Source: Mariniphaga sp.
GTDB lineage: Bacteria > Bacteroidota > Bacteroidia > Bacteroidales > Prolixibacteraceae
DNA length: 64,000 bases
NCBI GenBank assembly: GCA_024636975.1
Contig: JAGXGA010000014.1
Coordinates: 1-64,000, forward strand
Direction of reading: 5' to 3'
Position numbers and translations under genes: made by a program. This document shows positions 1 through 64,000 of this stretch, one piece after another (position 1 is the stretch's first letter; the number at the start of each line of letters is the position of its first letter). Under the pieces are notes generated by a model that ran no database searches, was not told where the DNA came from, and saw only the letters and a list, made by a program, of their open reading frames with translations.

Positions 1-1
1 A

Positions 2-121
2 TTCAATTGGCTAATTGAAAAAACAGATATACAAAGAGCGTCTAAAGTACGGTCAACCAAAGGACTATTAATTTATGTCTTTGGTCGCTTGGCCGCTGCT
101 TTTATTCATCTAATTTTTTAA
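2..121 (+). CDS. C-terminal fragment of an unidentified protein (cut by window edge)
   Basis: Reading frame 2 is open from the window edge to a TAA at 119-121 and gives about 39 residues that end in a hydrophobic stretch (LLIYVFGRLAAAFIHLIF). The composition, basic then strongly hydrophobic at the extreme C-terminus, would suit the last membrane helix of a longer protein. It converges on the HepT-like gene, whose stop lies 58 bp away. I cannot identify the family from so little sequence, and a chance open frame is not excluded. Confidence 0.3.
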   Translation, partial: FNWLIEKTDIQRASKVRSTKGLLIYVFGRLAAAFIHLIF

Positions 122-178
122 CTCTTAATTCGCATAATTTATTTGTTATTTGTTTAAGCACCTTAACAGTTTCTGTTT

Positions 179-595
179 TTAGTAATTTAACCTTCTCTCC
201 ATTTCTTCCTTAAACTTCATAAACAAGGGTAAATAGGACACAGATATCTGTATCACAATTTCTTCAGCTATTTCTTCATTATAGGTATGTGAGGATCGGT
301 TCCGGCTTTTAATCATATCCATCCAGATTGCACCGTTATCAATGATTCCGCTTTTAAATGCTTCACGGGCGGCATCACGTGAACCTGATATAGTTGTATT
401 CCCCTGATATTTGAAAAAATCTTTCATAACATTCCAGGCAAGCTCATGTGTGAATTCAAAGGCTTGAATGAGTCCTTGTTTTTCCAGTTCGGTAAGCTCT
501 CTGGTATTTTGAATTTCCACGGCTTTTGCCAGTTGGTTTAGAGCCTTTTTATAATTTGAAAATCGTTGTTGCCAACGGATATCTTCTTCAGTCAT
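179..595 (-). CDS. HEPN / HepT-like nucleotidyltransferase substrate-binding protein (HI0074 family)
   Basis: A 138-residue, largely helical protein. It carries the HEPN signature Rx4H followed by xY (R98, H103, Y105 in SRNRSSHTYN), and its length and order of motifs match the HI0074/HepT group. In known systems these proteins pair with a small MNT-type nucleotidyltransferase. The pair acts as a toxin-antitoxin module in which HepT is an RNase and MNT AMPylates it. The intact Rx4HxY motif means the nuclease residues are present. No MNT gene lies within the 178 bp downstream or the 277 bp upstream, so this copy looks solitary here, although the partner might lie just beyond the window edge. 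The ATG at 593-595 is the only good start. Family assignment is fairly sure; biological role is inferred. Confidence 0.75.
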   Translation of the reverse strand: MTEEDIRWQQRFSNYKKALNQLAKAVEIQNTRELTELEKQGLIQAFEFTHELAWNVMKDFFKYQGNTTISGSRDAAREAFKSGIIDNGAIWMDMIKSRNRSSHTYNEEIAEEIVIQISVSYLPLFMKFKEEMERRLNY

Positions 596-872
596 AATTA
601 TTTTTGAAATAAAAATAGTTAATAAATTTAGGATAAATTACAGATAAGCTCAGTTATTCCGATGAATGCTATAATTTCTAATAAATATTACAGTTATTTT
701 CCTGGTGTAATAACTTTTCTTCATTGTAATTATATTTATCCTGAACATTGCCTGAAAATCAGGAGTAACAATTTTTTTGGTTGTTAAATGATTTCCTATC
801 TTTCGACCCTGAAAACAGAATGCCGAAGAGCATATAACGACACATTATAAAAGATAATATAATATTTTAAAA

Positions 873-1967
873 ATGAGAAAATTAATAATTCTGGCAGCTT
901 TACTGGCTGTTTTTGCCTGCAGCCGTAAGCAGGAAGGATATGAAATAAAAGTAAACCTCGAAGGAGCTGAAGGAAGTGTATTGCTCGAGCGGAGAGGTGA
1001 AACGGGATGGATACCGGTCGATACAGCCGAAATCACCAATGGAACTGCCGTTTTGCAGGGAGAGGTAAACCACCCTGAAGACCATTACCTTTCAGTATTG
1101 GGCGAGCGGCCAAAAACCATTCTCTTTGTTGAAAACGCCCAGATGGAGGTTGAAGGGAAAGTTAATTCCCTGGAGAAAGTAACAGTTACAGGTTCCAAAA
1201 CGCACGATGAATACAGCAGCGTGAATGAGCAGATACAGCAGATAGGAGAGGAGTACATGGCACTTTACCAGGAAGCACGTGAAGCAGCGGCAGCCGGTGA
1301 CACCGCCAAAGCACAGCAGATGATGGAACAGGTGGAGGAACTCTATAACAGCACCAATTCCATTCAGCAGGATTTTGTACGTAACAATCCAGGATCTTAC
1401 GCTGTACCTTATTTTCTTTCGCGGGTACAGTATGGCCTTGAAACCGAAACCCTTGATGAACTGCTTTCTGCACTTAATCCGGAACTCGATTCGGTTGCAA
1501 CAATAGTGGCATTAAAAGACCGTGTGGAAAAACTGAAAACTGTATCTATTGGCAAAACTGCTCCCGATTTCATTATGGATGATCCGGGCGGCAATCCCAT
1601 CCGGTTTTCCGATGTGTATGCCCAGCATGAATACACCCTTCTCGATTTCTGGGCAGCCTGGTGCGGCCCCTGCCGTGCTGAAAATCCAAATATAGTTGCG
1701 GTTTACAACGATTATAAAGATAAAGGTTTCGGAGTGTTCGGTGTATCGCTCGACCGCGACCGGGAGGCCTGGCTCAAAGCAATTGAAGACGACCGCCTTA
1801 CCTGGACACATGTTTCCGATCTCTCTTACTGGAACAACGCCGCCGCTCAGATGTACGTGGTGAATTCAATTCCTTCGAGCCTGATTGTCGACCGGAACGG
1901 GAAAATTGTTGCCAAAAATAAACGCGACGAGGAATTAAGGGAAACAGTTGCCGACCTGCTTAAATAA
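873..1967 (+). CDS. TlpA-like lipoprotein thioredoxin with N-terminal DUF4369-type domain
   Basis: A 364-residue periplasmic thiol-disulfide oxidoreductase. Residues 1-16 form a lipoprotein signal peptide ending in a lipobox-like AVFAC. Residues 20-120 resemble the beta-rich DUF4369 domain common in Bacteroidota TlpA proteins. A helical, Gln/Glu-rich linker follows, and the C-terminal 140 residues are an AhpC/TSA-thioredoxin fold. The active site is WCGPC (cysteines near 264 and 267), followed by a cis-Pro region (VNSIPSS). The family reduces or maintains thiols on exported proteins, often for cytochrome c maturation or redox repair; the substrate here is unknown. It is followed by a strong terminator, so it is probably transcribed alone. 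A TATCTTTC box at 797-804 may be a weak promoter. Confidence 0.88.
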   Translation: MRKLIILAALLAVFACSRKQEGYEIKVNLEGAEGSVLLERRGETGWIPVDTAEITNGTAVLQGEVNHPEDHYLSVLGERPKTILFVENAQMEVEGKVNSLEKVTVTGSKTHDEYSSVNEQIQQIGEEYMALYQEAREAAAAGDTAKAQQMMEQVEELYNSTNSIQQDFVRNNPGSYAVPYFLSRVQYGLETETLDELLSALNPELDSVATIVALKDRVEKLKTVSIGKTAPDFIMDDPGGNPIRFSDVYAQHEYTLLDFWAAWCGPCRAENPNIVAVYNDYKDKGFGVFGVSLDRDREAWLKAIEDDRLTWTHVSDLSYWNNAAAQMYVVNSIPSSLIVDRNGKIVAKNKRDEELRETVADLLK

Positions 1968-1996
1968 AAATATTGAATACAGAACATTGTTTCATT

Positions 1997-2022
1997 GCCT
2001 CTCCTTTCGGAGGGGCTTTTTT
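1997..2022 (+). terminator. Rho-independent terminator after the TlpA-like gene
   Basis: Arms GCCTCTCC and GGAGGGGC form an 8-bp stem (one G-T pair) around a TTTC loop and run directly into six Ts. It lies 29 bp after the stop codon. Its position inside the longest possible upstream extension of the EamA reading frame argues against that extension being translated. Confidence 0.85.
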
Positions 2023-2037
2023 ATTTCAGGGAATTGC

Positions 2038-2045
2038 TACATTTG
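2038..2045 (+). promoter_or_regulatory. Bacteroidota-type -7 box (TACATTTG) for the EamA gene
   Basis: A perfect match to TAnnTTTG, 11 bp upstream of the ATG at 2057 and just after the preceding terminator. No convincing -33 TTTG box is visible. Its placement supports 2057 as the start codon. Confidence 0.6.
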
Positions 2046-2056
2046 CGCCCTTAAAA

Positions 2057-2968
2057 ATGCAAAACTACATTGGAGAAATAGCAGGTTTGCTTACTGCCCT
2101 TTTCTGGACAGTTACCAGCATGGCATTTGAGTCGGCCGGGAAAAAGGTGGGGTCACTGGCCGTAAACCTCATCCGGCTGGTTATAGCCTTCTTTTTCATC
2201 GGGATATACAGCTGGCTGGCCCGCGGATTTTTTTTTCCGACTGATGCCACAGCCTACCAGTGGCAGTGGCTTGCCCTATCGGGTGTAGTGGGTTTTGTAA
2301 TCGGCGATTTACTGCTCTTCCAGGCATTTGTAGTTATCGGTGCACGTATCTCAATGCTTATGATGTCGCTGGCACCACCCTTTGCCGCTTTTGTGGGTTG
2401 GCTTATGCTTGGTGAGGTGCTTTCTCCAATGAACTGGTTAGGCATGGCAGTTACCATGACCGGCATCATCATCGTTATACTAAAGCGCGAAAAGTCGGAA
2501 CTGAATGGTTCCATCGTCAGGAAGCTGAAATCAAGTTATTCAGTACCGGGCATTCTGCTGGCACTGGGTGGTGCCATTGGTCAGGCTGCAGGACTGGTTC
2601 TGAGTAAAAAGGGAATGGGAAGTTATGATGCATTCTCCGCAGCCCAAATACGGGTGTTAACCGGCATTGCAGGTTTTTCTATATTGTTCATCTTTATGAA
2701 AAGATGGCCTCGTGTGTGGGCTGCACTGAAAAACCCGCCAGCCATGAGACGGATAACATTGGGTGCCTTTTTTGGCCCGTTTCTTGGCGTTTCGTTTTCA
2801 CTACTGGCTGTTCAGCATACCGAAACCGGCATCGCAGCCACCTTAATGGCCATTGTTCCGGTGCTGATCATTGCTCCGTCGGTAATTCTTTTCCACGAAA
2901 AAGTCAATGCAAAGGAAATAGTAGGTGCTGTGGTCACTGTAGCTGGCATAGCACTGTTCTTTCTTTAG
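2057..2968 (+). CDS. EamA-family (DMT superfamily) transporter
   Basis: A 303-residue integral membrane protein with about ten hydrophobic segments arranged as two EamA repeats: residues about 1-135 (GEIAGLLTALFWTVTS...) and about 160-300 (GILLALGGAIGQAAGLVL...). Each repeat ends in the typical motif of a G-E-x-ox2-P turn and a V/I-rich last helix (LGEVLSPMNWLGMAVTMTGI; FHEKVNAKEIVGAVVTVAGI). The family exports or imports metabolites, and the substrate cannot be read from sequence. I chose the ATG at 2057 because the upstream in-frame ATG at 1973 would translate through a terminator and a promoter box. It is a single gene, followed by the 124-bp palindromic element. Confidence 0.85.
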   Translation: MQNYIGEIAGLLTALFWTVTSMAFESAGKKVGSLAVNLIRLVIAFFFIGIYSWLARGFFFPTDATAYQWQWLALSGVVGFVIGDLLLFQAFVVIGARISMLMMSLAPPFAAFVGWLMLGEVLSPMNWLGMAVTMTGIIIVILKREKSELNGSIVRKLKSSYSVPGILLALGGAIGQAAGLVLSKKGMGSYDAFSAAQIRVLTGIAGFSILFIFMKRWPRVWAALKNPPAMRRITLGAFFGPFLGVSFSLLAVQHTETGIAATLMAIVPVLIIAPSVILFHEKVNAKEIVGAVVTVAGIALFFL

Positions 2969-3040
2969 GATCTTTACTTTTTATGTAATGGGAGGATATT
3001 ACTTCCTTCCTCTAAAGTACCTACCTTGTAATAATTATCT

Positions 3041-3164
3041 CCTTAGTAAATTCAGTTTAAACTCAGTATTAACTCATATATAACTCAGTGTAAATTCAAT
3101 TATAATTGAGTTTACATTGAGTTAATACTGAATTTGTATTGAGTTAACATTGAGTTTACACCGG
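3041..3164. repeat. 124-bp palindromic element built of 11-bp units, copy 1
   Basis: An imperfect palindrome between the EamA and nucleoside hydrolase genes. Five consecutive 11-bp units resembling TAAACTCAGTA make the left arm, and five units of the complementary type (for example TACATTGAGTT) make the right arm. The two meet at TCAATTATAATTGA near 3096-3109. The outer ends are CTCCTTAG on the left and ACACCGGAG on the right, and they also partly pair. The second copy at 45290-45413 is the same length in the opposite orientation. The RNA could fold into a hairpin of more than 100 nt. Equally, repeats spaced by one helical turn would present the same face of DNA to a protein. The rest of the 2969-3353 gap shows no gene. 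Confidence 0.85.
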
Positions 3165-3353
3165 AGAAGGTGTGTTTCTTTCAGCTTCCCAAACTGAATA
3201 AACTAATATTATTGCAATAGAAATAATTTACCTGCAGAAGAATATTTTTCCTATCTTCAATTAGTTAAGGCAAATTGCTGTACTCGATAAATGCTGAAGA
3301 GTTCAAATTGTGTAATATGGCTATATTAGTAACGAAAAAAGAAGACCATAACC

Positions 3354-4301
3354 ATGAAAAAATTAATATTCCATTCCAGCCTGTTGAAGAAAACCTTTAG
3401 TGTTGCGTTTTGCATAATGCTTTTATTACCTGGAGCAATTGCACAAAAAGCCAGAGTAATTATCGATGCCGATACAGGCAATGAGATCGATGATGTGCCG
3501 GCCATAGCACTTGCATTAATGAACAATAGAATTGATGTAGCAGGAGTTACAGCGGCACAATGGAATCGTTTTGAATTGTGCGGCAGGAAAACCATGATGG
3601 AAAGCTGGGAATTGAATAACAGGATTCTTAAATATCTCGACCGGAAAGATATTCCCAGTTTAAAAGGAGCTGAAGAGATGGTTGGTAAGCAATGGACAAT
3701 ACAACCCCCCCGGCAGAGTGAAGCCACCGACTTCATAATTAAAAGTGCGTTGGAGGCAGGACCAGACAATAAATTAAATATTATAATTACCGGTCCTGCA
3801 ACAAATGTTGCATCGGCTATTATGCTTAACCGTGTTATAGCAAAGAATATTGCTGTTTATTTTATCGGGACCGATTATATATTTGACAGGCAAGCCTTCA
3901 GCAAAAATGAGTTTAACGTGCGAAACGATTTGAATGCATTTGATGTATTGCTTGATACGAAAGACCTTGAGTTACATATTATGCCCATCAGTGTTTCCAA
4001 AAATCTTGTGTTTTCGAAAGAGGAAGTTTATACCCTTAAAGGTAAAAATGAACTTGGTAATTTAATAATAGAAAGATGGGAACAGGTTGCCGGTGACCTG
4101 GAGAGCTGGATTATGTGGGATGTGGCAATTATACAGGCTGTTCTTCATCCCGAATGGGCAATAGAGGTACTGCATCAAACACCTCCTGAAAATGTATCGC
4201 GAAAGATTCATCTTTACACTGACATTGATGCAGGAGAAATGAAAGAAAATTTTTGGAAAGTATTTGATGGAGTTAATAACAAATCTAAAGGTATGATTTG
4301 A
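3354..4301 (+). CDS. Secreted nucleoside hydrolase (IUNH family)
   Basis: A 315-residue protein with an N-terminal signal peptide (basic start, hydrophobic core about residues 15-27, cleavage after AIAQ). The mature part begins with the nucleoside-hydrolase Ca2+-binding motif, here DADTGNEIDD in place of the usual DxDxGxDD. Other family landmarks are ITGPATNVASAI (the GPLTN-like segment) and a late WDVAIIQAVLHP. The family cleaves the N-glycosidic bond of ribonucleosides to free base and ribose. Secretion suggests scavenging of nucleosides in the periplasm. The substitution N-E-I-D-D for the common D-D-A-D-A arrangement is seen in exported Bacteroidota homologues. It lies 170 bp before a GH9 gene on the same strand; co-transcription is possible but not shown. 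Confidence 0.82.
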   Translation: MKKLIFHSSLLKKTFSVAFCIMLLLPGAIAQKARVIIDADTGNEIDDVPAIALALMNNRIDVAGVTAAQWNRFELCGRKTMMESWELNNRILKYLDRKDIPSLKGAEEMVGKQWTIQPPRQSEATDFIIKSALEAGPDNKLNIIITGPATNVASAIMLNRVIAKNIAVYFIGTDYIFDRQAFSKNEFNVRNDLNAFDVLLDTKDLELHIMPISVSKNLVFSKEEVYTLKGKNELGNLIIERWEQVAGDLESWIMWDVAIIQAVLHPEWAIEVLHQTPPENVSRKIHLYTDIDAGEMKENFWKVFDGVNNKSKGMI

Positions 4302-4471
4302 TATGCCTTATTGTGAGTTGGATTCAGTTGCTTTAGTTGTTTTTAAAGTGAAATCCCATTCTAATTTATAGCCCGCGTTTCTCTTTATCTAATGAAAGTT
4401 GTTATTTTGTGCTGGCTTTTTAAAAAATTAGCAGCCTATTTTGAAACAAACAGAAATAAACCGGAATTAAT

Positions 4472-6829
4472 ATGAATTACATTTCACCTGAAACCGGCAC
4501 TGAAACCCGATTCAGTTTTGATTCGAAAATTAAATACCTTCCAGTTTTAACGGCAACATTATTTTTTATCATTTTTTCATCAGGAATTACAACAGCATCA
4601 AAGCTCGTAAAAGTGCTACCGGTAGATAATCAATGCCTGGTGCTTCATTTCCAGGACGGTTTTGTTGAATACAACTGGGATGATACTATTTCCGGTTCAT
4701 GCAATGGGTGGGACCTATATCACACCGAAAACTGGCACCTGTGCCCCGATAAGGACCAGTATGTTCCTTATGGCATGCCTTTGAATACTATGCAGGCAGT
4801 GGAAACCGCCAGTTTTCTGATTTCCTCGGATGACGACAGCAGTTACGGAAGTGCCGGAAAGCAACCGGTGGCAGTTTACCGGAAGTCGAAAGTGTGGGAG
4901 GCCAGTCATGACGAAAGAAAGCCTGTAATGCACCACTGGATCTACCTTGAACTTCCTTCACCAATGCAACGGGGGAACTCTTACACATTGAAGATTGATG
5001 GAACAACCAATTCGGGAGAACCTGTTAAGCTGTTCACATTTGATGAATATTCACAGGAATCGCCGGCAGTGAAAATTTCAAATATTGGTTATGAACAAAG
5101 TTCTGTACATAAAACTGCTGATGTATACTTATGGATGGGCGATGGCGGTGAACGCGACTTTGGCCGTTTAGAGGGTACCCCGTGGCATTTAAATGATTTA
5201 ATTTCCGGTAAAAATGTGTATTCAGGGAAGCTTCAGTTTAGAATGGAAAATAAGAAAGAGCCCACCCTGGAGAAGGATTTTACAGGCGCTGATGTATGGG
5301 AATGCAATTTTTCTGATTTTTCAAAACCTGGTCAGTACCGCCTGGTGATTGAAGGTATAGGCAGCAGTCAGCCCTTTTTGATAGGCGAGAAGCGTTTTGA
5401 AGAGGCTTTTAAAGTTGCAATGCAGGGCATGTTTTACCAGCGTATGGGTTGCAGTGAAAAACCTGCAGGTGATTTTCCATATTCCCGTCGTCCATTGTTT
5501 AAACAAGGCTTGGAACCGGCCGGTTTCAAAGTATATATTTCGAAAAAAGATATGATAACGGGTATAAACCCTGACGACAGGGGTTTTTATGAAGAGCAAC
5601 TGACGGGGGAAGTTGCCGCTGCTACCTGGGGCGGATGGAGTGATGCCTATGATAACGACCAGCGGCCGGTGAATTTTATCTGCGTGTATGACATACTTTT
5701 GGCTTATTACCTCAACCCGGAAGCCTTTACCGATAACCAGCTTTATATACCGGAAGTAGACAATGGTATACCTGATATTATGGATGAAGCGCTTTGGGAA
5801 ATCGATTGGTGGCTAAGGATGCGCGATTCAAAAGGGGGATACTTAACGGGGCTTACCAATATTCGTCCACCCGAAAATGTAAATTATGCTGGTGCGCCCT
5901 GTGCGTGGCAGGGTTGGAATGTGGCTGCAGGTGCGTCTATGGCTGCCGACTGTTTTCGGTTGGCAGGTAACAGGAAACTTCAGAAAAAGTACGCCGATGC
6001 GGCATTAGAGGCTTTTGCCTGGGCGTTGGAACGGCCTGACCAGATGCTTGATACAGAAGTGAGCGATTTAAGGGGGAGTGATCTGAAATTGACCGCTGCT
6101 GCTTTTCTTTTTAACCTTACCGGTGAATCCCGGTTCGAGGAGGTGGTCTATGAAGAAAGCGAAGCTAAAAATTCTACTTCAAAAATCAGGAATCCCGGAA
6201 ACTGGGAACAACAGTATGGTGCAGTAGCTTATCTTTTTACACCTCGTAAAGTAAAATACAAGCAGCTTCAGGCTGATATGAAAACGATCATCATCAAACA
6301 GGCGAATGACGATTACCTGGGGAAAATGGAGGACAGCCCAACACGTGCAGCACGCTGGACCAGCAGCTGGGAAGGAATGGCCCAAACCTCCAATGAAATG
6401 TCGCTGGTTGCCATTGCCCATAAGCTAACCGATAATAAGGCAGAGAAAACCTGGTTTGAGAAAGGTATGTATTCCGAAGCAGAGTGGACTTTGGGAAGAA
6501 ATCCGCTCGGGCTGGTGCAGATGACCGGTTTGGGTGAACGAAGCGTTTCTCAGACTTTTGCTCCCGGACGACGCGACGGATACCCCGGCCTGACTCCCGG
6601 CTGGACACCTTATATGTGCCGCGATGGCTGGGCCAATGAGGATGATATTCATAAATGCGAATGGTACACCAATCGGAATTATCCGGAAGATAAAGAGGTG
6701 TGGCCCTGGGGAGAGCATTTCTGGAACAGCCGCTATTCGGTGCCCAACAGCGAAGCTACCCCTCAGCAGACTTTCAGGCAGAAAATTGTGCTGTATGGGT
6801 ACCTGTTTGGGATGAATGCCGGAAAATGA
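4472..6829 (+). CDS. Divergent glycoside hydrolase family 9 protein with N-terminal cellulase Ig-like domain
   Basis: A 785-residue exported protein. After a long polar N-tail comes a hydrophobic signal or anchor (about 23-42). A beta-rich region of unknown type follows (about 45-190), then a CelD_N-like Ig domain starting near 195 (VKISNIGYEQSS...ADVYLW). The GH9 alpha/alpha-barrel occupies about 300-785. The catalytic-base motif is present as GGWSDAYDND near 386, corresponding to GGWxDAGD. The usual C-terminal GH9 signature is degenerate: near 758 I read NSEATPQQTF, with a candidate acid Glu but without the expected Asp nine residues before it. GH9 enzymes cleave beta-1,4-glucans or related glycans by inversion. 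The fold assignment is fairly sure; activity and substrate are uncertain. Confidence 0.72.
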   Translation: MNYISPETGTETRFSFDSKIKYLPVLTATLFFIIFSSGITTASKLVKVLPVDNQCLVLHFQDGFVEYNWDDTISGSCNGWDLYHTENWHLCPDKDQYVPYGMPLNTMQAVETASFLISSDDDSSYGSAGKQPVAVYRKSKVWEASHDERKPVMHHWIYLELPSPMQRGNSYTLKIDGTTNSGEPVKLFTFDEYSQESPAVKISNIGYEQSSVHKTADVYLWMGDGGERDFGRLEGTPWHLNDLISGKNVYSGKLQFRMENKKEPTLEKDFTGADVWECNFSDFSKPGQYRLVIEGIGSSQPFLIGEKRFEEAFKVAMQGMFYQRMGCSEKPAGDFPYSRRPLFKQGLEPAGFKVYISKKDMITGINPDDRGFYEEQLTGEVAAATWGGWSDAYDNDQRPVNFICVYDILLAYYLNPEAFTDNQLYIPEVDNGIPDIMDEALWEIDWWLRMRDSKGGYLTGLTNIRPPENVNYAGAPCAWQGWNVAAGASMAADCFRLAGNRKLQKKYADAALEAFAWALERPDQMLDTEVSDLRGSDLKLTAAAFLFNLTGESRFEEVVYEESEAKNSTSKIRNPGNWEQQYGAVAYLFTPRKVKYKQLQADMKTIIIKQANDDYLGKMEDSPTRAARWTSSWEGMAQTSNEMSLVAIAHKLTDNKAEKTWFEKGMYSEAEWTLGRNPLGLVQMTGLGERSVSQTFAPGRRDGYPGLTPGWTPYMCRDGWANEDDIHKCEWYTNRNYPEDKEVWPWGEHFWNSRYSVPNSEATPQQTFRQKIVLYGYLFGMNAGK

Positions 6830-6842
6830 GATAAAGAGAAAT

Positions 6843-6943
6843 CTTTGACTTGGAAAGTCAAAGTCCCGTAGGTCGATAGCCACAGGAAACAGTATTGCCA
6901 AAATGAGCTGAAGCTCCCGGGAGTCGGACTTTGCAAGTCCGAC
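6843..6943. repeat. REP/BIME-like pair of perfect hairpins
   Basis: Two perfect 9-bp stem, 3-nt loop hairpins in the 303-bp gap after the GH9 gene. The first (6843-6863) has arms CTTTGACTT and AAGTCAAAG around GGA. The second (6923-6943) has arms GTCGGACTT and AAGTCCGAC around TGC. They share the inner GACTT/AAGTC sequence and are 59 bp apart. Neither is followed by a T-run, so they are not ordinary terminators. Paired short palindromes of this kind resemble REP elements mobilised by RAYT transposases; no RAYT gene is present in the window. The remaining gap to 7110 shows no gene. Confidence 0.7.
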
Positions 6944-7111
6944 ATTCACAACCCAAGCCATTACAACTTCTTTTTCACCGGTGGTTGTTAACTATAATTC
7001 GTTTGTTAAGTATTTGTTTCTTCCTCTCTGATCGCCTGTATTAATCAGTCATATAGCATCTTTGATATAGGTATGAACAAGAAAATAATTTAGCAGCCGG
7101 TTATCTTTTTG

Positions 7112-7119
7112 TATTTTTG
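7112..7119 (+). promoter_or_regulatory. -7 box (TATTTTTG) for the FemAB-like gene
   Basis: A perfect TAnnTTTG match, 13 bp upstream of the ATG at 7133. The longer reading frame starting with TTG at 7109 would overlap this box and is therefore not favoured. Confidence 0.6.
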
Positions 7120-7132
7120 CAAAAAAAACAGG

Positions 7133-8242
7133 ATGATTTGTCATTTAGAGCAGAAAGATATTGAAATACTAAAGCCGACCAACATTCTACCTCAAACACC
7201 TTTCTGGGGGCGGATTAAGCATGCCCAGGGTTTTATGCCCAATGGATTTGAATTAACGGTATCAAAAGAACTGCTGTACCCGGCGGAAAGCGATCAGGTT
7301 AAAATAAAGGACGACATACTGGTTTTTATAAAATACATCAACGATAAATATTGTTTTGCCTATGTTCCCTATGGCCCGAAGCTGGAACCTGATTTCGAGA
7401 ACCAGGGCGTATTCTTAGAAGAGTTGTCGGAAACACTTCGCGGATATTTACCGACGAATTGTGTTTTTATCCGATACGACCTGATGTGGCAAAACCAGTG
7501 GGCACAGGAGAGTGAATATTTCGACAGTTCCGGAAACTGGATGGGACCTCCTGAAAGCACTGTTCAGGAATTTAGGGTGAACTATAAAACAGTTAACTGG
7601 AACCTGAGAAAAAGTCCTGTTGATGTGTTACCAAAGAATACATTCTTTTTGGATTTAACCCGCAAAGAGGATGATCTTCTTTATAAGATGAGATACAATA
7701 CCAGGTACAATATCCGGCGTGCCGGTAAAAAAGGAATCCGGATCAAGGAATATAGTATCGAACACATTGGTGACTGGTATAAACTTTATTTGGAAACAGC
7801 CCTGCGGCATAATATGCCTCTTCAGGATGAGCAGTATTTTGCAACCATTTTGCAAAACCAGGATAACACACGGAATGGCGTAACAATTAAAATGCTGATG
7901 GCTGATTTTGACGGACAGTTCCTGGCTTCAATGTTTCTTGCCTTATCAAATAAAAGGGGAACTTATTTATATGGAGCCTCCTCGAATGAAAGCGAAAACC
8001 TGATGGCAAGTTATGCATTGCAGTGGGAAGCCATCCGAATAGCTAAAAAATGGGGCTGTTCGGAGTATGATATGTTTGGCTCTGCACCCAATTTAAACCG
8101 GAAACATCCTTTGTACGGCGTTCATATTTATAAGAAAGGATTTGGCGGCCGGTTATTTCACCGAATGGGATGTTGGGATTATCCTTACTTGCAGAAGGAA
8201 TATGAATTGGTGAAGGCATATGAAACAAGCCATAAGAATTAA
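7133..8242 (+). CDS. FemAB/FemX-like peptidyltransferase (GNAT fold)
   Basis: A 369-residue cytosolic protein of the FemAB family, whose members add amino acids from aminoacyl-tRNA to lipid II side chains. Recognisable pieces are the aromatic PFWGRIKHAQGF near the N-terminus and the central basic helix MRYNTRYNIRRAGKKGIRI, equivalent to the tRNA-facing segment. The C-terminal GNAT-like core has ASMFLALSNKRGTYLYGASS, then LMASYALQWEAIRIAKKWG and YDMFGSAP...HPLYGVHIYKKGFGG. Fem proteins are best known in Gram-positives; relatives in Gram-negative Bacteroidota are of unproven function and may act in cell wall or polysaccharide decoration. I chose 7133 because the TTG at 7109 lies in the promoter box. 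It is a single gene. Confidence 0.78.
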   Translation: MICHLEQKDIEILKPTNILPQTPFWGRIKHAQGFMPNGFELTVSKELLYPAESDQVKIKDDILVFIKYINDKYCFAYVPYGPKLEPDFENQGVFLEELSETLRGYLPTNCVFIRYDLMWQNQWAQESEYFDSSGNWMGPPESTVQEFRVNYKTVNWNLRKSPVDVLPKNTFFLDLTRKEDDLLYKMRYNTRYNIRRAGKKGIRIKEYSIEHIGDWYKLYLETALRHNMPLQDEQYFATILQNQDNTRNGVTIKMLMADFDGQFLASMFLALSNKRGTYLYGASSNESENLMASYALQWEAIRIAKKWGCSEYDMFGSAPNLNRKHPLYGVHIYKKGFGGRLFHRMGCWDYPYLQKEYELVKAYETSHKN

Positions 8243-8256
8243 CTTTCAACCGAATG

Positions 8257-8652
8257 TCAATTCAGATATTCGCGGAGTTCAGCAAGTTTCATTTGGCGTT
8301 CCATTGAAAAACTGGTGCTTTCACGATCAGTTTTCTCCAAAAGAAAATAAGCCTTCCTGAAAAAATCCAGTTTTTGTTCTGTATCTTCTACCAGTTCGCC
8401 CTGCTCCTTCAGAACAAATGCAATCATTTCAATGTGGTTATTTGTTAATTTTTTCTCAAAAGTGAGGTATTCCAGCAGCGACTCAATGTTCATTTTTCGG
8501 ATGTCCTTTTCTAACTTAAGGTAACTGTAGAAATAATTTATTTGTTCTTCTGCTTCCTGATGCTGCCCTTTTTTTCTGAAGTTAATTATTTTTTGAATCA
8601 CTTCAAAAAGCATCATCATCTGACGCATCAGGAAATCCCTTTCTATTCCCAT
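8257..8652 (-). CDS. Small helical protein of unknown function (DUF6483-like)
   Basis: 131 residues, all predicted helix, with no membrane segment or signal. The N-terminus (ERDFLMRQMMMLFEVIQKII) and the later tetratricopeptide-like helix pairs (EEQINYFYSYLKLEK; KLDFFRKAYFLLEKT) are reminiscent of the DUF6483 family, from memory and with low certainty. It converges on the FemAB-like gene with a 14-bp gap and is divergent from fmt, sharing a short intergenic region of about 75 bp. No catalytic residues are evident. Confidence 0.6.
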   Translation of the reverse strand: MGIERDFLMRQMMMLFEVIQKIINFRKKGQHQEAEEQINYFYSYLKLEKDIRKMNIESLLEYLTFEKKLTNNHIEMIAFVLKEQGELVEDTEQKLDFFRKAYFLLEKTDRESTSFSMERQMKLAELREYLN

Positions 8653-8702
8653 GGTGGTAAGCTTTAATCCTCCAAATTAGCAATTAATTCTTTACGTTTA
8701 CT

Positions 8703-8710
8703 TATTTTTG
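8703..8710 (+). promoter_or_regulatory. -7 box (TATTTTTG) for fmt
   Basis: A perfect TAnnTTTG match, 16 bp before the fmt ATG. Confidence 0.6.
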
Positions 8711-8726
8711 CTCAAAACAACATAGA

Positions 8727-9698
8727 ATGACAGGAAAAGAGCTTCGGATAATATTCATGGGAACCCCTGATTTTGCAGTTGCCAGTTTATCGGCGCTTGT
8801 TGAAAACAGGTACAATGTGGTGGCTGTTATTACTTCTCCCGATAAACCTGCGGGACGAGGCAAAAAGCTGACCGAATCAGCAGTAAAAAAATATGCCGTA
8901 CAGAAAGGATTAACAATCCTTCAGCCTGAAAAATTAAAGAATCCTGAATTTCTGGGAGAGTTAAAATCGTTTAACGCCGACCTGCAGGTAGTGGTAGCAT
9001 TTCGGATATTGCCCGAAGTTGTCTGGAATATGCCCCGGTTAGGAACTTTTAATCTTCATGCATCATTGCTCCCGCAGTATCGGGGTGCAGCACCGCTCAA
9101 CTGGGCAATCATTAACGGTGAAACGAAAACCGGAGTGACCACCTTTTTGCTTGATCATAATGTGGATACCGGTAAAATAATGTTTCAGAAGGAAACCATT
9201 ATTGGAGAAAATGACACAGTTGGTGACCTGCATGACCGATTGATGAATATTGGGGCCGGAGTGGTTTTGGAAACAGTTGATGCTTTGGCTAAAGGAGAAG
9301 TTCAGGCAGTGTCCCAGTCAGAACTTGTCAGGGAAAAACATTTGAAACCGGCTCCCAAAATATTTAAAGAAGATTGCAAAATCGATTGGACGAAAAAGGT
9401 CGGGGATGTAATAAACCTTATACGCGGTTTATCACCTTATCCGGCGGCCTGGGCGAACCTGGTGCATAAGGAAACGGGACGCACCCTTCCTTGTAAAATA
9501 TATTTTGCACAACCTATAATGGCTGCAGGAATTGAACGTCCCGGAACAATTGATTCAGATGATATAACGTATTTAAATGTTGCCTGCGCAGACGGGTGGC
9601 TTGAAGTTACAGATATGCAGCTTTCGGGTAAAAAAAGATTGGGAACCTCTGATTTTTTACATGGGTTCAGGCAAATATTTGATTACAGGTTCGAATAA
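8727..9698 (+). CDS. fmt: Methionyl-tRNA formyltransferase
   Basis: 323 residues, the usual length. It formylates initiator Met-tRNA with 10-formyl-THF. The N-terminal Rossmann-like domain shows IIFMGTPDFAVASL and SPDKPAGRGKKL, which is the loop that contacts the acceptor stem. The formyl-transfer motif is HASLLPQYRGAAPLNWAI (catalytic Asn in FNLHAS, His, and a later Asp in LDHNVDTG). The C-terminal OB-fold begins about residue 205 (KIDWTKKVGDVINLIRGLSPYPAAW). No def gene is adjacent. It has its own promoter box and is separated from groES by about 225 bp. Confidence 0.97.
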   Translation: MTGKELRIIFMGTPDFAVASLSALVENRYNVVAVITSPDKPAGRGKKLTESAVKKYAVQKGLTILQPEKLKNPEFLGELKSFNADLQVVVAFRILPEVVWNMPRLGTFNLHASLLPQYRGAAPLNWAIINGETKTGVTTFLLDHNVDTGKIMFQKETIIGENDTVGDLHDRLMNIGAGVVLETVDALAKGEVQAVSQSELVREKHLKPAPKIFKEDCKIDWTKKVGDVINLIRGLSPYPAAWANLVHKETGRTLPCKIYFAQPIMAAGIERPGTIDSDDITYLNVACADGWLEVTDMQLSGKKRLGTSDFLHGFRQIFDYRFE

Positions 9699-9807
9699 CA
9701 TTTTGACGTTCTGTCACACTGTCATAGCACATGTCAATTGTCTTTCATATGTTTGTAATACAGTTATTTGTAGTGACTGAGCCGTAACTCTATTTTTCTT
9801 TTTTATG

Positions 9808-9815
9808 TAATTTTG
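9808..9815 (+). promoter_or_regulatory. -7 box (TAATTTTG) for groES-groL
   Basis: A perfect TAnnTTTG match about 110 bp upstream of the groES ATG, implying a leader of roughly 100 nt. I looked for a CIRCE inverted repeat (TTAGCACTC/GAGTGCTAA) and did not find one, so HrcA control is not indicated. Confidence 0.5.
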
Positions 9816-9924
9816 TCCCTTTCTGACGGTAAAAAACACCCTATTTTCTTTTGGTACAGAATGTGATTAAAGTGTGTGTCGATTTTTGAAATAATGAATG
9901 TTTAATAACAAAACGAAAAAAACA

Positions 9925-10203
9925 ATGGCGGAACTAAAAGGTAAAATTCTGGCAGGAAAAATTCTGGTACAACCCCAGGAAGCCGAAGAAAAAACAGTAA
10001 GTGGAATAATCATTCCCGATTCAGCTAAAGAAAAACCACAGCAAGGAACAGTAGTTTTAGTCGGAGCAGATAAAAAAGAAGAACCCATGGAAATTAAAGT
10101 GGGTGATGTAGTAGTTTATGGGAAGTACTCAGGTACTGAATTACACATTGACGGAGTAGATTATATGCTCATGTCGCAAACCGACGTATTGTACATTGCT
10201 TAA
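9925..10203 (+). CDS. groES: Co-chaperonin GroES
   Basis: 92 residues from the ATG at 9925, which begins MAELKGKILAGKILVQPQE. It forms the heptameric lid of the GroEL chamber. The family features are the mobile-loop region (EEKTVSGIIIPDSAKEKPQQG), the roof-loop segment (GADKKEEPMEIKVGDVVVYGKYSG) and the C-terminal LMSQTDVLYIA. An upstream in-frame ATG at 9898 would add nine Asn/Lys-rich residues absent from the family, so 9925 is preferred. It is followed 26 bp later by groL. Confidence 0.97.
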   Translation: MAELKGKILAGKILVQPQEAEEKTVSGIIIPDSAKEKPQQGTVVLVGADKKEEPMEIKVGDVVVYGKYSGTELHIDGVDYMLMSQTDVLYIA

Positions 10204-10223
10204 TTTAAAATCAAAAAAAGTAA

Positions 10224-11870
<1,647 letters not shown>

Positions 11871-11894
11871 TATAAAGCTGCTCTATATACTTAT

Positions 11895-11930
11895 AAAGCC
11901 TTTTCCTCATGGGGAAAAGGCTTTACTTTT
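11895..11930 (+). terminator. Rho-independent terminator of groES-groL
   Basis: A perfect 12-bp stem (AAAGCCTTTTCC with GGAAAAGGCTTT) around TCATGG, followed by ACTTTT. It begins 24 bp after the groL stop. No gene is visible in the rest of the gap to 12095. Confidence 0.88.
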
Positions 11931-12095
11931 GCCTTTTAAAATATGACGATTGTCAGGTACTGTTTTTTAACATCTTTTTTTTAATGATAAAGGATTAATA
12001 GTCAGTTTGTTGTGGTTTATGTTGCTATTTTTTCAAAGTGAAGCTAAATATCTAAAAGATATCTAAATTTACTGATTATTTAAAAACCTATTAAC

Positions 12096-13439
12096 ATGGA
12101 TTCAAGCATACAGGCTTTCTTAGAAAAGCTTGAGAACAAATCTCCCGGTGAAAAGGAATTTCACCAGGCAGTAGAAGAAGTAATTGGTTCGGTATGGGAT
12201 TATTATCAAAATAACCCAAGGTATCACCGGGCAAATGTTTTGGAGCGGATGGTAGAACCCGAGCGGATTATCATATTTCGTGTTCCATGGGTTGATGACC
12301 GGGGTGAAGTAAGAGTCAACAGGGGTTACCGTATCGAATTCAATTCAGCCCTTGGGCCATACAAGGGAGGACTGAGGTTTCATGCCAGCGTGACATTAAG
12401 TATCCTGAAATTTCTGGGTTTTGAGCAAACATTTAAGAACAGTCTTACAGGCCTGCCAATGGGTGGGGGCAAAGGAGGTTCTGATTTTAGTCCCAAAGGA
12501 AAATCCGACAGCGAAATTATGCGTTTTTGTCAGGCCTTTATGAACGAATTATACCGCCATATTGGGGCAAATACCGATGTTCCGGCCGGCGATATTGGTG
12601 TTGGAGGACGTGAAATAGGTTATATGTTTGGCCAGTATAAAAAGCTTAAAAATGAATTTACAGGCGTTTTAACCGGGAAAGGACTTACCTGGGGAGGAAG
12701 CCTTATACGTCCGGAAGCAACCGGATTTGGTGCTGTATATTTTGTTCGTCACATGTTGCTGCGCCTTGGTATGGATATCGAAGGATTAAAAATAGGAGTT
12801 TCGGGTTTTGGTAATGTAGCCTGGGGAGCTATCTCAAAAATTAATGAACTGGGAGGCAAGGTAGTTACTATTTCAGGTCCCGACGGATATGTTTACGATC
12901 CGGATGGGATCAAAGATGAAAAGGTTGATTACCTGCTCGAATTACGCACCAGCAATAACGATATTGTTGAACCTTATGCACATGAATTTGGAGTTACGTT
13001 TGTTCCGGATAAACGCCCATGGGAAGTGCCGATGGATGTTGCTATGCCTTGTGCAACAGAAAATGAAGTGAACCTGGAGGACGCAAAACTGCTCGTTAAA
13101 AATGGCTGCTATCTGTTGGCTGAAGCTTCAAATATGGGATGTACGGCAGATGCTGTGGATTATCTGACAAAAACTATAGGCTATGCCCCCGGGAAAGCTG
13201 TAAATGCAGGTGGAGTGGCTGTTTCTGGCCTTGAAATGTCACAAAACAGTATGCGCATTTCCTGGCCACGTGATGAAGTTGATGCACGTTTAAAAATCAT
13301 TATGGAAGACATTCATGATACTTGTGTTAATTTTGGTAAAATACCAGGAACGGGAAACCGGGTCGACTATGTAAAAGGAGCCAATATCGGGGGCTTTGTT
13401 AAAGTCGCCGATGCCATGCTGGCTCAGGGTGTGGTGTGA
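12096..13439 (+). CDS. gdhA: Glutamate dehydrogenase (hexameric, probably NADP-specific)
   Basis: 447 residues, matching the hexameric class I enzyme that makes glutamate from 2-oxoglutarate and ammonia. The substrate pocket is seen in SALGPYKGGLRFH and GLPMGGGKGGSDF (catalytic Lys in GGGKGG), with PAGDIGVGGREIGYMFGQYK following. The Rossmann domain shows GLKIGVSGFGNVAWGA, and the C-terminus has NAGGVAVSGLEMSQN. NADP specificity is inferred from the family and the SGFGNVA context, not from a decisive residue. It is a single gene, followed by an unusual long inverted repeat. Confidence 0.96.
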   Translation: MDSSIQAFLEKLENKSPGEKEFHQAVEEVIGSVWDYYQNNPRYHRANVLERMVEPERIIIFRVPWVDDRGEVRVNRGYRIEFNSALGPYKGGLRFHASVTLSILKFLGFEQTFKNSLTGLPMGGGKGGSDFSPKGKSDSEIMRFCQAFMNELYRHIGANTDVPAGDIGVGGREIGYMFGQYKKLKNEFTGVLTGKGLTWGGSLIRPEATGFGAVYFVRHMLLRLGMDIEGLKIGVSGFGNVAWGAISKINELGGKVVTISGPDGYVYDPDGIKDEKVDYLLELRTSNNDIVEPYAHEFGVTFVPDKRPWEVPMDVAMPCATENEVNLEDAKLLVKNGCYLLAEASNMGCTADAVDYLTKTIGYAPGKAVNAGGVAVSGLEMSQNSMRISWPRDEVDARLKIIMEDIHDTCVNFGKIPGTGNRVDYVKGANIGGFVKVADAMLAQGVV

Positions 13440-13455
13440 CACTATGCTTGCCCCG

Positions 13456-13548
13456 GTGTTTTATTCTGAAATGATTTTGTTCTTACCAGAAATGAAAATT
13501 TAATCTATTGATAAGATTGGAAATCATTTCAGGATAAAACACTTTTTT
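13456..13548 (+). terminator. Long inverted repeat with T-run between gdhA and tatD (terminator candidate)
   Basis: The left arm at 13456-13477 begins GTGTTTTATT and the right arm at 13521-13542 ends ATAAAACAC. They are reverse complements at 21 of 22 positions, separated by 43 nt that contain a smaller AATC...GATT hairpin. Six Ts follow at 13543-13548. The stem is much longer and the loop much larger than in a normal terminator, and the T-run touches the tatD -7 box. It could be a terminator or the remains of a short mobile repeat. Confidence 0.65.
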
Positions 13549-13555
13549 ACATTTG
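13548..13555 (+). promoter_or_regulatory. -7 box (TACATTTG) for tatD
   Basis: A perfect TAnnTTTG match, 16 bp upstream of the tatD ATG. Its first T is the last of the six Ts that follow the gdhA-tatD inverted repeat. Confidence 0.6.
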
Positions 13556-13571
13556 TCAAAAATTAAACAAC

Positions 13572-14336
13572 ATGTTGATTGACACTCATGCTCATCTCTA
13601 TTCCGAAGATTTTTTGCACGATGTAGATAACGTTTTGCAACGGGCCTACGATAATGATGTGAAGAAAATTATTCTTCCGAATATTGATTCAGGATCGGTA
13701 AAACGGTTGCTTGATTTAACCGATGCCTACCCACATTTGTGCTTTCCGCTGATGGGGCTGCATCCCACATCGGTTGGTGCCGACTATAAAGAAGAGTTGC
13801 AGGCAGTGGAATACTGGTTGGAGAAGCGAAAGTTTTACGGGATTGGAGAAATTGGTATCGATTTATACTGGGACCGGACTTTTCTTAACGAGCAACAGGA
13901 TGCCTTTCGTTACCAGTTAAAACTTGCCAAATTGAATCAACTTCCGGTGATTATTCATGTTCGGGATTCCTTCGATGAAATTTATCCAATTGTAAAAGAA
14001 GAACAGGATGGTAATCTTAAAGGTATATTTCACTGCTTTACCGGAACTGAAGCTGAAGGCAGGAAAATTATCGATTTGGGATTTTTATTGGGTATAGGTG
14101 GGGTCGTTACCTTCAATAACAGCAATCTTGGTGATGTTATAAAAAATATACCAGTTCAAAACCTGGTGCTTGAAACTGATGCTCCTTATTTAACTCCGGC
14201 ACCTAAGAGGGGCAAGAGAAATGAGAGTGCGTATCTTGCGTATGTTGCCCAGGCTGTGGCCAAGATTTATGATGTGTCGGTTAATGAATTAGCTGAAATC
14301 ACTTCTGATAATGCCAGAGATTTATTCAAGATTTGA
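13572..14336 (+). CDS. tatD: TatD-family metal-dependent DNase
   Basis: 254 residues, a TIM-barrel metallo-hydrolase of the amidohydrolase type with 3'-5' exonuclease activity in known members. Metal ligands are visible in order: THAHLYSEDF at the N-terminus, GEIGIDLYW (Glu), VIIHVRDS (His), IFHCFTG (His) and LETDAPYLTP (Asp). It has its own promoter box and is followed 26 bp later by the asparaginase gene on the same strand, so the two may be co-transcribed. Whether it is YcfH-like or TatD proper cannot be decided here. Confidence 0.93.
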   Translation: MLIDTHAHLYSEDFLHDVDNVLQRAYDNDVKKIILPNIDSGSVKRLLDLTDAYPHLCFPLMGLHPTSVGADYKEELQAVEYWLEKRKFYGIGEIGIDLYWDRTFLNEQQDAFRYQLKLAKLNQLPVIIHVRDSFDEIYPIVKEEQDGNLKGIFHCFTGTEAEGRKIIDLGFLLGIGGVVTFNNSNLGDVIKNIPVQNLVLETDAPYLTPAPKRGKRNESAYLAYVAQAVAKIYDVSVNELAEITSDNARDLFKI

Positions 14337-14362
14337 TGATTTGTATTTCATAAGGATTTTGT

Positions 14363-15406
14363 ATGGAAAAAAATAAGGAGGAAAACCCCTCCATTCTTAT
14401 AATCTACACAGGTGGAACTATTGGAATGGTTCAGCGTCCGGAAACCGGAACTTTGGCTCCGGTAAAATTCGATCAGATTCAAAAAGAAGTACCGGAACTT
14501 AACAAGTTTAATTACAACATAAAAACCATTACATTTAATCCGGCTCTTGATTCATCAAATGTTACCCCGGAGGTATGGGTGGAAATAGCAACAACCATTA
14601 AAGATAATTATGAATTATTTGATGGCTTCGTGGTTTTGCATGGAACCGATACAATGGCATATACGGCTTCAGCGTTAAGTTATATTTTTGAAAACCTTGG
14701 GAAGCCGGTTATTTTAACGGGTTCTCAGCTACCGATCGGTACGTTGCGCACCGACGGGAAGGAAAACCTGATTACAGCAGTAGAAATAGCTGCGGCCCGA
14801 ATCAATGGGAAATGTTTGGTGCCCGAAGTATGTATATATTTCGATTTTGAATTGTATCGCGGTAACAGGGCTGTAAAACGAGATGCCGATTTATTCAGTG
14901 CTTTCAGATCAGTAAATTATCCGGCCCTCGCAGTTGCAGGAGTAGATATAAAGTACCGGAAGGAATTCATTCAGTATCCTGAACCGGGGAAAGAGCTTGA
15001 GTTAAACACACAATTCAATGATAATGTAGTAATACTAAAAATGTTTCCTGGAATAAGCAGCAGGGTATTTAATTCGGTATTTAGCATTCCGGGGTTAAAA
15101 GGAGTTGTACTTGAAACATTTGGGGCCGGGAATGTGCCTACTGCTGCGTGGCTGGTCGATATTATCAGGCAAGCGGTTCAAAATGGGATTATTATACTGA
15201 ACATAACCCAATGCCAGGGGGGTAAGGTAGTAATGGGGCAGTATGAAACCAGCATTCAGTTGTTAAAGGCTGGAGTTGTTTCCGGAAACGATATGACTAC
15301 CGAAGCTGCCATAACCAAATTAATGTTTTTATTGGGGCAAGGTTATCCTGCCGATCAGATTAAAATGAATCTGAATAAAAACCTGCGAGGTGAAATAAGT
15401 AATTAG
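14363..15406 (+). CDS. ansA: Type I L-asparaginase
   Basis: 347 residues, typical of the cytoplasmic type I enzyme that hydrolyses L-asparagine to aspartate and ammonia. No signal peptide is present. The first catalytic Thr is in ILIIYTGGTIGM, and the second is in FVVLHGTDTMAYTASAL (Thr-Asp pair). The family segments KPVILTGSQLPIGTLRTDGKENL and VLETFGAGNVP are present. It lies downstream of tatD with a 26-bp gap and upstream of tRNA-Ser. Confidence 0.94.
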   Translation: MEKNKEENPSILIIYTGGTIGMVQRPETGTLAPVKFDQIQKEVPELNKFNYNIKTITFNPALDSSNVTPEVWVEIATTIKDNYELFDGFVVLHGTDTMAYTASALSYIFENLGKPVILTGSQLPIGTLRTDGKENLITAVEIAAARINGKCLVPEVCIYFDFELYRGNRAVKRDADLFSAFRSVNYPALAVAGVDIKYRKEFIQYPEPGKELELNTQFNDNVVILKMFPGISSRVFNSVFSIPGLKGVVLETFGAGNVPTAAWLVDIIRQAVQNGIIILNITQCQGGKVVMGQYETSIQLLKAGVVSGNDMTTEAAITKLMFLLGQGYPADQIKMNLNKNLRGEISN

Positions 15407-15471
15407 CAACTTATTTTTCGTAAATTTTTATTATTTTGCAGCCCTGTTTATCTGGCATGCCAGGAAAACCT

Positions 15472-15979
<508 letters not shown>

Positions 15980-16786
15980 ATGAAAAAACTATTCGCGTTA
16001 ATAGCATTATCAGGAATGCTGTTTTTTATGGCTTCAAACGCTGTGGTTGCACAAACTGACACTGCTACACAAGACACTGCTGTTCAGGAAGAACAGGTTG
16101 AAATGACTGCTGATCCGATTGAAGAACAGGCTGTCGTAGCTGAAGAAGGACAATCATTACACAGCCAGTTGAAACAAAAATTTATTGAAGGTGATCCAAC
16201 CTTTATGTCATTTGTATTAATTACTTTGATTTTAGGATTGGCATTTGCAATAGAAAGGGTTCTTTACCTGAATCTGGCAACAAGTAATACTAAAAAGCTG
16301 CTGGCTGATGTTGAGCAGGCACTTGAGAGCGGCGGCGTTGAAGCAGCCAAAGATGTTTGCCGTAAAACCCGCGGACCGGTAGCAAGTATTTTCTACCAGG
16401 GGTTAGACAGAGCCGACCACGGAATCGATGTAGTAGAAAAGTCAATCATTTCCTATGGTGGTGTTCAGGCTGGATTACTCGAAAAAGGCTTGAGCTGGCT
16501 TGCACTGTTTATCGCACTTGCACCTATGCTTGGATTTATGGGAACTGTAATCGGTATGATTGGAGCATTTGATGCGATAGAAGTTGCCGGTGATATTTCT
16601 CCCTCACTGGTTGCCGGTGGTATTAAAGTTGCTTTGATTACTACTGTTTCTGGTTTGCTTGTGGCTATTATCCTTCAGATTTTTTACAACTACTGTGTTG
16701 CAAAAATCGACAGCATTATCAATAACATGGAAGATGCATCCATTTCTTTATTAGATTTACTTGTAAAACATAACTTGAAAAGATAA
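15980..16786 (+). CDS. exbB: MotA/TolQ/ExbB proton-channel protein
   Basis: 268 residues. It has an N-terminal signal-like segment (residues 1-25), a Gln/Glu-rich periplasmic stretch, and three further membrane helices. These are near 73-92 (FMSFVLITLILGLAFAIERVLYL), near 175-200 (WLALFIALAPMLGFMGTVIGMIGAF, the conserved TolQ core) and near 212-240 (GGIKVALITTVSGLLVAIILQIFY). ExbB pentamers with an ExbD dimer use the proton gradient to drive TonB or related energy transfer at the outer membrane. It is the first gene of a four-gene operon with a membrane protein and two ExbD proteins. Confidence 0.94.
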   Translation: MKKLFALIALSGMLFFMASNAVVAQTDTATQDTAVQEEQVEMTADPIEEQAVVAEEGQSLHSQLKQKFIEGDPTFMSFVLITLILGLAFAIERVLYLNLATSNTKKLLADVEQALESGGVEAAKDVCRKTRGPVASIFYQGLDRADHGIDVVEKSIISYGGVQAGLLEKGLSWLALFIALAPMLGFMGTVIGMIGAFDAIEVAGDISPSLVAGGIKVALITTVSGLLVAIILQIFYNYCVAKIDSIINNMEDASISLLDLLVKHNLKR

Positions 16787-16792
16787 GAGATT

Positions 16793-17251
16793 ATGGAAAA
16801 GGCTGGAAAAATAGTTACGATTATGTTATGGGTCCTACTCATTATATCGGCAGTTCTCATTATTTCAATGATGGTAAACATCAGTGAAAATGATGCTGAT
16901 CCTACAATGGGTGGTTGGATTAACACCACGTTGGTGTGGACCTATATATTGTTGTTTATAGGAGCCGGTATTGCAATTCTTGCAGGAATTTTCCATATGG
17001 CTACTGATTTTCAGGCAGCTAAGAAAGGGCTAATGGCTTTTGCATTTCTAGGTGTTATTGCTGTTATTTCTTACTTGCTGGCATCAGATCAGATTCCGCA
17101 ATTTGTTGGAGTTCAACGGTTCATAAACGCAGGTACTCTTACTCCGCAGGTGGCCAAATTGGTTGATGCAGGGTTATATGCAACATACATTCTGCTTGGT
17201 TTGGCAGTACTTTCAATTGTACTTTCGCCGGTAACCCGGTTATTTAAATAA
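16793..17251 (+). CDS. Small four-helix membrane protein of the ExbB/ExbD operon
   Basis: 152 residues with four hydrophobic segments (about 6-28, 45-66, 77-98 and 125-147). It has no known catalytic motif. It lies 6 bp after exbB and 32 bp before the first exbD, on the same strand, and so is almost certainly co-transcribed. Its constant place in this cluster suggests a subunit or assembly factor for the proton channel, which is inference. I do not recognise a named family. Confidence 0.85.
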   Translation: MEKAGKIVTIMLWVLLIISAVLIISMMVNISENDADPTMGGWINTTLVWTYILLFIGAGIAILAGIFHMATDFQAAKKGLMAFAFLGVIAVISYLLASDQIPQFVGVQRFINAGTLTPQVAKLVDAGLYATYILLGLAVLSIVLSPVTRLFK

Positions 17252-17283
17252 TAATATTCGTGGAATAAACAGGAAAATAAATT

Positions 17284-17859
17284 ATGTCTAAGAAAATACC
17301 TGAAATACCGTCGGCATCATTGGCAGATATAGCCTTTATGCTGCTCATCTTTTTCCTGGTAACAACCACGATGGACGTTGACAGCGGTTTGGAAAGAAAA
17401 CTTCCACAATGGGTTCCGCCTGAAGAACTTCAGGACGATCAACAGATTAAGGAGCGTAATGTTTTTGTTGTGCTGGTTAACCGGAACAACGAACTTTTGG
17501 TGGAAAATGAATATGAAAGCCTTGATAACCTGCGTGAAAGGGCCAAGGAATTCATGGCAAACCCTTATGATGATGAAACTTTGCCTGAAAAAGAACCCCA
17601 GGAGGTTCAGTTCTTTGGCGAAGTTATGATCACAAAAGGGGTAATTTCCTTACGTAACGACCTTGATACCAGGTATGGAATGTACATCGCTGTTCAAAAC
17701 GAACTGGTTGCTGCCATTAATGAATTAAGAGAAGAGTTGGCAAGACAAGAATTCGGAAAGTCTTATGGGGATCTTGATAAAGACCAGCAAGATGCAATTC
17801 GTGAAGTATATCCTTCCAGAATATCGGAAGCAGAACCTAAAAAGGTAGGAGGATCATAA
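17284..17859 (+). CDS. exbD: ExbD/TolR-family protein, first copy
   Basis: 191 residues with one N-terminal membrane helix (SLADIAFMLLIFFLVTTTM). It contains the conserved proton-carrying Asp (D in SLADIAF), followed by a periplasmic domain. The long periplasmic part has a Pro/Glu-rich insertion (about 90-115: DDETLPEKEPQEVQ) and an acidic, helical tail not found in short E. coli ExbD. It would dimerise inside the ExbB pore. Two bp separate it from the second exbD. Confidence 0.93.
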   Translation: MSKKIPEIPSASLADIAFMLLIFFLVTTTMDVDSGLERKLPQWVPPEELQDDQQIKERNVFVVLVNRNNELLVENEYESLDNLRERAKEFMANPYDDETLPEKEPQEVQFFGEVMITKGVISLRNDLDTRYGMYIAVQNELVAAINELREELARQEFGKSYGDLDKDQQDAIREVYPSRISEAEPKKVGGS

Positions 17860-17861
17860 TT

Positions 17862-18332
17862 ATGAGTAAATTCAGAAAAAAGGGAGGTAAAGAACTTCCA
17901 CCAATTTCAACAGCTTCGTTGCCCGATATCGTATTCATGTTGTTGTTTTTCTTCATGGTGAGTACCACCATGCGAGAAGTGACATTCATGGTCGAAATAA
18001 AGCTTCCTACAGCTACTGAATTGACCAAGCTGGAGAAGAAGTCACTGGTAAGCTACATATATGTTGGCGAACCTTTGGCACAATATCAAAGAACTTTTGG
18101 TGTTTCTTCACGTATCCAGTTGAATGATCAATTTGCCAACATAGGCGACATACAAGATTATGTTATTGCCGAAAGAGAAGCTCGTTCTGAGGAAGAAAGA
18201 CCTCATATGAAAACATCCCTGAAAGTTGATGAAAATACCAAAATGGGTATTGTTACTGATATTAAGCAGGAGTTGAGAAAATCAGCTGCATTAAGTATCA
18301 ATTATTCATCCAGGCAAAGAGTAGAAAGATAG
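17862..18332 (+). CDS. exbD: ExbD/TolR-family protein, second copy
   Basis: 156 residues. The membrane helix is SLPDIVFMLLFFFMVSTTM, again with the conserved Asp, preceded by a Lys/Gly-rich cytoplasmic start (SKFRKKGGKELPPIS). Tandem but non-identical exbD genes are usual in Bacteroidota clusters and may form a heterodimer. It starts 2 bp after the first copy and is followed by a strong bidirectional terminator. Confidence 0.93.
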   Translation: MSKFRKKGGKELPPISTASLPDIVFMLLFFFMVSTTMREVTFMVEIKLPTATELTKLEKKSLVSYIYVGEPLAQYQRTFGVSSRIQLNDQFANIGDIQDYVIAEREARSEEERPHMKTSLKVDENTKMGIVTDIKQELRKSAALSINYSSRQRVER

Positions 18333-18355
18333 TCAACCATACTATCTCTTGATAT

Positions 18356-18392
18356 AAAAACCGTCTCAGAATCATGTTTTGAGACGGTTTTT
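18356..18392. terminator. Bidirectional terminator between exbD and aspS
   Basis: A perfect 13-bp stem (AAAAACCGTCTCA with TGAGACGGTTTTT) around an 11-nt loop, with A-run and T-run on opposite sides, so it can serve the exb operon on the plus strand and aspS on the minus strand. Confidence 0.9.
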
Positions 18393-18441
18393 CTTTATTG
18401 TAGTTTTCTCACTTGTGTTAGAAATATACCTTCATTTTATT

Positions 18442-20196
18442 TTATTCTTCAGGTAAAGTAATTTTCAGGTTGAGTTCTTTTAACTGCTCCTGTGAAACCG
18501 GAGCAGGAGAATCATTCATTACATCGCGGCCTGAATTGTTTTTTGGGAATGCAATAACATCACGGATGGAATCTATTCCGGCAAAAAGTGAAATCAGGCG
18601 ATCGAAGCCAAATGCTATTCCGGCATGCGGCGGGGCACCGTATTTGAATGCATTCATCAGAAATCCGAATTGCGCCTTTGCCTGTTCGGACGTAAAGCCA
18701 AGAATATCGAACATTTTAGCCTGTAACTCCGAATCGAATATCCGAACAGAGCCTCCACCAATTTCCACACCATTAATAACAAGGTCATATGCATTTGCCC
18801 TGACAGTCCCTGGGTTTGAATCCAGCAACGGGATATCTTCGGGTTTCGGTGAAGTGAACGGATGATGCATTGCAAAGAAGCGTTGCGATTCTTCGTCCCA
18901 TTCCAGTAATGGAAAATCAACAACCCATAGTGGCTCAAACGATCCTTTTTTCCGGAGTCCTAACCGGTTCCCCATATTTATCCGCAGCTCTCCCAAAGCT
19001 TTCGTCGTTTGATTTTTTTCACCCGAGAGAATCAGCATTAAATCACCCGGCATGGCATTTAATTTTTCAGCCCACAACTGTAAATCTTCCTGGGTATAAT
19101 ATTTGTCGACAGATGATTTGAAGGTTCCATCTTCGTTATATTTAACGAATACAAGCCCTTTAGAGCCAATCTGCGGACGTTTCACCCATTCAGTAAGTTC
19201 GTCGGTTTGCTTGCGGGTATAACCGGCACAGCCTTTAGCGCTGATGCCTCCAATATACTCCGCTGAATCAAAAACAGGAAATCCTTTACCTTTTACTTCA
19301 TTTGTCAATTCCTGTAACTGCATTTCAAAACGGATATCGGGTTTATCCGATCCATAACGTTCCATAGCTTCGCTGAAGGGCATTCTTGGGAATGTACCTA
19401 CCTCAACATTGAGAACCTGCTTGAAGACATGCCGGGTGAGACCTTCAAAAGTATTCAGTACATCCTCCTGTTCAACAAATGACATTTCACAGTCGATTTG
19501 AGTAAACTCAGGCTGACGGTCGGCACGAAGGTCTTCATCCCTGAAACATTTAACTATCTGGAAATACTTATCGAACCCGGCAACCATCAGAAGTTGCTTG
19601 AAAATCTGTGGCGATTGCGGTAATGCATAAAACTCTCCCGGGTTCATACGCGATGGAACAACAAAGTCACGTGCTCCTTCAGGAGTAGACTTAATAAGTA
19701 CAGGTGTTTCCACTTCAATAAAATCGTGGGCTGTAAGGTAGGAGCGCACTGAATGAGCCATCCGGGCCCGTAATTCCAGATTTTTGCGTACAGCGCTTCT
19801 TCTTAAATCAAGGTATCGGTATTTCATTCTCAGTTCATCACCACCGTCGGTATCATCCTGAATGGTGAATGGCGGAACAGATGAGGTACTTAGTATTTTA
19901 ATATCAGTTAATGCAATCTCCACATCACCGGTAGGGATGTTATTGTTTTTGCTGGACCTTTCCCTGACAGTTCCTGAAGCCTGGATTACAAATTCGCGTC
20001 CCAACTTTTCCTTTATATCAGTTACTGTCTGCGGAGTATTTTCATCGGTTACCAATTGTGTGATTCCATACCTGTCGCGTAAATCGATAAACGACATGGC
20101 ACCCAAATCTCTTACCCGCTGAACCCAACCGGCCAGTTGAACTTTCCGGCCAATATGTTCAACTCTTAGTTCTCCACATGTGTGACTCCTGTACAT
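18442..20196 (-). CDS. aspS: Aspartyl-tRNA synthetase (bacterial type)
   Basis: 584 residues. Order of domains: N-terminal OB-fold anticodon-binding domain (about 1-110, [24 protein letters not shown]), catalytic class II core, a GAD insertion (about 290-400) and the core end. Motif 2 is [19 protein letters not shown]. Motif 3 is GIAFGFDRL near the C-terminus. QSPQ (residues about 190) belongs to the aspartate site. The GAD insertion marks the bacterial type. Discriminating versus non-discriminating specificity was not resolved. It converges on the exb operon and is divergent from tadA. Confidence 0.97.
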
Positions 20197-20282
20197 AAAA
20201 TACTTTTTTATTGATTTGGTTGCGAAAATAAGAAGAATTTAGCAATTTCATCCCCTCAATTCACGTGCATTTAGATACAAGG

Positions 20283-20726
20283 ATGATAGAACCTTTTAGC
20301 GATGAATATTTTATGAAGAAAGCGTTTGCTGAGGCACTTCAGGCTTTCGATAAGGGAGAGGTGCCGGTAGGCGCTGTTGTGGTGGCTAACAGGAAGATAA
20401 TTGCCCGTGCACATAATCTGACTGAAACACTAAACGATGTTACTGCTCATGCCGAGATGCAGGCCATTACAGCTGCAGCCAACCTGCTGGGAGGGAAGTA
20501 TTTAAATGATTGTACCCTGTATATAACACTTGAGCCTTGTGCTATGTGTGCTGCGGCCATTGGCTGGGCACAAATAGGCAAAATTGTATATGGTGCATCA
20601 GACGAAAAAAAAGGATTCCGGATTTTTGCACCAAAGGTTCTGCATCCAAAAACAGAAGTCATCCATGGAATTCTGCACGAGGAGTGTTCTGAGCTTTTAC
20701 AGGAATTTTTCAGAGAGAAAAGATAA
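20283..20726 (+). CDS. tadA: tRNA-specific adenosine deaminase
   Basis: 147 residues from the ATG at 20283. The cytidine/deoxycytidylate deaminase fold carries HAE (H56, E58) and PCAMC (C86, C89) zinc ligands, as expected for TadA, which converts A34 to inosine in tRNA-Arg(ACG). A GTG at 20265 would add six residues without homology, so the ATG is preferred. The closely related guanine or cytosine deaminases cannot be fully excluded, but the length and C-terminal LLQEFFREKR fit TadA. Confidence 0.9.
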   Translation: MIEPFSDEYFMKKAFAEALQAFDKGEVPVGAVVVANRKIIARAHNLTETLNDVTAHAEMQAITAAANLLGGKYLNDCTLYITLEPCAMCAAAIGWAQIGKIVYGASDEKKGFRIFAPKVLHPKTEVIHGILHEECSELLQEFFREKR

Positions 20727-20752
20727 GGAACTTGTAACTTTAACTAAATAGA

Positions 20753-21847
20753 ATGTCTGAGAACAAACGTTTAATTTCTCTTGATGCTTTCAGGGGATTT
20801 ACCATTGCCGCCATGATTATGGTGAATTACCCCGGAAGCTGGAGCCATGTTTATCCGCCTTTATTGCACGCCGACTGGAATGGCTTAACACCAACTGATC
20901 TGATATTTCCGTTTTTTATTTTCATTGTGGGTGTCTCTGTCGCACTTGCATATTCAAAAAGACTTTTAGCAGGGGTTCCCAAAAAGCCGATGTACCGTAA
21001 AATTGTTTTCAGAGCTTTAAAAATATTCCTTGTAGGGATACTGCTGTGGTTATTCCCCAAATTTGATTTGGATACTATTCGCTATGCTGGAGTGCTTCAA
21101 CGAATAGCCATAGTCTTTTTGGCTTCAGCACTTCTTTTCCTGAATTCGAAATGGAAAACCCAGGCAATTGTGGCAGCCGTATTACTTGTCGGCTACTGGC
21201 TGGCTATGGTGTTAATTCCCACACCTGGCTATGGAGAGGCTATGCTTGAACCGGGCGCTAACCTGGCAGCGTATATCGATACCAAATTATTGCCCGGTTA
21301 CATGTGGCAGAAGACCTGGGACCCGGAAGGCCTCTTCAGTACTTTTCCTGCAATTGCATCGGGGATTACCGGATTGCTTGCCGGGCATATTATCCTGAGT
21401 AAGTTGTCACCTGAACGAAAGATAATTTACCTGTTTTCTTTTGGCTTTTTTGCATTTATGATTGGCTATATGTGGCACTATGCATTCCCAATTAATAAAA
21501 GTATCTGGACCAGTTCGTTTGTAATGGTTACATCCGGTTTGGCGGCAATGTTATTGGCGGTAAGCATGTTCTTTGTCGATCAGAGGGGACATACGCGTTT
21601 TACTAAACCAGGAATTATATTTGGAGCAAATGCCATTGCTGTTTATGTATTGGCTGATGTGTGGGGACAAATATTTTACAATATTAAATTTGGAGGCAGC
21701 AGTCTTAATGTTCATTTTATGCAATTTTTTGAGACTGCAGGTTGGAGCATGAAGTTTGGCAGCCTTTTATATGCAGTGCTGTTTATTTGTTTTAATTTCT
21801 TGCCGGCACTGATTTTATATCGTAAAAGGATATTTATAAAGTTGTAA
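20753..21847 (+). CDS. DUF5009 / heparan-N-acetyltransferase-like membrane acyltransferase
   Basis: 364 residues with about ten membrane segments. The N-terminal signature NKRLISLDAFRGFTIAAMIMVNYPGSW belongs to the HGSNAT/DUF5009 group of acyltransferases (related to DUF1624). Another landmark is GLTPTDLIFPFFIFIVGVSVALA. Relatives transfer acetyl groups from cytosolic acetyl-CoA to extracytoplasmic sugars; the substrate here is unknown. A TAACTTTA box (7 of 8 match) sits in the short gap after tadA. The next gene follows only 5 bp later. Confidence 0.85.
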   Translation: MSENKRLISLDAFRGFTIAAMIMVNYPGSWSHVYPPLLHADWNGLTPTDLIFPFFIFIVGVSVALAYSKRLLAGVPKKPMYRKIVFRALKIFLVGILLWLFPKFDLDTIRYAGVLQRIAIVFLASALLFLNSKWKTQAIVAAVLLVGYWLAMVLIPTPGYGEAMLEPGANLAAYIDTKLLPGYMWQKTWDPEGLFSTFPAIASGITGLLAGHIILSKLSPERKIIYLFSFGFFAFMIGYMWHYAFPINKSIWTSSFVMVTSGLAAMLLAVSMFFVDQRGHTRFTKPGIIFGANAIAVYVLADVWGQIFYNIKFGGSSLNVHFMQFFETAGWSMKFGSLLYAVLFICFNFLPALILYRKRIFIKL

Positions 21848-21852
21848 AGCAG

Positions 21853-23049
21853 ATGAAAAACCTAATATTCTTTATACTTTTTACTGGTATTTTCCTTTCA
21901 TCATGCCGATCGGAATAGGCCGGGATCCCTGTTTTCTATCATTCATTGATTGATTCAGCTCTGGTTAAGGCAGGTAATAACCGGGCTGAAATTATGACGG
22001 TTTTAAGTAATAGTTCGAAGCAGGAAAAAGAAGCTGCTGCTTTTTTGATTTCCTATATGCCTGAACATGATTTAAAATCACTGGATGCAGGGTTTATTCT
22101 TGACCAGGTAAAAGGGGCTGTTGGTGCAAGGAATGAATTTCCCTGGTGCAGGGAGTTGCCCGATTCAATTTTTCTGAATGAGGTGTTGCCGTATTACAGC
22201 CTGGATGAAAAGCGGGATAACTGGCGGGAAGATTTTTATAAAAGGTTTTCTCCAATGGTTAGTAATTGCCGAAACATTTATGCGGCAATCGATTCAGTGA
22301 ACCTTAATATTATGGCAGAACTGGGTGTAGAATACAATACAAAAAGAAGTACAGTTAATATCAGTCCTTTTCAAGCCATCGAAGAACAAATGGCCACTTG
22401 CACCGGTCTTTCATTTTTGCTGGTGAATGCTTTTCGTTCGGTAGGTATACCTGCCCGTATTGCAGGTACTCCTTTATGGACTAATCTGCGGGGAAACCAC
22501 AGCTGGGTTGAGGTTTGGATCGATGGAGAGTGGTATTTTACCGAATACTATCCTGATGCTCTTAATAAGAGCTGGTTTTTGGCCGATGCCGGAAAAGCAG
22601 ATCCTCAAAAGCCGGTGCACTGGATTTATGCTGCATCCTACAAGCCGGCACAAACGCATTATCCGCTGGTTTGGGATAAGGATTCAAGGGAAATCCATGC
22701 AGTGAATGTTACTGACCGATATATAAGATTGTACCAGGAGCAACTTGCAGGCAGTGCAGTGAATGAGGATGAACTGATAATTGATGTGGTATTATATGAA
22801 GATCAGGATGAACAAGAAAGCCGTGGGCGAATTGCTGAAAAAGTAACTGTTTGGGAAGGTGAAACACAGATTGATTTTGGGTATACTCCTTTACCAACGG
22901 ACGACCTGAACCGGTTTTTAAAGTTCAGGCTCAAAAAAGACAGGATATATCGTCTTGAATATTCAGGACCAGATGGTAACCCTATTTATATAGAGTTAAA
23001 TACAACAAAGGAACAAAAGCAAGTGATTAAGCTCTATAAAAGAATTTAA
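21853..23049 (+). pseudogene. Transglutaminase-like lipoprotein gene interrupted by an in-frame TAG
   Basis: The ATG at 21853 opens a clean lipoprotein signal peptide (MKNLIFFILFTGIFLSSC, then RSE). A TAG at 21916-21918 stops it after 21 codons. The same frame then runs on uninterrupted to 23049. The downstream part contains a transglutaminase/protease core: Cys in TCTGLSFLLVNAFRSVGIPAR, His in GNHSWVEVW and an Asp in YYPDALN. The C-terminal 100 residues are beta-rich. Translation could in principle restart at a TTG at 21946, but that product would lack export. TAG is a normal stop in neighbouring genes. Either a recent nonsense mutation or a sequence error. Confidence 0.8.
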
Positions 23050-23071
23050 TTAACAATCTATACATAGTCCA

Positions 23072-24310
23072 TTACTCTAATGGACCTATTATAAAGCCTG
23101 CATTTATTAAATCATCCCAAAAGGAAGGGTATGATTTTGTAACTACATCCGGATTTTCAATTTCAATTGATTGATTTACTAGAACCATAGGAGCAAAAGC
23201 CATTGCCATACGATGGTCGTGATAGGTGTGGATAACTGGAATTGTATTTACTTTTGAGTCATCAATGGAACCATCCCAGGCTAATTCTCCTTCATCCGGT
23301 TCAGTTAATAGTGCGCCAAATTTTGCAAGTTCGTTGCGGAGAGCAGCTATCCTGTCGGTTTCCTTAATCTTTAAAGTTTTAAGGCCTGAAAAGTGGAAAG
23401 GTATTTTTTTCGCTACACAAAGGCAGGCCATGGTTTGTGCCACATCTGGATTTTCGATAAAGTTAAGTATCAAATTCCTTGGCTGAACAGGATGTGTTTT
23501 CGTCAGCAGAACTCCATGTGGCTTTTGTTGTGAGAAAACACCAAACTGCTCAAACCATCTTGCGATGGATGCATCTCCCTGCAGGCTTTCGAGTTGAAGA
23601 TTCTCCAGCAGCAGTTCACCTTTTTCAGCTAATGCCAGTATCTGGTACCAGTAAGAAGCTCCTGACCAGTCAGCTTCCACGGTAAACTCAGCCGGGAAAT
23701 AATTTTGTTCGGGAACAGTTATTGAGTTGCCTTCCCAATTACTTTTAATTCCAAACCGTGCCATTAGTTTTAGTGTCAGCTCAATATAGGAGCGAGAAGT
23801 AATTTCCCCCTCCAGAATTAAAGTTAAGCCATTTTCAACAGTGGGAGCAATCATAAGTAATGCTGAAATATATTGGCTTGAAATACTGCCATTCAGTTTC
23901 AGTGTTCTTCCTTTCAGATGTGAACCAAATATTTTTAGGGGTGGGTAACCCTCTTTATCTATATATCTGATACGTGCGCCCAACTGATTCAAAGCATCAA
24001 CCAGAATTCCAATAGGACGTTGCTTCATTCTTTCTGACCCGGTGACTTCCCATTCTCCAACTATTTTGGAAAGAAATGCTGTCAGGAATCGCATAGCTGT
24101 ACCTGCATGACCAATATCAAACTGGTTCTGATTTGAATATAGAGCTTCTTTTAATACGCGCGTATCGTCCGAATCGGATAAATTCAGGACTGGATAAGGA
24201 TTGTAGCATAATGCATTAATTATAAGAACCCTGTTGCTGATGCTTTTTGATGCCGGAAGATTTATGCTTCCATTAATTGCTTTATCCTGACTTGAAATAA
24301 GATAATTCAT
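23072..24310 (-). CDS. aroA: 3-phosphoshikimate 1-carboxyvinyltransferase (EPSP synthase)
   Basis: 412 residues, the short Bacteroidota form. It joins shikimate-3-phosphate and PEP. Landmarks are LPASKSISNRVLI (substrate Lys and Ser-Arg), IGHAGTAMRFLTAFLS (variant of the GNAGTAxR PEP site, with H for N), and KETDRIAALRNELAKFG and YHDHRMAMAFAPMVL near the C-terminus. It lies 2 bp downstream of aroB on the minus strand, giving a shikimate-pathway pair. Confidence 0.95.
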   Translation of the reverse strand: MNYLISSQDKAINGSINLPASKSISNRVLIINALCYNPYPVLNLSDSDDTRVLKEALYSNQNQFDIGHAGTAMRFLTAFLSKIVGEWEVTGSERMKQRPIGILVDALNQLGARIRYIDKEGYPPLKIFGSHLKGRTLKLNGSISSQYISALLMIAPTVENGLTLILEGEITSRSYIELTLKLMARFGIKSNWEGNSITVPEQNYFPAEFTVEADWSGASYWYQILALAEKGELLLENLQLESLQGDASIARWFEQFGVFSQQKPHGVLLTKTHPVQPRNLILNFIENPDVAQTMACLCVAKKIPFHFSGLKTLKIKETDRIAALRNELAKFGALLTEPDEGELAWDGSIDDSKVNTIPVIHTYHDHRMAMAFAPMVLVNQSIEIENPDVVTKSYPSFWDDLINAGFIIGPLE

Positions 24311-24312
24311 TT

Positions 24313-25380
24313 CTATGAGAGGTTACGAAAAAAATCAAGTGCTTCAAATACCATTTCCTTGCTGCAGTTTTGATTGATTTCCATTTTACCGGTATCAGAC
24401 AAGAGGGTGAAGTTTATCCTTCCTGAATCATTTTTTTTATCGTGAAGCATAAGTTCAAACAACCGCTCAAAATCAACTCCATTAATTTCAAATGTTCCAT
24501 ATATGCTGTGAAGCCATTTGCTGGTTTTGTTGCAATCGTCAGTTGAATAGCCGCATATAATAACTGACAGGTACAATTCTGCAATCATTCCCCAGGCTAC
24601 TGCATAACCATGCATTACAGGCCTCTTTTGCTCCATTGCAAGACTTTCGAAAGCATGGCCTATAGTATGTCCAAAATTCAGCGCCTTTCTTACATTTTGT
24701 TCTGTAGGGTCGCTGTTAACAAAAAATTGCTTTACCTCTACTGAATGTTGAACAATACTTTGAAGACTTTTATAATCGATGTTATTTATATCGAAACGTT
24801 CTAGTTCCATTAAATGGTCCGGGCTGTGAATTAACCCATGCTTAATCATTTCAGCAAAGCCTGATAGAAAGTTTTCATTATCGAGGGTTTTTAGAAAACC
24901 TGTATATATAATTACGGCAACCGGCTCCTTAAAGACACCGATTTCGTTTTTTAATCCATTAAAATTGATACCAGTTTTTCCTCCAACTGATGCATCGACC
25001 TGTGACAAAAGCGTAGTAGGAATGTTTAAAAAATCAATACCTCGTTTAAAAGTGGAAGCAGCAAAACCAGCTAAATCAGTAAGCATACCTCCGCCCAAAT
25101 TTATGAGCAACGACTTGCGATCAGCTCCATTTTTTGAGAGAAACTCCCAAATTTTTGTTACCGAATCAATCTTCTTGTTTTCTTCTCCCGCAGGAAGGAT
25201 TAGCTTTTTAATTGTTTCTTTTTCAGCCAATTCATTAAGATCTTCCCCCCATAATCTTTCAACATTTTCTTCTGTAGCAAGAAATATCTTGCCTTTCCCG
25301 TATTGTTCTAACAATGGAAATAGTTCCTGCCTGATATTTTCAGTATAAATAATTTTTGAATATATTTTTGATTTTCCCAT
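24313..25380 (-). CDS. aroB: 3-dehydroquinate synthase
   Basis: 355 residues. It converts DAHP to 3-dehydroquinate using NAD and zinc. The NAD-binding motif GGGMLTDLAGFAASTFKRG and the active-site stretch IPTTLLSQVDASVGGKTGIN are present. Zinc ligands are in the downstream helices (Glu and His, FGHTIGHAFES and HGYAVAWGM). It is the first gene of the aroB-aroA pair. A TAACTTTA box (7 of 8) lies upstream on the minus strand. Confidence 0.96.
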   Translation of the reverse strand: MGKSKIYSKIIYTENIRQELFPLLEQYGKGKIFLATEENVERLWGEDLNELAEKETIKKLILPAGEENKKIDSVTKIWEFLSKNGADRKSLLINLGGGMLTDLAGFAASTFKRGIDFLNIPTTLLSQVDASVGGKTGINFNGLKNEIGVFKEPVAVIIYTGFLKTLDNENFLSGFAEMIKHGLIHSPDHLMELERFDINNIDYKSLQSIVQHSVEVKQFFVNSDPTEQNVRKALNFGHTIGHAFESLAMEQKRPVMHGYAVAWGMIAELYLSVIICGYSTDDCNKTSKWLHSIYGTFEINGVDFERLFELMLHDKKNDSGRINFTLLSDTGKMEINQNCSKEMVFEALDFFRNLS

Positions 25381-25475
25381 AGTTAGCTGTTAAATTGCAG
25401 TAAAGTTACAATAAATTTGTTTTACACTTTTTTAGGGCTATACATGCTCTTGTTTTTTACATAAAATTTAATAAA

Positions 25476-25928
25476 ATGACCATCACTAATAAAAAGCAGA
25501 CCATTCATCTTCGACGCTTATTCTTTCTTGTCAGCCTGGCAATTGCATTGACTGCCCTGGCTTTATTTCTTCTCGATTATACAGAATATGCAATTGGAGT
25601 GGTTGGAGCATTTATTGTATGGTTCCTTTTCTTTCAGTTTGCCGATTATCAGTTTATTGAATTTAATGATGACAGTAATAAAATTTTACTTCGTTATTAT
25701 AAAGCGGTGAGATTTGGCAGGACTAATTTTAATTCAATTGAATTTCCGAAACCCATGTTGTACAATGTTCATTTTGAAAATTCACTATTTGGTAAAATGA
25801 CTGATTTAACTTTAGTTATTAAAACCCGTCGTGGTATTGCAGAATATCCCTCAGTGAGTTTGACAGCCTTGTCAAAGGATGAACGGAAAAAATTACAGGA
25901 AGCATTACTTCGGGTTATGGGGGTATAA
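25476..25928 (+). CDS. Small two-helix membrane protein of unknown function
   Basis: 150 residues. Two membrane segments (about 15-32 and 37-55) are followed by a soluble beta-rich domain of about 90 residues (DYQFIEFNDDSNKILLRYYKAV...), with a layout similar to bacterial PH-like domains attached to membrane anchors. No catalytic residues are evident. It lies 27 bp upstream of dprA on the same strand and is probably co-transcribed with it. Confidence 0.7.
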   Translation: MTITNKKQTIHLRRLFFLVSLAIALTALALFLLDYTEYAIGVVGAFIVWFLFFQFADYQFIEFNDDSNKILLRYYKAVRFGRTNFNSIEFPKPMLYNVHFENSLFGKMTDLTLVIKTRRGIAEYPSVSLTALSKDERKKLQEALLRVMGV

Positions 25929-25955
25929 ATAGCTAACAATTTTTATGAATGTTAA

Positions 25956-27065
25956 ATGGAGGATGAATTATTTTATAAAATTGCCCTTTCACTGGTACCA
26001 GGCATTGGTGGTGTATTAGCCCGTAACCTGTTGGCATATACAGGTGGTGCCGGACAGGTATTTAATGAATCGTACAGTTCATTGGTGAAAATTCCCGGGA
26101 TTGGGGAGGTAAATGCCAGACGTATAAAAAATAACGGAATCTTCAATAAGGTAGAAAAGGAATTGAAGTTCATTGATAAATACAATATCGATGTTATGTT
26201 TTACACCGATAAGGTCTATCCAAGGCGCTTGAAACCGTGTCCTGATGCTCCCATCATTCTTTATTCAAAAGGGAATTTGAATCTGGATGAACAGAGGGTA
26301 ATAAGTATAGTTGGAACCCGTAATGCCACCGAATACGGTAAATCGATTTGTGATCAGCTTATCCAGGAACTTTCAGTTAGAAATTACCAGGTATTGATAG
26401 TTAGTGGTCTGGCATATGGTATCGATATTTATGCACACAAAACAGCCCTGAAATACAATATACCAACGGCGGGCGTTGTCGGTCATGGTCTCGATATTGT
26501 TTACCCTTCTCTTCATGCTGAAACTGCACGTAAAATGATTTCCAATGGTGGCCTGGTAACCGATTTCCCAAGTGGAACGAAGATAGAGCCGCAGAATTTT
26601 ATTCGTCGTAACCGGGTAATTGCAGGACTAGCCGATGCTACAATTGTAATTGAATCAGCTGAAAAGGGAGGAGCTCTAATTACTGCTGAAATTGCTTCTT
26701 CCTATAATCGTGATGTTTTTGCCTTTCCGGGTAAGGTCGATGAGCCTTATTCCAGAGGATGCAACCGGCTTATCAGGTCACACGGAGCCAACCTGATCCA
26801 GGGAATTGATGACCTTGAATATTTTATGGGCTGGGAATCATCACAAAAGGAGAATGCAGTTCAGTCGGCATTGTTTGTCGACCTGACACCTGAAGAAGAC
26901 AGAGTAGTTCAAATGCTGAAAGAAGAGGGAGATTTATTTATTGATCAGATCTCATCGAATATGAAGATGCCAGGCAGCAAAATTTCAGCAATGTTGTTAA
27001 ATATGGAGTTTAAAAATTTACTGATAGCTTTACCCGGGAAGATGTACAGGCTGAGACAACAATAA
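25956..27065 (+). CDS. dprA: DNA-processing protein DprA
   Basis: 369 residues. DprA loads RecA onto incoming single-stranded DNA during natural transformation. An N-terminal helix-hairpin-helix/SAM-like part (about 1-75, GIGGVLARNLL and IPGIGEVNARRI) is followed by the Rossmann core: VGTRNATEYGKS, SGLAYGIDIYAHKTAL, GHGLDIVYP, NFIRRNRVIAGLADATIVIES and KGGALITAEIA. A C-terminal winged-helix part (about 300-369) follows. Presence does not show competence; the gene is widespread in non-competent bacteria too. Confidence 0.95.
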   Translation: MEDELFYKIALSLVPGIGGVLARNLLAYTGGAGQVFNESYSSLVKIPGIGEVNARRIKNNGIFNKVEKELKFIDKYNIDVMFYTDKVYPRRLKPCPDAPIILYSKGNLNLDEQRVISIVGTRNATEYGKSICDQLIQELSVRNYQVLIVSGLAYGIDIYAHKTALKYNIPTAGVVGHGLDIVYPSLHAETARKMISNGGLVTDFPSGTKIEPQNFIRRNRVIAGLADATIVIESAEKGGALITAEIASSYNRDVFAFPGKVDEPYSRGCNRLIRSHGANLIQGIDDLEYFMGWESSQKENAVQSALFVDLTPEEDRVVQMLKEEGDLFIDQISSNMKMPGSKISAMLLNMEFKNLLIALPGKMYRLRQQ

Positions 27066-27140
27066 AAACTCTTCGTGGAATTATATGTATGAATTTATTA
27101 TTCAAATTTCTACGGCTAATCATTATCCTTCTGGATTTGT

Positions 27141-27148
27141 TATTTTTG
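27141..27148 (+). promoter_or_regulatory. -7 box (TATTTTTG) very close to the DEAD-box helicase start
   Basis: A perfect TAnnTTTG match only 4 bp from the ATG. If used, transcription would start at or next to the start codon and give a leaderless mRNA. A weaker box (TGGATTTG, 27132-27139) would allow a leader of a few nucleotides. Confidence 0.45.
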
Positions 27149-27152
27149 CAGT

Positions 27153-28475
27153 ATGAATAAATCCTTTGAGGAACTTAAAATTGCCAAATCGATACTAAAG
27201 TCGCTTGACGAAATCGGTTTTAAGACACCAACTCCCATTCAGATGGAAGCTATACCCAAAATTAATTCGGGTGTTAATGTGGTAGGCGTTGCACAAACCG
27301 GCACTGGGAAGACCGCAGCTTACCTGTTACCGCTTCTTTCAAAGCTTCAGAAACCAGAAGGAAAAGATCCTCGTGCCCTGATATTGGTTCCAACCCGTGA
27401 ACTTTCCATACAGGTAGGTGAGGACGTTGCTGAACTAACTGAATGGTCGGAATTAAGGCATGCTGCAGTTTTTGGTGGAGTTGGATGGACAAAACATGCT
27501 GAGCTTATTGTACCGGGAATCGATTTACTTGTTGCTACTCCCGGACGTTTAATGGATTTATACCTTGCTGGCGCCCTTTCTTTGAAAAAAATAAAGTATC
27601 TGGTGATTGATGAAGCTGACCGGATGCTCGACCTGGGATTTATACCACAACTTCGGAAGCTGTTTGAAGTTCTTCCGCCTAAACGGCAAAACCTGCTCTT
27701 CTCGGCTACTTTCTCAAACGATATAGAAATACTTGTAGAAGAATTTCTTGATTTTTATGAGAAACTTGAAATCGCACCCTCAGCAACGCCAGTGCAGGAA
27801 GTAAGGCAGGTGGCCTATAAAGTGCCCAATTACCGCTCAAAGTTGCTGCTTTTAAAACACCTGCTTACCGATGAGGAAACTTTTTCAAGGGTTGTTATAT
27901 TTGTTAAAACCAAGGATCATGCCGATGATGTTTTCAAAGTGATACGGCGAAAAGTGGAAGGGGAAATCCGCATCCTGCATTCGAACAAAGGGCAAAACGC
28001 GAGGATTAACGCCATACAGGCCTTTAAGCATGGCGAGATTCGCATTCTCATAACTACCGATGTTTCGGCACGAGGTATGGATGCCAGCCTGGTTACACAT
28101 GTGATAAATTTTGATGTGCCTCCTGATTATGAAGATTATGTGCATCGTATAGGGCGAACTGCCCGTGCCGGTAACAAGGGAGATGCTATCACATTTATCG
28201 ATCCTTCAGAAGAGTGGCACTGGAAAAAAATCGGGGAGTTAATTCGTACGGAGATTACACCATTGGATATTCCTGAGGATATAGAAGCAATAGAAACTAC
28301 CTATGAAGAGCGACAGCTTCAGTTGAGGGAAATTGATCGCCAGCGAAAAATTGATGACCCATCCTATCAGGGTGCATTCCACCAAAAGAAAAGAAGAGAG
28401 AAATCAAAACGTTCGTTTGAAGATAAATTCAAACAGACAAAGCCTGTTCAAAAGAACAGGAAAAGAAACCGATAG
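27153..28475 (+). CDS. DEAD-box ATP-dependent RNA helicase (RhlE/CsdA type)
   Basis: 440 residues. All core motifs are present in order: Q motif (GFKTPTPIQ), motif I AQTGTGKT, PTRELSIQ, TPGRL, motif II DEAD, SAT, then VVIFVKTKDHAD, STDVSARGMD-like TTDVSARGMD and HRIGRTARAGNKG. The tail (about 400-440) is Lys/Arg-rich and disordered, typical of Bacteroidota RhlE-like helicases that act in ribosome assembly or RNA decay. No DbpA or DeaD RNA-binding domain is visible. It converges on the acyltransferase gene with an 18-bp gap. Confidence 0.94.
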   Translation: MNKSFEELKIAKSILKSLDEIGFKTPTPIQMEAIPKINSGVNVVGVAQTGTGKTAAYLLPLLSKLQKPEGKDPRALILVPTRELSIQVGEDVAELTEWSELRHAAVFGGVGWTKHAELIVPGIDLLVATPGRLMDLYLAGALSLKKIKYLVIDEADRMLDLGFIPQLRKLFEVLPPKRQNLLFSATFSNDIEILVEEFLDFYEKLEIAPSATPVQEVRQVAYKVPNYRSKLLLLKHLLTDEETFSRVVIFVKTKDHADDVFKVIRRKVEGEIRILHSNKGQNARINAIQAFKHGEIRILITTDVSARGMDASLVTHVINFDVPPDYEDYVHRIGRTARAGNKGDAITFIDPSEEWHWKKIGELIRTEITPLDIPEDIEAIETTYEERQLQLREIDRQRKIDDPSYQGAFHQKKRREKSKRSFEDKFKQTKPVQKNRKRNR

Positions 28476-28493
28476 GCTTATTCGCACTTTTTA

Positions 28494-29843
28494 TTAAGCT
28501 AGGGAAAGACTGTTGTCCAGCTGCTCAAAAAGCTGATTCTTTTCTTTTAAAAGCTTGCTGAATTTTTCCGGTTTAATCCATTTTAACCGAAGTAGCCTTA
28601 ATCTGCCAATGGTTTTCCGGGAAAGTATGTACCATTTAAAAGCCAGTTTTCCGACAAACGGTAAACTTACCAGGAATGCAATTTTTAAAAGGCCCCCGGG
28701 TATCATCCATGAAACAGCAAGAAAACAGATCATATAAAACAGTGGAAACAAGATCAATCCCGGCACAAGGAAAAAAGTGCTCCAAAATGATTTATCTTTT
28801 ACTTTATTTCTGACGGTAAGATCAATGAGAAAAAACGGAATACAATTAAACAGAAAGCCATAAATAAATAGTGGCAGCCCTGCCAAAAGCAATAATATAT
28901 TACCAGTTAATTTCCCAAATTGCTTATCGCCGGAACTAATAAGCCAGCTCCTCAGTCCAAGGATGTTAATTTTCTCATAGATATTATTTATCTCCTTTGC
29001 CAGTGATGCTGCTGATTCAGGGTTTTTTGCTTCCATTTCATCCAGCTTTTTTACAAGTAACTGGTCCGATTTAAACCTGTTTATTTCAGTGTTTTTTATT
29101 GCCTGTCGCTTCAGGAAATGATTGCCATAGATTTCACGGATACGTTCAAATTCATAATAATGTTCCCTTGATTTAATGTTAATGATAAGATCAAGGAGGG
29201 CATTGTATATATCATTTTTCAGAGCAATGGATGCAGCATTAGGATTTTCTTTAAATGTTTCCCGGTACTTTCTTACAGGGATTGGTTCACCAAAATTAAC
29301 AATTAATGTGCGGTTGAATTTCCAATAATGACTGTAATAAATCCCGGCAGGAATAATTTGAATATCCAATTGGCAGTTTGTCTGTTCTTCAGCCAGAAAA
29401 GCAATACGTGGAACTGCTTTTTTATGAGGCAGCATCTGTCGTTTAAACGAATGAGCTGCTTCGGGAAACAAGGCCAGTGCGAAATTATTTTCAAGTACTT
29501 TTATTGATAAGGAAAAAGTCTCCTGATTTTTGTTAAGGTTTTCTTTTCCGTCACGGATGCGATAGACAGGTATGATTTTAGCAAACCTTAATAAGGCATC
29601 AACTAATTTTGATTTGCCAAATATATCGGCTCTTCCCAGCCATACTGGCTGAAAGCTGGTATTTAGTAAAACGGCCATAGGATCACTAAGGGCATTTTGA
29701 TGGTTGGGCGCAAAAATTATGGGCTTATTTAATGGAATTTTCTCTTTTCCAATAATACATGTTTTTTTTAGTACAAGCCAGTGGACAAAACGTACATATT
29801 GTTTAAGCATCCAGTAGCCCAACGACCATTTTTCGTATTTCAT
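28494..29843 (-). CDS. PlsC-type acyltransferase with C-terminal membrane domain
   Basis: 449 residues from the ATG at 29843. The acyltransferase core shows NHQNALSDP (the Hx4D catalytic motif), FGKSKLVDALLRFAKIIPVYR, and LALFPEAAHSF (the PEG-like motif III, here PEA). Two or three membrane helices follow at about 330-410. It probably transfers acyl chains to lysophosphatidate or a related glycerolipid. The upstream in-frame ATG at 29927 would overlap the preceding gene by 28 codons. The ATG at 29843 overlaps the stop of the BASS gene (ATGA), implying translational coupling, so I prefer it. Confidence 0.85.
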   Translation of the reverse strand: MKYEKWSLGYWMLKQYVRFVHWLVLKKTCIIGKEKIPLNKPIIFAPNHQNALSDPMAVLLNTSFQPVWLGRADIFGKSKLVDALLRFAKIIPVYRIRDGKENLNKNQETFSLSIKVLENNFALALFPEAAHSFKRQMLPHKKAVPRIAFLAEEQTNCQLDIQIIPAGIYYSHYWKFNRTLIVNFGEPIPVRKYRETFKENPNAASIALKNDIYNALLDLIINIKSREHYYEFERIREIYGNHFLKRQAIKNTEINRFKSDQLLVKKLDEMEAKNPESAASLAKEINNIYEKINILGLRSWLISSGDKQFGKLTGNILLLLAGLPLFIYGFLFNCIPFFLIDLTVRNKVKDKSFWSTFFLVPGLILFPLFYMICFLAVSWMIPGGLLKIAFLVSLPFVGKLAFKWYILSRKTIGRLRLLRLKWIKPEKFSKLLKEKNQLFEQLDNSLSLA

Positions 29844-30799
29844 TGTACTACAGCCTGATAAACACTTTTTTTCGACCAAAGCCAGGAGATGCCTAATCCA
29901 CTTATAATGTGCCAGACTCCCCACCATGCTGCAATGACTGTCATTCCACCCAATTCCAGGTCAGGCGGAAATATTTTGGGGTTAAACATGAGCACCAGCG
30001 CCAGGCCTGAATTCTGAATCCCTGTTTCAAGGGTTATACTCCTTCTGTCAATTTTTGGTAATTTCATAATTGAGCCTACTGTGAAACCGGTTCCTAAAGC
30101 AAGTGCATTATGGATCAGTACAATTAGAAATACCACCTGAATAACCCTAAGAAAGTTGGAAAAATTAGCCGATAAAAGAACAATTACAAATCCTATGAAA
30201 ATAATAATTGACAGTTGGCGTATTGGTTTTTTAATTTTTTGAGTAAGCTTCGGCAAATATTGGGAAAAAAACAATCCTAAAATTACCGGTAAACCTAGCA
30301 GTATAACAACAGTCTGTACCATTTGAATGAAATCTATTTCAATAGGCACCAGGTAGCTTCCTGCCCCGGCAGCATTGTAATGGTTTAAATAAAGTTTTCC
30401 CCAAAGAGCAAAATTAAGAGGTGTCATAAACGTTGCGGCCAAAGTTGCTACTGCTGTTAAGCTTACTGAAAGCGCAATATTTCCTTTGGCCATAGAACTC
30501 ATAAAATTGGATATATTACCTCCCGGGCAGGCTGCAATCAGTATCATTCCAAGTGCCACAGTGGGAGTGGGGTTAAGCACCACAATAAATGCAAAGGTAA
30601 TTGCCGGCAATAAAATAAACTGAGAAATAATTCCAACAATAGCCGATTTCGGCTTCATTATAACATCTTTAAAATGTTGCCATTTGATGTCGAGCGCTAC
30701 ACCAAACATTATAAATGCAATGGTAATATTTAAGGCAAGCAATCCGGTGGGTGAGAAATTTAACCTCACATGGTCCAAAATTTCCAGCGCTTCTTTCAT
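29840..30799 (-). CDS. Bile acid:sodium symporter (BASS) family transporter
   Basis: 319 residues with about nine to ten membrane segments. Typical BASS elements are the N-terminal PTGLLALNITIAFIMFGVALDIKW, the crossover region ACPGGNISNFMSSMAKGNIALSVSLTAV and the late ETGIQNSGLALVLMF. The family imports organic anions, including keto acids and bile salts, with Na+. The substrate is not predictable. It couples to the downstream acyltransferase by an ATGA overlap. A TAATTTAG box (7 of 8) lies upstream on the minus strand. Confidence 0.88.
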   Translation of the reverse strand: MKEALEILDHVRLNFSPTGLLALNITIAFIMFGVALDIKWQHFKDVIMKPKSAIVGIISQFILLPAITFAFIVVLNPTPTVALGMILIAACPGGNISNFMSSMAKGNIALSVSLTAVATLAATFMTPLNFALWGKLYLNHYNAAGAGSYLVPIEIDFIQMVQTVVILLGLPVILGLFFSQYLPKLTQKIKKPIRQLSIIIFIGFVIVLLSANFSNFLRVIQVVFLIVLIHNALALGTGFTVGSIMKLPKIDRRSITLETGIQNSGLALVLMFNPKIFPPDLELGGMTVIAAWWGVWHIISGLGISWLWSKKSVYQAVVQ

Positions 30800-30849
30800 A
30801 ATTTATATCCTTTTGAGGTCCCTAAATTAGAAAAACTCTGTTTAAATAC

Positions 30850-30889
30850 AATAAAAAAGCCTGAACAAGTATTTTTATTGGTCAGGCTT
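30850..30889 (-). terminator. Rho-independent terminator after the alkaline phosphatase gene
   Basis: On the minus strand, AAGCCTGA pairs with TCAGGCTT around a 17-nt loop and is followed by six Ts. It begins about 19 bp after the phosphatase stop codon. Confidence 0.8.
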
Positions 30890-30907
30890 CAGTTTCTTTT
30901 GCCGGTT

Positions 30908-32062
30908 TTAGTTGCCTTGCATAACTTTTCTTATATTTTTAGGAACATCTGTGTTGTCCATAATTCCTGTAAATCCCTGAGCACCCGGGCCAAAAGCCAT
31001 TATAGGTACCATTAAACCAGTATGGCCTCCGGTGGTAAATTCGCCTTCTACCATACCAGTTTCATAGTTTCCCTTAAGTATGGTCATGCCGCCAGTTTCA
31101 TGGTCTGCAGTAACAATCACAAGAGTTTCCTTGTTTTTTGAAGCAAATTCAAGGGCTTTCCCTATTGCACGGTCCACATCGAGCATATCTTCCACAACAT
31201 AAATTGTACTTCCTGCATGGGCGCCCCAATCAATCTGTGACCCTTCTACCATTAAGAAGAACCCTTTTTTGTTATTGCTCAAGATATTGATCGCGGTACT
31301 TGTTGCTGCCGGCAACATATCTGACCGTTCATTCATCCTTCCGTTGTGTTCAGCTGCGGTAAGGCCTGCCAGCTTACCTTCCCTGATATTTTTAATGGAA
31401 TTCATATCCTGCTCTACCTGGTACCCTTTTTCTTTCAGTTCTTCAACCAGGTTCCGACCGTCTTTACGTTCAGTAAAATGTTTGTATCCACCTCCAATAA
31501 ATACATCAATATCTGTTTTGAGGAAGTCAGCAGCTATTTCTTCATACATGTTCCTGCTTTCCTGGTGGGCAATAAACGATGCCGGTGTTGCATGAGTAAT
31601 GGCAGATGTTGAAACAAGCCCTGTGGCCATGCCTTTATTCTCTGCTTCTTCCAAAATTGTTGTGAGCTTCTTTTTATTTACATCAACCCCAATCGCTCCA
31701 TTATATGTTTTTGTGCCTGTTGAAAGGGCTGTACCACCTGCTGCTGAATCAGTAATATAATTATCAGCTGAATGGGTTTTCAAAAATCCCATATGCTTAA
31801 AATTTTCAAGAAATAATTTTCCTTTATTTGCTGTAAGGGCAGCATGCATCTGTGGAAGGCTCATGCCGTCGACAATAAAAAGAATAACATTCTTTGGTTT
31901 TTTATTATTTGTGACTTGTGAATAAACCTCTACCTCGTGGTTCTGTCCACCGGTATAAATCTTTTCATTTACTTCTGCCTGCGCATTTAAATAATCATTC
32001 TGCGCCATTGATGAATATCCTGCCAGAAAAAAGACGAGTAAAGCAATGAATTTATATGACAT
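30908..32062 (-). CDS. phoA: Exported alkaline phosphatase
   Basis: 384 residues. The signal peptide is MSYKFIALLVFFLAGYSSMAQ. The PhoA superfamily motifs are ILFIVDGMSLPQ (metal-binding Asp), TDSAAGGTALSTG (nucleophile Ser in DSAAGG), IDWGAHAG (Asp/His metal ligands), TADHETGGMTI (Asp-His) and TTGGHTGLMVP (His). It would hydrolyse phosphate monoesters in the periplasm with two zinc ions and one magnesium ion. It is followed by its own terminator; no Pho box was identified. Confidence 0.93.
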   Translation of the reverse strand: MSYKFIALLVFFLAGYSSMAQNDYLNAQAEVNEKIYTGGQNHEVEVYSQVTNNKKPKNVILFIVDGMSLPQMHAALTANKGKLFLENFKHMGFLKTHSADNYITDSAAGGTALSTGTKTYNGAIGVDVNKKKLTTILEEAENKGMATGLVSTSAITHATPASFIAHQESRNMYEEIAADFLKTDIDVFIGGGYKHFTERKDGRNLVEELKEKGYQVEQDMNSIKNIREGKLAGLTAAEHNGRMNERSDMLPAATSTAINILSNNKKGFFLMVEGSQIDWGAHAGSTIYVVEDMLDVDRAIGKALEFASKNKETLVIVTADHETGGMTILKGNYETGMVEGEFTTGGHTGLMVPIMAFGPGAQGFTGIMDNTDVPKNIRKVMQGN

Positions 32063-32146
32063 GTTATAAAAATTTAATTATTTAATCTTCAAATTAAACA
32101 GAAAAAATATAAAGCTAAGTTGTAATTCAAACAAAAGATTAAGGCA

Positions 32147-32809
32147 TTAAGAAAATTTTTCCAGTTCAGCCTTATTGAAAGCCGAATTTAAATTAAAAGA
32201 TGTTCCTTCACGTGTCGTTGATATTTTTATTACATCCATAATGATAAAATTGCTAAGAATGTCTTCTGCCTTCTTTCTTGATATATGGGCCAGTCGAATA
32301 AATTTTGAAAACGTGATGGAATCATATTTCTGCAGGTACTCCACTAAAAACTTTTCATCATCCGAATAAGTAAAATATATTCCGCGTGGGCTATTTAACT
32401 TTTTCCAGGTAACCAGCTGTATTTTATGTGCCAGCACATTTTCGTCTTTAATTCGTATATACGCAAGCCACTTTCCACTTTCGTCTTTTGCATAGTGTGG
32501 CTTATTATCACTGGGAGTAATTGAAATTTCAAGAACTATTTTTCCTTCTGAATGCCATTGTTTTGTAATAAACGGAATAGGGGGATCGCTGAATATTTTT
32601 GCAGCCGATTCTACCATGTAATATTCTTCATCAGTACGAATGCCTGCAACTTTACCATTGTCCTTTACTCCAATAAGTAATCGTCCGCCATCGGTGTTGG
32701 CGAAAGCAACCAGCGACTTTGCTATTTTTTTTGAATCGTTAATGCAGTATTTAAAGTCCTGCTGCTGGTGTTCTCCTTCTTCTATCAGTTTATAAAGTCC
32801 TGTATTCAC
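32147..32809 (-). CDS. AlbA_2 (Schlafen-type) domain protein
   Basis: 220 residues. The N-terminal 110 residues are an AlbA_2/Schlafen-like domain with QQDFKYCINDSKKIAKSLVAFANTDGGRLLIGVKDNGKVAGI, the hallmark E/D-F-K and FANTDGGxLxIGV segments. The C-terminal part (about 145-220) looks like a winged helix (FSKFIRLAHISRKKAEDILSNFIIMDVI). Such proteins are usually called putative DNA-binding or transcriptional regulators; function is not established. It lies 8 bp after the GNAT gene on the same strand. Confidence 0.85.
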   Translation of the reverse strand: MNTGLYKLIEEGEHQQQDFKYCINDSKKIAKSLVAFANTDGGRLLIGVKDNGKVAGIRTDEEYYMVESAAKIFSDPPIPFITKQWHSEGKIVLEISITPSDNKPHYAKDESGKWLAYIRIKDENVLAHKIQLVTWKKLNSPRGIYFTYSDDEKFLVEYLQKYDSITFSKFIRLAHISRKKAEDILSNFIIMDVIKISTTREGTSFNLNSAFNKAELEKFS

Positions 32810-32817
32810 ATTTCACT

Positions 32818-33264
32818 TTATTTTAACCATTCAAACGTTACATAATGATCATGAGTCATGCCAAGTTTCTGGTATACTTTATGGGCTGCTTCATTCGATT
32901 TATCGGCGTATAGCCGGATTCCTTTCAGGCTGGAATCATTTAAAACACTATCTTTAATGTGCCCGTACAGTTTGCTGTAAACTCCTTTTCTTCTATATTC
33001 GGGTATAATGTATACCGACTGAATCCATAATACTGTCCCATTTCTCCAGTCGCTCCATTCAAAAGTTGTAAGAAGTGAACCTATTATCTGTGCGTCTTTT
33101 TCAGCCACATAATAGTATCCTTTTGCAGAATCTTCCAAAACTGCAGAAACGCCTTTTTTTACTGTATCTTTATCAAGTTCAATGCCTTCTGTTTCCCTGG
33201 CCATTGCCAGCTGAAATTCCAAAATAGAATTTAAATCGTTTGATTTTGCTTTTCTGACTAACAT
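32818..33264 (-). CDS. GNAT-family N-acetyltransferase
   Basis: 148 residues. The core acetyl-CoA motif is VYIIPEYRRKGVYSKLYGHI, a Q/RxxGxG/A variant with the second Gly replaced (RRKGVYS). A beta-bulge follows (GIRLYADKSNEAAHKVYQKLGM), typical of the fold. The substrate is unknown. It is the first gene of the pair with the AlbA_2 protein. A TATTTTCG box (7 of 8 match) lies upstream on the minus strand. Confidence 0.88.
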   Translation of the reverse strand: MLVRKAKSNDLNSILEFQLAMARETEGIELDKDTVKKGVSAVLEDSAKGYYYVAEKDAQIIGSLLTTFEWSDWRNGTVLWIQSVYIIPEYRRKGVYSKLYGHIKDSVLNDSSLKGIRLYADKSNEAAHKVYQKLGMTHDHYVTFEWLK

Positions 33265-33400
33265 TTTTCAATTTTATCAGGCGAAAATAATAAATCTGTA
33301 GAAATAGTATAACGGGTAAGGGCAACGGAAGTTGTTAGCTCAGGGAGAATGTTGAAAGAAATCAAAAAGATTACGAACAAAAAAAATAATCTCGTTTAAT

Positions 33401-33919
33401 ATGAAAATTGTAGTTGCATCGGAGAATCCGGTAAAAATAAATGCTGTGGAAAGTGGTTTTAAAACTTTTTTTCAGGAGTTCCAGGTTGAGGGAATAAAAA
33501 CAGCTTCAGGTGTATCAGCTCAGCCATTGACCGAGCAGGAAACTCTTACAGGAGCCCGTAATCGTGTTGCTGAGGCACGAAGAACGATTACTGATGCCGA
33601 TTACTGGGTTGGTATTGAAGGTGGAATACAGGCTATGGAAACAGGACTGGCTGCTTTTGCATGGATAACAATAAGTTCGGCCGGGAAAAGAGGTGAGGCG
33701 CGTACAGCAACATTTTTATTGCCCGATAAAATATCTCATCTGGTGGCCGGAGGTTTGGAACTTGGAGCTGCAAATGACCTTGTATTTAATGCATCGAACT
33801 CCAAACAGAAGAATGGTGCCGCAGGACTTTTAACTCACAATGCAGTAGCAAGATATGATCTCTACCAGCAGGCAGTTATTCTTGCACTTATTCCTTTTGT
33901 AAATCCGGATTTATATTAA
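33401..33919 (+). CDS. yjjX: Inosine/xanthosine triphosphatase (YjjX / DUF84 family)
   Basis: 172 residues. Members hydrolyse non-canonical ITP and XTP to keep them out of nucleic acids. Recognisable parts are the N-terminal VVASENPVKINAVESGF, the middle QPLTEQETLTGARNRVAEAR, DADYWVGIEGGI with the metal-binding acidic residue, and the C-terminal GAAGLLTHNAVARYDLYQQAVILAL. It overlaps the 3' end of the convergent NifX-like gene by 4 bp. Confidence 0.9.
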   Translation: MKIVVASENPVKINAVESGFKTFFQEFQVEGIKTASGVSAQPLTEQETLTGARNRVAEARRTITDADYWVGIEGGIQAMETGLAAFAWITISSAGKRGEARTATFLLPDKISHLVAGGLELGAANDLVFNASNSKQKNGAAGLLTHNAVARYDLYQQAVILALIPFVNPDLY

Positions 33920-34242
33920 CCTTTTGAATCAATACGATCAATTATTTCCTCAATTTTAATTTTCTCTTCGTGCAATAGTACCAGTTGTAGTTTTTCCTTT
34001 ATTAGAATATCGCTAACCAATGGCCCTACTTCTCCGGTAATTATTACCGATACGCCTTCTTTTTTAAGGAATTTTACAAGTTCTATTCCACTGTCTGAAG
34101 AGTTTTTAAATGGATTCTCAATAATATTGTATTGTTTTTTACCGGCATTAAAAAAGACTACATTTTCACATTTCCCAAATCGCAGATCGAGAAATGATTT
34201 TTCGGATTTACCTGTTGACGATATGGCAAATATTTTACTCAT
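33916..34242 (-). CDS. Dinitrogenase iron-molybdenum cofactor-binding (NifX/NifB-C-like) domain protein
   Basis: 108 residues. The start MSKIFAISSTGKSEKSFLDLRFGKCENVVFFN and the later NPFKNSSDSGIELVKFLKKEGVSVIITGEVGPLVSDILIK match the small stand-alone domain related to NifX and NafY. No nitrogenase genes are near. In non-diazotrophs such proteins are found beside radical-SAM and ATPase genes of the Mrp type or alone, with an unknown metal-cluster role. It is preceded by the AhpD-like gene on the same strand (45-bp gap). Confidence 0.82.
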   Translation of the reverse strand: MSKIFAISSTGKSEKSFLDLRFGKCENVVFFNAGKKQYNIIENPFKNSSDSGIELVKFLKKEGVSVIITGEVGPLVSDILIKEKLQLVLLHEEKIKIEEIIDRIDSKG

Positions 34243-34287
34243 AATTAATTTGTTATTTTATATATAACAATTATTAAAGCAAAAGTT

Positions 34288-34638
34288 TTATGCATTTTGT
34301 TCATTTAATTCCTCCCAGTATTCTAATGCCCTCCTTGTATGCGGTATAACTATGGTGCCACCAACAAGATTGGCAACTGAAAATATTTCAAATAGTTCGC
34401 TGGTGGTAATCTTTAGTTCGAAACATTTTCCAAGGTGATATTTGATGCAGTCATCACAACGAAGTACCATTGAAGTAGCAAGTCCCAGCATTTCCTTAAC
34501 CCTGCTGCTTAATGCTCCATCCTGGTAAGTTAGCGTGTCGATGCTATATATACGCTTCATTACTTTATTGTCGGCACTAAGGATTTTTTCATTCATCCTT
34601 CCCCTATAATCATTGAATTCCTCAACCAGTTTCCCCAT
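34288..34638 (-). CDS. Carboxymuconolactone decarboxylase / AhpD-like protein
   Basis: 116 residues, all helical. The CxxC...H redox motif is RCDDCIKYHLGKCFE, as in AhpD-type alkylhydroperoxidases, followed by ELFEIFSVANLVGGTIVIPHTRRALEYWEEL. The presence of both cysteines argues for redox activity rather than the decarboxylase form. It has a perfect -7 box on the minus strand (TAGTTTTG at 34694-34701). Confidence 0.87.
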   Translation of the reverse strand: MGKLVEEFNDYRGRMNEKILSADNKVMKRIYSIDTLTYQDGALSSRVKEMLGLATSMVLRCDDCIKYHLGKCFELKITTSELFEIFSVANLVGGTIVIPHTRRALEYWEELNEQNA

Positions 34639-34693
34639 AATTGCTTATTTCTTTAATCGTTCATTTCGTCGCGATGTATTTTACTCCCCGGGG

Positions 34694-34701
34694 CAAAACT
34701 A
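34694..34701 (-). promoter_or_regulatory. -7 box (TAGTTTTG, minus strand) for the AhpD-like gene
   Basis: A perfect TAnnTTTG match on the minus strand, about 56 bp upstream of the ATG at 34638. Confidence 0.5.
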
Positions 34702-34813
34702 CAGGATTTTTTAATACTGGTTATTTAATTTTGAAATATTGTGAATTACCGTATTCAACCACTTCTTTATAATTGCCAATGTTCTTGCTATTTCCATTCC
34801 ATAAGGATTTTGT

Positions 34814-34936
34814 AGTGAAGAAGCTAAAAAGGTGCTTTGGATTGTTGAAACGCTTGATGAGGATGATGAAGTTCAAAATGTTAAATATAATATGCAGATC
34901 ACGCCCGTATTGGAAGCCAATCTTTCAAAAGGGTAA
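34814..34936 (+). pseudogene. Decayed C-terminal remnant of a YebC/PmpR-type regulator
   Basis: An open frame from 34805 (TAA just before, at 34802) to the TAA at 34934 encodes SEEAKKVLWIVETL and DEDDEVQNVKYNMQI, then TPVLEANLSKG. This closely follows the C-terminal end of YebC-family proteins (a helix, then the L-E-D-x-D-D-V-Q-x-V-Y-x-N pattern). The remaining 200 or so residues of the family are absent and the upstream 170 bp contains stops in this frame. It sits in a 403-bp gap between the AhpD-like gene and the SPOR gene. A minus-strand open frame (about 34728-34817) opposite it is not recognisable. Confidence 0.7.
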
Positions 34937-35012
34937 TTTTTCCTGAATGTTATGAACCAGCCGGGCAATTGAGTTATAAATTAATCGTTATTTGATTAAT
35001 GGTAATTTGGAT

Positions 35013-35020
35013 TATATTTG
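35013..35020 (+). promoter_or_regulatory. -7 box (TATATTTG) for the SPOR/PurF-like pair
   Basis: A perfect TAnnTTTG match, 21 bp before the ATG at 35042. The alternative start TTG at 35018 lies inside this box and is therefore unlikely. Confidence 0.6.
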
Positions 35021-35041
35021 CATCCTCAATCAGAGTTTAAA

Positions 35042-35518
35042 ATGAGGTTTCTTTTTTTAATTTTTGCGTGGGTATTCTCTTTTCAACTGCTTAATGCACA
35101 GGTTGTATTTCCGGGTGTGCCCGAAAATCCTGATGATGCTTTTCCTGTGGATTCATTGAATATTCTTGAAAATTTAAATATCAATCAGGATCCACGACTG
35201 GAAAATATGTTGAAATGGCACATCGGGAACAATATGAAAAGAGATGGCATTTCAGGTTATCGTGTTGAAATATATTTCAGCTCAGCTTTAAATGCCCGTG
35301 AACAGGCTTTCAAAAAGAAAAAGGAGTTCCTTTCGGAGTATGGCGATTATAATGTTCATATTAAGTATACTGCTCCCAATTTCAGAGTCAGGGTTGGTGA
35401 TTTCAGAACCAAGAATGAAGCATTAAAATTACATAAACAAGTTCAGAAAGATTACCCGGGTGCTTTCATTGTCCCGGATATAATTGATTTTCCATTGCTG
35501 AAACCAGAAGATATATGA
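35042..35518 (+). CDS. Exported SPOR-domain protein
   Basis: 158 residues from the ATG at 35042, with a signal peptide MRFLFLIFAWVFSFQLLNAQ. The C-terminal 85 residues form a SPOR fold (GYRVEIYFSSALNAREQAFKKKKEFL...YNVHIKYTAPNFRVRVGDFRTKNEAL), which binds denuded glycan strands of septal peptidoglycan. No other domain is visible. It overlaps the start of the PurF-like gene by 4 bp (ATGA), which is unexpected given their different compartments and roles. Confidence 0.85.
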   Translation: MRFLFLIFAWVFSFQLLNAQVVFPGVPENPDDAFPVDSLNILENLNINQDPRLENMLKWHIGNNMKRDGISGYRVEIYFSSALNAREQAFKKKKEFLSEYGDYNVHIKYTAPNFRVRVGDFRTKNEALKLHKQVQKDYPGAFIVPDIIDFPLLKPEDI

Positions 35519-37413
35519 GCGATCCTATAAAGCACGAATGTGGTATAGCTTTAATCCGGCTGTTGAAACCCTTATCGTATTATAAAGAAAAATACGGTAC
35601 CTGGAAATACGGTCTCAACAAGCTTTACCTGCTCATGGAGAAACAACATAACAGGGGACAGGATGGTGCCGGAATGGTATGCGTAAAGGATCATCTGGAA
35701 CCAGGCAGTTCTTATATTAACCGTTACCGGTCAATTGCCCAGAATCCGATAATCGATGTGTTTGATCATGTTAACAAACCACTGAAAAAAGCATTACGCA
35801 AAGGAATTGATGTTGAAAACTGTGATTGGGCCTACGAACATTATCCTTTTGCCGGAGAATTGTACCTTGGGCATTTGCGGTATGGCACGTTTGGGAAAAA
35901 CAGCATCGATTATGTACATCCTGTTATGAGGCAAAACAATTGGAAATCGAGAAACCTTGTTTTGGCAGGAAACTTTAATTTAACAAATACAGAGGAACTT
36001 TTTAAAGTACTTGTGGGTTTGGGACAGCATCCCAAAGCCTATTCCGATACTGTTACTGCGCTTGAAAAATTGGGGCATTTCCTGGATGAAGAAAATCAGT
36101 TTCTTTTCAGGAAATATAAGAATGAAGGATACCGTAACAATGAAATCTCTCCGCTGATTGAAAAAAACCTTGATATTCAAAATATCTTGGAGCGGGCTAC
36201 CAAAGATTGGGATGGGGGATATGCCATGGCTGGATTAATTGGACACGGTGATGCTTTTGTTGTTCGTGACCCATGGGGTATAAGGCCTGCGCATTACTAC
36301 CAGGACGATGAAATTGTTGTTGTGGCATCCGAACGGCCGGTTATCCAGACTGTCATGAATGTGAGCTGGGAAAAAGTGAAAGAAATAAATCCCGGTGAAG
36401 CATTAATCATTAAGAAAAAAGGCCAGGTCAGCAGCGAAATGATCAGGGTTCCCCATAAAAGAAAATCCTGCTCCTTTGAAAGGATTTACTTCTCGAGAGG
36501 CAGCGACCGGAACATTTACCGTGAACGGAAAGAACTGGGAAGGTTGATTAGTCCGGCCATTTTAAAAACGATAGATTATAATTTTGGGGATACTGTTTTC
36601 TCCTATATTCCAAATACTTCTGAAACTGCCTTTTATGGCATGATAGAAGGAATCCGTGAATACCTTACCGACTGGAAGATTGAGCAGCTGAAGGAGAAAA
36701 ACGGAAACATCTCAAATGAGGAAATCAAGGAAATTATTTCTTTGGAACCTCGGGTAGAAAAAATAGCAATTAAAGATGCCAAATTACGTACTTTTATAAC
36801 AGATGATGCCAGCCGCGAGGATCTGGTTGCACACGTTTATGACGTTACCTATGGGGTGGTTAGGAATTTTGTAGATACACTTGTTGTAATTGACGATTCG
36901 ATTGTTAGGGGCACTACCTTGAAAAATAGCATATTAAGGATACTTGGAAGATTGCTTCCCAAAAAAATTATCGTGATATCTTCGGCACCACAAATCCGTT
37001 ATCCCGATTGCTATGGTATTGATATGGCCAGACTTGATAATTTCATTGCATTCAACGCAGCTATAGAACTTCTGAAGCAGCATAAAATGGAGCATGTCAT
37101 TACTGAAGTTTACAATAAATGCAAGGAGCAGGAAAATCTGCCAAAAGAAGAAATTGTGAACTACGTTCGGGAAATTTATCGGTCATTTTCCCCGGAACAG
37201 ATATCAGCCAAAATTGCAGAACTTCTGAAACCGGAAGAATGCAAATCGGAAGTGGAAATTATTTACCAGTCAATCGAAAATCTGCATGCAGCTTGCCCAA
37301 ATGATAATGGCGACTGGTATTTTACTGGAAATTACCCTACACCAGGAGGGAATAAAGTGGTCAATTCATCCTTCATAAATTACGTTGAAGGAAAAAACAA
37401 GCGCGCTTATTAG
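35515..37413 (+). CDS. PurF-like glutamine amidotransferase / phosphoribosyltransferase
   Basis: 632 residues, longer than classical PurF (about 470-505). The class II glutamine amidotransferase begins near the N-terminus with Cys-9 in KHECGIALIRL, which would be exposed by removing eight residues. KQHNRGQDGAGMV and LGHLRYGTFG follow, as in PurF. The PRPP-binding motif VVIDDSIVRGTTLKNSILR and the PurF-like ISSAPQIRYPDCYGIDMARLDNFIA are intact. An insertion lies near 365-425 and an extra tail at 555-632. The substrates resemble those of amidophosphoribosyltransferase (glutamine, PRPP), but this long form may be a paralogue. No other purine gene is in the window. Confidence 0.82.
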   Translation: MSDPIKHECGIALIRLLKPLSYYKEKYGTWKYGLNKLYLLMEKQHNRGQDGAGMVCVKDHLEPGSSYINRYRSIAQNPIIDVFDHVNKPLKKALRKGIDVENCDWAYEHYPFAGELYLGHLRYGTFGKNSIDYVHPVMRQNNWKSRNLVLAGNFNLTNTEELFKVLVGLGQHPKAYSDTVTALEKLGHFLDEENQFLFRKYKNEGYRNNEISPLIEKNLDIQNILERATKDWDGGYAMAGLIGHGDAFVVRDPWGIRPAHYYQDDEIVVVASERPVIQTVMNVSWEKVKEINPGEALIIKKKGQVSSEMIRVPHKRKSCSFERIYFSRGSDRNIYRERKELGRLISPAILKTIDYNFGDTVFSYIPNTSETAFYGMIEGIREYLTDWKIEQLKEKNGNISNEEIKEIISLEPRVEKIAIKDAKLRTFITDDASREDLVAHVYDVTYGVVRNFVDTLVVIDDSIVRGTTLKNSILRILGRLLPKKIIVISSAPQIRYPDCYGIDMARLDNFIAFNAAIELLKQHKMEHVITEVYNKCKEQENLPKEEIVNYVREIYRSFSPEQISAKIAELLKPEECKSEVEIIYQSIENLHAACPNDNGDWYFTGNYPTPGGNKVVNSSFINYVEGKNKRAY

Positions 37414-37434
37414 TTTTTCGTCCGACAATTAAAA

Positions 37435-37477
37435 CATTTTCAGAGATTGGGTGTTTAAATTTATGCCTCTGAAAATG
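37435..37477. repeat. Inverted repeat between purF-like gene and pssA
   Basis: CATTTTCAGAG (37435-37445) and CTCTGAAAATG (37467-37477) form a perfect 11-bp stem with a 21-nt loop. On the minus strand it is followed by TTTT, so it might help terminate the pssA operon, but it lies 160 bp after the pssA stop. No gene is visible in the 37414-37638 gap. Confidence 0.5.
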
Positions 37478-37638
37478 AAAGAAAATTAGTCATGGCGTAT
37501 TATTATCTTTCCTTCGGGAAAAAATTATCTTTCGTTTCTCAGGGGCTTTTCTTTAATAAATACTCCTTTGTAATTTTTCTAATGGCTTTTAAATGTATCC
37601 GTTTTGGGTATAGGGCCACAGCATGGTGAAACTTATAT

Positions 37639-38385
37639 TTAATAACGGATTCCTGTCAGGTAAAATATGATATTTAAAAAAATGTAAAGAAAGATAGTTG
37701 CTGCAAGTCCGTATATATGAAAGGCAATGATAAAAAATACAGCCAGGCCTAAAAAAACATAGCGATACCAGTTTTCTTTTAATTTAAGGTTTTTAAACTT
37801 TAGTGAAAACATTGGCATGCTGATTACAAGCATGCCTGAGGTAAATACCCCAAGGAATAAAAGTGTTTCTGTTGAATACAAAAGCTTCAGCAAACCCTGG
37901 TATTTTGGAAATTCAAGCATAAGCCCCAATGAGGCCCATAACAGGCCGTTAGCAGGGGTTGGCAGACCCGAAAAATAGGTTTCACCCGATTGTCTGACAT
38001 TAAAGCGGGCAAGCCGCAATGCACTCATTACAGGTATGAGCAATGCTGAGAATAATATAATCCAGGTATACCATTGCGCAGAGATGTTCCATATAAGTTG
38101 ATTTTTTCCAAATAGAGAAAACTCAAGTAATGTAAAAAGTATAGCTCCCGGCGCCAGGCCGAATGATATCATGTCGGCAAGAGAATCCAGTTCTTTGCCA
38201 ATCTCGGAATATGCTTTAAGAAGTCTGGCGGCTACACCGTCCAGAAAATCGAGTACAGCTGCAAGGCTGATAAAAATTCCTGCCCATGTAAGGTGTCCGT
38301 CAATTGCAAATATTACTGCCAGGGAACCGGATACCAGGTTGAGCGAGGTTATCAGATTGGGAATATGTCTTAGCAGTTGCCTCAT
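37639..38385 (-). CDS. pssA: CDP-diacylglycerol--serine O-phosphatidyltransferase
   Basis: 248 residues from the ATG at 38385. The CDP-alcohol phosphotransferase signature DGx2ARx8Gx3Dx3D is perfect (D49, G50, A53, R54, G63, D67, D71 in LDFLDGVAARLLKAYSEI and beyond). About eight membrane segments. It makes phosphatidylserine from CDP-diacylglycerol and serine. The longer frame starting at 38496 overlaps psd in another frame and is rejected. It is 7 bp downstream of psd, and together they give phosphatidylethanolamine. Confidence 0.95.
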   Translation of the reverse strand: MRQLLRHIPNLITSLNLVSGSLAVIFAIDGHLTWAGIFISLAAVLDFLDGVAARLLKAYSEIGKELDSLADMISFGLAPGAILFTLLEFSLFGKNQLIWNISAQWYTWIILFSALLIPVMSALRLARFNVRQSGETYFSGLPTPANGLLWASLGLMLEFPKYQGLLKLLYSTETLLFLGVFTSGMLVISMPMFSLKFKNLKLKENWYRYVFLGLAVFFIIAFHIYGLAATIFLYIFLNIIFYLTGIRY

Positions 38386-38392
38386 CCCGATA

Positions 38393-39049
38393 TTATTTAA
38401 AAGATGCCAATATGCTTTTGCCACCAACTGTTTTTGTATGAATTTTTGCCATAACTTTGGTGCCGGGAGGCAAAAGCACATCAACCCTGGAACCAAAACG
38501 GATAAAACCGTACTCTTGTCCCTGGTCGACTTTATCTCCTGGTTTTATATAATTGACTATTCGTTGTGCAACTGTTCCTGCAATCTGTCGGGACATGATT
38601 TCAGTCCCATCAGTCATCTTAAAAACTGTTGACCACCTCTCATTTTTTTCTGAAGATTTTTTTACAAAAGCGGGATAATAAACCCCGCGTTTATGATGGT
38701 TGTATACAACCTCACCGGCAACTGGTGTGCGATTCTGATGCACATTAAACGGAGACATGAAAATGGAAATCTGCAGGCGCTGATCATTAAAATATTCCTT
38801 TTCGAATACTTCCCCAATCTCCACAATAGCACCATCAGCTGGCGCTAGAATATAATTTTCGTTTACCTCTACTTCCAGGGTAGGTTCCCGGAAAAAGTAT
38901 ACGATCAGGGCAGCAAGGATGAGTGAGGCTGCCATCAGGAAATAAAAAATGAGATATTCCTTAAGAAAAATGTATATAATGACATCAATTACTGCTATAA
39001 TAAAAAAAGCCACCGGGATTACTTTTTTCCCCTCTTTATGTATTTTCAT
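38393..39049 (-). CDS. psd: Phosphatidylserine decarboxylase (short PSD type)
   Basis: 218 residues. Two N-terminal membrane segments (about 13-50) precede the catalytic domain, which has DGAIVEIGEV (active-site Asp) and ISIFMSPFNVHQNRTPVAGEV with the His/Asn site. The self-cleavage motif that makes the pyruvoyl group is FGSRVDVLLP (Gly-Ser; the variant of LGST). It converts phosphatidylserine to phosphatidylethanolamine. It lies 31 bp after cdsA and 7 bp before pssA. Confidence 0.94.
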   Translation of the reverse strand: MKIHKEGKKVIPVAFFIIAVIDVIIYIFLKEYLIFYFLMAASLILAALIVYFFREPTLEVEVNENYILAPADGAIVEIGEVFEKEYFNDQRLQISIFMSPFNVHQNRTPVAGEVVYNHHKRGVYYPAFVKKSSEKNERWSTVFKMTDGTEIMSRQIAGTVAQRIVNYIKPGDKVDQGQEYGFIRFGSRVDVLLPPGTKVMAKIHTKTVGGKSILASFK

Positions 39050-39080
39050 TTTTTATTTTCAATTAATGATTACTGTAATA

Positions 39081-39908
39081 TTATACATTTCCCGAAAAAG
39101 ATAGCCACACATAAACAACCGGTATAACAAACAACAGGCTGTCAAACCGGTCTAGCAAACCTCCGTGTCCGGGCAGCATCGTCCCTGAATCTTTTACCTT
39201 CAGTCTTCGTTTAATAACCGATTCAAACAAATCACCCAGAGTACCAAAAATAATTACAAGAACTGAAATAACCAACCAATCGATCAGAGTTGGTTGCGGG
39301 AACATTTTGAAATTTAATATCCCCATCAGCAAGGCACCGATTGTTCCTCCGATGCACCCTTCCCATGATTTGTTTGGTGAAATCTTTTTATTTAGTTTAT
39401 GCTTGCCGAATTTCGAACCTGCCAGATACGCCATTGAATCATAGATCCAGACTATCAGGAAAACCCCTATCAGTATGTTTGAATTAAATACCGGATAGTT
39501 GGGATATCCGGGATGAACTATAAAGTGCAACAAACTGAACGGAATGGCAACATAAACAAAACCTGTAAAGGTAATGGCGCTGTTTTGTAAAATTCCTGAA
39601 CGTTCGCTGAATGCTTCAAACAATAATAAAAAAGTAAGAGCAGGAACAAAAATAAGGTACGATTTAGCTGGCAAAATGCTGTTTACCATACCAAAGCATA
39701 TCAGGAAAAAGAGAATCCCCAGTCCCAGGCCAAAGTTTTTACGGGGTTTGCTTTTTGCCTTTTCCACCAGCCGGTAGAATTCTAGCTGAGTGAAATACAT
39801 AAATGTGCCGAAAATAATGGCAAACACAACCGGATGAAAAGCTGCCCCTGCAAGCATTAACAACATATATACAATTCCGGTAACCGATCGCCTGGTTATC
39901 TCTTTCAA
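39081..39908 (-). CDS. cdsA: Phosphatidate cytidylyltransferase
   Basis: 275 residues with about seven membrane helices. The CDS signature is near the C-terminus: LKVKDSGTMLPGHGGLLDRFDSLLF, with the metal-binding DS/DR-F-D segment, preceded by SPNKSWEG. It forms CDP-diacylglycerol from phosphatidate and CTP, feeding both pssA and other phospholipid branches. Its start overlaps the stop of the upstream DUF2007 gene by 4 bp. Confidence 0.95.
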   Translation of the reverse strand: MKEITRRSVTGIVYMLLMLAGAAFHPVVFAIIFGTFMYFTQLEFYRLVEKAKSKPRKNFGLGLGILFFLICFGMVNSILPAKSYLIFVPALTFLLLFEAFSERSGILQNSAITFTGFVYVAIPFSLLHFIVHPGYPNYPVFNSNILIGVFLIVWIYDSMAYLAGSKFGKHKLNKKISPNKSWEGCIGGTIGALLMGILNFKMFPQPTLIDWLVISVLVIIFGTLGDLFESVIKRRLKVKDSGTMLPGHGGLLDRFDSLLFVIPVVYVWLSFSGNV

Positions 39909-40111
39909 TGCTTCAGTTCTTTGAGTAAATCACGTGCCGATTGTTCATTACTCTGTTCCACATATACCACATAGTCTCCAAACGATTTATAGGCAGTATC
40001 CTGTTGGTTCATTAGAACTGCCTTAATTCCTGCACTTTCAAGTACATCCATAGCTATAGTGGCCTTGTATTCATGTGCAGTCAGAAATATTTCAACCCAA
40101 CCTTTTTCCAT
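39905..40111 (-). CDS. DUF2007 small protein
   Basis: 68 residues. The pattern EYKATIAMDVLESAGIKAVLMNQQDTAYKSFGDYVVYVEQSNEQSARDLLKEL matches the DUF2007 'putative signal transducing protein' family, which resembles an ACT/ferredoxin-like fold. Function is unknown. Its position between ftsH and cdsA (18 bp after ftsH, 4-bp overlap with cdsA) means it is translated from the same message. Its job is not deducible. Confidence 0.85.
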   Translation of the reverse strand: MEKGWVEIFLTAHEYKATIAMDVLESAGIKAVLMNQQDTAYKSFGDYVVYVEQSNEQSARDLLKELKH

Positions 40112-40129
40112 TATATATTATTTCAAAAA

Positions 40130-42208
40130 CTAAGCTGAAATTGAGTGCCCGGCTGTATTATTTTTGTCTTCTGAATCATTGGAAGTATCATCCGATGTTG
40201 TCTGCTTTTTAACATCTTCAATGTTTTCTATTTCAACCAGCTTTTCTTGTCCCCAGTGACGCTTCCCAAAAATAGCCTGAAGGTCTTCACTGAAAATAAC
40301 CTCCCGTTCCAGAAGCAGTTCTGCAAGCTTTCTATGGCCTTCGACATTTTCCGAAAGGACTTTCTTTGCCCGCACATACTGTTCATCAATAATTTTTTTC
40401 ACTTCCTCATCAATTAACTCTGCAGTTTTCTCACTGTAAGGTTTCGAGAAGGTGTAATCCGTTTGTCCTGTGGAATCATAAAAGCTCACATTTCCTACTT
40501 TATCACTCATTCCAAAGTAACTAACCATGGCATATGCCTGCTTGGTAATTTTTTCCAGATCGTTTTGTGCCCCCGATGAAACCCGATTAAATGTAAGTTC
40601 CTCGGCAGCTCTGCCTCCAAGTGCAGAACACATTTCATCAAGTAATTGGTCTTTAGTAGTAATTGACCGTTCCTCAGGAAGGTACCATGCAGCTCCCAGC
40701 GCTTTGCCACGGGGTACAATTGTAACTTTTACCAGCGGATGTGCATATTCCAATAGCCAGCTGATGGTAGCATGACCGGCTTCATGATAAGCTATAGTCT
40801 TTTTCTCTTCCTTCGATATAATTTTATTTTTCTTTTCCAATCCGCCGATAATCCGGTCTACAGCATCCAAAAAGTCCTGCCGGGTAACCGTTTCACGATT
40901 CCTTCGTGCAGCAATTAACGCTGCCTCGTTACACACATTGGCAATATCAGCTCCAGAGAATCCGGGTGTTTGTTTGGCTAAAAATTCAACTTTTACTTCT
41001 TCATTCAGCTTAAGTGGACGCAAATGGACTTTGAAAATTTCCCCACGTTCAATTAAATCGGGCAGTTCAACATGAATTTGCCTGTCAAAACGTCCGGCAC
41101 GCATTAAAGCGCGGTCCAGTACATCGGCCCTGTTTGTGGCAGCAAGAATAATTACCCCACTGTTGGTATCGAATCCGTCCATTTCTGTTAAGAGCTGGTT
41201 AAGCGTGTTTTCACGTTCATCATTTGAACCAAAATTGGGATTCTTGCCACGGGCACGTCCAATGGCATCAATTTCATCGATGAAAACTATACATGGGGCT
41301 TTCTCCTTGGCCTGTTTGAAAAGGTCGCGCACACGGGAAGCGCCTACACCTACAAACATTTCCACAAAATCGGAGCCTGACATGGAAAAAAACGGCACTT
41401 CTGCTTCGCCGGCTACAGCTTTGGCCAAAAGCGTTTTACCTGTTCCGGGAGGCCCTACAAGCAAAGCACCCTTCGGAATTTTACCCCCCAGTTTGGTGAA
41501 CTTCGAAGGGTTTTTCAAAAATTCTACGATTTCTTCCACTTCCTGTTTTGCTTCTGCCAAACCGGCAACATCCTTAAATGAGGAAGTAACGTGCTGATCT
41601 TTATCGAATATTTTTGCCTGCGATTTTCCTACATTGAAAATCCCACCTGACCCTCCTGCTGCTCCGCGGCTCATCCTTCGGAATATCCACAGCCACAGAA
41701 CAATTATTAATGCGAACGGACCAATGGTCCAAAGAATTTCACCTGCCCAGTTTCGTTCTTCCCTATATTCAGGTAATACCTCCGATCCGGTACTTTCCTG
41801 CGCTTCACGCAAATTGCGTTCAAAAGTTTCAACCGAGCCAATTGTAAAGGTAAAATGTGGTCCTTCATCCGAAGGTTTGGTAAACTCGTTTTCAAATTTC
41901 GGTTCATATTTCTCCAGGCTGTTATCTTTTATGAAGATATTTGCCTTTTTGTCATTAACCACTACAATGCGTTCAACGTCATCATTAGCCAGCATGGTTG
42001 ATTTAACTTCACTCCAGTTTGTTTCAACCGGCCCGCTACTGTTGCTCAGGTAATACTGAACAGCAATAAATATCAATGCAATAAGCCCATAAATCCAATA
42101 AGCATTGAATTTTGGGCCTTTGGGGTTTTTTTTGTCATTCCGCTTTCCACCTGGTCTATGCGGTTTTGGAGGGGGAATTGGATTTTTATTGTTGTTTTTT
42201 TCTATCAT
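40130..42208 (-). CDS. ftsH: ATP-dependent zinc metalloprotease FtsH
   Basis: 692 residues. Two N-terminal membrane helices (about 34-52 and 165-180) flank a periplasmic domain. The AAA+ domain shows GPPGTGKT (Walker A), FIDEIDAIG (Walker B) and [19 protein letters not shown] (second region of homology). The zinc protease motif HEAGH follows, with the distal Asp in the C-terminal domain. It degrades unfolded membrane proteins and some regulatory enzymes. It lies in one minus-strand operon after rsfS (16-bp gap), and before DUF2007, cdsA, psd and pssA. Confidence 0.97.
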
Positions 42209-42224
42209 AGTATTTTTACGTTTC

Positions 42225-42587
42225 TTATTCTGTTTTTGTTATTTTAGCATCAGCCCATAAATCCTCCAGGTTATAAAAACTACGTGCCTGTTCATGAAAT
42301 ACATGCACTACAACCTCGCCGAAGTCAAGCAGTATCCATGTAGAATTTTTGTAACCTTCACTGTGCCATGCATTTATTCCAGTTTCATTTTTTACTGTTT
42401 CTTCCACTGATTGTGCAATCGCACTTACATGAGTGGTAGAGTTACCATGGCAAATAACAAAGAAACCGCATTCTGTGTAATTAATTGTATTTAAATCTAT
42501 TATTGTTAATTCTTTTCCTTTTATTTTTCTAATTCCTTCCAGAATTGCATTATTTATTTTTTCTGTAATTTCTGAATTATTATTCAT
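42225..42587 (-). CDS. rsfS: Ribosomal silencing factor RsfS
   Basis: 120 residues. Key segments are CHGNSTTHVSAIAQSVEETV, WHSEGYKNSTWILLDFGEVVVHVF and RSFYNLEDLWADA, all characteristic. RsfS binds uL14 and blocks subunit joining under starvation. It is the first gene of the ftsH-phospholipid operon. A perfect -7 box (TATCTTTG) lies 19 bp upstream on the minus strand. Confidence 0.95.
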   Translation of the reverse strand: MNNNSEITEKINNAILEGIRKIKGKELTIIDLNTINYTECGFFVICHGNSTTHVSAIAQSVEETVKNETGINAWHSEGYKNSTWILLDFGEVVVHVFHEQARSFYNLEDLWADAKITKTE

Positions 42588-42605
42588 AAAAAATTTTTAA
42601 CACTA

Positions 42606-42613
42606 CAAAGATA
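42606..42613 (-). promoter_or_regulatory. -7 box (TATCTTTG, minus strand) for the rsfS-ftsH operon
   Basis: A perfect TAnnTTTG match on the minus strand, 18 bp upstream of the rsfS ATG. Confidence 0.6.
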
Positions 42614-42741
42614 AACTTTTTGCCTTACTTCTATTTTGAAAATTTCATTTTGGCCTATGATTAAATAGTGTAATAAATAATCATCAAATTTGTGCCTTAA
42701 TAAACCAGCAAATTAAAGGTTGGTTTAAAAATTTTCAAAAA

Positions 42742-43485
42742 ATGAGCAAGGGATTAAATAATTTCATTGTTTTAGACGTAATTGATTCAACCAACAACTA
42801 TGCCAATCATATGATTTCAGCGGGAACTGCAGGAAATGGTACTGTCGTTTTGGCACATTTTCAAAATGACGGCAGAGGGCAAAGGGAGAATCATTGGGAA
42901 AGTGCTCCGGGGGAAAATATTCTGACAAGTTTTATAGTGTTTCCGACTTTTTTAGAACCATCAAATCAATTTTACCTGTCGAAAATTGCCAGTTTGGCCA
43001 TAGTAGAATGGCTTTCAGCCAAAACGACTGAAGTTTCCATAAAATGGCCGAACGATATTTATGTTGGTCTTAAAAAAATTGCAGGTATTTTAATTGAAAC
43101 TTCTGTTATGGGAAATACTCTTTATTCGGCGGTTGTGGGAACAGGAATAAATCTGAATCAAACGGAATTCAGCGCTTCATTACCCAACCCTGTGTCGTTA
43201 AAACTAATTACAGGATCCGAATTTGAGGTGGTTGATTCAGCAAGGGAGTTGCATAATGTATTTCTGAGGTTATATAAAGAACTGCAAGCCGGAGCTTTTG
43301 AGAAAATTGATACAGACTATTTCAATAAACTTTTTCGCAGAAATGAATGGTCATGGTTCAGGGAAAAAGGTGAATTGCTGGAAGCCCGAATAATTGGAAT
43401 TGGTGAGTACGGACAGTTATTACTGGAAGACCGTACAAGTAAAATTAATTACTATTTCTTTAAACAAATAGAATTTGTAATTTAA
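42742..43485 (+). CDS. birA: Biotin--[acetyl-CoA-carboxylase] ligase
   Basis: 247 residues, the class without an N-terminal DNA-binding domain. The biotin/ATP site is NDGRGQRENHWESAPGENIL, a variant of GRGRxGRxW, with KWPNDIYVGLKKIAGILIE (the Lys-Trp-Pro-Asn-Asp-Ile motif) and the C-terminal SH3-like domain after residue 195. It attaches biotin to carboxylase carrier domains. It converges on the SRPBCC gene with no gap. Confidence 0.93.
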   Translation: MSKGLNNFIVLDVIDSTNNYANHMISAGTAGNGTVVLAHFQNDGRGQRENHWESAPGENILTSFIVFPTFLEPSNQFYLSKIASLAIVEWLSAKTTEVSIKWPNDIYVGLKKIAGILIETSVMGNTLYSAVVGTGINLNQTEFSASLPNPVSLKLITGSEFEVVDSARELHNVFLRLYKELQAGAFEKIDTDYFNKLFRRNEWSWFREKGELLEARIIGIGEYGQLLLEDRTSKINYYFFKQIEFVI

Positions 43486-43935
43486 CTATTTATAAGGTAG
43501 AGTCGCCAGTGTTTCCGCCAGCTGATTCAGCCCTTCCTCCAGTCTTTCACCCATCATCATTTTAATCATCACACTCATATCGGCATGCAGCGTCAGGCGC
43601 ATTTTGGTCTGAAAAGTAGTTTCCGGCATCAGTTGAATCCAGAAGGTAAAACCGATGGGCAGACCTCCCTCGCTTTGTACTTTAATTGTTTTAAACGGAA
43701 CCCGGTCTGTAATCCGGATTTTTGCCAGACCCATACCTGTAACTTTAAACCGGCATGAATCCCGGTCCGATTCAAAATCAGTGATGGTAACCTGCGGAAT
43801 CTTGCTTGCTATTTTTTCCAGCAATCCGGAATTTAAATAGGCCCCAAGGTTTTCGAAATTTGAAAGGTAATCGAAAACAACCTGCTGATTGTGCTCAATG
43901 TATTTGGTTTTGCTAACGTATTTACTAACTGCCAT
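43486..43935 (-). CDS. SRPBCC-family (START-like) protein
   Basis: 149 residues. The N-terminal YIEHNQQVVFDYLSNFENLGAYL is the usual opening of polyketide-cyclase/START-like coenzyme-binding domains, followed by a strand-rich middle and a final long helix (RLEEGLNQLAETLATLP). Ligand and role are unknown. It lies 9 bp downstream of pyrE on the minus strand; functional link to pyrimidine synthesis is not evident. Confidence 0.8.
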   Translation of the reverse strand: MAVSKYVSKTKYIEHNQQVVFDYLSNFENLGAYLNSGLLEKIASKIPQVTITDFESDRDSCRFKVTGMGLAKIRITDRVPFKTIKVQSEGGLPIGFTFWIQLMPETTFQTKMRLTLHADMSVMIKMMMGERLEEGLNQLAETLATLPYK

Positions 43936-43944
43936 AAGTATATT

Positions 43945-44577
43945 TTATTTTCCCCAGTTTGCCGGATCCTCCCGCCATTCCATCAAAGTCTGGACCTGGT
44001 CTTCCGAAATCTCACCCATTTCAAGTGCCATTGATATTAATGCCTGGTAATGTCCTAAAGTTGTGAGTTCAATTTTTGCCTGCCTGAACTTTTCATTGGC
44101 AACATCGAAATTATAGGTGAAAATGGCCAGCATTCCTATAACGTTCCCGCCAAAATTATTAATGGCTTCGGCTGCTTTGAGGCTGCTGTCGCCTGTTGAA
44201 ATCAAATCTTCAATAACTACCACCTTCTGGCTCTGTTTCAAATCGCCTTCAATAAGGTTTTCCAACCCGTGGCCTTTGGGCTTCGACCGAACATAAATAA
44301 AGGGTAAACCCAGTTTTTCGGCTACCAGGGCACCATGGGCGATGGCACCTGTGGCCACACCGGCAATTACTTCTGCGCCGGGGTATTTTTCTGCAATAAT
44401 TTCCACAAATTTGTCACGTACAAATTTTCGGGTTTCGGGATACGATAAAATTTTCCTGTTGTCGCAATAAATGGGCGATTTCCATCCTGAAGCCCAGGTA
44501 AACGGATTGGATGGTTGTATTTTAATTGTGTTAATTTCAAGTAATTTTTTTGTAATTTCCGAATGCAACTGTTCCAT
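43945..44577 (-). CDS. pyrE: Orotate phosphoribosyltransferase
   Basis: 210 residues from the ATG at 44577, the family's usual length. Orotate plus PRPP gives OMP. The PRPP loop is KVVVIEDLISTGDSSLKAAEAI (ED-LxSTG). Substrate segments FTWASGWKSPIYCDNRKIL and VIAGVATGAIAHGALVAEKL are intact. The next upstream ATG (44595) would add six residues and reach into the divergent Nudix gene, so 44577 is preferred. Confidence 0.95.
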   Translation of the reverse strand: MEQLHSEITKKLLEINTIKIQPSNPFTWASGWKSPIYCDNRKILSYPETRKFVRDKFVEIIAEKYPGAEVIAGVATGAIAHGALVAEKLGLPFIYVRSKPKGHGLENLIEGDLKQSQKVVVIEDLISTGDSSLKAAEAINNFGGNVIGMLAIFTYNFDVANEKFRQAKIELTTLGHYQALISMALEMGEISEDQVQTLMEWREDPANWGK

Positions 44578-44597
44578 TATTGGTTGTTTTTTCAAGT

Positions 44598-45227
44598 ATG
44601 AAGCAAATGTATAAAGTTTTTCTGAATGACCGGGTCATTAAAATTAGCTCCCGCGAGAATATAACATTTAATAAATCGGCGGAAATATTTAGCGATACCT
44701 GCACTGTTAAAGAAATCCGGGAATGGTTCAATGAATTTGAAACCGGCGCTGCTAAAGAGGTTGTTTTAATTCATGATAATCCGACGGAATTTTTCCGGCA
44801 ATTTCGGTTGGCATTTACAGTGGTTAGGGCAGCCGGTGGGGTAGTGGTTGCCGATGACAGGCTGCTGTTCATTTTCAGAAACGGGAAATGGGATCTGCCG
44901 AAGGGAAAGCTCGACGGGGATGAGTCTGATGAAGAGGCTGCACTGCGTGAAGTGGAGGAAGAGACCGGCATACCACCGGGGGGTATCGACTATCGGCTTC
45001 CATCAACCTATCACATATACAAATCACCTTATGCTAATACCGAAAACCAGTGGGTTTTTAAGGAAACGACCTGGTTCCAGATGAGTTGCAATGGTTTAAT
45101 TCCCGGGAAGCCACAACAGGAAGAAGGAATTACCCAGGTTAAATGGGTTACCCGGAGCGGACTGGAGGAGATTGTGCAGAATACCTACAAAAACCTGACT
45201 CAGATTATTGCCTTGTATCGTGAATAA
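44598..45227 (+). CDS. Nudix hydrolase with unusual N-terminal extension
   Basis: 209 residues from the ATG at 44598 (an ATG at 44607 is also possible). The Nudix box Gx5Ex7REUxEExGU is perfect at G103-I125 (key residues G103, E109, R117, E118, E121, E122, G124). The first 75 residues (MYKVFLNDRVIKIS...FNEFETGAAKEVVLIHD) form a separate small domain of unknown type seen in some Bacteroidota Nudix proteins. Substrate is unknown. It is divergent from pyrE with 20 bp between starts. Confidence 0.85.
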   Translation: MKQMYKVFLNDRVIKISSRENITFNKSAEIFSDTCTVKEIREWFNEFETGAAKEVVLIHDNPTEFFRQFRLAFTVVRAAGGVVVADDRLLFIFRNGKWDLPKGKLDGDESDEEAALREVEEETGIPPGGIDYRLPSTYHIYKSPYANTENQWVFKETTWFQMSCNGLIPGKPQQEEGITQVKWVTRSGLEEIVQNTYKNLTQIIALYRE

Positions 45228-45289
45228 AAAAAATGCTTACGGAACCATGTTAAGCATCTGCCTTTATTAATACTTAATATATACCTGGT

Positions 45290-45413
45290 CCGGTGTAAAC
45301 TCAATGTAAACTCAATATTAACTCAGTATAAACTCAATGTAAATTCAATTTTAATTGAGATTACATTGAGTTTATACTGAGTTAACGCTGAATTAATACT
45401 GAGTTTGGTATGG
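45290..45413. repeat. 124-bp palindromic element built of 11-bp units, copy 2
   Basis: Same architecture and length as copy 1, but in the opposite orientation: it begins CCGGTGTAAAC where copy 1 ends ACACCGG. Left units resemble TGTAAACTCAA (five in a row). Right units resemble TTTATACTGAG (five in a row). The centre is TCAATTTTAATTGA. Aligned end to end with copy 1 reversed, no gap is needed and about four-fifths of positions agree by eye. It starts 62 bp after the Nudix stop; no gene is seen in the remainder of the 45228-45594 gap. Confidence 0.85.
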
Positions 45414-45561
45414 TCCATGTAAGTGTTTCAGGAAGCCATGAGAATGTTACTTCGATTCCAATTCTATTTATACTTCATTGAACGTAATGGCAAACTTCTG
45501 ATTATTAAAAGCGCCGTATACTGAAAAACACATCAAAGCTTTAAACTCTGAACTTCTTTAT

Positions 45562-45569
45562 TAATTTTG
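45562..45569 (+). promoter_or_regulatory. -7 box (TAATTTTG) for prfC
   Basis: A perfect TAnnTTTG match, 25 bp before the prfC ATG at 45595. An out-of-frame ATG at 45581 lies between them. Confidence 0.6.
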
Positions 45570-45594
45570 CATCCGCAAAAATGAAAGGAAAAGA

Positions 45595-47169
45595 ATGTCG
45601 TTTCAGAAAGAGATAAACCGCCGGCGAACGTTTGGAATAGTTAGTCATCCCGATGCAGGAAAAACCACCCTCACCGAAAAGTTGTTGCTTTTTGGTGGAG
45701 CCATTCGGGTGGCTGGCGCTGTTAAAAGCAACAAGATAAAGAAAACAGCCACCTCCGACTTTATGGAGATTGAACGCCAGCGTGGAATTTCGGTAGCTAC
45801 TTCGGTTATGGGGTTCGAATACAACGGCTATAAGGTTAACATTCTTGACACGCCCGGTCACCAGGATTTCCAGGAGGATACCTTCCGGACACTGACGGCT
45901 GTCGACAGTGTTATTATTGTTATTGACGCCGCAAAAGGGGTTGAGCCGCAAACCGAGAAATTGATGAATGTATGCCGGATGCGCAAGACGCCGGTTATTG
46001 TTTTTATTAATAAAATGGACCGGCCTGCCCAGGATTCCTTTTCACTGCTCGACGAAATAGAGGATCAGTTAAAGATAAGGGTGCGCCCTTTGAGCTGGCC
46101 CATTAACAGCGGTCCCGATTTTAAGGGTGTTTACAGCATATACAACAGCAGCCTGAAGCTATTCGACCCAAGTATTCAGGACATTGAAAAAGGAATTGAT
46201 TTTGAAGACATCAACAATCCGGAACTGGAAAAGTACATTGGGGATGATGCCCAAACCCTGCGCGATGAGCTGGAACTGGTGGAGGGAGTTTATCATGAAT
46301 TCAACCGCGGGGATTACCTGAAAGGAAATCTGGCGCCGGTATTCTTTGGCAGTGCCCTTTATAATTTCGGAGTGCAGGAGCTGCTGCATGCATTCCTGGA
46401 AATAGCCCCAGCTCCTCAATCTTCATTTGCCGAAGAGCGGGAAGTGAAACCGGAGGAAGATAAGTTTTCAGGATTTGTCTTTAAGATTCACGCCAACATC
46501 GATCCCAATCACCGCAGCCGTATTGCTTTTGTAAAAATTTGTTCAGGCATGTTTGTGCGTAACAACATGTACAAACACATCCGTTCAGGAAAGACCATTC
46601 GTATTTCTAGTCCTACAGCATTTATGGCTTCACAAAAGGAGCTGGTGGAAGAAGCGTTTCCGGGCGATATAATTGGGGTTCCCGATAACGGCAGTTTTGT
46701 AATTGGCGATACAATAACCGAAGGGGAAGACATCAATTTCAAAGGGCTGCCCAGTTTTTCTCCGGAGCTGTTCCGCTATGTTGAGAATGCCGATCCTATG
46801 AAATCGAAACAGCTGAACAAGGGCATCGACCATCTGACCGATGAAGGAGTAGCCCAGCTTTTTACCAATCAGTTTAACGGGCGAAAGATTATGGGAACCG
46901 TTGGTCAGTTGCAGTTCGAGGTGATTCAGTTCAGGCTGGAGCATGAATATGCCGCTAAATGCCGGTTTGAGCCGCTGCAGATGTATAAAGCGTGCTGGAT
47001 TGAGTCGGATAACGCTAAAATGCTGATTGAGTTTAAAAAACGCAAGTACCAGAAAATGGCCAAAGACAAGCTGGGGCGTGATGTATTTATGGCCGATTCA
47101 CAATTCATCCTGCAAATGGCCCAGAATGAATTTAAGGACATCAAATTTCATTTTACTTCGGAGTTTTGA
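45595..47169 (+). CDS. prfC: Peptide chain release factor 3
   Basis: 524 residues. The GTPase removes RF1/RF2 from the ribosome after termination. G motifs: [14 protein letters not shown] (G1), the G2 region with [22 protein letters not shown] (G3), and NKMDRPAQD (G4). The RF3-specific middle ([18 protein letters not shown]) distinguishes it from EF-G. Domain II is at about 295-375. A full-length gene, convergent with the radical SAM gene (12-bp gap). Confidence 0.96.
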
Positions 47170-47181
47170 AAGATACAGCTA

Positions 47182-48363
47182 TTAAAAAGTACTGACCGGA
47201 AAAACCTGACAGGCATTGCTGCGAAGCCTTTCAACAGCTGTTGTAAGCGGAATTTTAAGCACGTTACCCACCGATCCCTGGCAAAAAGGGCATGCATGCA
47301 GCTCACCTTTCGAGTCGATATACATGTAACGATTACCTGCTCCAAGACATCCTACCTGTCTTTGATCGAAACCGGGAAACATAACAATCGGGTAGGTCGA
47401 GAATTTTTTATCGGTGTAGGTTTCCAGGTAAAAATTCCTTAGCATTTCAATCTGACCTTGGGAAATAGTAACATCTTTGCCTTTAAAACGGCCCACTTTT
47501 CGGGCCTCTAAAATTTTGATAAACCCAACCTTCCATTCTTTCGCGAGCTCATAATACTTTAAAATATTATCCGCTGTCGTAAACTCTTTTGTTGCACACA
47601 GGGCAAGGTTTACTATAATGCCTGCTTGATGGCAATTTTTTACGGCTTCCTGTACCCACTGAAATGATTTGGTGTTATTGCGGAATAAATTATGCTTATT
47701 TTCATCCCAGTGATCAAGGCTTATACTTGCCCCGGTAAGGCCTGCTTTTTTCAGTTTACGTGCTTTTTCCAGAGTAAGTCCATATCCCGAAGTGAGCAGC
47801 CAGCAATCCATGTCTGACTTTGCATTACTAATTAGACGCAGTAAATCATCAAATCGTGAAAGCGGCTCCCCTCCGCCAAATTGTATATGGGTCAGATTAA
47901 GCACCTTTAATTTTTCCATTATTACAAGCAGATCATCAAGTTGCAGATGTTCTTTTGAAGCAATGTTCTCCGATTCAAAACAATGGGTGCAATTGAGTGG
48001 ACACCGGCTTGTAATTGAAAAAATAAGGGTGTTCATTAAAATGCGTTGTTCCGGATTTCCTCGCACTCTCGTTAGTTCTGCTTCAAAGAACCGCCTGAAT
48101 GTTCCGGAAGGAAAACCGGGAATCTGGTCAGCAAAATGATATTTTCCTTCATGCTTTAAATACCGGTTGATTTTTGAATAACCCTGGATCTTTGTGCGCT
48201 TCTTCGAAAAAGTATTGAGTTCGCTTATTACTTTGAAAGGGTTCCGGCTGCTTCGCAAAGCATGCAGGAATACATTCAGAAATAATTTAGTGCTTATAAT
48301 ACCAGCCCTGCTTCCATTTATTATGCGTGAAGGTTCCAGGTTTTTCAAAGTTTTTCTATCCAT
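47182..48363 (-). CDS. Radical SAM protein with SPASM-like C-terminal cysteines
   Basis: 393 residues. About 110 residues of unrecognised basic sequence precede the radical SAM core, which has the CxxxCxxC cluster motif (C121, C125, C128 in SRCPLNCTHC) and FGGGEPLSRFD. The C-terminal part has VGCLGAGNRYMYIDSKGELHACPFCQ, an arrangement resembling the auxiliary cluster (SPASM or twitch). Such enzymes often modify peptides or proteins; a substrate cannot be named. It is the third gene of a minus-strand run with two proteins of unknown function (gaps 10 and 7 bp). I see no short precursor-peptide gene. Confidence 0.85.
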   Translation of the reverse strand: MDRKTLKNLEPSRIINGSRAGIISTKLFLNVFLHALRSSRNPFKVISELNTFSKKRTKIQGYSKINRYLKHEGKYHFADQIPGFPSGTFRRFFEAELTRVRGNPEQRILMNTLIFSITSRCPLNCTHCFESENIASKEHLQLDDLLVIMEKLKVLNLTHIQFGGGEPLSRFDDLLRLISNAKSDMDCWLLTSGYGLTLEKARKLKKAGLTGASISLDHWDENKHNLFRNNTKSFQWVQEAVKNCHQAGIIVNLALCATKEFTTADNILKYYELAKEWKVGFIKILEARKVGRFKGKDVTISQGQIEMLRNFYLETYTDKKFSTYPIVMFPGFDQRQVGCLGAGNRYMYIDSKGELHACPFCQGSVGNVLKIPLTTAVERLRSNACQVFPVSTF

Positions 48364-48370
48364 TCAGGTA

Positions 48371-50059
48371 TTATTTAAAAGAGAGTGTAATAAACTCTTC
48401 ATACAATTCCCTTGAGTACTGAGCCATTCTTCCGGGGTCGCGGAAGGTTTTAAGCTTATTCCATTGTGCTCGGCCATTTTGTTCTCTTATTATTTTGTAG
48501 TAACCTTTACTATGTAACACAATAGTCCGGCTTTCACCGGCTAATTCAGGCACAGGAAAAGTTATTACTGCCTCATTTCCAATTATTGGTTGGGAATAAT
48601 ATATCTCATCATCATTCATTATGCTTTCAGTTATGTCCAGTTTATTTTCATCAAAGGCCTGGGTAGCTGGAACCGTTACCCTGTCATATGAAGCATTTTC
48701 AGAAAAATCCAAGGCGGCATAATCTAACTCCCAGAACATTAAACCTGTTTCCAATTTTATTCTTACTGTTTCATTGCTGGTATCTGTTATGTCAAGTGCC
48801 AACACATCATTTTTCATGGCCATGGGCCCTGCGATCTCATAAAAATCCTGCAGTACCCATTCACCGTCTCTCTCCAGATAAACCTTTAGCGGAAATCCCT
48901 GTTCAAACATCAATTTTCGAAGTTCTTCTGCCGGCTTTTTTGCTTCCTTCTTGTCAAAAGTATTATACATGCGTCCAAACATGTCATGGAAACTTGAGAA
49001 AACGTGTTCGAGCCAAAGCGAATTTTTAGCCCTGATTAACAATTTCCCGGTTTGTGCATTTAATGGTTTATTGAATGTTAAAATAACTTCATCATATGTG
49101 ATGTCAGAACCGGCCGATTCATTGAAATTATAGTAATAGGTATCTTTTTGATTTACCAGGGATAATATATCCTGCCCGTTATGGGTTTCTGCTCCGGAAG
49201 GAAGAACAGGTTCCAAAAATGTTTGGATCCGACCGTATTTATCCATTAAAACATTTACTTCTTCAGCATGGTCAATTACATCTAGCTCCATCAGGTTGAT
49301 GTGCTGAATTTCCTTAACTTCATTGGTCACTTTCAGAAGGTAATCGCCTTCATTGGGTTTTAACTCCGGCAATACCAGGTAATCGTTCCTTTCAAGGCCA
49401 GGTTGAATAGCGCCACTGAAAATTTCTCCGGCAAACTGGTAGTTTTCTCCGTCATATGTATAAATAAAAGGGCACGATTCTTTAAAAATCAACACTATTA
49501 TTGCCAGGATTAAATAAGCGCCTGCGGTAACACCAAGGGCACCTAAAATCCAGGACCCTGTAGTTGTTGCCGTGTCTTTATCGTAAATTTCAACCTTTGA
49601 TATGGAGCCAGCCGGAACAGAAATCCTGTTATTTCCCAAATCAACAAGTTCTTCAACATACAGATGGACCTCATTCAATAAATATCTTTGATTATTGTTT
49701 TTATTCTTATAATACCGGTTGGGTTTATCTGGTTTTACATTGGGTTTGGCATAAGAATCATTGATTTCCCTGACTTCGCCGGATAAGGTATTATTTGTGA
49801 GTGAAACATTCATTAATTTCCAGTTTTTATCATTCAAATGGAGAATGAAATTCTTTCCCTGGTCATTAAGTGTTGAGATCGTTTCCGGAGTGGGTTTATT
49901 TTTTGTGTTTACTTTAAAGTAATAACAACTCTGCATCAGGTTCAATGTTGCCACAATTAACAGGAAAGCAATCCACCGGGTCAGTTTAAGTTGTTGTAGT
50001 CCAGTTAGGCTGGGTAACCCATTCTTAGGGTTCATAAAATTGTTACGTTTGATTTTCAT
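48371..50059 (-). CDS. Large membrane-associated protein of unknown function
   Basis: 562 residues. The N-terminal hydrophobic segment (about 28-45) ends in NLMQSC, a possible lipobox with the mature protein starting CYYFKVNTK. A second membrane helix lies at about 170-195 (WILGALGVTAGAYLILAIIVLIF). It is followed directly by ESCPFIYTYDGENYQFAGEIFSGAI, which looks like a short beta module at the junction, and then a long, largely beta-rich region. No family is recognised. Its neighbours are a beta-barrel-like protein upstream and the radical SAM gene downstream, all in one operon. Confidence 0.75.
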   Translation of the reverse strand: MKIKRNNFMNPKNGLPSLTGLQQLKLTRWIAFLLIVATLNLMQSCYYFKVNTKNKPTPETISTLNDQGKNFILHLNDKNWKLMNVSLTNNTLSGEVREINDSYAKPNVKPDKPNRYYKNKNNNQRYLLNEVHLYVEELVDLGNNRISVPAGSISKVEIYDKDTATTTGSWILGALGVTAGAYLILAIIVLIFKESCPFIYTYDGENYQFAGEIFSGAIQPGLERNDYLVLPELKPNEGDYLLKVTNEVKEIQHINLMELDVIDHAEEVNVLMDKYGRIQTFLEPVLPSGAETHNGQDILSLVNQKDTYYYNFNESAGSDITYDEVILTFNKPLNAQTGKLLIRAKNSLWLEHVFSSFHDMFGRMYNTFDKKEAKKPAEELRKLMFEQGFPLKVYLERDGEWVLQDFYEIAGPMAMKNDVLALDITDTSNETVRIKLETGLMFWELDYAALDFSENASYDRVTVPATQAFDENKLDITESIMNDDEIYYSQPIIGNEAVITFPVPELAGESRTIVLHSKGYYKIIREQNGRAQWNKLKTFRDPGRMAQYSRELYEEFITLSFK

Positions 50060-50069
50060 GGCAATCTGA

Positions 50070-50852
50070 TTAAAAGTTTAACAATATTTCTGTTCTGAAT
50101 ATTGATTTGTTATTTACTTCTTTGTTAGTAAAAGTGCCAAAGTCAACAGCTGCCGTTACACGAAGAAAATCATTGAGTTGCCAGTGTAATGCCGGAGAAA
50201 GAAATAATCCACTGAGCCATTTATCCGACAAATCTGTGGTGGATGTCCAGGGTTCCTCATCTAAATATTTAATAATTTCTTCCGTGTATTGTCCGGTAAT
50301 GCCAAATAAACCGAAAGAAAAGCGAAATGATCCGGGTGGAAAGATATAGGCATTTATTCCGGTCCTGCAGTTCCATCGCATTATTTTTATGACATTTGTG
50401 TAAATATAGTAGTCTTGATAATCATCATAAAAAACTAAATTCTGAGGATTTAAATTTAATGAAAATGCTCCATAATAGCCAATAACCCCCTTTCCCGGTA
50501 AATATTCAAGAGAGAGTTTTAAACTATTATAAAAAGTTAATGCAGCAACATCTAATCCCAGCAACTTACGATTAAACGATTCTATTTCTTCTTCCCGCAC
50601 TATTTCTTTTAACCCGTATGATGGAAATACATCTTTTGAACCATCTTCATACTTTATGCTGTCGATAGCAGTAATGCTAATGTATCTTTTTATTCCTTCT
50701 GCATCACCCGGAAGGTTGTATGACCGGGTTTTTCCTGCAATTCCCAAGTTATACACAGAAATCACTTCACCGTTTTTACGGTAGATTAAAGCCTGCGAAA
50801 AAATTGGTTGGGCTATTAAAAAAAGTGCAAAAAACAAAAAAATGAATTTCAT
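50070..50852 (-). CDS. Predicted outer-membrane beta-barrel-like protein of unknown function
   Basis: 260 residues with a signal peptide (MKFIFLFFALFLIAQPIFSQ) and many alternating-pattern strands. An aromatic-rich C-terminal half (NDFLRVTAAVDFGTFTN and a final SIFRTEILLNF) matches outer-membrane barrel ends. An N-terminal part (ALIYRKNGEVISVYNLGIAGKTRSYNLP) may be a small soluble domain. It is the first gene of the operon with the 562-residue protein and the radical SAM protein. The family is not recognised. Confidence 0.7.
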   Translation of the reverse strand: MKFIFLFFALFLIAQPIFSQALIYRKNGEVISVYNLGIAGKTRSYNLPGDAEGIKRYISITAIDSIKYEDGSKDVFPSYGLKEIVREEEIESFNRKLLGLDVAALTFYNSLKLSLEYLPGKGVIGYYGAFSLNLNPQNLVFYDDYQDYYIYTNVIKIMRWNCRTGINAYIFPPGSFRFSFGLFGITGQYTEEIIKYLDEEPWTSTTDLSDKWLSGLFLSPALHWQLNDFLRVTAAVDFGTFTNKEVNNKSIFRTEILLNF

Positions 50853-50972
50853 TTTCAGATACAGTTTAGCCTAATGATTTTCACCGCTTTTAATGAAAGG
50901 TACAAAATAAAATCATACAAGTAAATAGGTTGACAATTTATTTTACTGTTCGAATTTCCACCGGGAATTTTC

Positions 50973-50980
50973 TAAATTTG
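50973..50980 (+). promoter_or_regulatory. -7 box (TAAATTTG) for the UPF0316 gene
   Basis: A perfect TAnnTTTG match, 13 bp before the ATG at 50994. Confidence 0.6.
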
Positions 50981-50993
50981 CACAAAAAAAAAG

Positions 50994-51572
50994 ATGTTCA
51001 TTTTGGAAACCTTTTACGACAGCACATTTTTCGCATACATTATTTTACCATTTCTCATTTTTATTGCCCGCATAATGGATGTTACCATTGGTACCATTCG
51101 TATTGTAATGGTTTCCAAGGGACAAAAGCTTTGGGCTCCCATACTCGGTTTTTTTGAAGTGTTGATCTGGCTGATTGCCATCTCCCGGATCTTCCAGAAC
51201 CTCGACAACTGGATGAATTACATAGCCTATGCCGGCGGATTTGCCACCGGGAATTACATTGGCCTCATACTGGAGGAAAAGCTGGCAATGGGTATCGTAA
51301 AAATTCAGATTATTACCCGAAAAAGTGCTGCTGATTTAATTGTAAATTTACGAAGTGCAGGATATGGAATTACACACCACGAGGCAAAGGGAAGTAATGA
51401 AAATGTAAGCATCATCTACAGCATCATTAAGCGAAATGAGATTCAAAAAGTTGAAAACATTGTTAAAACTACCAACCCAAAAGCATTCTATTCCATCGAA
51501 GATGTTAAGTCGGTGAGTCATGGAGTGTTTCCGGTAAAAGAGGCGGCACTAAGATGGCGAAAAGTAAAATAA
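50994..51572 (+). CDS. UPF0316 membrane protein (DUF2179 C-terminal domain)
   Basis: 192 residues with three membrane helices in the first 100 residues (RIMDVTIGTIRIVMVSKGQ and GFFEVLIWLIAISRIFQ are typical), then a soluble DUF2179-like domain (KIQIITRKSAADLIVNLRSAGYGIT). The UPF0316 family has no experimentally fixed role that I know of. A single gene with its own promoter box. Confidence 0.88.
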   Translation: MFILETFYDSTFFAYIILPFLIFIARIMDVTIGTIRIVMVSKGQKLWAPILGFFEVLIWLIAISRIFQNLDNWMNYIAYAGGFATGNYIGLILEEKLAMGIVKIQIITRKSAADLIVNLRSAGYGITHHEAKGSNENVSIIYSIIKRNEIQKVENIVKTTNPKAFYSIEDVKSVSHGVFPVKEAALRWRKVK

Positions 51573-51676
51573 TGCACCCTGACGATTAACTGTAAAATGC
51601 ATTTCATTATATTCGCAGTATAAATCATTAAACCTTTTATTATTCACGTGCTGGTTCAGCACTAAAATGTTACATT

Positions 51677-52414
51677 ATGAGCAGAAATATTTTTGCATCA
51701 GTTATTTTGAGTGTTTTGATCTTAACTTCTTTCAGTTCCTTTGCACAAAAGGTTAACAAACTTTCGGGCAAGGAGAAAAAAGAGGGTTGGGAGTTGCTGT
51801 TTAACGGCAAGAATTTCGATGGTTGGAGACAGTACAACGGCGATGAAATGCCAGACAACTGGACCATTGAAGACAATACAATGAAAGTTACCCTTGGTGA
51901 AGGGAAACAGGAAGGCCAGGGGGCTAATGGAGACATCATTTATGCAGACGAGAAGTTTAAAAACTTTGAATTGTCGATCGACTGGAAAGCAGACGATAAG
52001 GCAAACTCGGGCATTTTTTACTACATTCGTGAAGAAGAGGGAAAACCAATTTATTATGCTGCACCCGAAGTTCAGGTGCTTGATAATAAAAATGCCACCG
52101 ATAATAAAATCGACTCGCACCTTGCAGGTTCGCTCTACGACATGATTGCAGCTGATCCAAAGGCAGTAAACACTGCCGGTGAATGGAATACAGTTGTTAT
52201 TAAAGTGAAAGATGGTAAGGTAACCCATTCCATGAATGGTAAGGAAGTAGTTAGCTATACCTTATGGACACCTGAATGGGATAAGCTGGTACAGAACAGT
52301 AAATTCAAAAACTTCCCCGGGTTTACTGAAGGCATTGCCAAAGAAGGGTACATCGGACTGCAGGATCATGGTTATACAGTGTGGTTCAGAAACATTAAAA
52401 TCAGGGAATTGTAA
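51677..52414 (+). CDS. Exported DUF1080 (3-keto-disaccharide hydrolase-type) protein
   Basis: 245 residues. The signal peptide is MSRNIFASVILSVLILTSFSSFAQ. The body is a single lectin-like beta-sandwich of the DUF1080/GH16-like fold: WELLFNGKNFDGWRQYNG at its start, SGIFYYIREE in the middle, and LQDHGYTVWFRNIKIREL at the end. Related proteins act on 3-keto-glycosides; no partner oxidoreductase gene is present here. It is followed by a strong terminator. Confidence 0.88.
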   Translation: MSRNIFASVILSVLILTSFSSFAQKVNKLSGKEKKEGWELLFNGKNFDGWRQYNGDEMPDNWTIEDNTMKVTLGEGKQEGQGANGDIIYADEKFKNFELSIDWKADDKANSGIFYYIREEEGKPIYYAAPEVQVLDNKNATDNKIDSHLAGSLYDMIAADPKAVNTAGEWNTVVIKVKDGKVTHSMNGKEVVSYTLWTPEWDKLVQNSKFKNFPGFTEGIAKEGYIGLQDHGYTVWFRNIKIREL

Positions 52415-52440
52415 TTGATTTTTTCAATAACAACAGCATA

Positions 52441-52494
52441 AAAGTCCGGTTCTTTTACCATCCAGGTGGTGGCAGGGAACCGGACTTTTCTTTT
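52441..52494 (+). terminator. Rho-independent terminator after the DUF1080 gene
   Basis: A perfect 12-bp stem (AAAGTCCGGTTC with GAACCGGACTTT) with a 24-nt loop, followed by TCTTTT. It begins 27 bp after the stop codon. No gene is visible in the rest of the gap to 52638. Confidence 0.8.
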
Positions 52495-52638
52495 GAAGTG
52501 ATGCTAATTATTTCAAATTATATGGCATTTCAGAAGTGCCATTTAATTTTATTAACTTATACTGCAAATTTTAAAAACGTGGTATCGTATTGAAGTTTGA
52601 GTTTATCTTGATTTAAAGTAAATTTGTAACAAAAAGAT

Positions 52639-52941
52639 ATGCCAAAATTGTATGAGTATTTGGGTTTGATTATCTTGTTCTATTCTCATGAACATGAGCC
52701 AATACACGTTCACTGCAAATTCCAGGGGAAGGAAAGCAAAGCTGAACTGATTTTTATAAATGGTAAGTTTATCGAGGTAAGAATAACAAATGTACCTGGT
52801 AAGGAACCGTTGGATTCTCAGAACATTAAAAAATTCAGAAAATTAGTTGAAGTATACCGGGATGATATAGTTAGAAAATGGATAGATTTCTTTGTTTATA
52901 ATAAAGCCATAGAATCGGAGCGTATAACAAAAAAACTTTAA
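52639..52941 (+). CDS. DUF4160 protein
   Basis: 100 residues. The pattern GLIILFYSHEHEPIHVHC near the N-terminus, with the EHxPxHxH cluster, is the hallmark of DUF4160. The family usually sits next to DUF2442 genes, as here, in a layout like a toxin-antitoxin pair. The biochemical role is unknown; the clustered acid and His residues would suit a metal or nucleic-acid site. Confidence 0.85.
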   Translation: MPKLYEYLGLIILFYSHEHEPIHVHCKFQGKESKAELIFINGKFIEVRITNVPGKEPLDSQNIKKFRKLVEVYRDDIVRKWIDFFVYNKAIESERITKKL

Positions 52942-52944
52942 GTC

Positions 52945-53187
52945 ATGGTTGTATCAATTGAAAATGCAGAATATAAGGGTGATTACGTAATTAATCTTCG
53001 GTTTTCTGATGGAGTAGAAAGAAGTATTGATTTTGGTGACTTTTTACGAAATGCCAGGAATCCAATGACTAAAAAATATTTGGATAAAGATTTATTTAAA
53101 TCTTTCACAATTGACTATGGTGATTTAATATGGAATGATTATGAAATGTGTTTCCCGATCTGGAACTTATATGAAGGTAAGATATAA
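52945..53187 (+). CDS. DUF2442 protein
   Basis: 80 residues. The core is RFSDGVERSIDFGDFLR, then a middle segment, and the end IWNDYEMCFPIWNLYEG, as in DUF2442. It starts 3 bp after the DUF4160 stop, on the same strand. It is likely to be the second half of the DUF4160-DUF2442 unit; an antitoxin-like role is only a guess based on gene order. Confidence 0.83.
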   Translation: MVVSIENAEYKGDYVINLRFSDGVERSIDFGDFLRNARNPMTKKYLDKDLFKSFTIDYGDLIWNDYEMCFPIWNLYEGKI

Positions 53188-53395
53188 ACATCCTGTAATC
53201 GGAAACATTAAAGAATTATGTGAACTGTAACTGGTTTTGAGCTATATACTATCTAATCACCAATATTTGCATCAATTGTGTTGTCTCTTTATTATTAGGT
53301 GCTTTTCTTACTGCTGATCATTTTTCCATACAAAAGAAAACAATGTTTTCCTACAATAAAAGAGCTGTTAGTATCGGGAGAGATATAATTTGAAG

Positions 53396-54826
53396 CTACT
53401 TTCCTTCAAAATGATCTTTCCATGCTCTTAAGGCTGCATTATATCCGGACATTCCATGCACACCACCCCCGGGAGGAGTTGAGGATGAACAGATATATAC
53501 TCTGGGATCGGGTGTGGAATAGGGAGAAATACTTGCTACGGGGCGCGTATACAGCTGGGTGATGTCCTGTTTTCCGCCATTTATGTCACCACCTACAAGA
53601 TTCGGATTCATTGCCTCCAACTGACTGGTATTATGGGTTGTGCGATGCAGGATGCAATCCTTAAACCCCGGTGCTGCCTTTTCTACCTGGTTTTCTATGG
53701 CCCCTGTCATATCTTTGGTGCTGCCATGAGGGACATGGCAATAGGCCCATCCGGTATGCTTTCCCGATGGCGCCCTGTTTGTATCAAAGACCGAATGCTG
53801 TGCAAGCAGTACATAGGGTGAATCCGCAGTGTCTCCGCGATGGACAGCTGCCTCTGAATGTTCAATTTCTTTGGCAGAAAACCCCAGATGAACAGTGCCT
53901 GCCCTACGGCAAACCTCACTTCGTAAAGGAATGGGATCGGATAAGGCCCAGTCGATTTTAAATACCCCTGCTCCATAATTGTATCCCGATAGCCGCCGCC
54001 GGTAGGATTCTGTAAAGCGTGTTCCCTGTATTTCCAGCAGCTGACGGGGGGTAATGTCAAACAGATAGACAGATGCATTGGGGAGCTCCCGGATATCTTT
54101 TACCTGATGGTTAAGGAAAATTTCCCCTCCCAGATGATTGTAATAACCGGTAAGGGCTTCAGTAATTTTTCCTGCCCCTCCTGCAGGGAATGGCCAGCCT
54201 GCTTTATGACCAAGGATGTTAAGCACCAGTCCGAAGGAAGCAGTGGCTAAACTGGTAAGGGGAAGTGTTGAGTGGGCGGCCGCTCCGTAAAACAGCAACC
54301 TTGATTTTTCTTCGCTGAAATTACTTTTGGCGAAATAACGTGCCGGCATTAATGCATTCAGGCCAAAGCGGGCCATCTTAACAGGATGTTTGGGGAAGGA
54401 GAGGGGGCCAAGGATGTCTTCGGTAATATGGGGCCAGTCGTTAACCAGCCTGTTGAACAAGCTTATGTATTTCTTTTTGTCGCTGCCAAGCTGCGCGGCT
54501 GTTTCTTCAATGCTGCGGTAGCATGCATAAGCGCTTCCGTCGGTAAAGGGATGCGCATAAGGTATATCAGGGTGCACCCACAATAAGCCATAATCCTGAA
54601 GTGGGAGGGTTTTAAAGAATGGAGAATCGAAACATAAGGGATGTATCGCAGAGCCAATGTCGTGCTTAAAACCGGGAAGGGTGATTTCCATCGTTTTAGC
54701 GCCACCGCCCGGTAAATCCGACTGCTCAAAGACTGCAGTTTTCAGCCCTTTCTGCTGAAGAAAAACAGCGGCTGCCATTCCGTTGGGGCCACTCCCTATT
54801 ATTAAAACATCAAAATCACCGGACAT
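53396..54826 (-). CDS. Phytoene desaturase-like NAD(P)/FAD-dependent oxidoreductase
   Basis: 476 residues. The N-terminal dinucleotide-binding motif is DVLIIGSGPNGMAAAVFLQQKGLK, followed by GGGAKTMEITLPGFKHDIGSAIHP as in the CrtI/COG1233 group. The C-terminal FAD-contacting segment is YICSSSTPPGGGVHGMSGYNAALRAWKD. True carotenoid synthesis is not implied; no crt genes are near, and substrates of this subgroup are often unknown. It is divergent from the PiT gene. Confidence 0.85.
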   Translation of the reverse strand: MSGDFDVLIIGSGPNGMAAAVFLQQKGLKTAVFEQSDLPGGGAKTMEITLPGFKHDIGSAIHPLCFDSPFFKTLPLQDYGLLWVHPDIPYAHPFTDGSAYACYRSIEETAAQLGSDKKKYISLFNRLVNDWPHITEDILGPLSFPKHPVKMARFGLNALMPARYFAKSNFSEEKSRLLFYGAAAHSTLPLTSLATASFGLVLNILGHKAGWPFPAGGAGKITEALTGYYNHLGGEIFLNHQVKDIRELPNASVYLFDITPRQLLEIQGTRFTESYRRRLSGYNYGAGVFKIDWALSDPIPLRSEVCRRAGTVHLGFSAKEIEHSEAAVHRGDTADSPYVLLAQHSVFDTNRAPSGKHTGWAYCHVPHGSTKDMTGAIENQVEKAAPGFKDCILHRTTHNTSQLEAMNPNLVGGDINGGKQDITQLYTRPVASISPYSTPDPRVYICSSSTPPGGGVHGMSGYNAALRAWKDHFEGK

Positions 54827-54993
54827 CGGGCAAACAATTTAAGTCAAAATTCATTCTGTATTTCTTTATAGATTTACTTCAATTACTACGCAATACAGGT
54901 AAACTGGATTCATCTTTCCGTAACAATGCACGATGACAATTCGTTCATAACATTTATTTGATACATAGTGGAATGTATAAAAGGAATTAACTA

Positions 54994-55001
54994 TAAATTT
55001 G
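54994..55001 (+). promoter_or_regulatory. -7 box (TAAATTTG) for the PiT/CysP-like gene
   Basis: A perfect TAnnTTTG match, 37 bp before the ATG at 55039. Confidence 0.55.
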
Positions 55002-55038
55002 CGATCGTAAATTTTATGACCGGCCTAATAGTTAATCA

Positions 55039-56079
55039 ATGGTATCTCCATTATTTAATCACCTTTTAATCCCTTTTATTGCTGCTATGCTGCTTGCCAT
55101 TACTATGGGAGGCAGTGGAACAGCACCGGCATTTTCAGCAGCATACGGAGCAAATGCAGTGCGAAAAAGTCTTATACCAGGTTTGTTTGGTATAATGGTG
55201 TTTCTGGGGGCCATTATTGCCGGCAAGGGCACTGCCACTACAATGGGGCAAGACTTGCTTTCCCCGGAAATGATGACCTTCACGGTAGTAACCATTATCC
55301 TTTTTTCGGTAGCTTTTACCCTACTCATTTCAAATCTGGCAGGCATACCCCAGTCGACCAGTCAGGCCACCGTGCTTGCAGTGGTTGCTCCTGCGCTCTA
55401 TTTCCATGATTTCAATTCACAAAAACTTTTTGCTGAAATTATTCCGGCCTGGTTTATTCTGCCTGTTATTTCTTATTGTCTCAGTTATTTCTTGGGAAAA
55501 TACATTTACCGTCCCATGCGCCGGAGAGGGCTTACTATGTCTCGGGCAAAAAACTTCAACCTGAAACCCATTTGGAATGGCATTATTCTGGCAATGTCCC
55601 TTTATGTCGCCTTTTCAATAGGTGCAAACAATGTGGCCAATGCTGCCGGGCCGATTGCTGCCATGACTGCCAATGAACTGAACCTTCCACTTGAAAAGAA
55701 TTTTATCATTATTATGATTCTTGCAACGTTAATTGTTGCACCCAGCTTCGGCATTGGAAGCTCTATATTTGGACATAAAATTGTCCAAAACACAGGGAAG
55801 GAAATCGTATTGTTTGGTAAATTCGAGGCAGTTATTATTGCTTTTGTTTCTGCCAGCCTGCTTTTACTTGCTTCAGTAACCAAAGGTATACCCACCTCAC
55901 TGGTTCAGCTGAACGTGGCTGCAATATTGGGAATTGGCGTTGCCAAGCTGGGGCGAAAAAACATTTTTAAGAAGACGGAAGTGAAGAAATTCTTTCTGAT
56001 GTGGCTCATTGCTCCGTTAATTTCCTTTTTCCTGTCACTGCTGCTCGTTTATCTTGCAGATGTATACGAATATTTATAA
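55039..56079 (+). CDS. PiT-family permease, CysP (sulfate)-like
   Basis: 346 residues with about nine membrane helices in two inverted halves. The second-half motif is intact (SIGANNVANAAGPIAAM). The first half has TMGGSGTAPAFSAAYGANAV in place of the PiT GANDxxNxxGTxVG sequence. From memory this matches the first repeat of Bacillus CysP, a sulfate permease of the same superfamily, more closely than phosphate PiT. I therefore favour sulfate or a related anion over phosphate. No PhoU-like DUF47 partner gene is adjacent, and no sulfate-assimilation genes either. Confidence 0.8.
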   Translation: MVSPLFNHLLIPFIAAMLLAITMGGSGTAPAFSAAYGANAVRKSLIPGLFGIMVFLGAIIAGKGTATTMGQDLLSPEMMTFTVVTIILFSVAFTLLISNLAGIPQSTSQATVLAVVAPALYFHDFNSQKLFAEIIPAWFILPVISYCLSYFLGKYIYRPMRRRGLTMSRAKNFNLKPIWNGIILAMSLYVAFSIGANNVANAAGPIAAMTANELNLPLEKNFIIIMILATLIVAPSFGIGSSIFGHKIVQNTGKEIVLFGKFEAVIIAFVSASLLLLASVTKGIPTSLVQLNVAAILGIGVAKLGRKNIFKKTEVKKFFLMWLIAPLISFFLSLLLVYLADVYEYL

Positions 56080-56176
56080 AAAGCAGCTGATACATCATTT
56101 AAGGCAGTAAAAACTCAGTTGTCAGGCTGTCCTTCTTCCATTTTCTTTTTATTTTTACCGCACAAAAAAAGAACGT

Positions 56177-56935
56177 ATGATTAGCGGTAAAAAAGTTGTG
56201 GTGGTCCTTCCGGCATACAATGCTTCCAAAACCATCGAGAAGACTTATAAAGAAATTGATTTTTCCATTGTTGATGATGTCATACTTGTTGATGATTTAA
56301 GCAAGGACGACACCGTGGAAGTGGGCCGGAAACTGGGGATTAAGCACATCATTGTGCATGAGAAAAATACCGGCTACGGTGGAAACCAGAAATCGTGTTA
56401 CAACAAGGCCCTTGAAATTGGCGCCGACATGGTAGTAATGCTTCACCCCGATTACCAGTACACCCCCATGCTTATCCCTTCAATGACACACCTGATTGCC
56501 TCTGGTTTATACCATGTTGTGCTTGGTTCACGCATTCTTGGCAAAGGCGCCCTGGCAGGTGGCATGCCTTTGATAAAGTACGTTGCCAACCGTGGCCTTA
56601 CCTTCTTCCAGAACATCCTGATGAATGCCAAGTTGTCGGAATACCATACAGGCTACCGTGCATTCTCCCGCGAGGTACTTGAAAAGGTAAATTACAATGC
56701 AAACTCCGATAATTTTGTATTCGATAACCAGATGCTGGCCCAGATCATTTATGCCGGATATGAAGTTGCAGAAATTACATGCCCTACCAAATATTTCGAT
56801 GATGCATCGAGTATTAACATGAAAAATAGTTCAATCTATGGGATAGGGGTAATAAAAACCTCAATTCAATTCCGGCTACAGAAATGGAATTTATTAAAGC
56901 ATAAAATCTTTTATAAAAAAGAAGCAACATCCTAA
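56177..56935 (+). CDS. Family 2 glycosyltransferase (DPM-like)
   Basis: 252 residues. The nucleotide-sugar site has VVVVLPAYNASKTIEKTYKEI, DDVILVDDLSKDDT and the DxD-like MLHPDYQY. The LGSRIL/EYHTGYRAF segments are as in bacterial polyprenol-phosphate glycosyltransferases. There is no C-terminal membrane pair. It converges on the methyltransferase gene with a 4-bp overlap. Acceptor unknown; the neighbouring genes suggest a surface glycan or lipid-linked sugar. Confidence 0.88.
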   Translation: MISGKKVVVVLPAYNASKTIEKTYKEIDFSIVDDVILVDDLSKDDTVEVGRKLGIKHIIVHEKNTGYGGNQKSCYNKALEIGADMVVMLHPDYQYTPMLIPSMTHLIASGLYHVVLGSRILGKGALAGGMPLIKYVANRGLTFFQNILMNAKLSEYHTGYRAFSREVLEKVNYNANSDNFVFDNQMLAQIIYAGYEVAEITCPTKYFDDASSINMKNSSIYGIGVIKTSIQFRLQKWNLLKHKIFYKKEATS

Positions 56936-57708
56936 TCTTCAGTAATCTTTTTTTTCAGCCTGATTGTTACAAACATCGATAACTGTGGCCATACTTTAGC
57001 CAGGAGCTTATCCAGAACTAAAAAAAAACCATAAGTAAAATCAGGGACCAGTTGCTTAAAGGAAACACCTCCACTAATTAAATAACGTAAGGGTGTGTGA
57101 TATTTTATTTCTTCAATCACAAAACCCGGGAAACGGGATTGGAAAACTTGCACATCGCGTTCAAAAACAATCCATGGCAAGGCGCCGTTTGCTCCGCTAA
57201 GGGGCCCTGAAGCGGGAATTGACCATCCAGCTTCCGGCTCGAAGGGTTCATGGTGGAAATTCTTGTAAATGAAACGTCCCCATATCGAATTCGCGGGTTC
57301 AATCATTGTAATTGCACCCCCTTTTTTTAGTACCCGCCCTGCTTCCTTTAAAAACTGTCCGGCATCAGGGATGTGGTGAAAGGTATCAATCATAAACAGG
57401 GCGCTAATTTCCTCATCAGCAAAGGGCATGTCAAGCGCAGAAAATGTAATGTCGTTTGTTGGTAATTCAAGCACATCAGAACAAATAACTGAGGGTTCGA
57501 GGTCTTTCAGAAACCCTCCGCCTGAGCCAAGTTCCACCACTTTCCCTTCAGGGAGGAGTTTCATTTGCTGTTGAAAGATGCTGTACCATTCCTCATAGAG
57601 TTTCCTGAGATAAAGCTTTTCCCTTATTATATTTCTGTGAAACAGGGTTCTCTCAGGAGAATCAAGGTCATGGGATATGTTGTACTTCAGCGCTTTTAAC
57701 ATTCGCAA
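56932..57708 (-). CDS. Class I SAM-dependent methyltransferase
   Basis: 258 residues. The SAM-binding motif I is VVELGSGGGFLKDL, motif II/III is ALFMIDTFHHIPDAGQFLKEAGRVLKKGGAITMIEP. The N-terminal helices are specific to a group found near glycosyltransferase genes. The substrate cannot be named. It lies 8 bp downstream of the methyltransferase-GT2 fusion on the minus strand. Confidence 0.88.
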   Translation of the reverse strand: MRMLKALKYNISHDLDSPERTLFHRNIIREKLYLRKLYEEWYSIFQQQMKLLPEGKVVELGSGGGFLKDLEPSVICSDVLELPTNDITFSALDMPFADEEISALFMIDTFHHIPDAGQFLKEAGRVLKKGGAITMIEPANSIWGRFIYKNFHHEPFEPEAGWSIPASGPLSGANGALPWIVFERDVQVFQSRFPGFVIEEIKYHTPLRYLISGGVSFKQLVPDFTYGFFLVLDKLLAKVWPQLSMFVTIRLKKKITED

Positions 57709-57716
57709 TCAGAGTA

Positions 57717-59195
57717 TTATTTAAATTTTATCTTAAACAATGCGAACCACCACATTTTTAACAAAAGCAAGCCATGTTTAAACCGCGAAATGTTGGTGTC
57801 GCCATACACACGTTCCTGGTAACGTATGGGCATGTCGATGATTTTAAGGTTGAGTTTGAAGGCTCCAAATAACAGGTCGAAATCACCAAACGGATCGAAG
57901 TTGCCAAAGTAATGACGATTGGCCACCAGTTTCAGGTAATCTTTGCGAAACATGACTTTAGTACCGCACAAGGTATCCTTAACGGGTTGCTCCAACAGCC
58001 AGCTGAAGGCAAGGCTAAAGAATTTATTCCCCAGTGTGTTCAGAAACCGCATGGCATTCTTTTCCATCGGGTATATTAACCGTGTACCATTAATAAATCC
58101 GCCTTTGTTGGTTGCAATGGCTGTGTAAAACTTAGGCAATTGTTCGGGAGGAACCGTTAAATCAGCATCAAGAATCATTAAAATATCGCCGGTAGCAATG
58201 GCATAACCTGCACGAACGGCATCACCCTTTCCTTTGCCCGGCTGTTGCAGTATTTTAATATCGTGAGTATCCTTATATTTCTGCTGTATTTCCTGGATTT
58301 TCTCCCATGTGTCGTCGGTTGAATTGCCTTCTACAAAAATGATTTCAATATGTTTACCGAAATCGGGCATCCGATGAATGGCATTTTCAATGTTTCCACT
58401 TTCATTTCGTGCAGGAATCAACACCGAGGTAGAATAGCTTTGAGCTGCTTCCTCTTCGCTCACCTGTACAACCGGCTGGGCAAATGTGTAGTGGTTTAAG
58501 GCAAACCAGTTAAAAACAGGTAAGCGCGATAAAAACTTATTTAAAAAAGTGGATATCAGGGGCACATAAAAGGGGAAAAGCATCGACCGGTTCTGCTTGT
58601 AGGTTTCGAAATCGGCCAGGTAAAGCAGGTTGGATAAATCTTTACTTGAAATCCAGCTTTGCTTGGGGCCTTTTTTCTTTATTCCAATTGTTTCTGAGAA
58701 TTTGATAAGCGGTTCCCAGAATATGTTGTAATATGTAATAATTATTTTGGTTTCGGTATGACAAACCTTGTGCAGTTCTTCAAGAACCTGCTGAATATCG
58801 ACCAGGTAACCTATCAGATTGGAAAGAATCACCACGTCAAACTTCCGGTCAAGCCGGATATCTTCGGCAGCGCTGCATACAAACTCGATGTCGGGAAACT
58901 GCATTTGGGCTTCTGCAATCATATTCTCACTAAAGTCAATCCCACTTTTTTCCCTGCCGTTTATTTTAGCCAGTAATTCACCTGTACCGCACCCAATTTC
59001 AAGCACCGATGATTCAGGGTGTACAAAAAAGTTCACATAATCGGTAATGCTATCCCAGTAGTAGCTCTTACTTCTGCGGTATTTTATGCGGTTGATGGCA
59101 ACTTTATTAAAGTAATCCTTTAAATTCTTTTTCTTATCCTTATAGATATCCATTTTAATCTCAGGTTCTACTTCATATGTATCCAACATAGGCAA
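57717..59195 (-). CDS. Methyltransferase-glycosyltransferase (GT2) fusion protein
   Basis: 492 residues, two enzymes in one chain. Residues about 30-215 form a class I methyltransferase (VLEIGCGTGELLAKI; VVILSNLIGYLVDIQQVLEELHKV). Residues about 250-490 form a GT2 domain (TSVLIPARNESGNIENAI; LDADLTVPPEQLPKF with the DxD). DTLCGTKVMFR and RYQERVYGDTNISRF are also typical of the dolichol-phosphate-mannose-synthase-like group. Fusion suggests that both steps act on the same glycan or lipid-linked sugar. Coupled with the downstream methyltransferase gene. Confidence 0.87.
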   Translation of the reverse strand: MPMLDTYEVEPEIKMDIYKDKKKNLKDYFNKVAINRIKYRRSKSYYWDSITDYVNFFVHPESSVLEIGCGTGELLAKINGREKSGIDFSENMIAEAQMQFPDIEFVCSAAEDIRLDRKFDVVILSNLIGYLVDIQQVLEELHKVCHTETKIIITYYNIFWEPLIKFSETIGIKKKGPKQSWISSKDLSNLLYLADFETYKQNRSMLFPFYVPLISTFLNKFLSRLPVFNWFALNHYTFAQPVVQVSEEEAAQSYSTSVLIPARNESGNIENAIHRMPDFGKHIEIIFVEGNSTDDTWEKIQEIQQKYKDTHDIKILQQPGKGKGDAVRAGYAIATGDILMILDADLTVPPEQLPKFYTAIATNKGGFINGTRLIYPMEKNAMRFLNTLGNKFFSLAFSWLLEQPVKDTLCGTKVMFRKDYLKLVANRHYFGNFDPFGDFDLLFGAFKLNLKIIDMPIRYQERVYGDTNISRFKHGLLLLKMWWFALFKIKFK

Positions 59196-59360
59196 GTATT
59201 AAATTAAACGATTCAGTTATTTAAATAAAGTTTAAATGTACTTCTTTTGGTCCGGCTAAGTTAGCAATTATCTTCATGTTCATTTGGTTAATAAAATTTT
59301 CCAATTCCTGTCAAACAGAGAATGTCGCATAATCCGAATACCGGAAATTGTTATAAATTT

Positions 59361-60068
59361 TCATTGGGCGATTTCACTTTTGAAGTGACTGATGCCTGAA
59401 ACATATTTTGAGTTCTTATCAAGCCGGAAAGGAATCTGGTTTGTAATTTGTTCTGCTTCAGGTGCCCAATCCCTGTCGTATTTCAGCTCAAGCACCGATT
59501 TCAGGTGTTCCCTGTGTACATGCAAAAAGTGGTTCCATGTTGGCCGGAGGTTGTAATACTCCAAATTATCGTCGACCGTAATTCGAAACTTTTGGTTAAC
59601 AGAAGTGAAATAACTCCGCTGATAGGTATTAAGTAAAACAGGCTGAACCCCTGAAAGCTTAAGTCGTGCTTCATCTGGGAGATCAAGTGAGCGGAAATAA
59701 TCCTTCCAGATGCCTCCGCTAAAATAGGTTCTTCCTATTTCAAAGGGTGGCAACAAATAGGAGCGCTTCGTCCCTGCCAATCCTTTTTTAATTTTGAATT
59801 CAAGTACGGGCGAGTCAACCTTACCGAACAAACTTCCGTACCACCTTACCCTTACCTTCCACCGGTCGCCGACACCGAACAGATTATCGAAATAACAATC
59901 CATCCCGGGGGTATCGAAATAGATATTGTTAACCTGGCGTGCAGGGTAAGCTATAGTAAAAAATGCACTGTTTTGTTTTACCACCAGTTCGGCAGTTTGC
60001 CGATTAACTTTTTCAGCAACAAATTTCCGTTCAAAACGGTAGGTATCAAGCCGGGTATAACCTTGCAT
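59361..60068 (-). CDS. VTC-domain polyphosphate polymerase
   Basis: 235 residues, a stand-alone VTC catalytic tunnel. Conserved pieces are YRFERKF (13-16), WKVRVRWYG, LEFKIKKGLAGTKRSY, YQRSYF, FRITVDDNLEYY and VLELKYDRDW, which carry the basic and acidic residues that bind ATP and growing polyphosphate in yeast Vtc4. It would make inorganic polyphosphate from ATP. Last gene of the CotH-DUF4956-VTC operon, 3 bp after DUF4956. Confidence 0.9.
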   Translation of the reverse strand: MQGYTRLDTYRFERKFVAEKVNRQTAELVVKQNSAFFTIAYPARQVNNIYFDTPGMDCYFDNLFGVGDRWKVRVRWYGSLFGKVDSPVLEFKIKKGLAGTKRSYLLPPFEIGRTYFSGGIWKDYFRSLDLPDEARLKLSGVQPVLLNTYQRSYFTSVNQKFRITVDDNLEYYNLRPTWNHFLHVHREHLKSVLELKYDRDWAPEAEQITNQIPFRLDKNSKYVSGISHFKSEIAQ

Positions 60069-60071
60069 CCT

Positions 60072-60752
60072 TTAAAACGAATTGTTGTCAACAAAAGAGA
60101 CTCGTGTTTCAGAACTGATTTCACTCAGACGGGTTTTAAACTGCTGCAGGTCGTTAGCTTTCTTTGTTTCAATCCAGAAACCGGCTTCAATCAAATCGGC
60201 TGTCTCATCAAACCGCACCAGCTTTGATGCTTTAAAAACCTGTTGAACAAGGTCATCGATGTTTTGTAGCGAAGGTTTGCCCGAGCCATTGCCGCTAACA
60301 GTAAGGTAGAGGTTCTGTTTCCTTGTTTTCTTTGATGTTAAATGGCGTACCCAAATAACAGCCAGAAGAATAAAAGCTGCAACAATTGTAACTACCCGTT
60401 GGTTAGCCCCAAAACCCAGCCCTATTCCAATTGTAAAAAACAGGAAGGCCAGTTCTTCCGGCTCCTTAATAGCCGACCGGAAGCGAACAATTGATAATGC
60501 ACCAACCAACCCCAGGGAAAGGGCCAAAGAAGATTTCACTATGGAAATGATGAGCATGGTTGTAAAGGCAATCAAAAAGAAATTTGTTGCAAAGGCTCTT
60601 CTGCCTGAAAGGCTTTTGGCACACCTCCGGTAGGTGAACTCAAGTATAAACGACAGTAACAAGATAATGACTGCATTAATTAAAAATTCCAGGATTGAAA
60701 TTTGTGAATTTTCGGTTATTAAAAACCTCTGAAACAGATTAAACTTATCCAT
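60072..60752 (-). CDS. DUF4956 membrane protein
   Basis: 226 residues with about four membrane helices in the first 140 residues. The family signature is VRFRSAIKEPEELAFLFF and IGIGLGFGANQR, present intact. The C-terminal cytosolic part (about 140-226) looks like a small alpha/beta domain. Function is unknown. It stands between the CotH-like and VTC genes, a recurring arrangement, and may link polyphosphate synthesis to the envelope. Confidence 0.88.
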   Translation of the reverse strand: MDKFNLFQRFLITENSQISILEFLINAVIILLLSFILEFTYRRCAKSLSGRRAFATNFFLIAFTTMLIISIVKSSLALSLGLVGALSIVRFRSAIKEPEELAFLFFTIGIGLGFGANQRVVTIVAAFILLAVIWVRHLTSKKTRKQNLYLTVSGNGSGKPSLQNIDDLVQQVFKASKLVRFDETADLIEAGFWIETKKANDLQQFKTRLSEISSETRVSFVDNNSF

Positions 60753-60767
60753 TTTTCTAATTTAGGT

Positions 60768-63743
60768 TTATTGATATAATTTTATTGCTAAGTTTTTCTC
60801 CCTGCCGTGAATGGGTTGTTCATTAACAGTGAGAACTGAACCTTCCTCTATCTGATGAAAAACCATTACTCTTTTCATTTTCAAATTTTCAGCCTCAATG
60901 GATGCAGGACCGTATTCAGGTTTTTTTATAAATGAAACAAATCCATAGACTACTTTAAACATCTCAATATTATTTAACTCCACATGGGATGAATCTTTTG
61001 AAGCCACACCTATTGTGGCTTTCTCAATTATACAATCTTCAGCTATAAGCTTTGAATTCTCACCCCCGGAAATGGCTTTGTCATTCACCTCATACATTTC
61101 ACAACCGGTAATGGTTACATGACTGCCTGAAAAGTCGATGGCATCGTTGCCTATGTTTTGAAATTTACAATCCACCACCTTTCCTGTGCAGAAATCACTG
61201 TCGAATGCATCGGCAAAGGTATTTATAAATGTACAGTTTTCCGCATGGAAATCGGAGCGAACGGTATTCAGTGCATCATCGCAATCAACGTTTGCCTCAA
61301 AGGTGCAGTTGTAAAAATCTACATCAGCTTCATAAAACGTTACTGCCGATGGTGTCTGCCATCCTCCTTTTCGAATATTGCTTAAATGAGTAAATGCAGT
61401 ATACTTCAAAACCGACCGCCTGGCAGCCTGCAACACATGAACGCCCTGTGAATTCTGATCGCCTGAATAAAATGCTACAGGGTTGTTTTCAGTTCCTTCT
61501 GCATTGATGGCAGAAAAAGAAAAGAACCCTGCTCCATTGATAAGATTAATTTGAGTGCCAGCTTTTAGCACTACCTTTTTCCCTTTTGGTATATTAACAT
61601 CAGTATTAAATATATACCTTCCATCGAAGATTATAGAATCACCATGTTCCGGCAGTTCTGTTCTTTCTTCGGAGAATTGAAGCAGTTGCCTTGAACTCAG
61701 CTCATTGTTATAAGGCCACTTACTTACTTCAGTTTCCATCATTTCACCGTCAACAGAGAAAAGTATTTTATAAGGTTCACCTCCAACAGCTACTGTTTTT
61801 CTGTCAGCATTTAAACCATCATAAGCACTCAATACAGTTTCAGAAGTAAAATTCTCGGGCAGGCCGTTTGTTATCAAGGCTCCGATAACCAAAATTTCTG
61901 CCGCATGATAATTCAGAATATCAATGCGTCGGGAGTTATTGTCATAATATGCATGTACCAGAAGAGGCGTAATATTTAGGTTTACATCAGCTGTGTACGT
62001 TTTTAAAAACTTATTTCGATTGATATTTTTGAAAGCTTTTTCCAGTTTAAGTATATTATTCTGTATAATTCCAATATTCTCGTTTATAAAACGGGCCTGC
62101 TGACTGACATAATCAAAATCAAACTGATAATAGGGGAACTCTTGTCTTATCATTTCTGCAAGAGAATCACTTTCAGGTTTTAATTGCTCAATCATACCTT
62201 CAATGGACTTCGGGTCAGAATACTGTTTCAGGTAATGCACATATTTTGTGTTAAAAATGCTGTCGGTAAAAACCTGGTAAAGCAATAACTCTTCTTTATT
62301 GAATGAATTAATTTTTGTAGGGTCGAGTAAGGAAATAACCGGTTCTTCAATTCTTTTAAAAACTCCTCCTTCTATATACCCGTCAAAGGCAATTGGTTCA
62401 AGCAGGCAGGTAACCGGGTTGAAATAAAACCGCTGATTATGCCAGGTAAAACCATGATAGGCCTGGGTTACATCCATTAAGGCATAGTATTTTGCAAGTA
62501 CTTCAGTATCGAAAATTTGGGATACCGGGGCTGACCAGTTTTTATACTGCATCAGAAGCTTTCGGGCCTCTACAGTTTGCAAGGTTTTCATTGTATCGGC
62601 AGCTACGGAACCTTCTTTAAACGGAGTTATCTGTGCGGCACCAAAATAATCAACATCGTATAAATTTCCGGTTTTATTGTGCTCCAAGATGCGGTTCCAA
62701 AAGAGAGTTTCATCAAAACGTACAATTGGTCCCTCACGGCGGTTGCTGCTTTCAACAAGGTGCTTTTCGAAATGCTCTTCCCATGCATAAATGCCTTTCG
62801 ACTGGTTATTGATTATCAAAGGAGTAAAACCATACCGTGTAGTAAGCACATCCTCGTTTGAAAAAATCTGATGGGCAAGCCACTCGTGGAGGAAATTCCG
62901 GGTTGCAGGGTTATGTACTGAAAACGTACGCACATGGTTCCAGGCAAATTCGCTTTTAAGCTTAATTCTGAACGACCATTTATCACCCTGAATATGATCT
63001 GTTAAATCGCCCTTAAGCCTTATCTCTCCATTTAGAAATTCATTCCCGTTAAACAGAACGGCACTTGCATAATCTTCCTCGTTATTAACTAAAACAGTTG
63101 TTTGAAAGGCTTCGTGTCTTTTCCGGTTAAAATATTCCAGGTTTTCTTCTTCAGTATATATAGTCAGTGCTATTTTCGGATCGTACTCAGGGTACTTCTT
63201 TTTATTCCGGTGAATGATCTGTATGTCATCGAAATAAACGGTATCCTCTCCAATATTCCACACAAAAATGGTCAGTTTGTTTTCAGGTATATGAGGCGGG
63301 CTATACATCTCAATGAAAACTTTTTGCCATCCCTCACGGCGTTCTTCCACCACATGTCTGCTTGCATCGTAAAGTTTGCCCCCTGAACCAATACCTATTG
63401 CTCCATCATCGCCGGTGCATTTTCTCCATGCGGTAACCTGAATGTATTCGTCAGGACCAACAGTATATTCAGTTGTGAATCCATATGCTATTTCCGGTGT
63501 TAATTTTAATGCATATTTCCCGGTAAAAGCAACTTCATTGGTACGGGCATTCACATTGCCAAAAGTTAAGGAATCACCTGATGCCTCATGAAATGAGTAA
63601 GTGGCATTATCTACCTCCTCAGCACTGCAGCTATAAATAAATTCAAATCCATCAGTCTCAGAACTGAAATTGTTTTCAGGAGCACATCCATAAAACAGAA
63701 TGACGAATAACTGTGGTAATATGTATTTATGAAGTCTGTCCAT
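60768..63743 (-). CDS. CotH-like kinase-domain lipoprotein with C-terminal beta-helix
   Basis: 991 residues. Signal peptide with a lipobox-like FYGC (C20). After a carbohydrate-binding-like beta domain (about 35-185), a CotH-type region spans about 200-600: EIRLKGDLTDHIQGDKWSFRIKLK (putative ATP-binding Lys), ALMDVTQAYHGFTWHNQRFYF and LEPIAFDGYIEGG. A right-handed parallel beta-helix covers about 720-950, with repeated NCTF, DCKF and DCII turns. CotH enzymes are atypical kinases; an exported one would lack cytosolic ATP, so the role may be binding rather than kinase. First gene of the operon with DUF4956 and VTC. Confidence 0.82.
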   Translation of the reverse strand: MDRLHKYILPQLFVILFYGCAPENNFSSETDGFEFIYSCSAEEVDNATYSFHEASGDSLTFGNVNARTNEVAFTGKYALKLTPEIAYGFTTEYTVGPDEYIQVTAWRKCTGDDGAIGIGSGGKLYDASRHVVEERREGWQKVFIEMYSPPHIPENKLTIFVWNIGEDTVYFDDIQIIHRNKKKYPEYDPKIALTIYTEEENLEYFNRKRHEAFQTTVLVNNEEDYASAVLFNGNEFLNGEIRLKGDLTDHIQGDKWSFRIKLKSEFAWNHVRTFSVHNPATRNFLHEWLAHQIFSNEDVLTTRYGFTPLIINNQSKGIYAWEEHFEKHLVESSNRREGPIVRFDETLFWNRILEHNKTGNLYDVDYFGAAQITPFKEGSVAADTMKTLQTVEARKLLMQYKNWSAPVSQIFDTEVLAKYYALMDVTQAYHGFTWHNQRFYFNPVTCLLEPIAFDGYIEGGVFKRIEEPVISLLDPTKINSFNKEELLLYQVFTDSIFNTKYVHYLKQYSDPKSIEGMIEQLKPESDSLAEMIRQEFPYYQFDFDYVSQQARFINENIGIIQNNILKLEKAFKNINRNKFLKTYTADVNLNITPLLVHAYYDNNSRRIDILNYHAAEILVIGALITNGLPENFTSETVLSAYDGLNADRKTVAVGGEPYKILFSVDGEMMETEVSKWPYNNELSSRQLLQFSEERTELPEHGDSIIFDGRYIFNTDVNIPKGKKVVLKAGTQINLINGAGFFSFSAINAEGTENNPVAFYSGDQNSQGVHVLQAARRSVLKYTAFTHLSNIRKGGWQTPSAVTFYEADVDFYNCTFEANVDCDDALNTVRSDFHAENCTFINTFADAFDSDFCTGKVVDCKFQNIGNDAIDFSGSHVTITGCEMYEVNDKAISGGENSKLIAEDCIIEKATIGVASKDSSHVELNNIEMFKVVYGFVSFIKKPEYGPASIEAENLKMKRVMVFHQIEEGSVLTVNEQPIHGREKNLAIKLYQ

Positions 63744-63869
63744 CCCTGTGTTGCAACCTAATTTATCAGGCCGGCTAATTTAACAAATCTGTAATAAACT
63801 TCTTACCTTTACCGGAGATTAATCCCTTTTGTTCAAAAAATGTGAAACTCAAAGAATAGGTTTATAAAA

Positions 63870-64000
63870 ATGATAAAGATAATAACCCTTCCAATTATTC
63901 TTTTTTTCCTGCTTTTATCATATGCCGGATATTCTCAGGATCAGAAAATTCAATATTCTTTTTTTGTGGCAGGCCATACTTCCGGTAAACCGGGAGTAAA
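63870..64000 (+). CDS. N-terminal part of an exported metallophosphoesterase-like protein (cut by window edge)
   Basis: An ATG at 63870 opens a frame to the window end. A signal peptide of about 23 residues (MIKIITLPIILFFLLLSYAG, then YSQ) is followed by KIQYSFFVAGHTSGKPGV. That motif is the start of calcineurin-like phosphoesterase domains found next to CotH/VTC genes. Only 43 codons are visible, so the enzyme assignment is provisional. It is divergent from the CotH-like gene. Confidence 0.6.
   Translation, partial: MIKIITLPIILFFLLLSYAGYSQDQKIQYSFFVAGHTSGKPGV

What the first reader, a model, noticed from the sequence alone, without database searches (positions are those of the whole stretch)
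3041..3164. 124-bp palindrome made of ten 11-bp units, five per arm
Seen: the left arm is a tandem of five 11-mers close to TAAACTCAGTA, the right arm five complementary 11-mers, so the element is at once a direct-repeat array and an inverted repeat. An 11-bp period is about one turn of DNA, so the ACTCA/TGAGT cores would all face one side of the helix. It could be an array for a DNA-binding protein, a large transcribed hairpin, or a non-autonomous mobile repeat. I do not recognise a named family.
Basis: partly seen in the sequence, partly recalled or inferred. Interest (0 to 1): 0.75.

Follow-up and report, generated by a model that had tools for sequence, protein, structure and literature searches.

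The report
Evenly spaced 11-bp palindrome arrays
This palindrome is one of about a hundred long DNA sites, each built from 11-letter units, that are spread between genes along this bacterium's chromosome, mostly 20 to 50 thousand letters apart, with similarly built but mostly differently spelled sites in some relatives, which points to an undescribed way of marking or organising a bacterial chromosome or to an unusual self-spacing mobile DNA.

Summary
The palindrome is real (dyad at 3102/3103; five 11-bp units per arm plus a terminal motif) and is not a two-copy curiosity. The genome carries about 67 copies of this class (A) and at least 39 sites of a second class (B; mostly pattern-based) sharing a GARTTWA unit core. 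All 60 class-A copies examined lie between genes. Sites are strongly over-dispersed: on 20 contigs, 67 neighbour gaps, minimum 13.5 kb (a degraded site; otherwise 18.4 kb), 39 of them 25-42 kb; random placement never gave a minimum above 6.1 kb in 20,000 trials. A and B keep similar distances from each other. Three other family genomes carry sites of the same architecture, largely with other spelling; on one complete chromosome 59 sites have a minimum gap of 29.1 kb. Arms do not covary (they are less alike than random arms), no target duplication exceeds permutation, copies look nearly like independent draws from a motif, and conservation fades outward in 11-bp steps. I read them as phased, cooperative protein-binding arrays spaced along the chromosome. 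A dispersing miniature element with target immunity is the main rival. The binding protein is unknown and no function was tested.

The parts
3031..3174 (.). Class-A phased palindrome, copy 1 (144-bp core; dyad between 3102 and 3103)
   Evidence: CM match G000:C33:3031-3174; detector; sequence
3105..3159 (+). Right (stronger) arm: five 11-bp units 3105-3115, 3116-3126, 3127-3137, 3138-3148, 3149-3159
3046..3100 (-). Left (weaker) arm: five 11-bp units 3046-3056, 3057-3067, 3068-3078, 3079-3089, 3090-3100
3160..3170 (+). Terminal (sixth) unit of the right arm (ACCGGAGAAGG)
   Evidence: terminal motif profile
3035..3045 (-). Terminal (sixth) unit of the left arm
3013..3192 (.). Full zone of above-background conservation (units 1-8 per arm) as deduced from 60 copies
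45280..45423 (.). Class-A phased palindrome, copy 2 (dyad between 45351 and 45352; stronger arm on the left)
1973..2968 (+). EamA-type transporter gene ending upstream of copy 1
   Evidence: ORF; Pfam EamA E 2.3e-34
3354..4301 (+). Nucleoside hydrolase gene downstream of copy 1
   Evidence: ORF; Pfam IU_nuc_hydro E 2.5e-22
44607..45227 (+). NUDIX-domain gene upstream of copy 2
   Evidence: Pfam NUDIX E 1.1e-15
45595..47169 (+). Peptide chain release factor 3 (prfC) downstream of copy 2

Best explanation
Each element is a DNA platform on which a sequence-specific protein assembles cooperatively, one protomer (or dimer) per 11-bp unit, so that the protomers line up on one face of the helix and spread symmetrically from the central dyad. 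About 106 such platforms, in two related sequence classes (A and B), are set along the chromosome, typically 20-50 kb apart, and act as distributed anchor points, for example for domain or loop formation or for positioning of the chromosome. Shown by computation: the architecture, copy number, intergenic placement (class A), even spacing, lack of arm covariation, and the same architecture in three more genomes. Inferred: that a protein binds, that it is cooperative, and the organising role. The protein is not identified.
For: Unit-wise conservation: in 43 of the 60 copies aligned, 45 of 144 columns are invariant and 19 are split between two bases; 24 vary more widely. Information falls outward per 11-bp unit: 17.3, 15.5, 13.1, 15.1, 15.1, 11.0, 3.5, 2.1, 0.55, 0.36 bits. 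Arm length changes by exactly 11 or 22 bp (14 of 120 arms). No arm covariation: 61 doubly changed cells versus 100.7 in shuffles, covariation score below all 500 shuffles; in 46 copies the two arms are less alike than random arms, 0.765 versus 0.793, 0 of 2000. All 60 fetched class-A copies intergenic, in every gene arrangement: 17, 15, 14 and 13 of the 59 with two flanking genes called. Spacing: 87 sites on 20 contigs, 67 gaps, min 13.5 kb, 39 in 25-42 kb versus null mean 13.4 and max 27, CV 0.43 versus 0.89; A-B gaps (n 32, median 35.2 kb) resemble A-A gaps (n 30, median 35.5 kb).
Against: No convincing site in 386 kb of congener G002: 0 at the first threshold, one weak call at a lower one, none with either profile; none in 100 kb of congener G003. 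So the system is dispensable or recent. Homologues of genes beside six G000 sites lie in the G002 stretch without a site. Positions are not clearly conserved between genera. No binding protein found. Random insertion with a 22-25 kb exclusion zone gives similar typical gaps. A degraded class-B site (C38:21.0 kb) sits 13.5 and 18.2 kb from its neighbours; in G013 a site of another class is 22.3 kb from its neighbour, in G061 two classes are 15.6 kb apart. Gaps up to 93 kb remain between sites and the last 100 kb of C38 is empty. Single arms vary more than column-independent data (sd 0.060, null at most 0.047).
Confidence: 0.5

Rival explanations
1. A miniature, non-autonomous mobile element whose ends are arrays of transposase-binding sites; new copies cannot land within about 20-25 kb of an old one because of transposition target immunity, which yields the even spacing.
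For: Patchy occurrence and genome-specific sequence; absent beside homologous genes of a congener; saturated random insertion with a 22-25 kb exclusion zone gives mean gap 30-34 kb and 64-81% of gaps at 25-42 kb (observed 39 of 67). Target immunity over kilobases is documented (Mu: strongest around 5 kb, fading between 5 and 25 kb; further for Tn3 and Tn7; passages of PMC7350765).
Against: No target duplication of 2-6 bp exceeds permutation of the right flanks (best matches 18, 7, 3, 3 and 1 of 60; 45, 47, 60, 8 and 60 of 60 permutations at least as high), and none of 8-9 bp is seen. Ends fade instead of stopping. Best pair of 46 copies is 90% identical and identities are near column-independent shuffles (sd 0.0294, null 0.0224-0.0297). 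No extra class-A or class-B site above 12 bits in 56 of the 60 class-A loci (about +/-4 kb; four loci with off-centre copies were left out of that check). Two different sequence classes keep apart. Saturated exclusion gives CV 0.22 and 0-3% of gaps above 50 kb at 22-25 kb, observed CV 0.43.
Confidence: 0.3
2. Strong DNA gyrase sites: phased arrays about 130 bp long that wrap gyrase, one per topological domain.
For: The E. coli gyrase motif is 130 bp, symmetric, with two flanking regions of 10.75-bp GC periodicity (passages of PMC6379681), close in length, symmetry and period to these elements.
Against: Gyrase recognition is degenerate and has a central 36 bp outside the periodic regions; here the units run to the dyad and TGA..TT is nearly invariant in each unit. 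Gyrase is universal (general knowledge), yet sites are lacking in scanned stretches of congeners. A GC-phase comparison between classes was ambiguous because periodic palindromes have two dyads 5.5 bp apart.
Confidence: 0.08
3. REPIN/BIME-like repeats dispersed by a single-strand (RAYT-type) transposase, which leaves no target duplication.
For: Intergenic, palindromic, about 100 copies, mutation-cloud-like variation, no target duplication.
Against: Far longer than REPINs and built of 11-bp units, evenly spaced; no GTAG-type head noticed by eye (REPIN features recalled). RAYT genes were not searched.
Confidence: 0.07
4. A transcribed hairpin (terminator, processing signal or regulatory RNA).
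For: Folds strongly as a single strand; one terminator-like stem at 3157-3174 with a T-rich tail.
Against: Arm pairing is below shuffle expectation; found about equally between convergent, divergent and co-directional genes; no Rfam match at gathering score in the window.
Confidence: 0.03

Closest known systems
parC centromere of plasmid R1 (ParR sites)
   Same: Ten repeats of 11 bp around a promoter, bound by a DNA-binding adaptor (a cited paper's title and a passage in PMC9426499; the 5+5 arrangement is recalled)
   Different: Direct repeats at one plasmid locus; here inverted arms and about a hundred chromosomal sites
stbDRs of plasmid R388 (StbA sites)
   Same: Two sets of five 9-bp repeats spaced by 2 bp, that is an 11-bp period; StbA acts on them in plasmid stability (passages of PMC3098194)
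   Different: Direct repeats at one plasmid locus (plus short sets in other promoters); different sequence
DNA gyrase motif and strong gyrase sites
   Same: About 130 bp, symmetric, helically phased (PMC6379681 passages)
   Different: Degenerate, centre outside the periodic regions; here strict units that differ between genomes
REPIN / BIME / MITE repeats
   Same: Dispersed intergenic palindromes
   Different: Not built of 11-bp units and not known to be evenly spread over a chromosome (general knowledge; PMC3116915 and PMC2817692 seen only as search listings with the start of the abstract)
matS/MatP, Noc and SlmA sites (recalled)
   Same: Dozens of dispersed chromosomal sites for an organising or occlusion protein
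   Different: Short single sites; no phased arrays

Membership tests
ParR/parC or StbA/stbDR type centromere | Tandem direct repeats of about 11-bp period | tested here: inconclusive
   11-bp tandem units in each arm, but the arms are inverted
ParR/parC or StbA/stbDR type centromere | Located at the promoter of its par/stb operon | tested here: inconclusive
   60 class-A copies are dispersed; the four genes flanking the two window copies are transporter, hydrolase, NUDIX and prfC. Flanking genes of the other copies were not annotated
DDE-transposon MITE | Target-site duplication | tested here: not met
   2-6 bp no better than permutation; 8-9 bp none
DDE-transposon MITE | Sharp ends | tested here: not met
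   conservation fades over units 6-8
DDE-transposon MITE | Autonomous partner with the same ends | not tested
   No transposase search was made; in about 0.85 Mb of contiguous sequence the profiles showed only full sites and one degraded, one-armed class-B site
REPIN / RAYT system | RAYT (Y1) transposase in the genome | not tested
Strong gyrase site | Symmetric about 130 bp with periodic flanks and separate centre | tested here: inconclusive
   length, symmetry and period similar, but units are continuous to the dyad
Intrinsic terminator / RNA element | Compensatory pairing and fixed orientation to genes | tested here: not met

The most novel reading that the evidence does not exclude
Some Prolixibacteraceae use a chromosome-wide ruler: about a hundred or more long, palindromic, 11-bp-phased nucleoprotein platforms about 30 kb apart, whose sequence is rewritten in concert from lineage to lineage together with an unknown cooperative binding protein, to organise or segregate the chromosome.
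Probability: 0.4. Interest if true: 0.95.

Novelty: categorically new. Interest (0 to 1): 0.85.

Why it matters
Even spacing of a large, sequence-specific element along bacterial chromosomes, seen in three genomes (G000, G013, G061) with different spelling, has no counterpart that I know of or met in the ten literature searches made (four of these were aimed at comparison systems). If the sites organise the chromosome they give a directly testable marker of roughly 30-kb domains; if they are mobile they record target immunity written across a genome.

Tried and rejected
Exact-pattern scans of genome and viral contigs: 8 loci in 8 organisms and 0 viral; seven are short direct 11-mer runs with little or modest palindromy (one, L120, would pass the detector), one (L125) is the Prolixibacteraceae genome with true palindromes. 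Plasmids and phages: no match. Polarity: the stronger arm does not follow GC skew (25 of 59), gene orientation (28 and 32 of 59) or the neighbour's orientation (20 of 33). Shared neighbour genes: two of three well-formed G061 sites lie beside homologues (66% identity) of genes that flank G000 sites, but one is on the other side of the gene; the 11 G062 and G013 sites compared gave only distant matches (34-45% identity) within 2 kb, plus prfC at 1.9 kb in G013; I treat this as near chance, without a formal test. GC-phase comparison between classes abandoned as ambiguous. attC, CRISPR and tRNA-like readings dropped on form (no call made for them; the window Rfam scan was empty, and one ordinary tRNA lies at 15472).

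Caveats on method: the two-arm classification is by maximum likelihood and always makes one arm better; the independent evidence for unlike arms is. The covariance-model search scored 150 of 4572 first-look candidates; BLAST of relatives scored at most 14 candidates per genome. Seven of the 67 class-A copies rest on the model match alone. Class-B counts come from a printed list of 100 of 105 pattern matches; only 7 of the 39 sites, those on C48 and C38, were read and seen to be palindromes. G013 and G061 counts come from one pattern each (100 of 103 matches printed for G013) and miss other classes; site lists for searches were copied by hand from the outputs. Gene calling for one search was a simple codon-score ORF caller of my own. 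Class-B sites were not tested for intergenic placement. The profile was built from copies that are themselves among the 60.

Full report
Observation. The palindrome at 3041-3164 is as described. The dyad lies between 3102 and 3103; outward from it each arm reads TA and then five 11-bp units of the form AYTGARTTWRY. A second copy is centred at 45351/45352. A sequence-blind detector that scores palindromy and 11-bp periodicity finds both copies in the window and nothing else at its first threshold; a weaker threshold adds one weak call at 25460. Shuffled sequence gave none in three shuffles and 200 kb of E. coli K-12 gave none.

Copies. BLAST, pattern and covariance-model searches of the window's own assembly (5.76 Mb, 67 contigs) show about 67 copies of this class A. 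I fetched 60 with flanks; all 60 match a profile built from some of them and all 60 pass the blind detector. All 60 lie outside the genes I called, in gaps of 175 to 1384 bp (59 measured, median 489), and in every gene arrangement: 17 and 13 co-directional, 15 divergent, 14 convergent.

Anatomy. Aligned arms show five conserved units, a sixth of another spelling (TCAGGMGAAGG) and two further weak ones; information per unit falls 17.3, 15.5, 13.1, 15.1, 15.1, 11.0, 3.5, 2.1, 0.55, 0.36 bits. In 14 of 120 arms one or two whole units are missing, never a fraction of one. In the alignment of 43 of the 60 copies, 45 of 144 columns are invariant, 19 are split between two bases and 24 vary more widely.

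Not a hairpin under selection. Pairing between arms is worse than when arms are shuffled among copies: 82.3% of cells paired versus 84.1%, 61 doubly changed cells versus 100.7 +/- 8.1, covariation score below all 500 shuffles; the palindrome itself is not in doubt, since sliding one arm by 1-3 bp drops pairing to 25-42%. In 46 copies with five units in both arms, arms of one copy are less alike than arms of different copies (0.765 versus 0.793; 0 of 2000 random pairings as low). A single strand can nonetheless fold well (z -6.2). The simplest reading is selection on the units as double-stranded DNA, possibly with avoidance of a perfect palindrome.

Not an ordinary transposon family. Direct repeats of 2-6 bp between the flanks are no commoner at any pair of end offsets than when right flanks are permuted among copies (best 18, 7, 3, 3 and 1 of 60; 45, 47, 60, 8 and 60 of 60 permutations at least as high). 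The ends fade. The two most similar of 46 copies are 90% identical and the spread of pairwise identities is near that of column-shuffled data (sd 0.0294; null 0.0224-0.0297). Single arms do vary more than shuffled arms (sd 0.060, null mean 0.042), which I ascribe to strong and weak arms.

A second class. A blind scan of 400 kb of contig C48 found, besides seven class-A copies, four palindromes of a related class B (units like CGAATTTAATA, same GARTTWA core), lying in the larger gaps of class A. A pattern for B gives 105 matches against 0 for the reversed control, forming at least 39 sites; 7 of these were read and are palindromes, the other 32 rest on the pattern. Contig C38 (325 kb) has three A and three B sites plus one degraded B site at 21.0 kb. 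A profile built from the seven B sites, run on about 0.85 Mb of contiguous sequence, finds only that one more; its reversed-sequence control stays at 7.8 bits, against 44 for the degraded site and 27-41 for class-A copies. For the class-A profile the reversed control reaches 16.5 bits and the weakest class-A copy there scores 100.

Spacing. For 106 sites (67 A, 39 B) there are 68 neighbour gaps, median 35.2 kb, minimum 18.4 kb, maximum 93 kb. With the degraded site added, on the 20 contigs of known length with two or more sites, 67 gaps have minimum 13.5 kb, one below 18 kb (25.3 expected, at least 12 in each of 20,000 random sets), 39 between 25 and 42 kb (13.4 expected, at most 27), CV 0.43 (0.89 expected, lowest 0.60). 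A-B gaps are like A-A gaps and the two classes are interspersed at random (36 of 68 like neighbours, 36.1 expected). Against perfect regularity: gaps of 60-93 kb remain, the last 100 kb of C38 is empty, and random insertion with a 22-25 kb exclusion zone gives similar typical gaps, though less spread.

Relatives. The class-A sequence was found in none of 59 relatives by BLAST; its unit pattern occurs in one of 139 other family genomes, G062, and a mixed A/B pattern in 2 of 392 other genomes drawn from the order, one match each. The blind detector on parts of 15 relatives (1.09 Mb in all) gave 4 hits in G061 (66.6 kb, one of them weak), 4 in G013 (120 kb), one direct 11-bp array in G063 (40 kb), one doubtful hit in G002 (386 kb) and none in G001, G003, G005, G010, G012, G019, G023, G025, G031, G033 and G060, each of which but G003 (100 kb) was sampled for 60 kb or less. 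So absence is well supported only for the stretches of G002 and G003. On the complete 4.465-Mb chromosome of G013 one pattern gives 59 sites with a minimum gap of 29.1 kb; random placement gives 18 gaps below 28 kb on average and never a minimum as large in 20,000 sets; a site of another class there lies 22.3 kb from its neighbour. G061 gives 16 gaps, minimum 13.0 kb, P about 0.004, with contig lengths assumed. So the architecture and the spacing recur while the spelling largely changes, and close relatives may lack it.

Interpretation. Phasing, unit-wise conservation, variation by whole units and fading ends point to a protein that binds 11-bp units cooperatively from a central dyad. Plasmid centromeres show that such arrays exist: ten repeats in R1 parC and two sets of five 9-bp repeats spaced by two in R388 (passages of PMC9426499 and PMC3098194); those are direct, single-locus arrays. 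The gyrase motif has similar length, symmetry and period (PMC6379681 passages) but no such strict sequence. Even spacing, the distance kept between classes and recurrence argue for sites distributed along the chromosome, most simply for organising it. The patchy occurrence and genome-specific sequence argue that a dispersal mechanism exists, and target immunity would explain the spacing as well (PMC7350765 passages). I put the organising reading at 0.5 and the immune mobile element at 0.3; both could be true in turn. No binding protein, transposase partner or function was identified, and nothing was tested at the bench.

Literature. Ten searches of the open library, for dispersed or regularly spaced palindromes, 11-bp arrays, this family and the comparison systems, showed no description of such sites in their listings. 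This is limited to open-licence papers and to the terms used.

Noticed in passing
L251 (G063:C2) about 3850-4030: A direct array of more than ten 11-bp units (CATTCARTGGT), itself nearly palindromic per unit, in a relative; not a two-armed element.
   Followed up: partly
L120, L121, L123, L124, L126 near the pattern match: Short direct 11-mer arrays resembling TGTAAATTCAG in Altarchaeum, Dolichospermum, Lachnospiraceae, Rubripirellula and Paenibacillus genomes; little palindromy except L120 (palindrome z 4.6, period z 8.5); perhaps unrelated minisatellites.
   Followed up: partly
L178 about 1000-1350 (G001, upstream of prfC): A direct array with a period of about 29 bp (TTCAAACTCTTCGAACAACGTCGAACCA-like) upstream of prfC in a congener, where G000 has copy 2.
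   Followed up: no
L246 2819 (G061:C2): A second sequence class in G061 with inner AATTCGTAACA units and outer ATACCACTGTC units, 15.6 kb from a site of the other class.
   Followed up: partly
window 9898-11870: Genes whose translations look like a chaperonin pair (groES/groEL, recognised by eye), and a tRNA-Ser(GGA) gene at 15472-15560.
   Followed up: no
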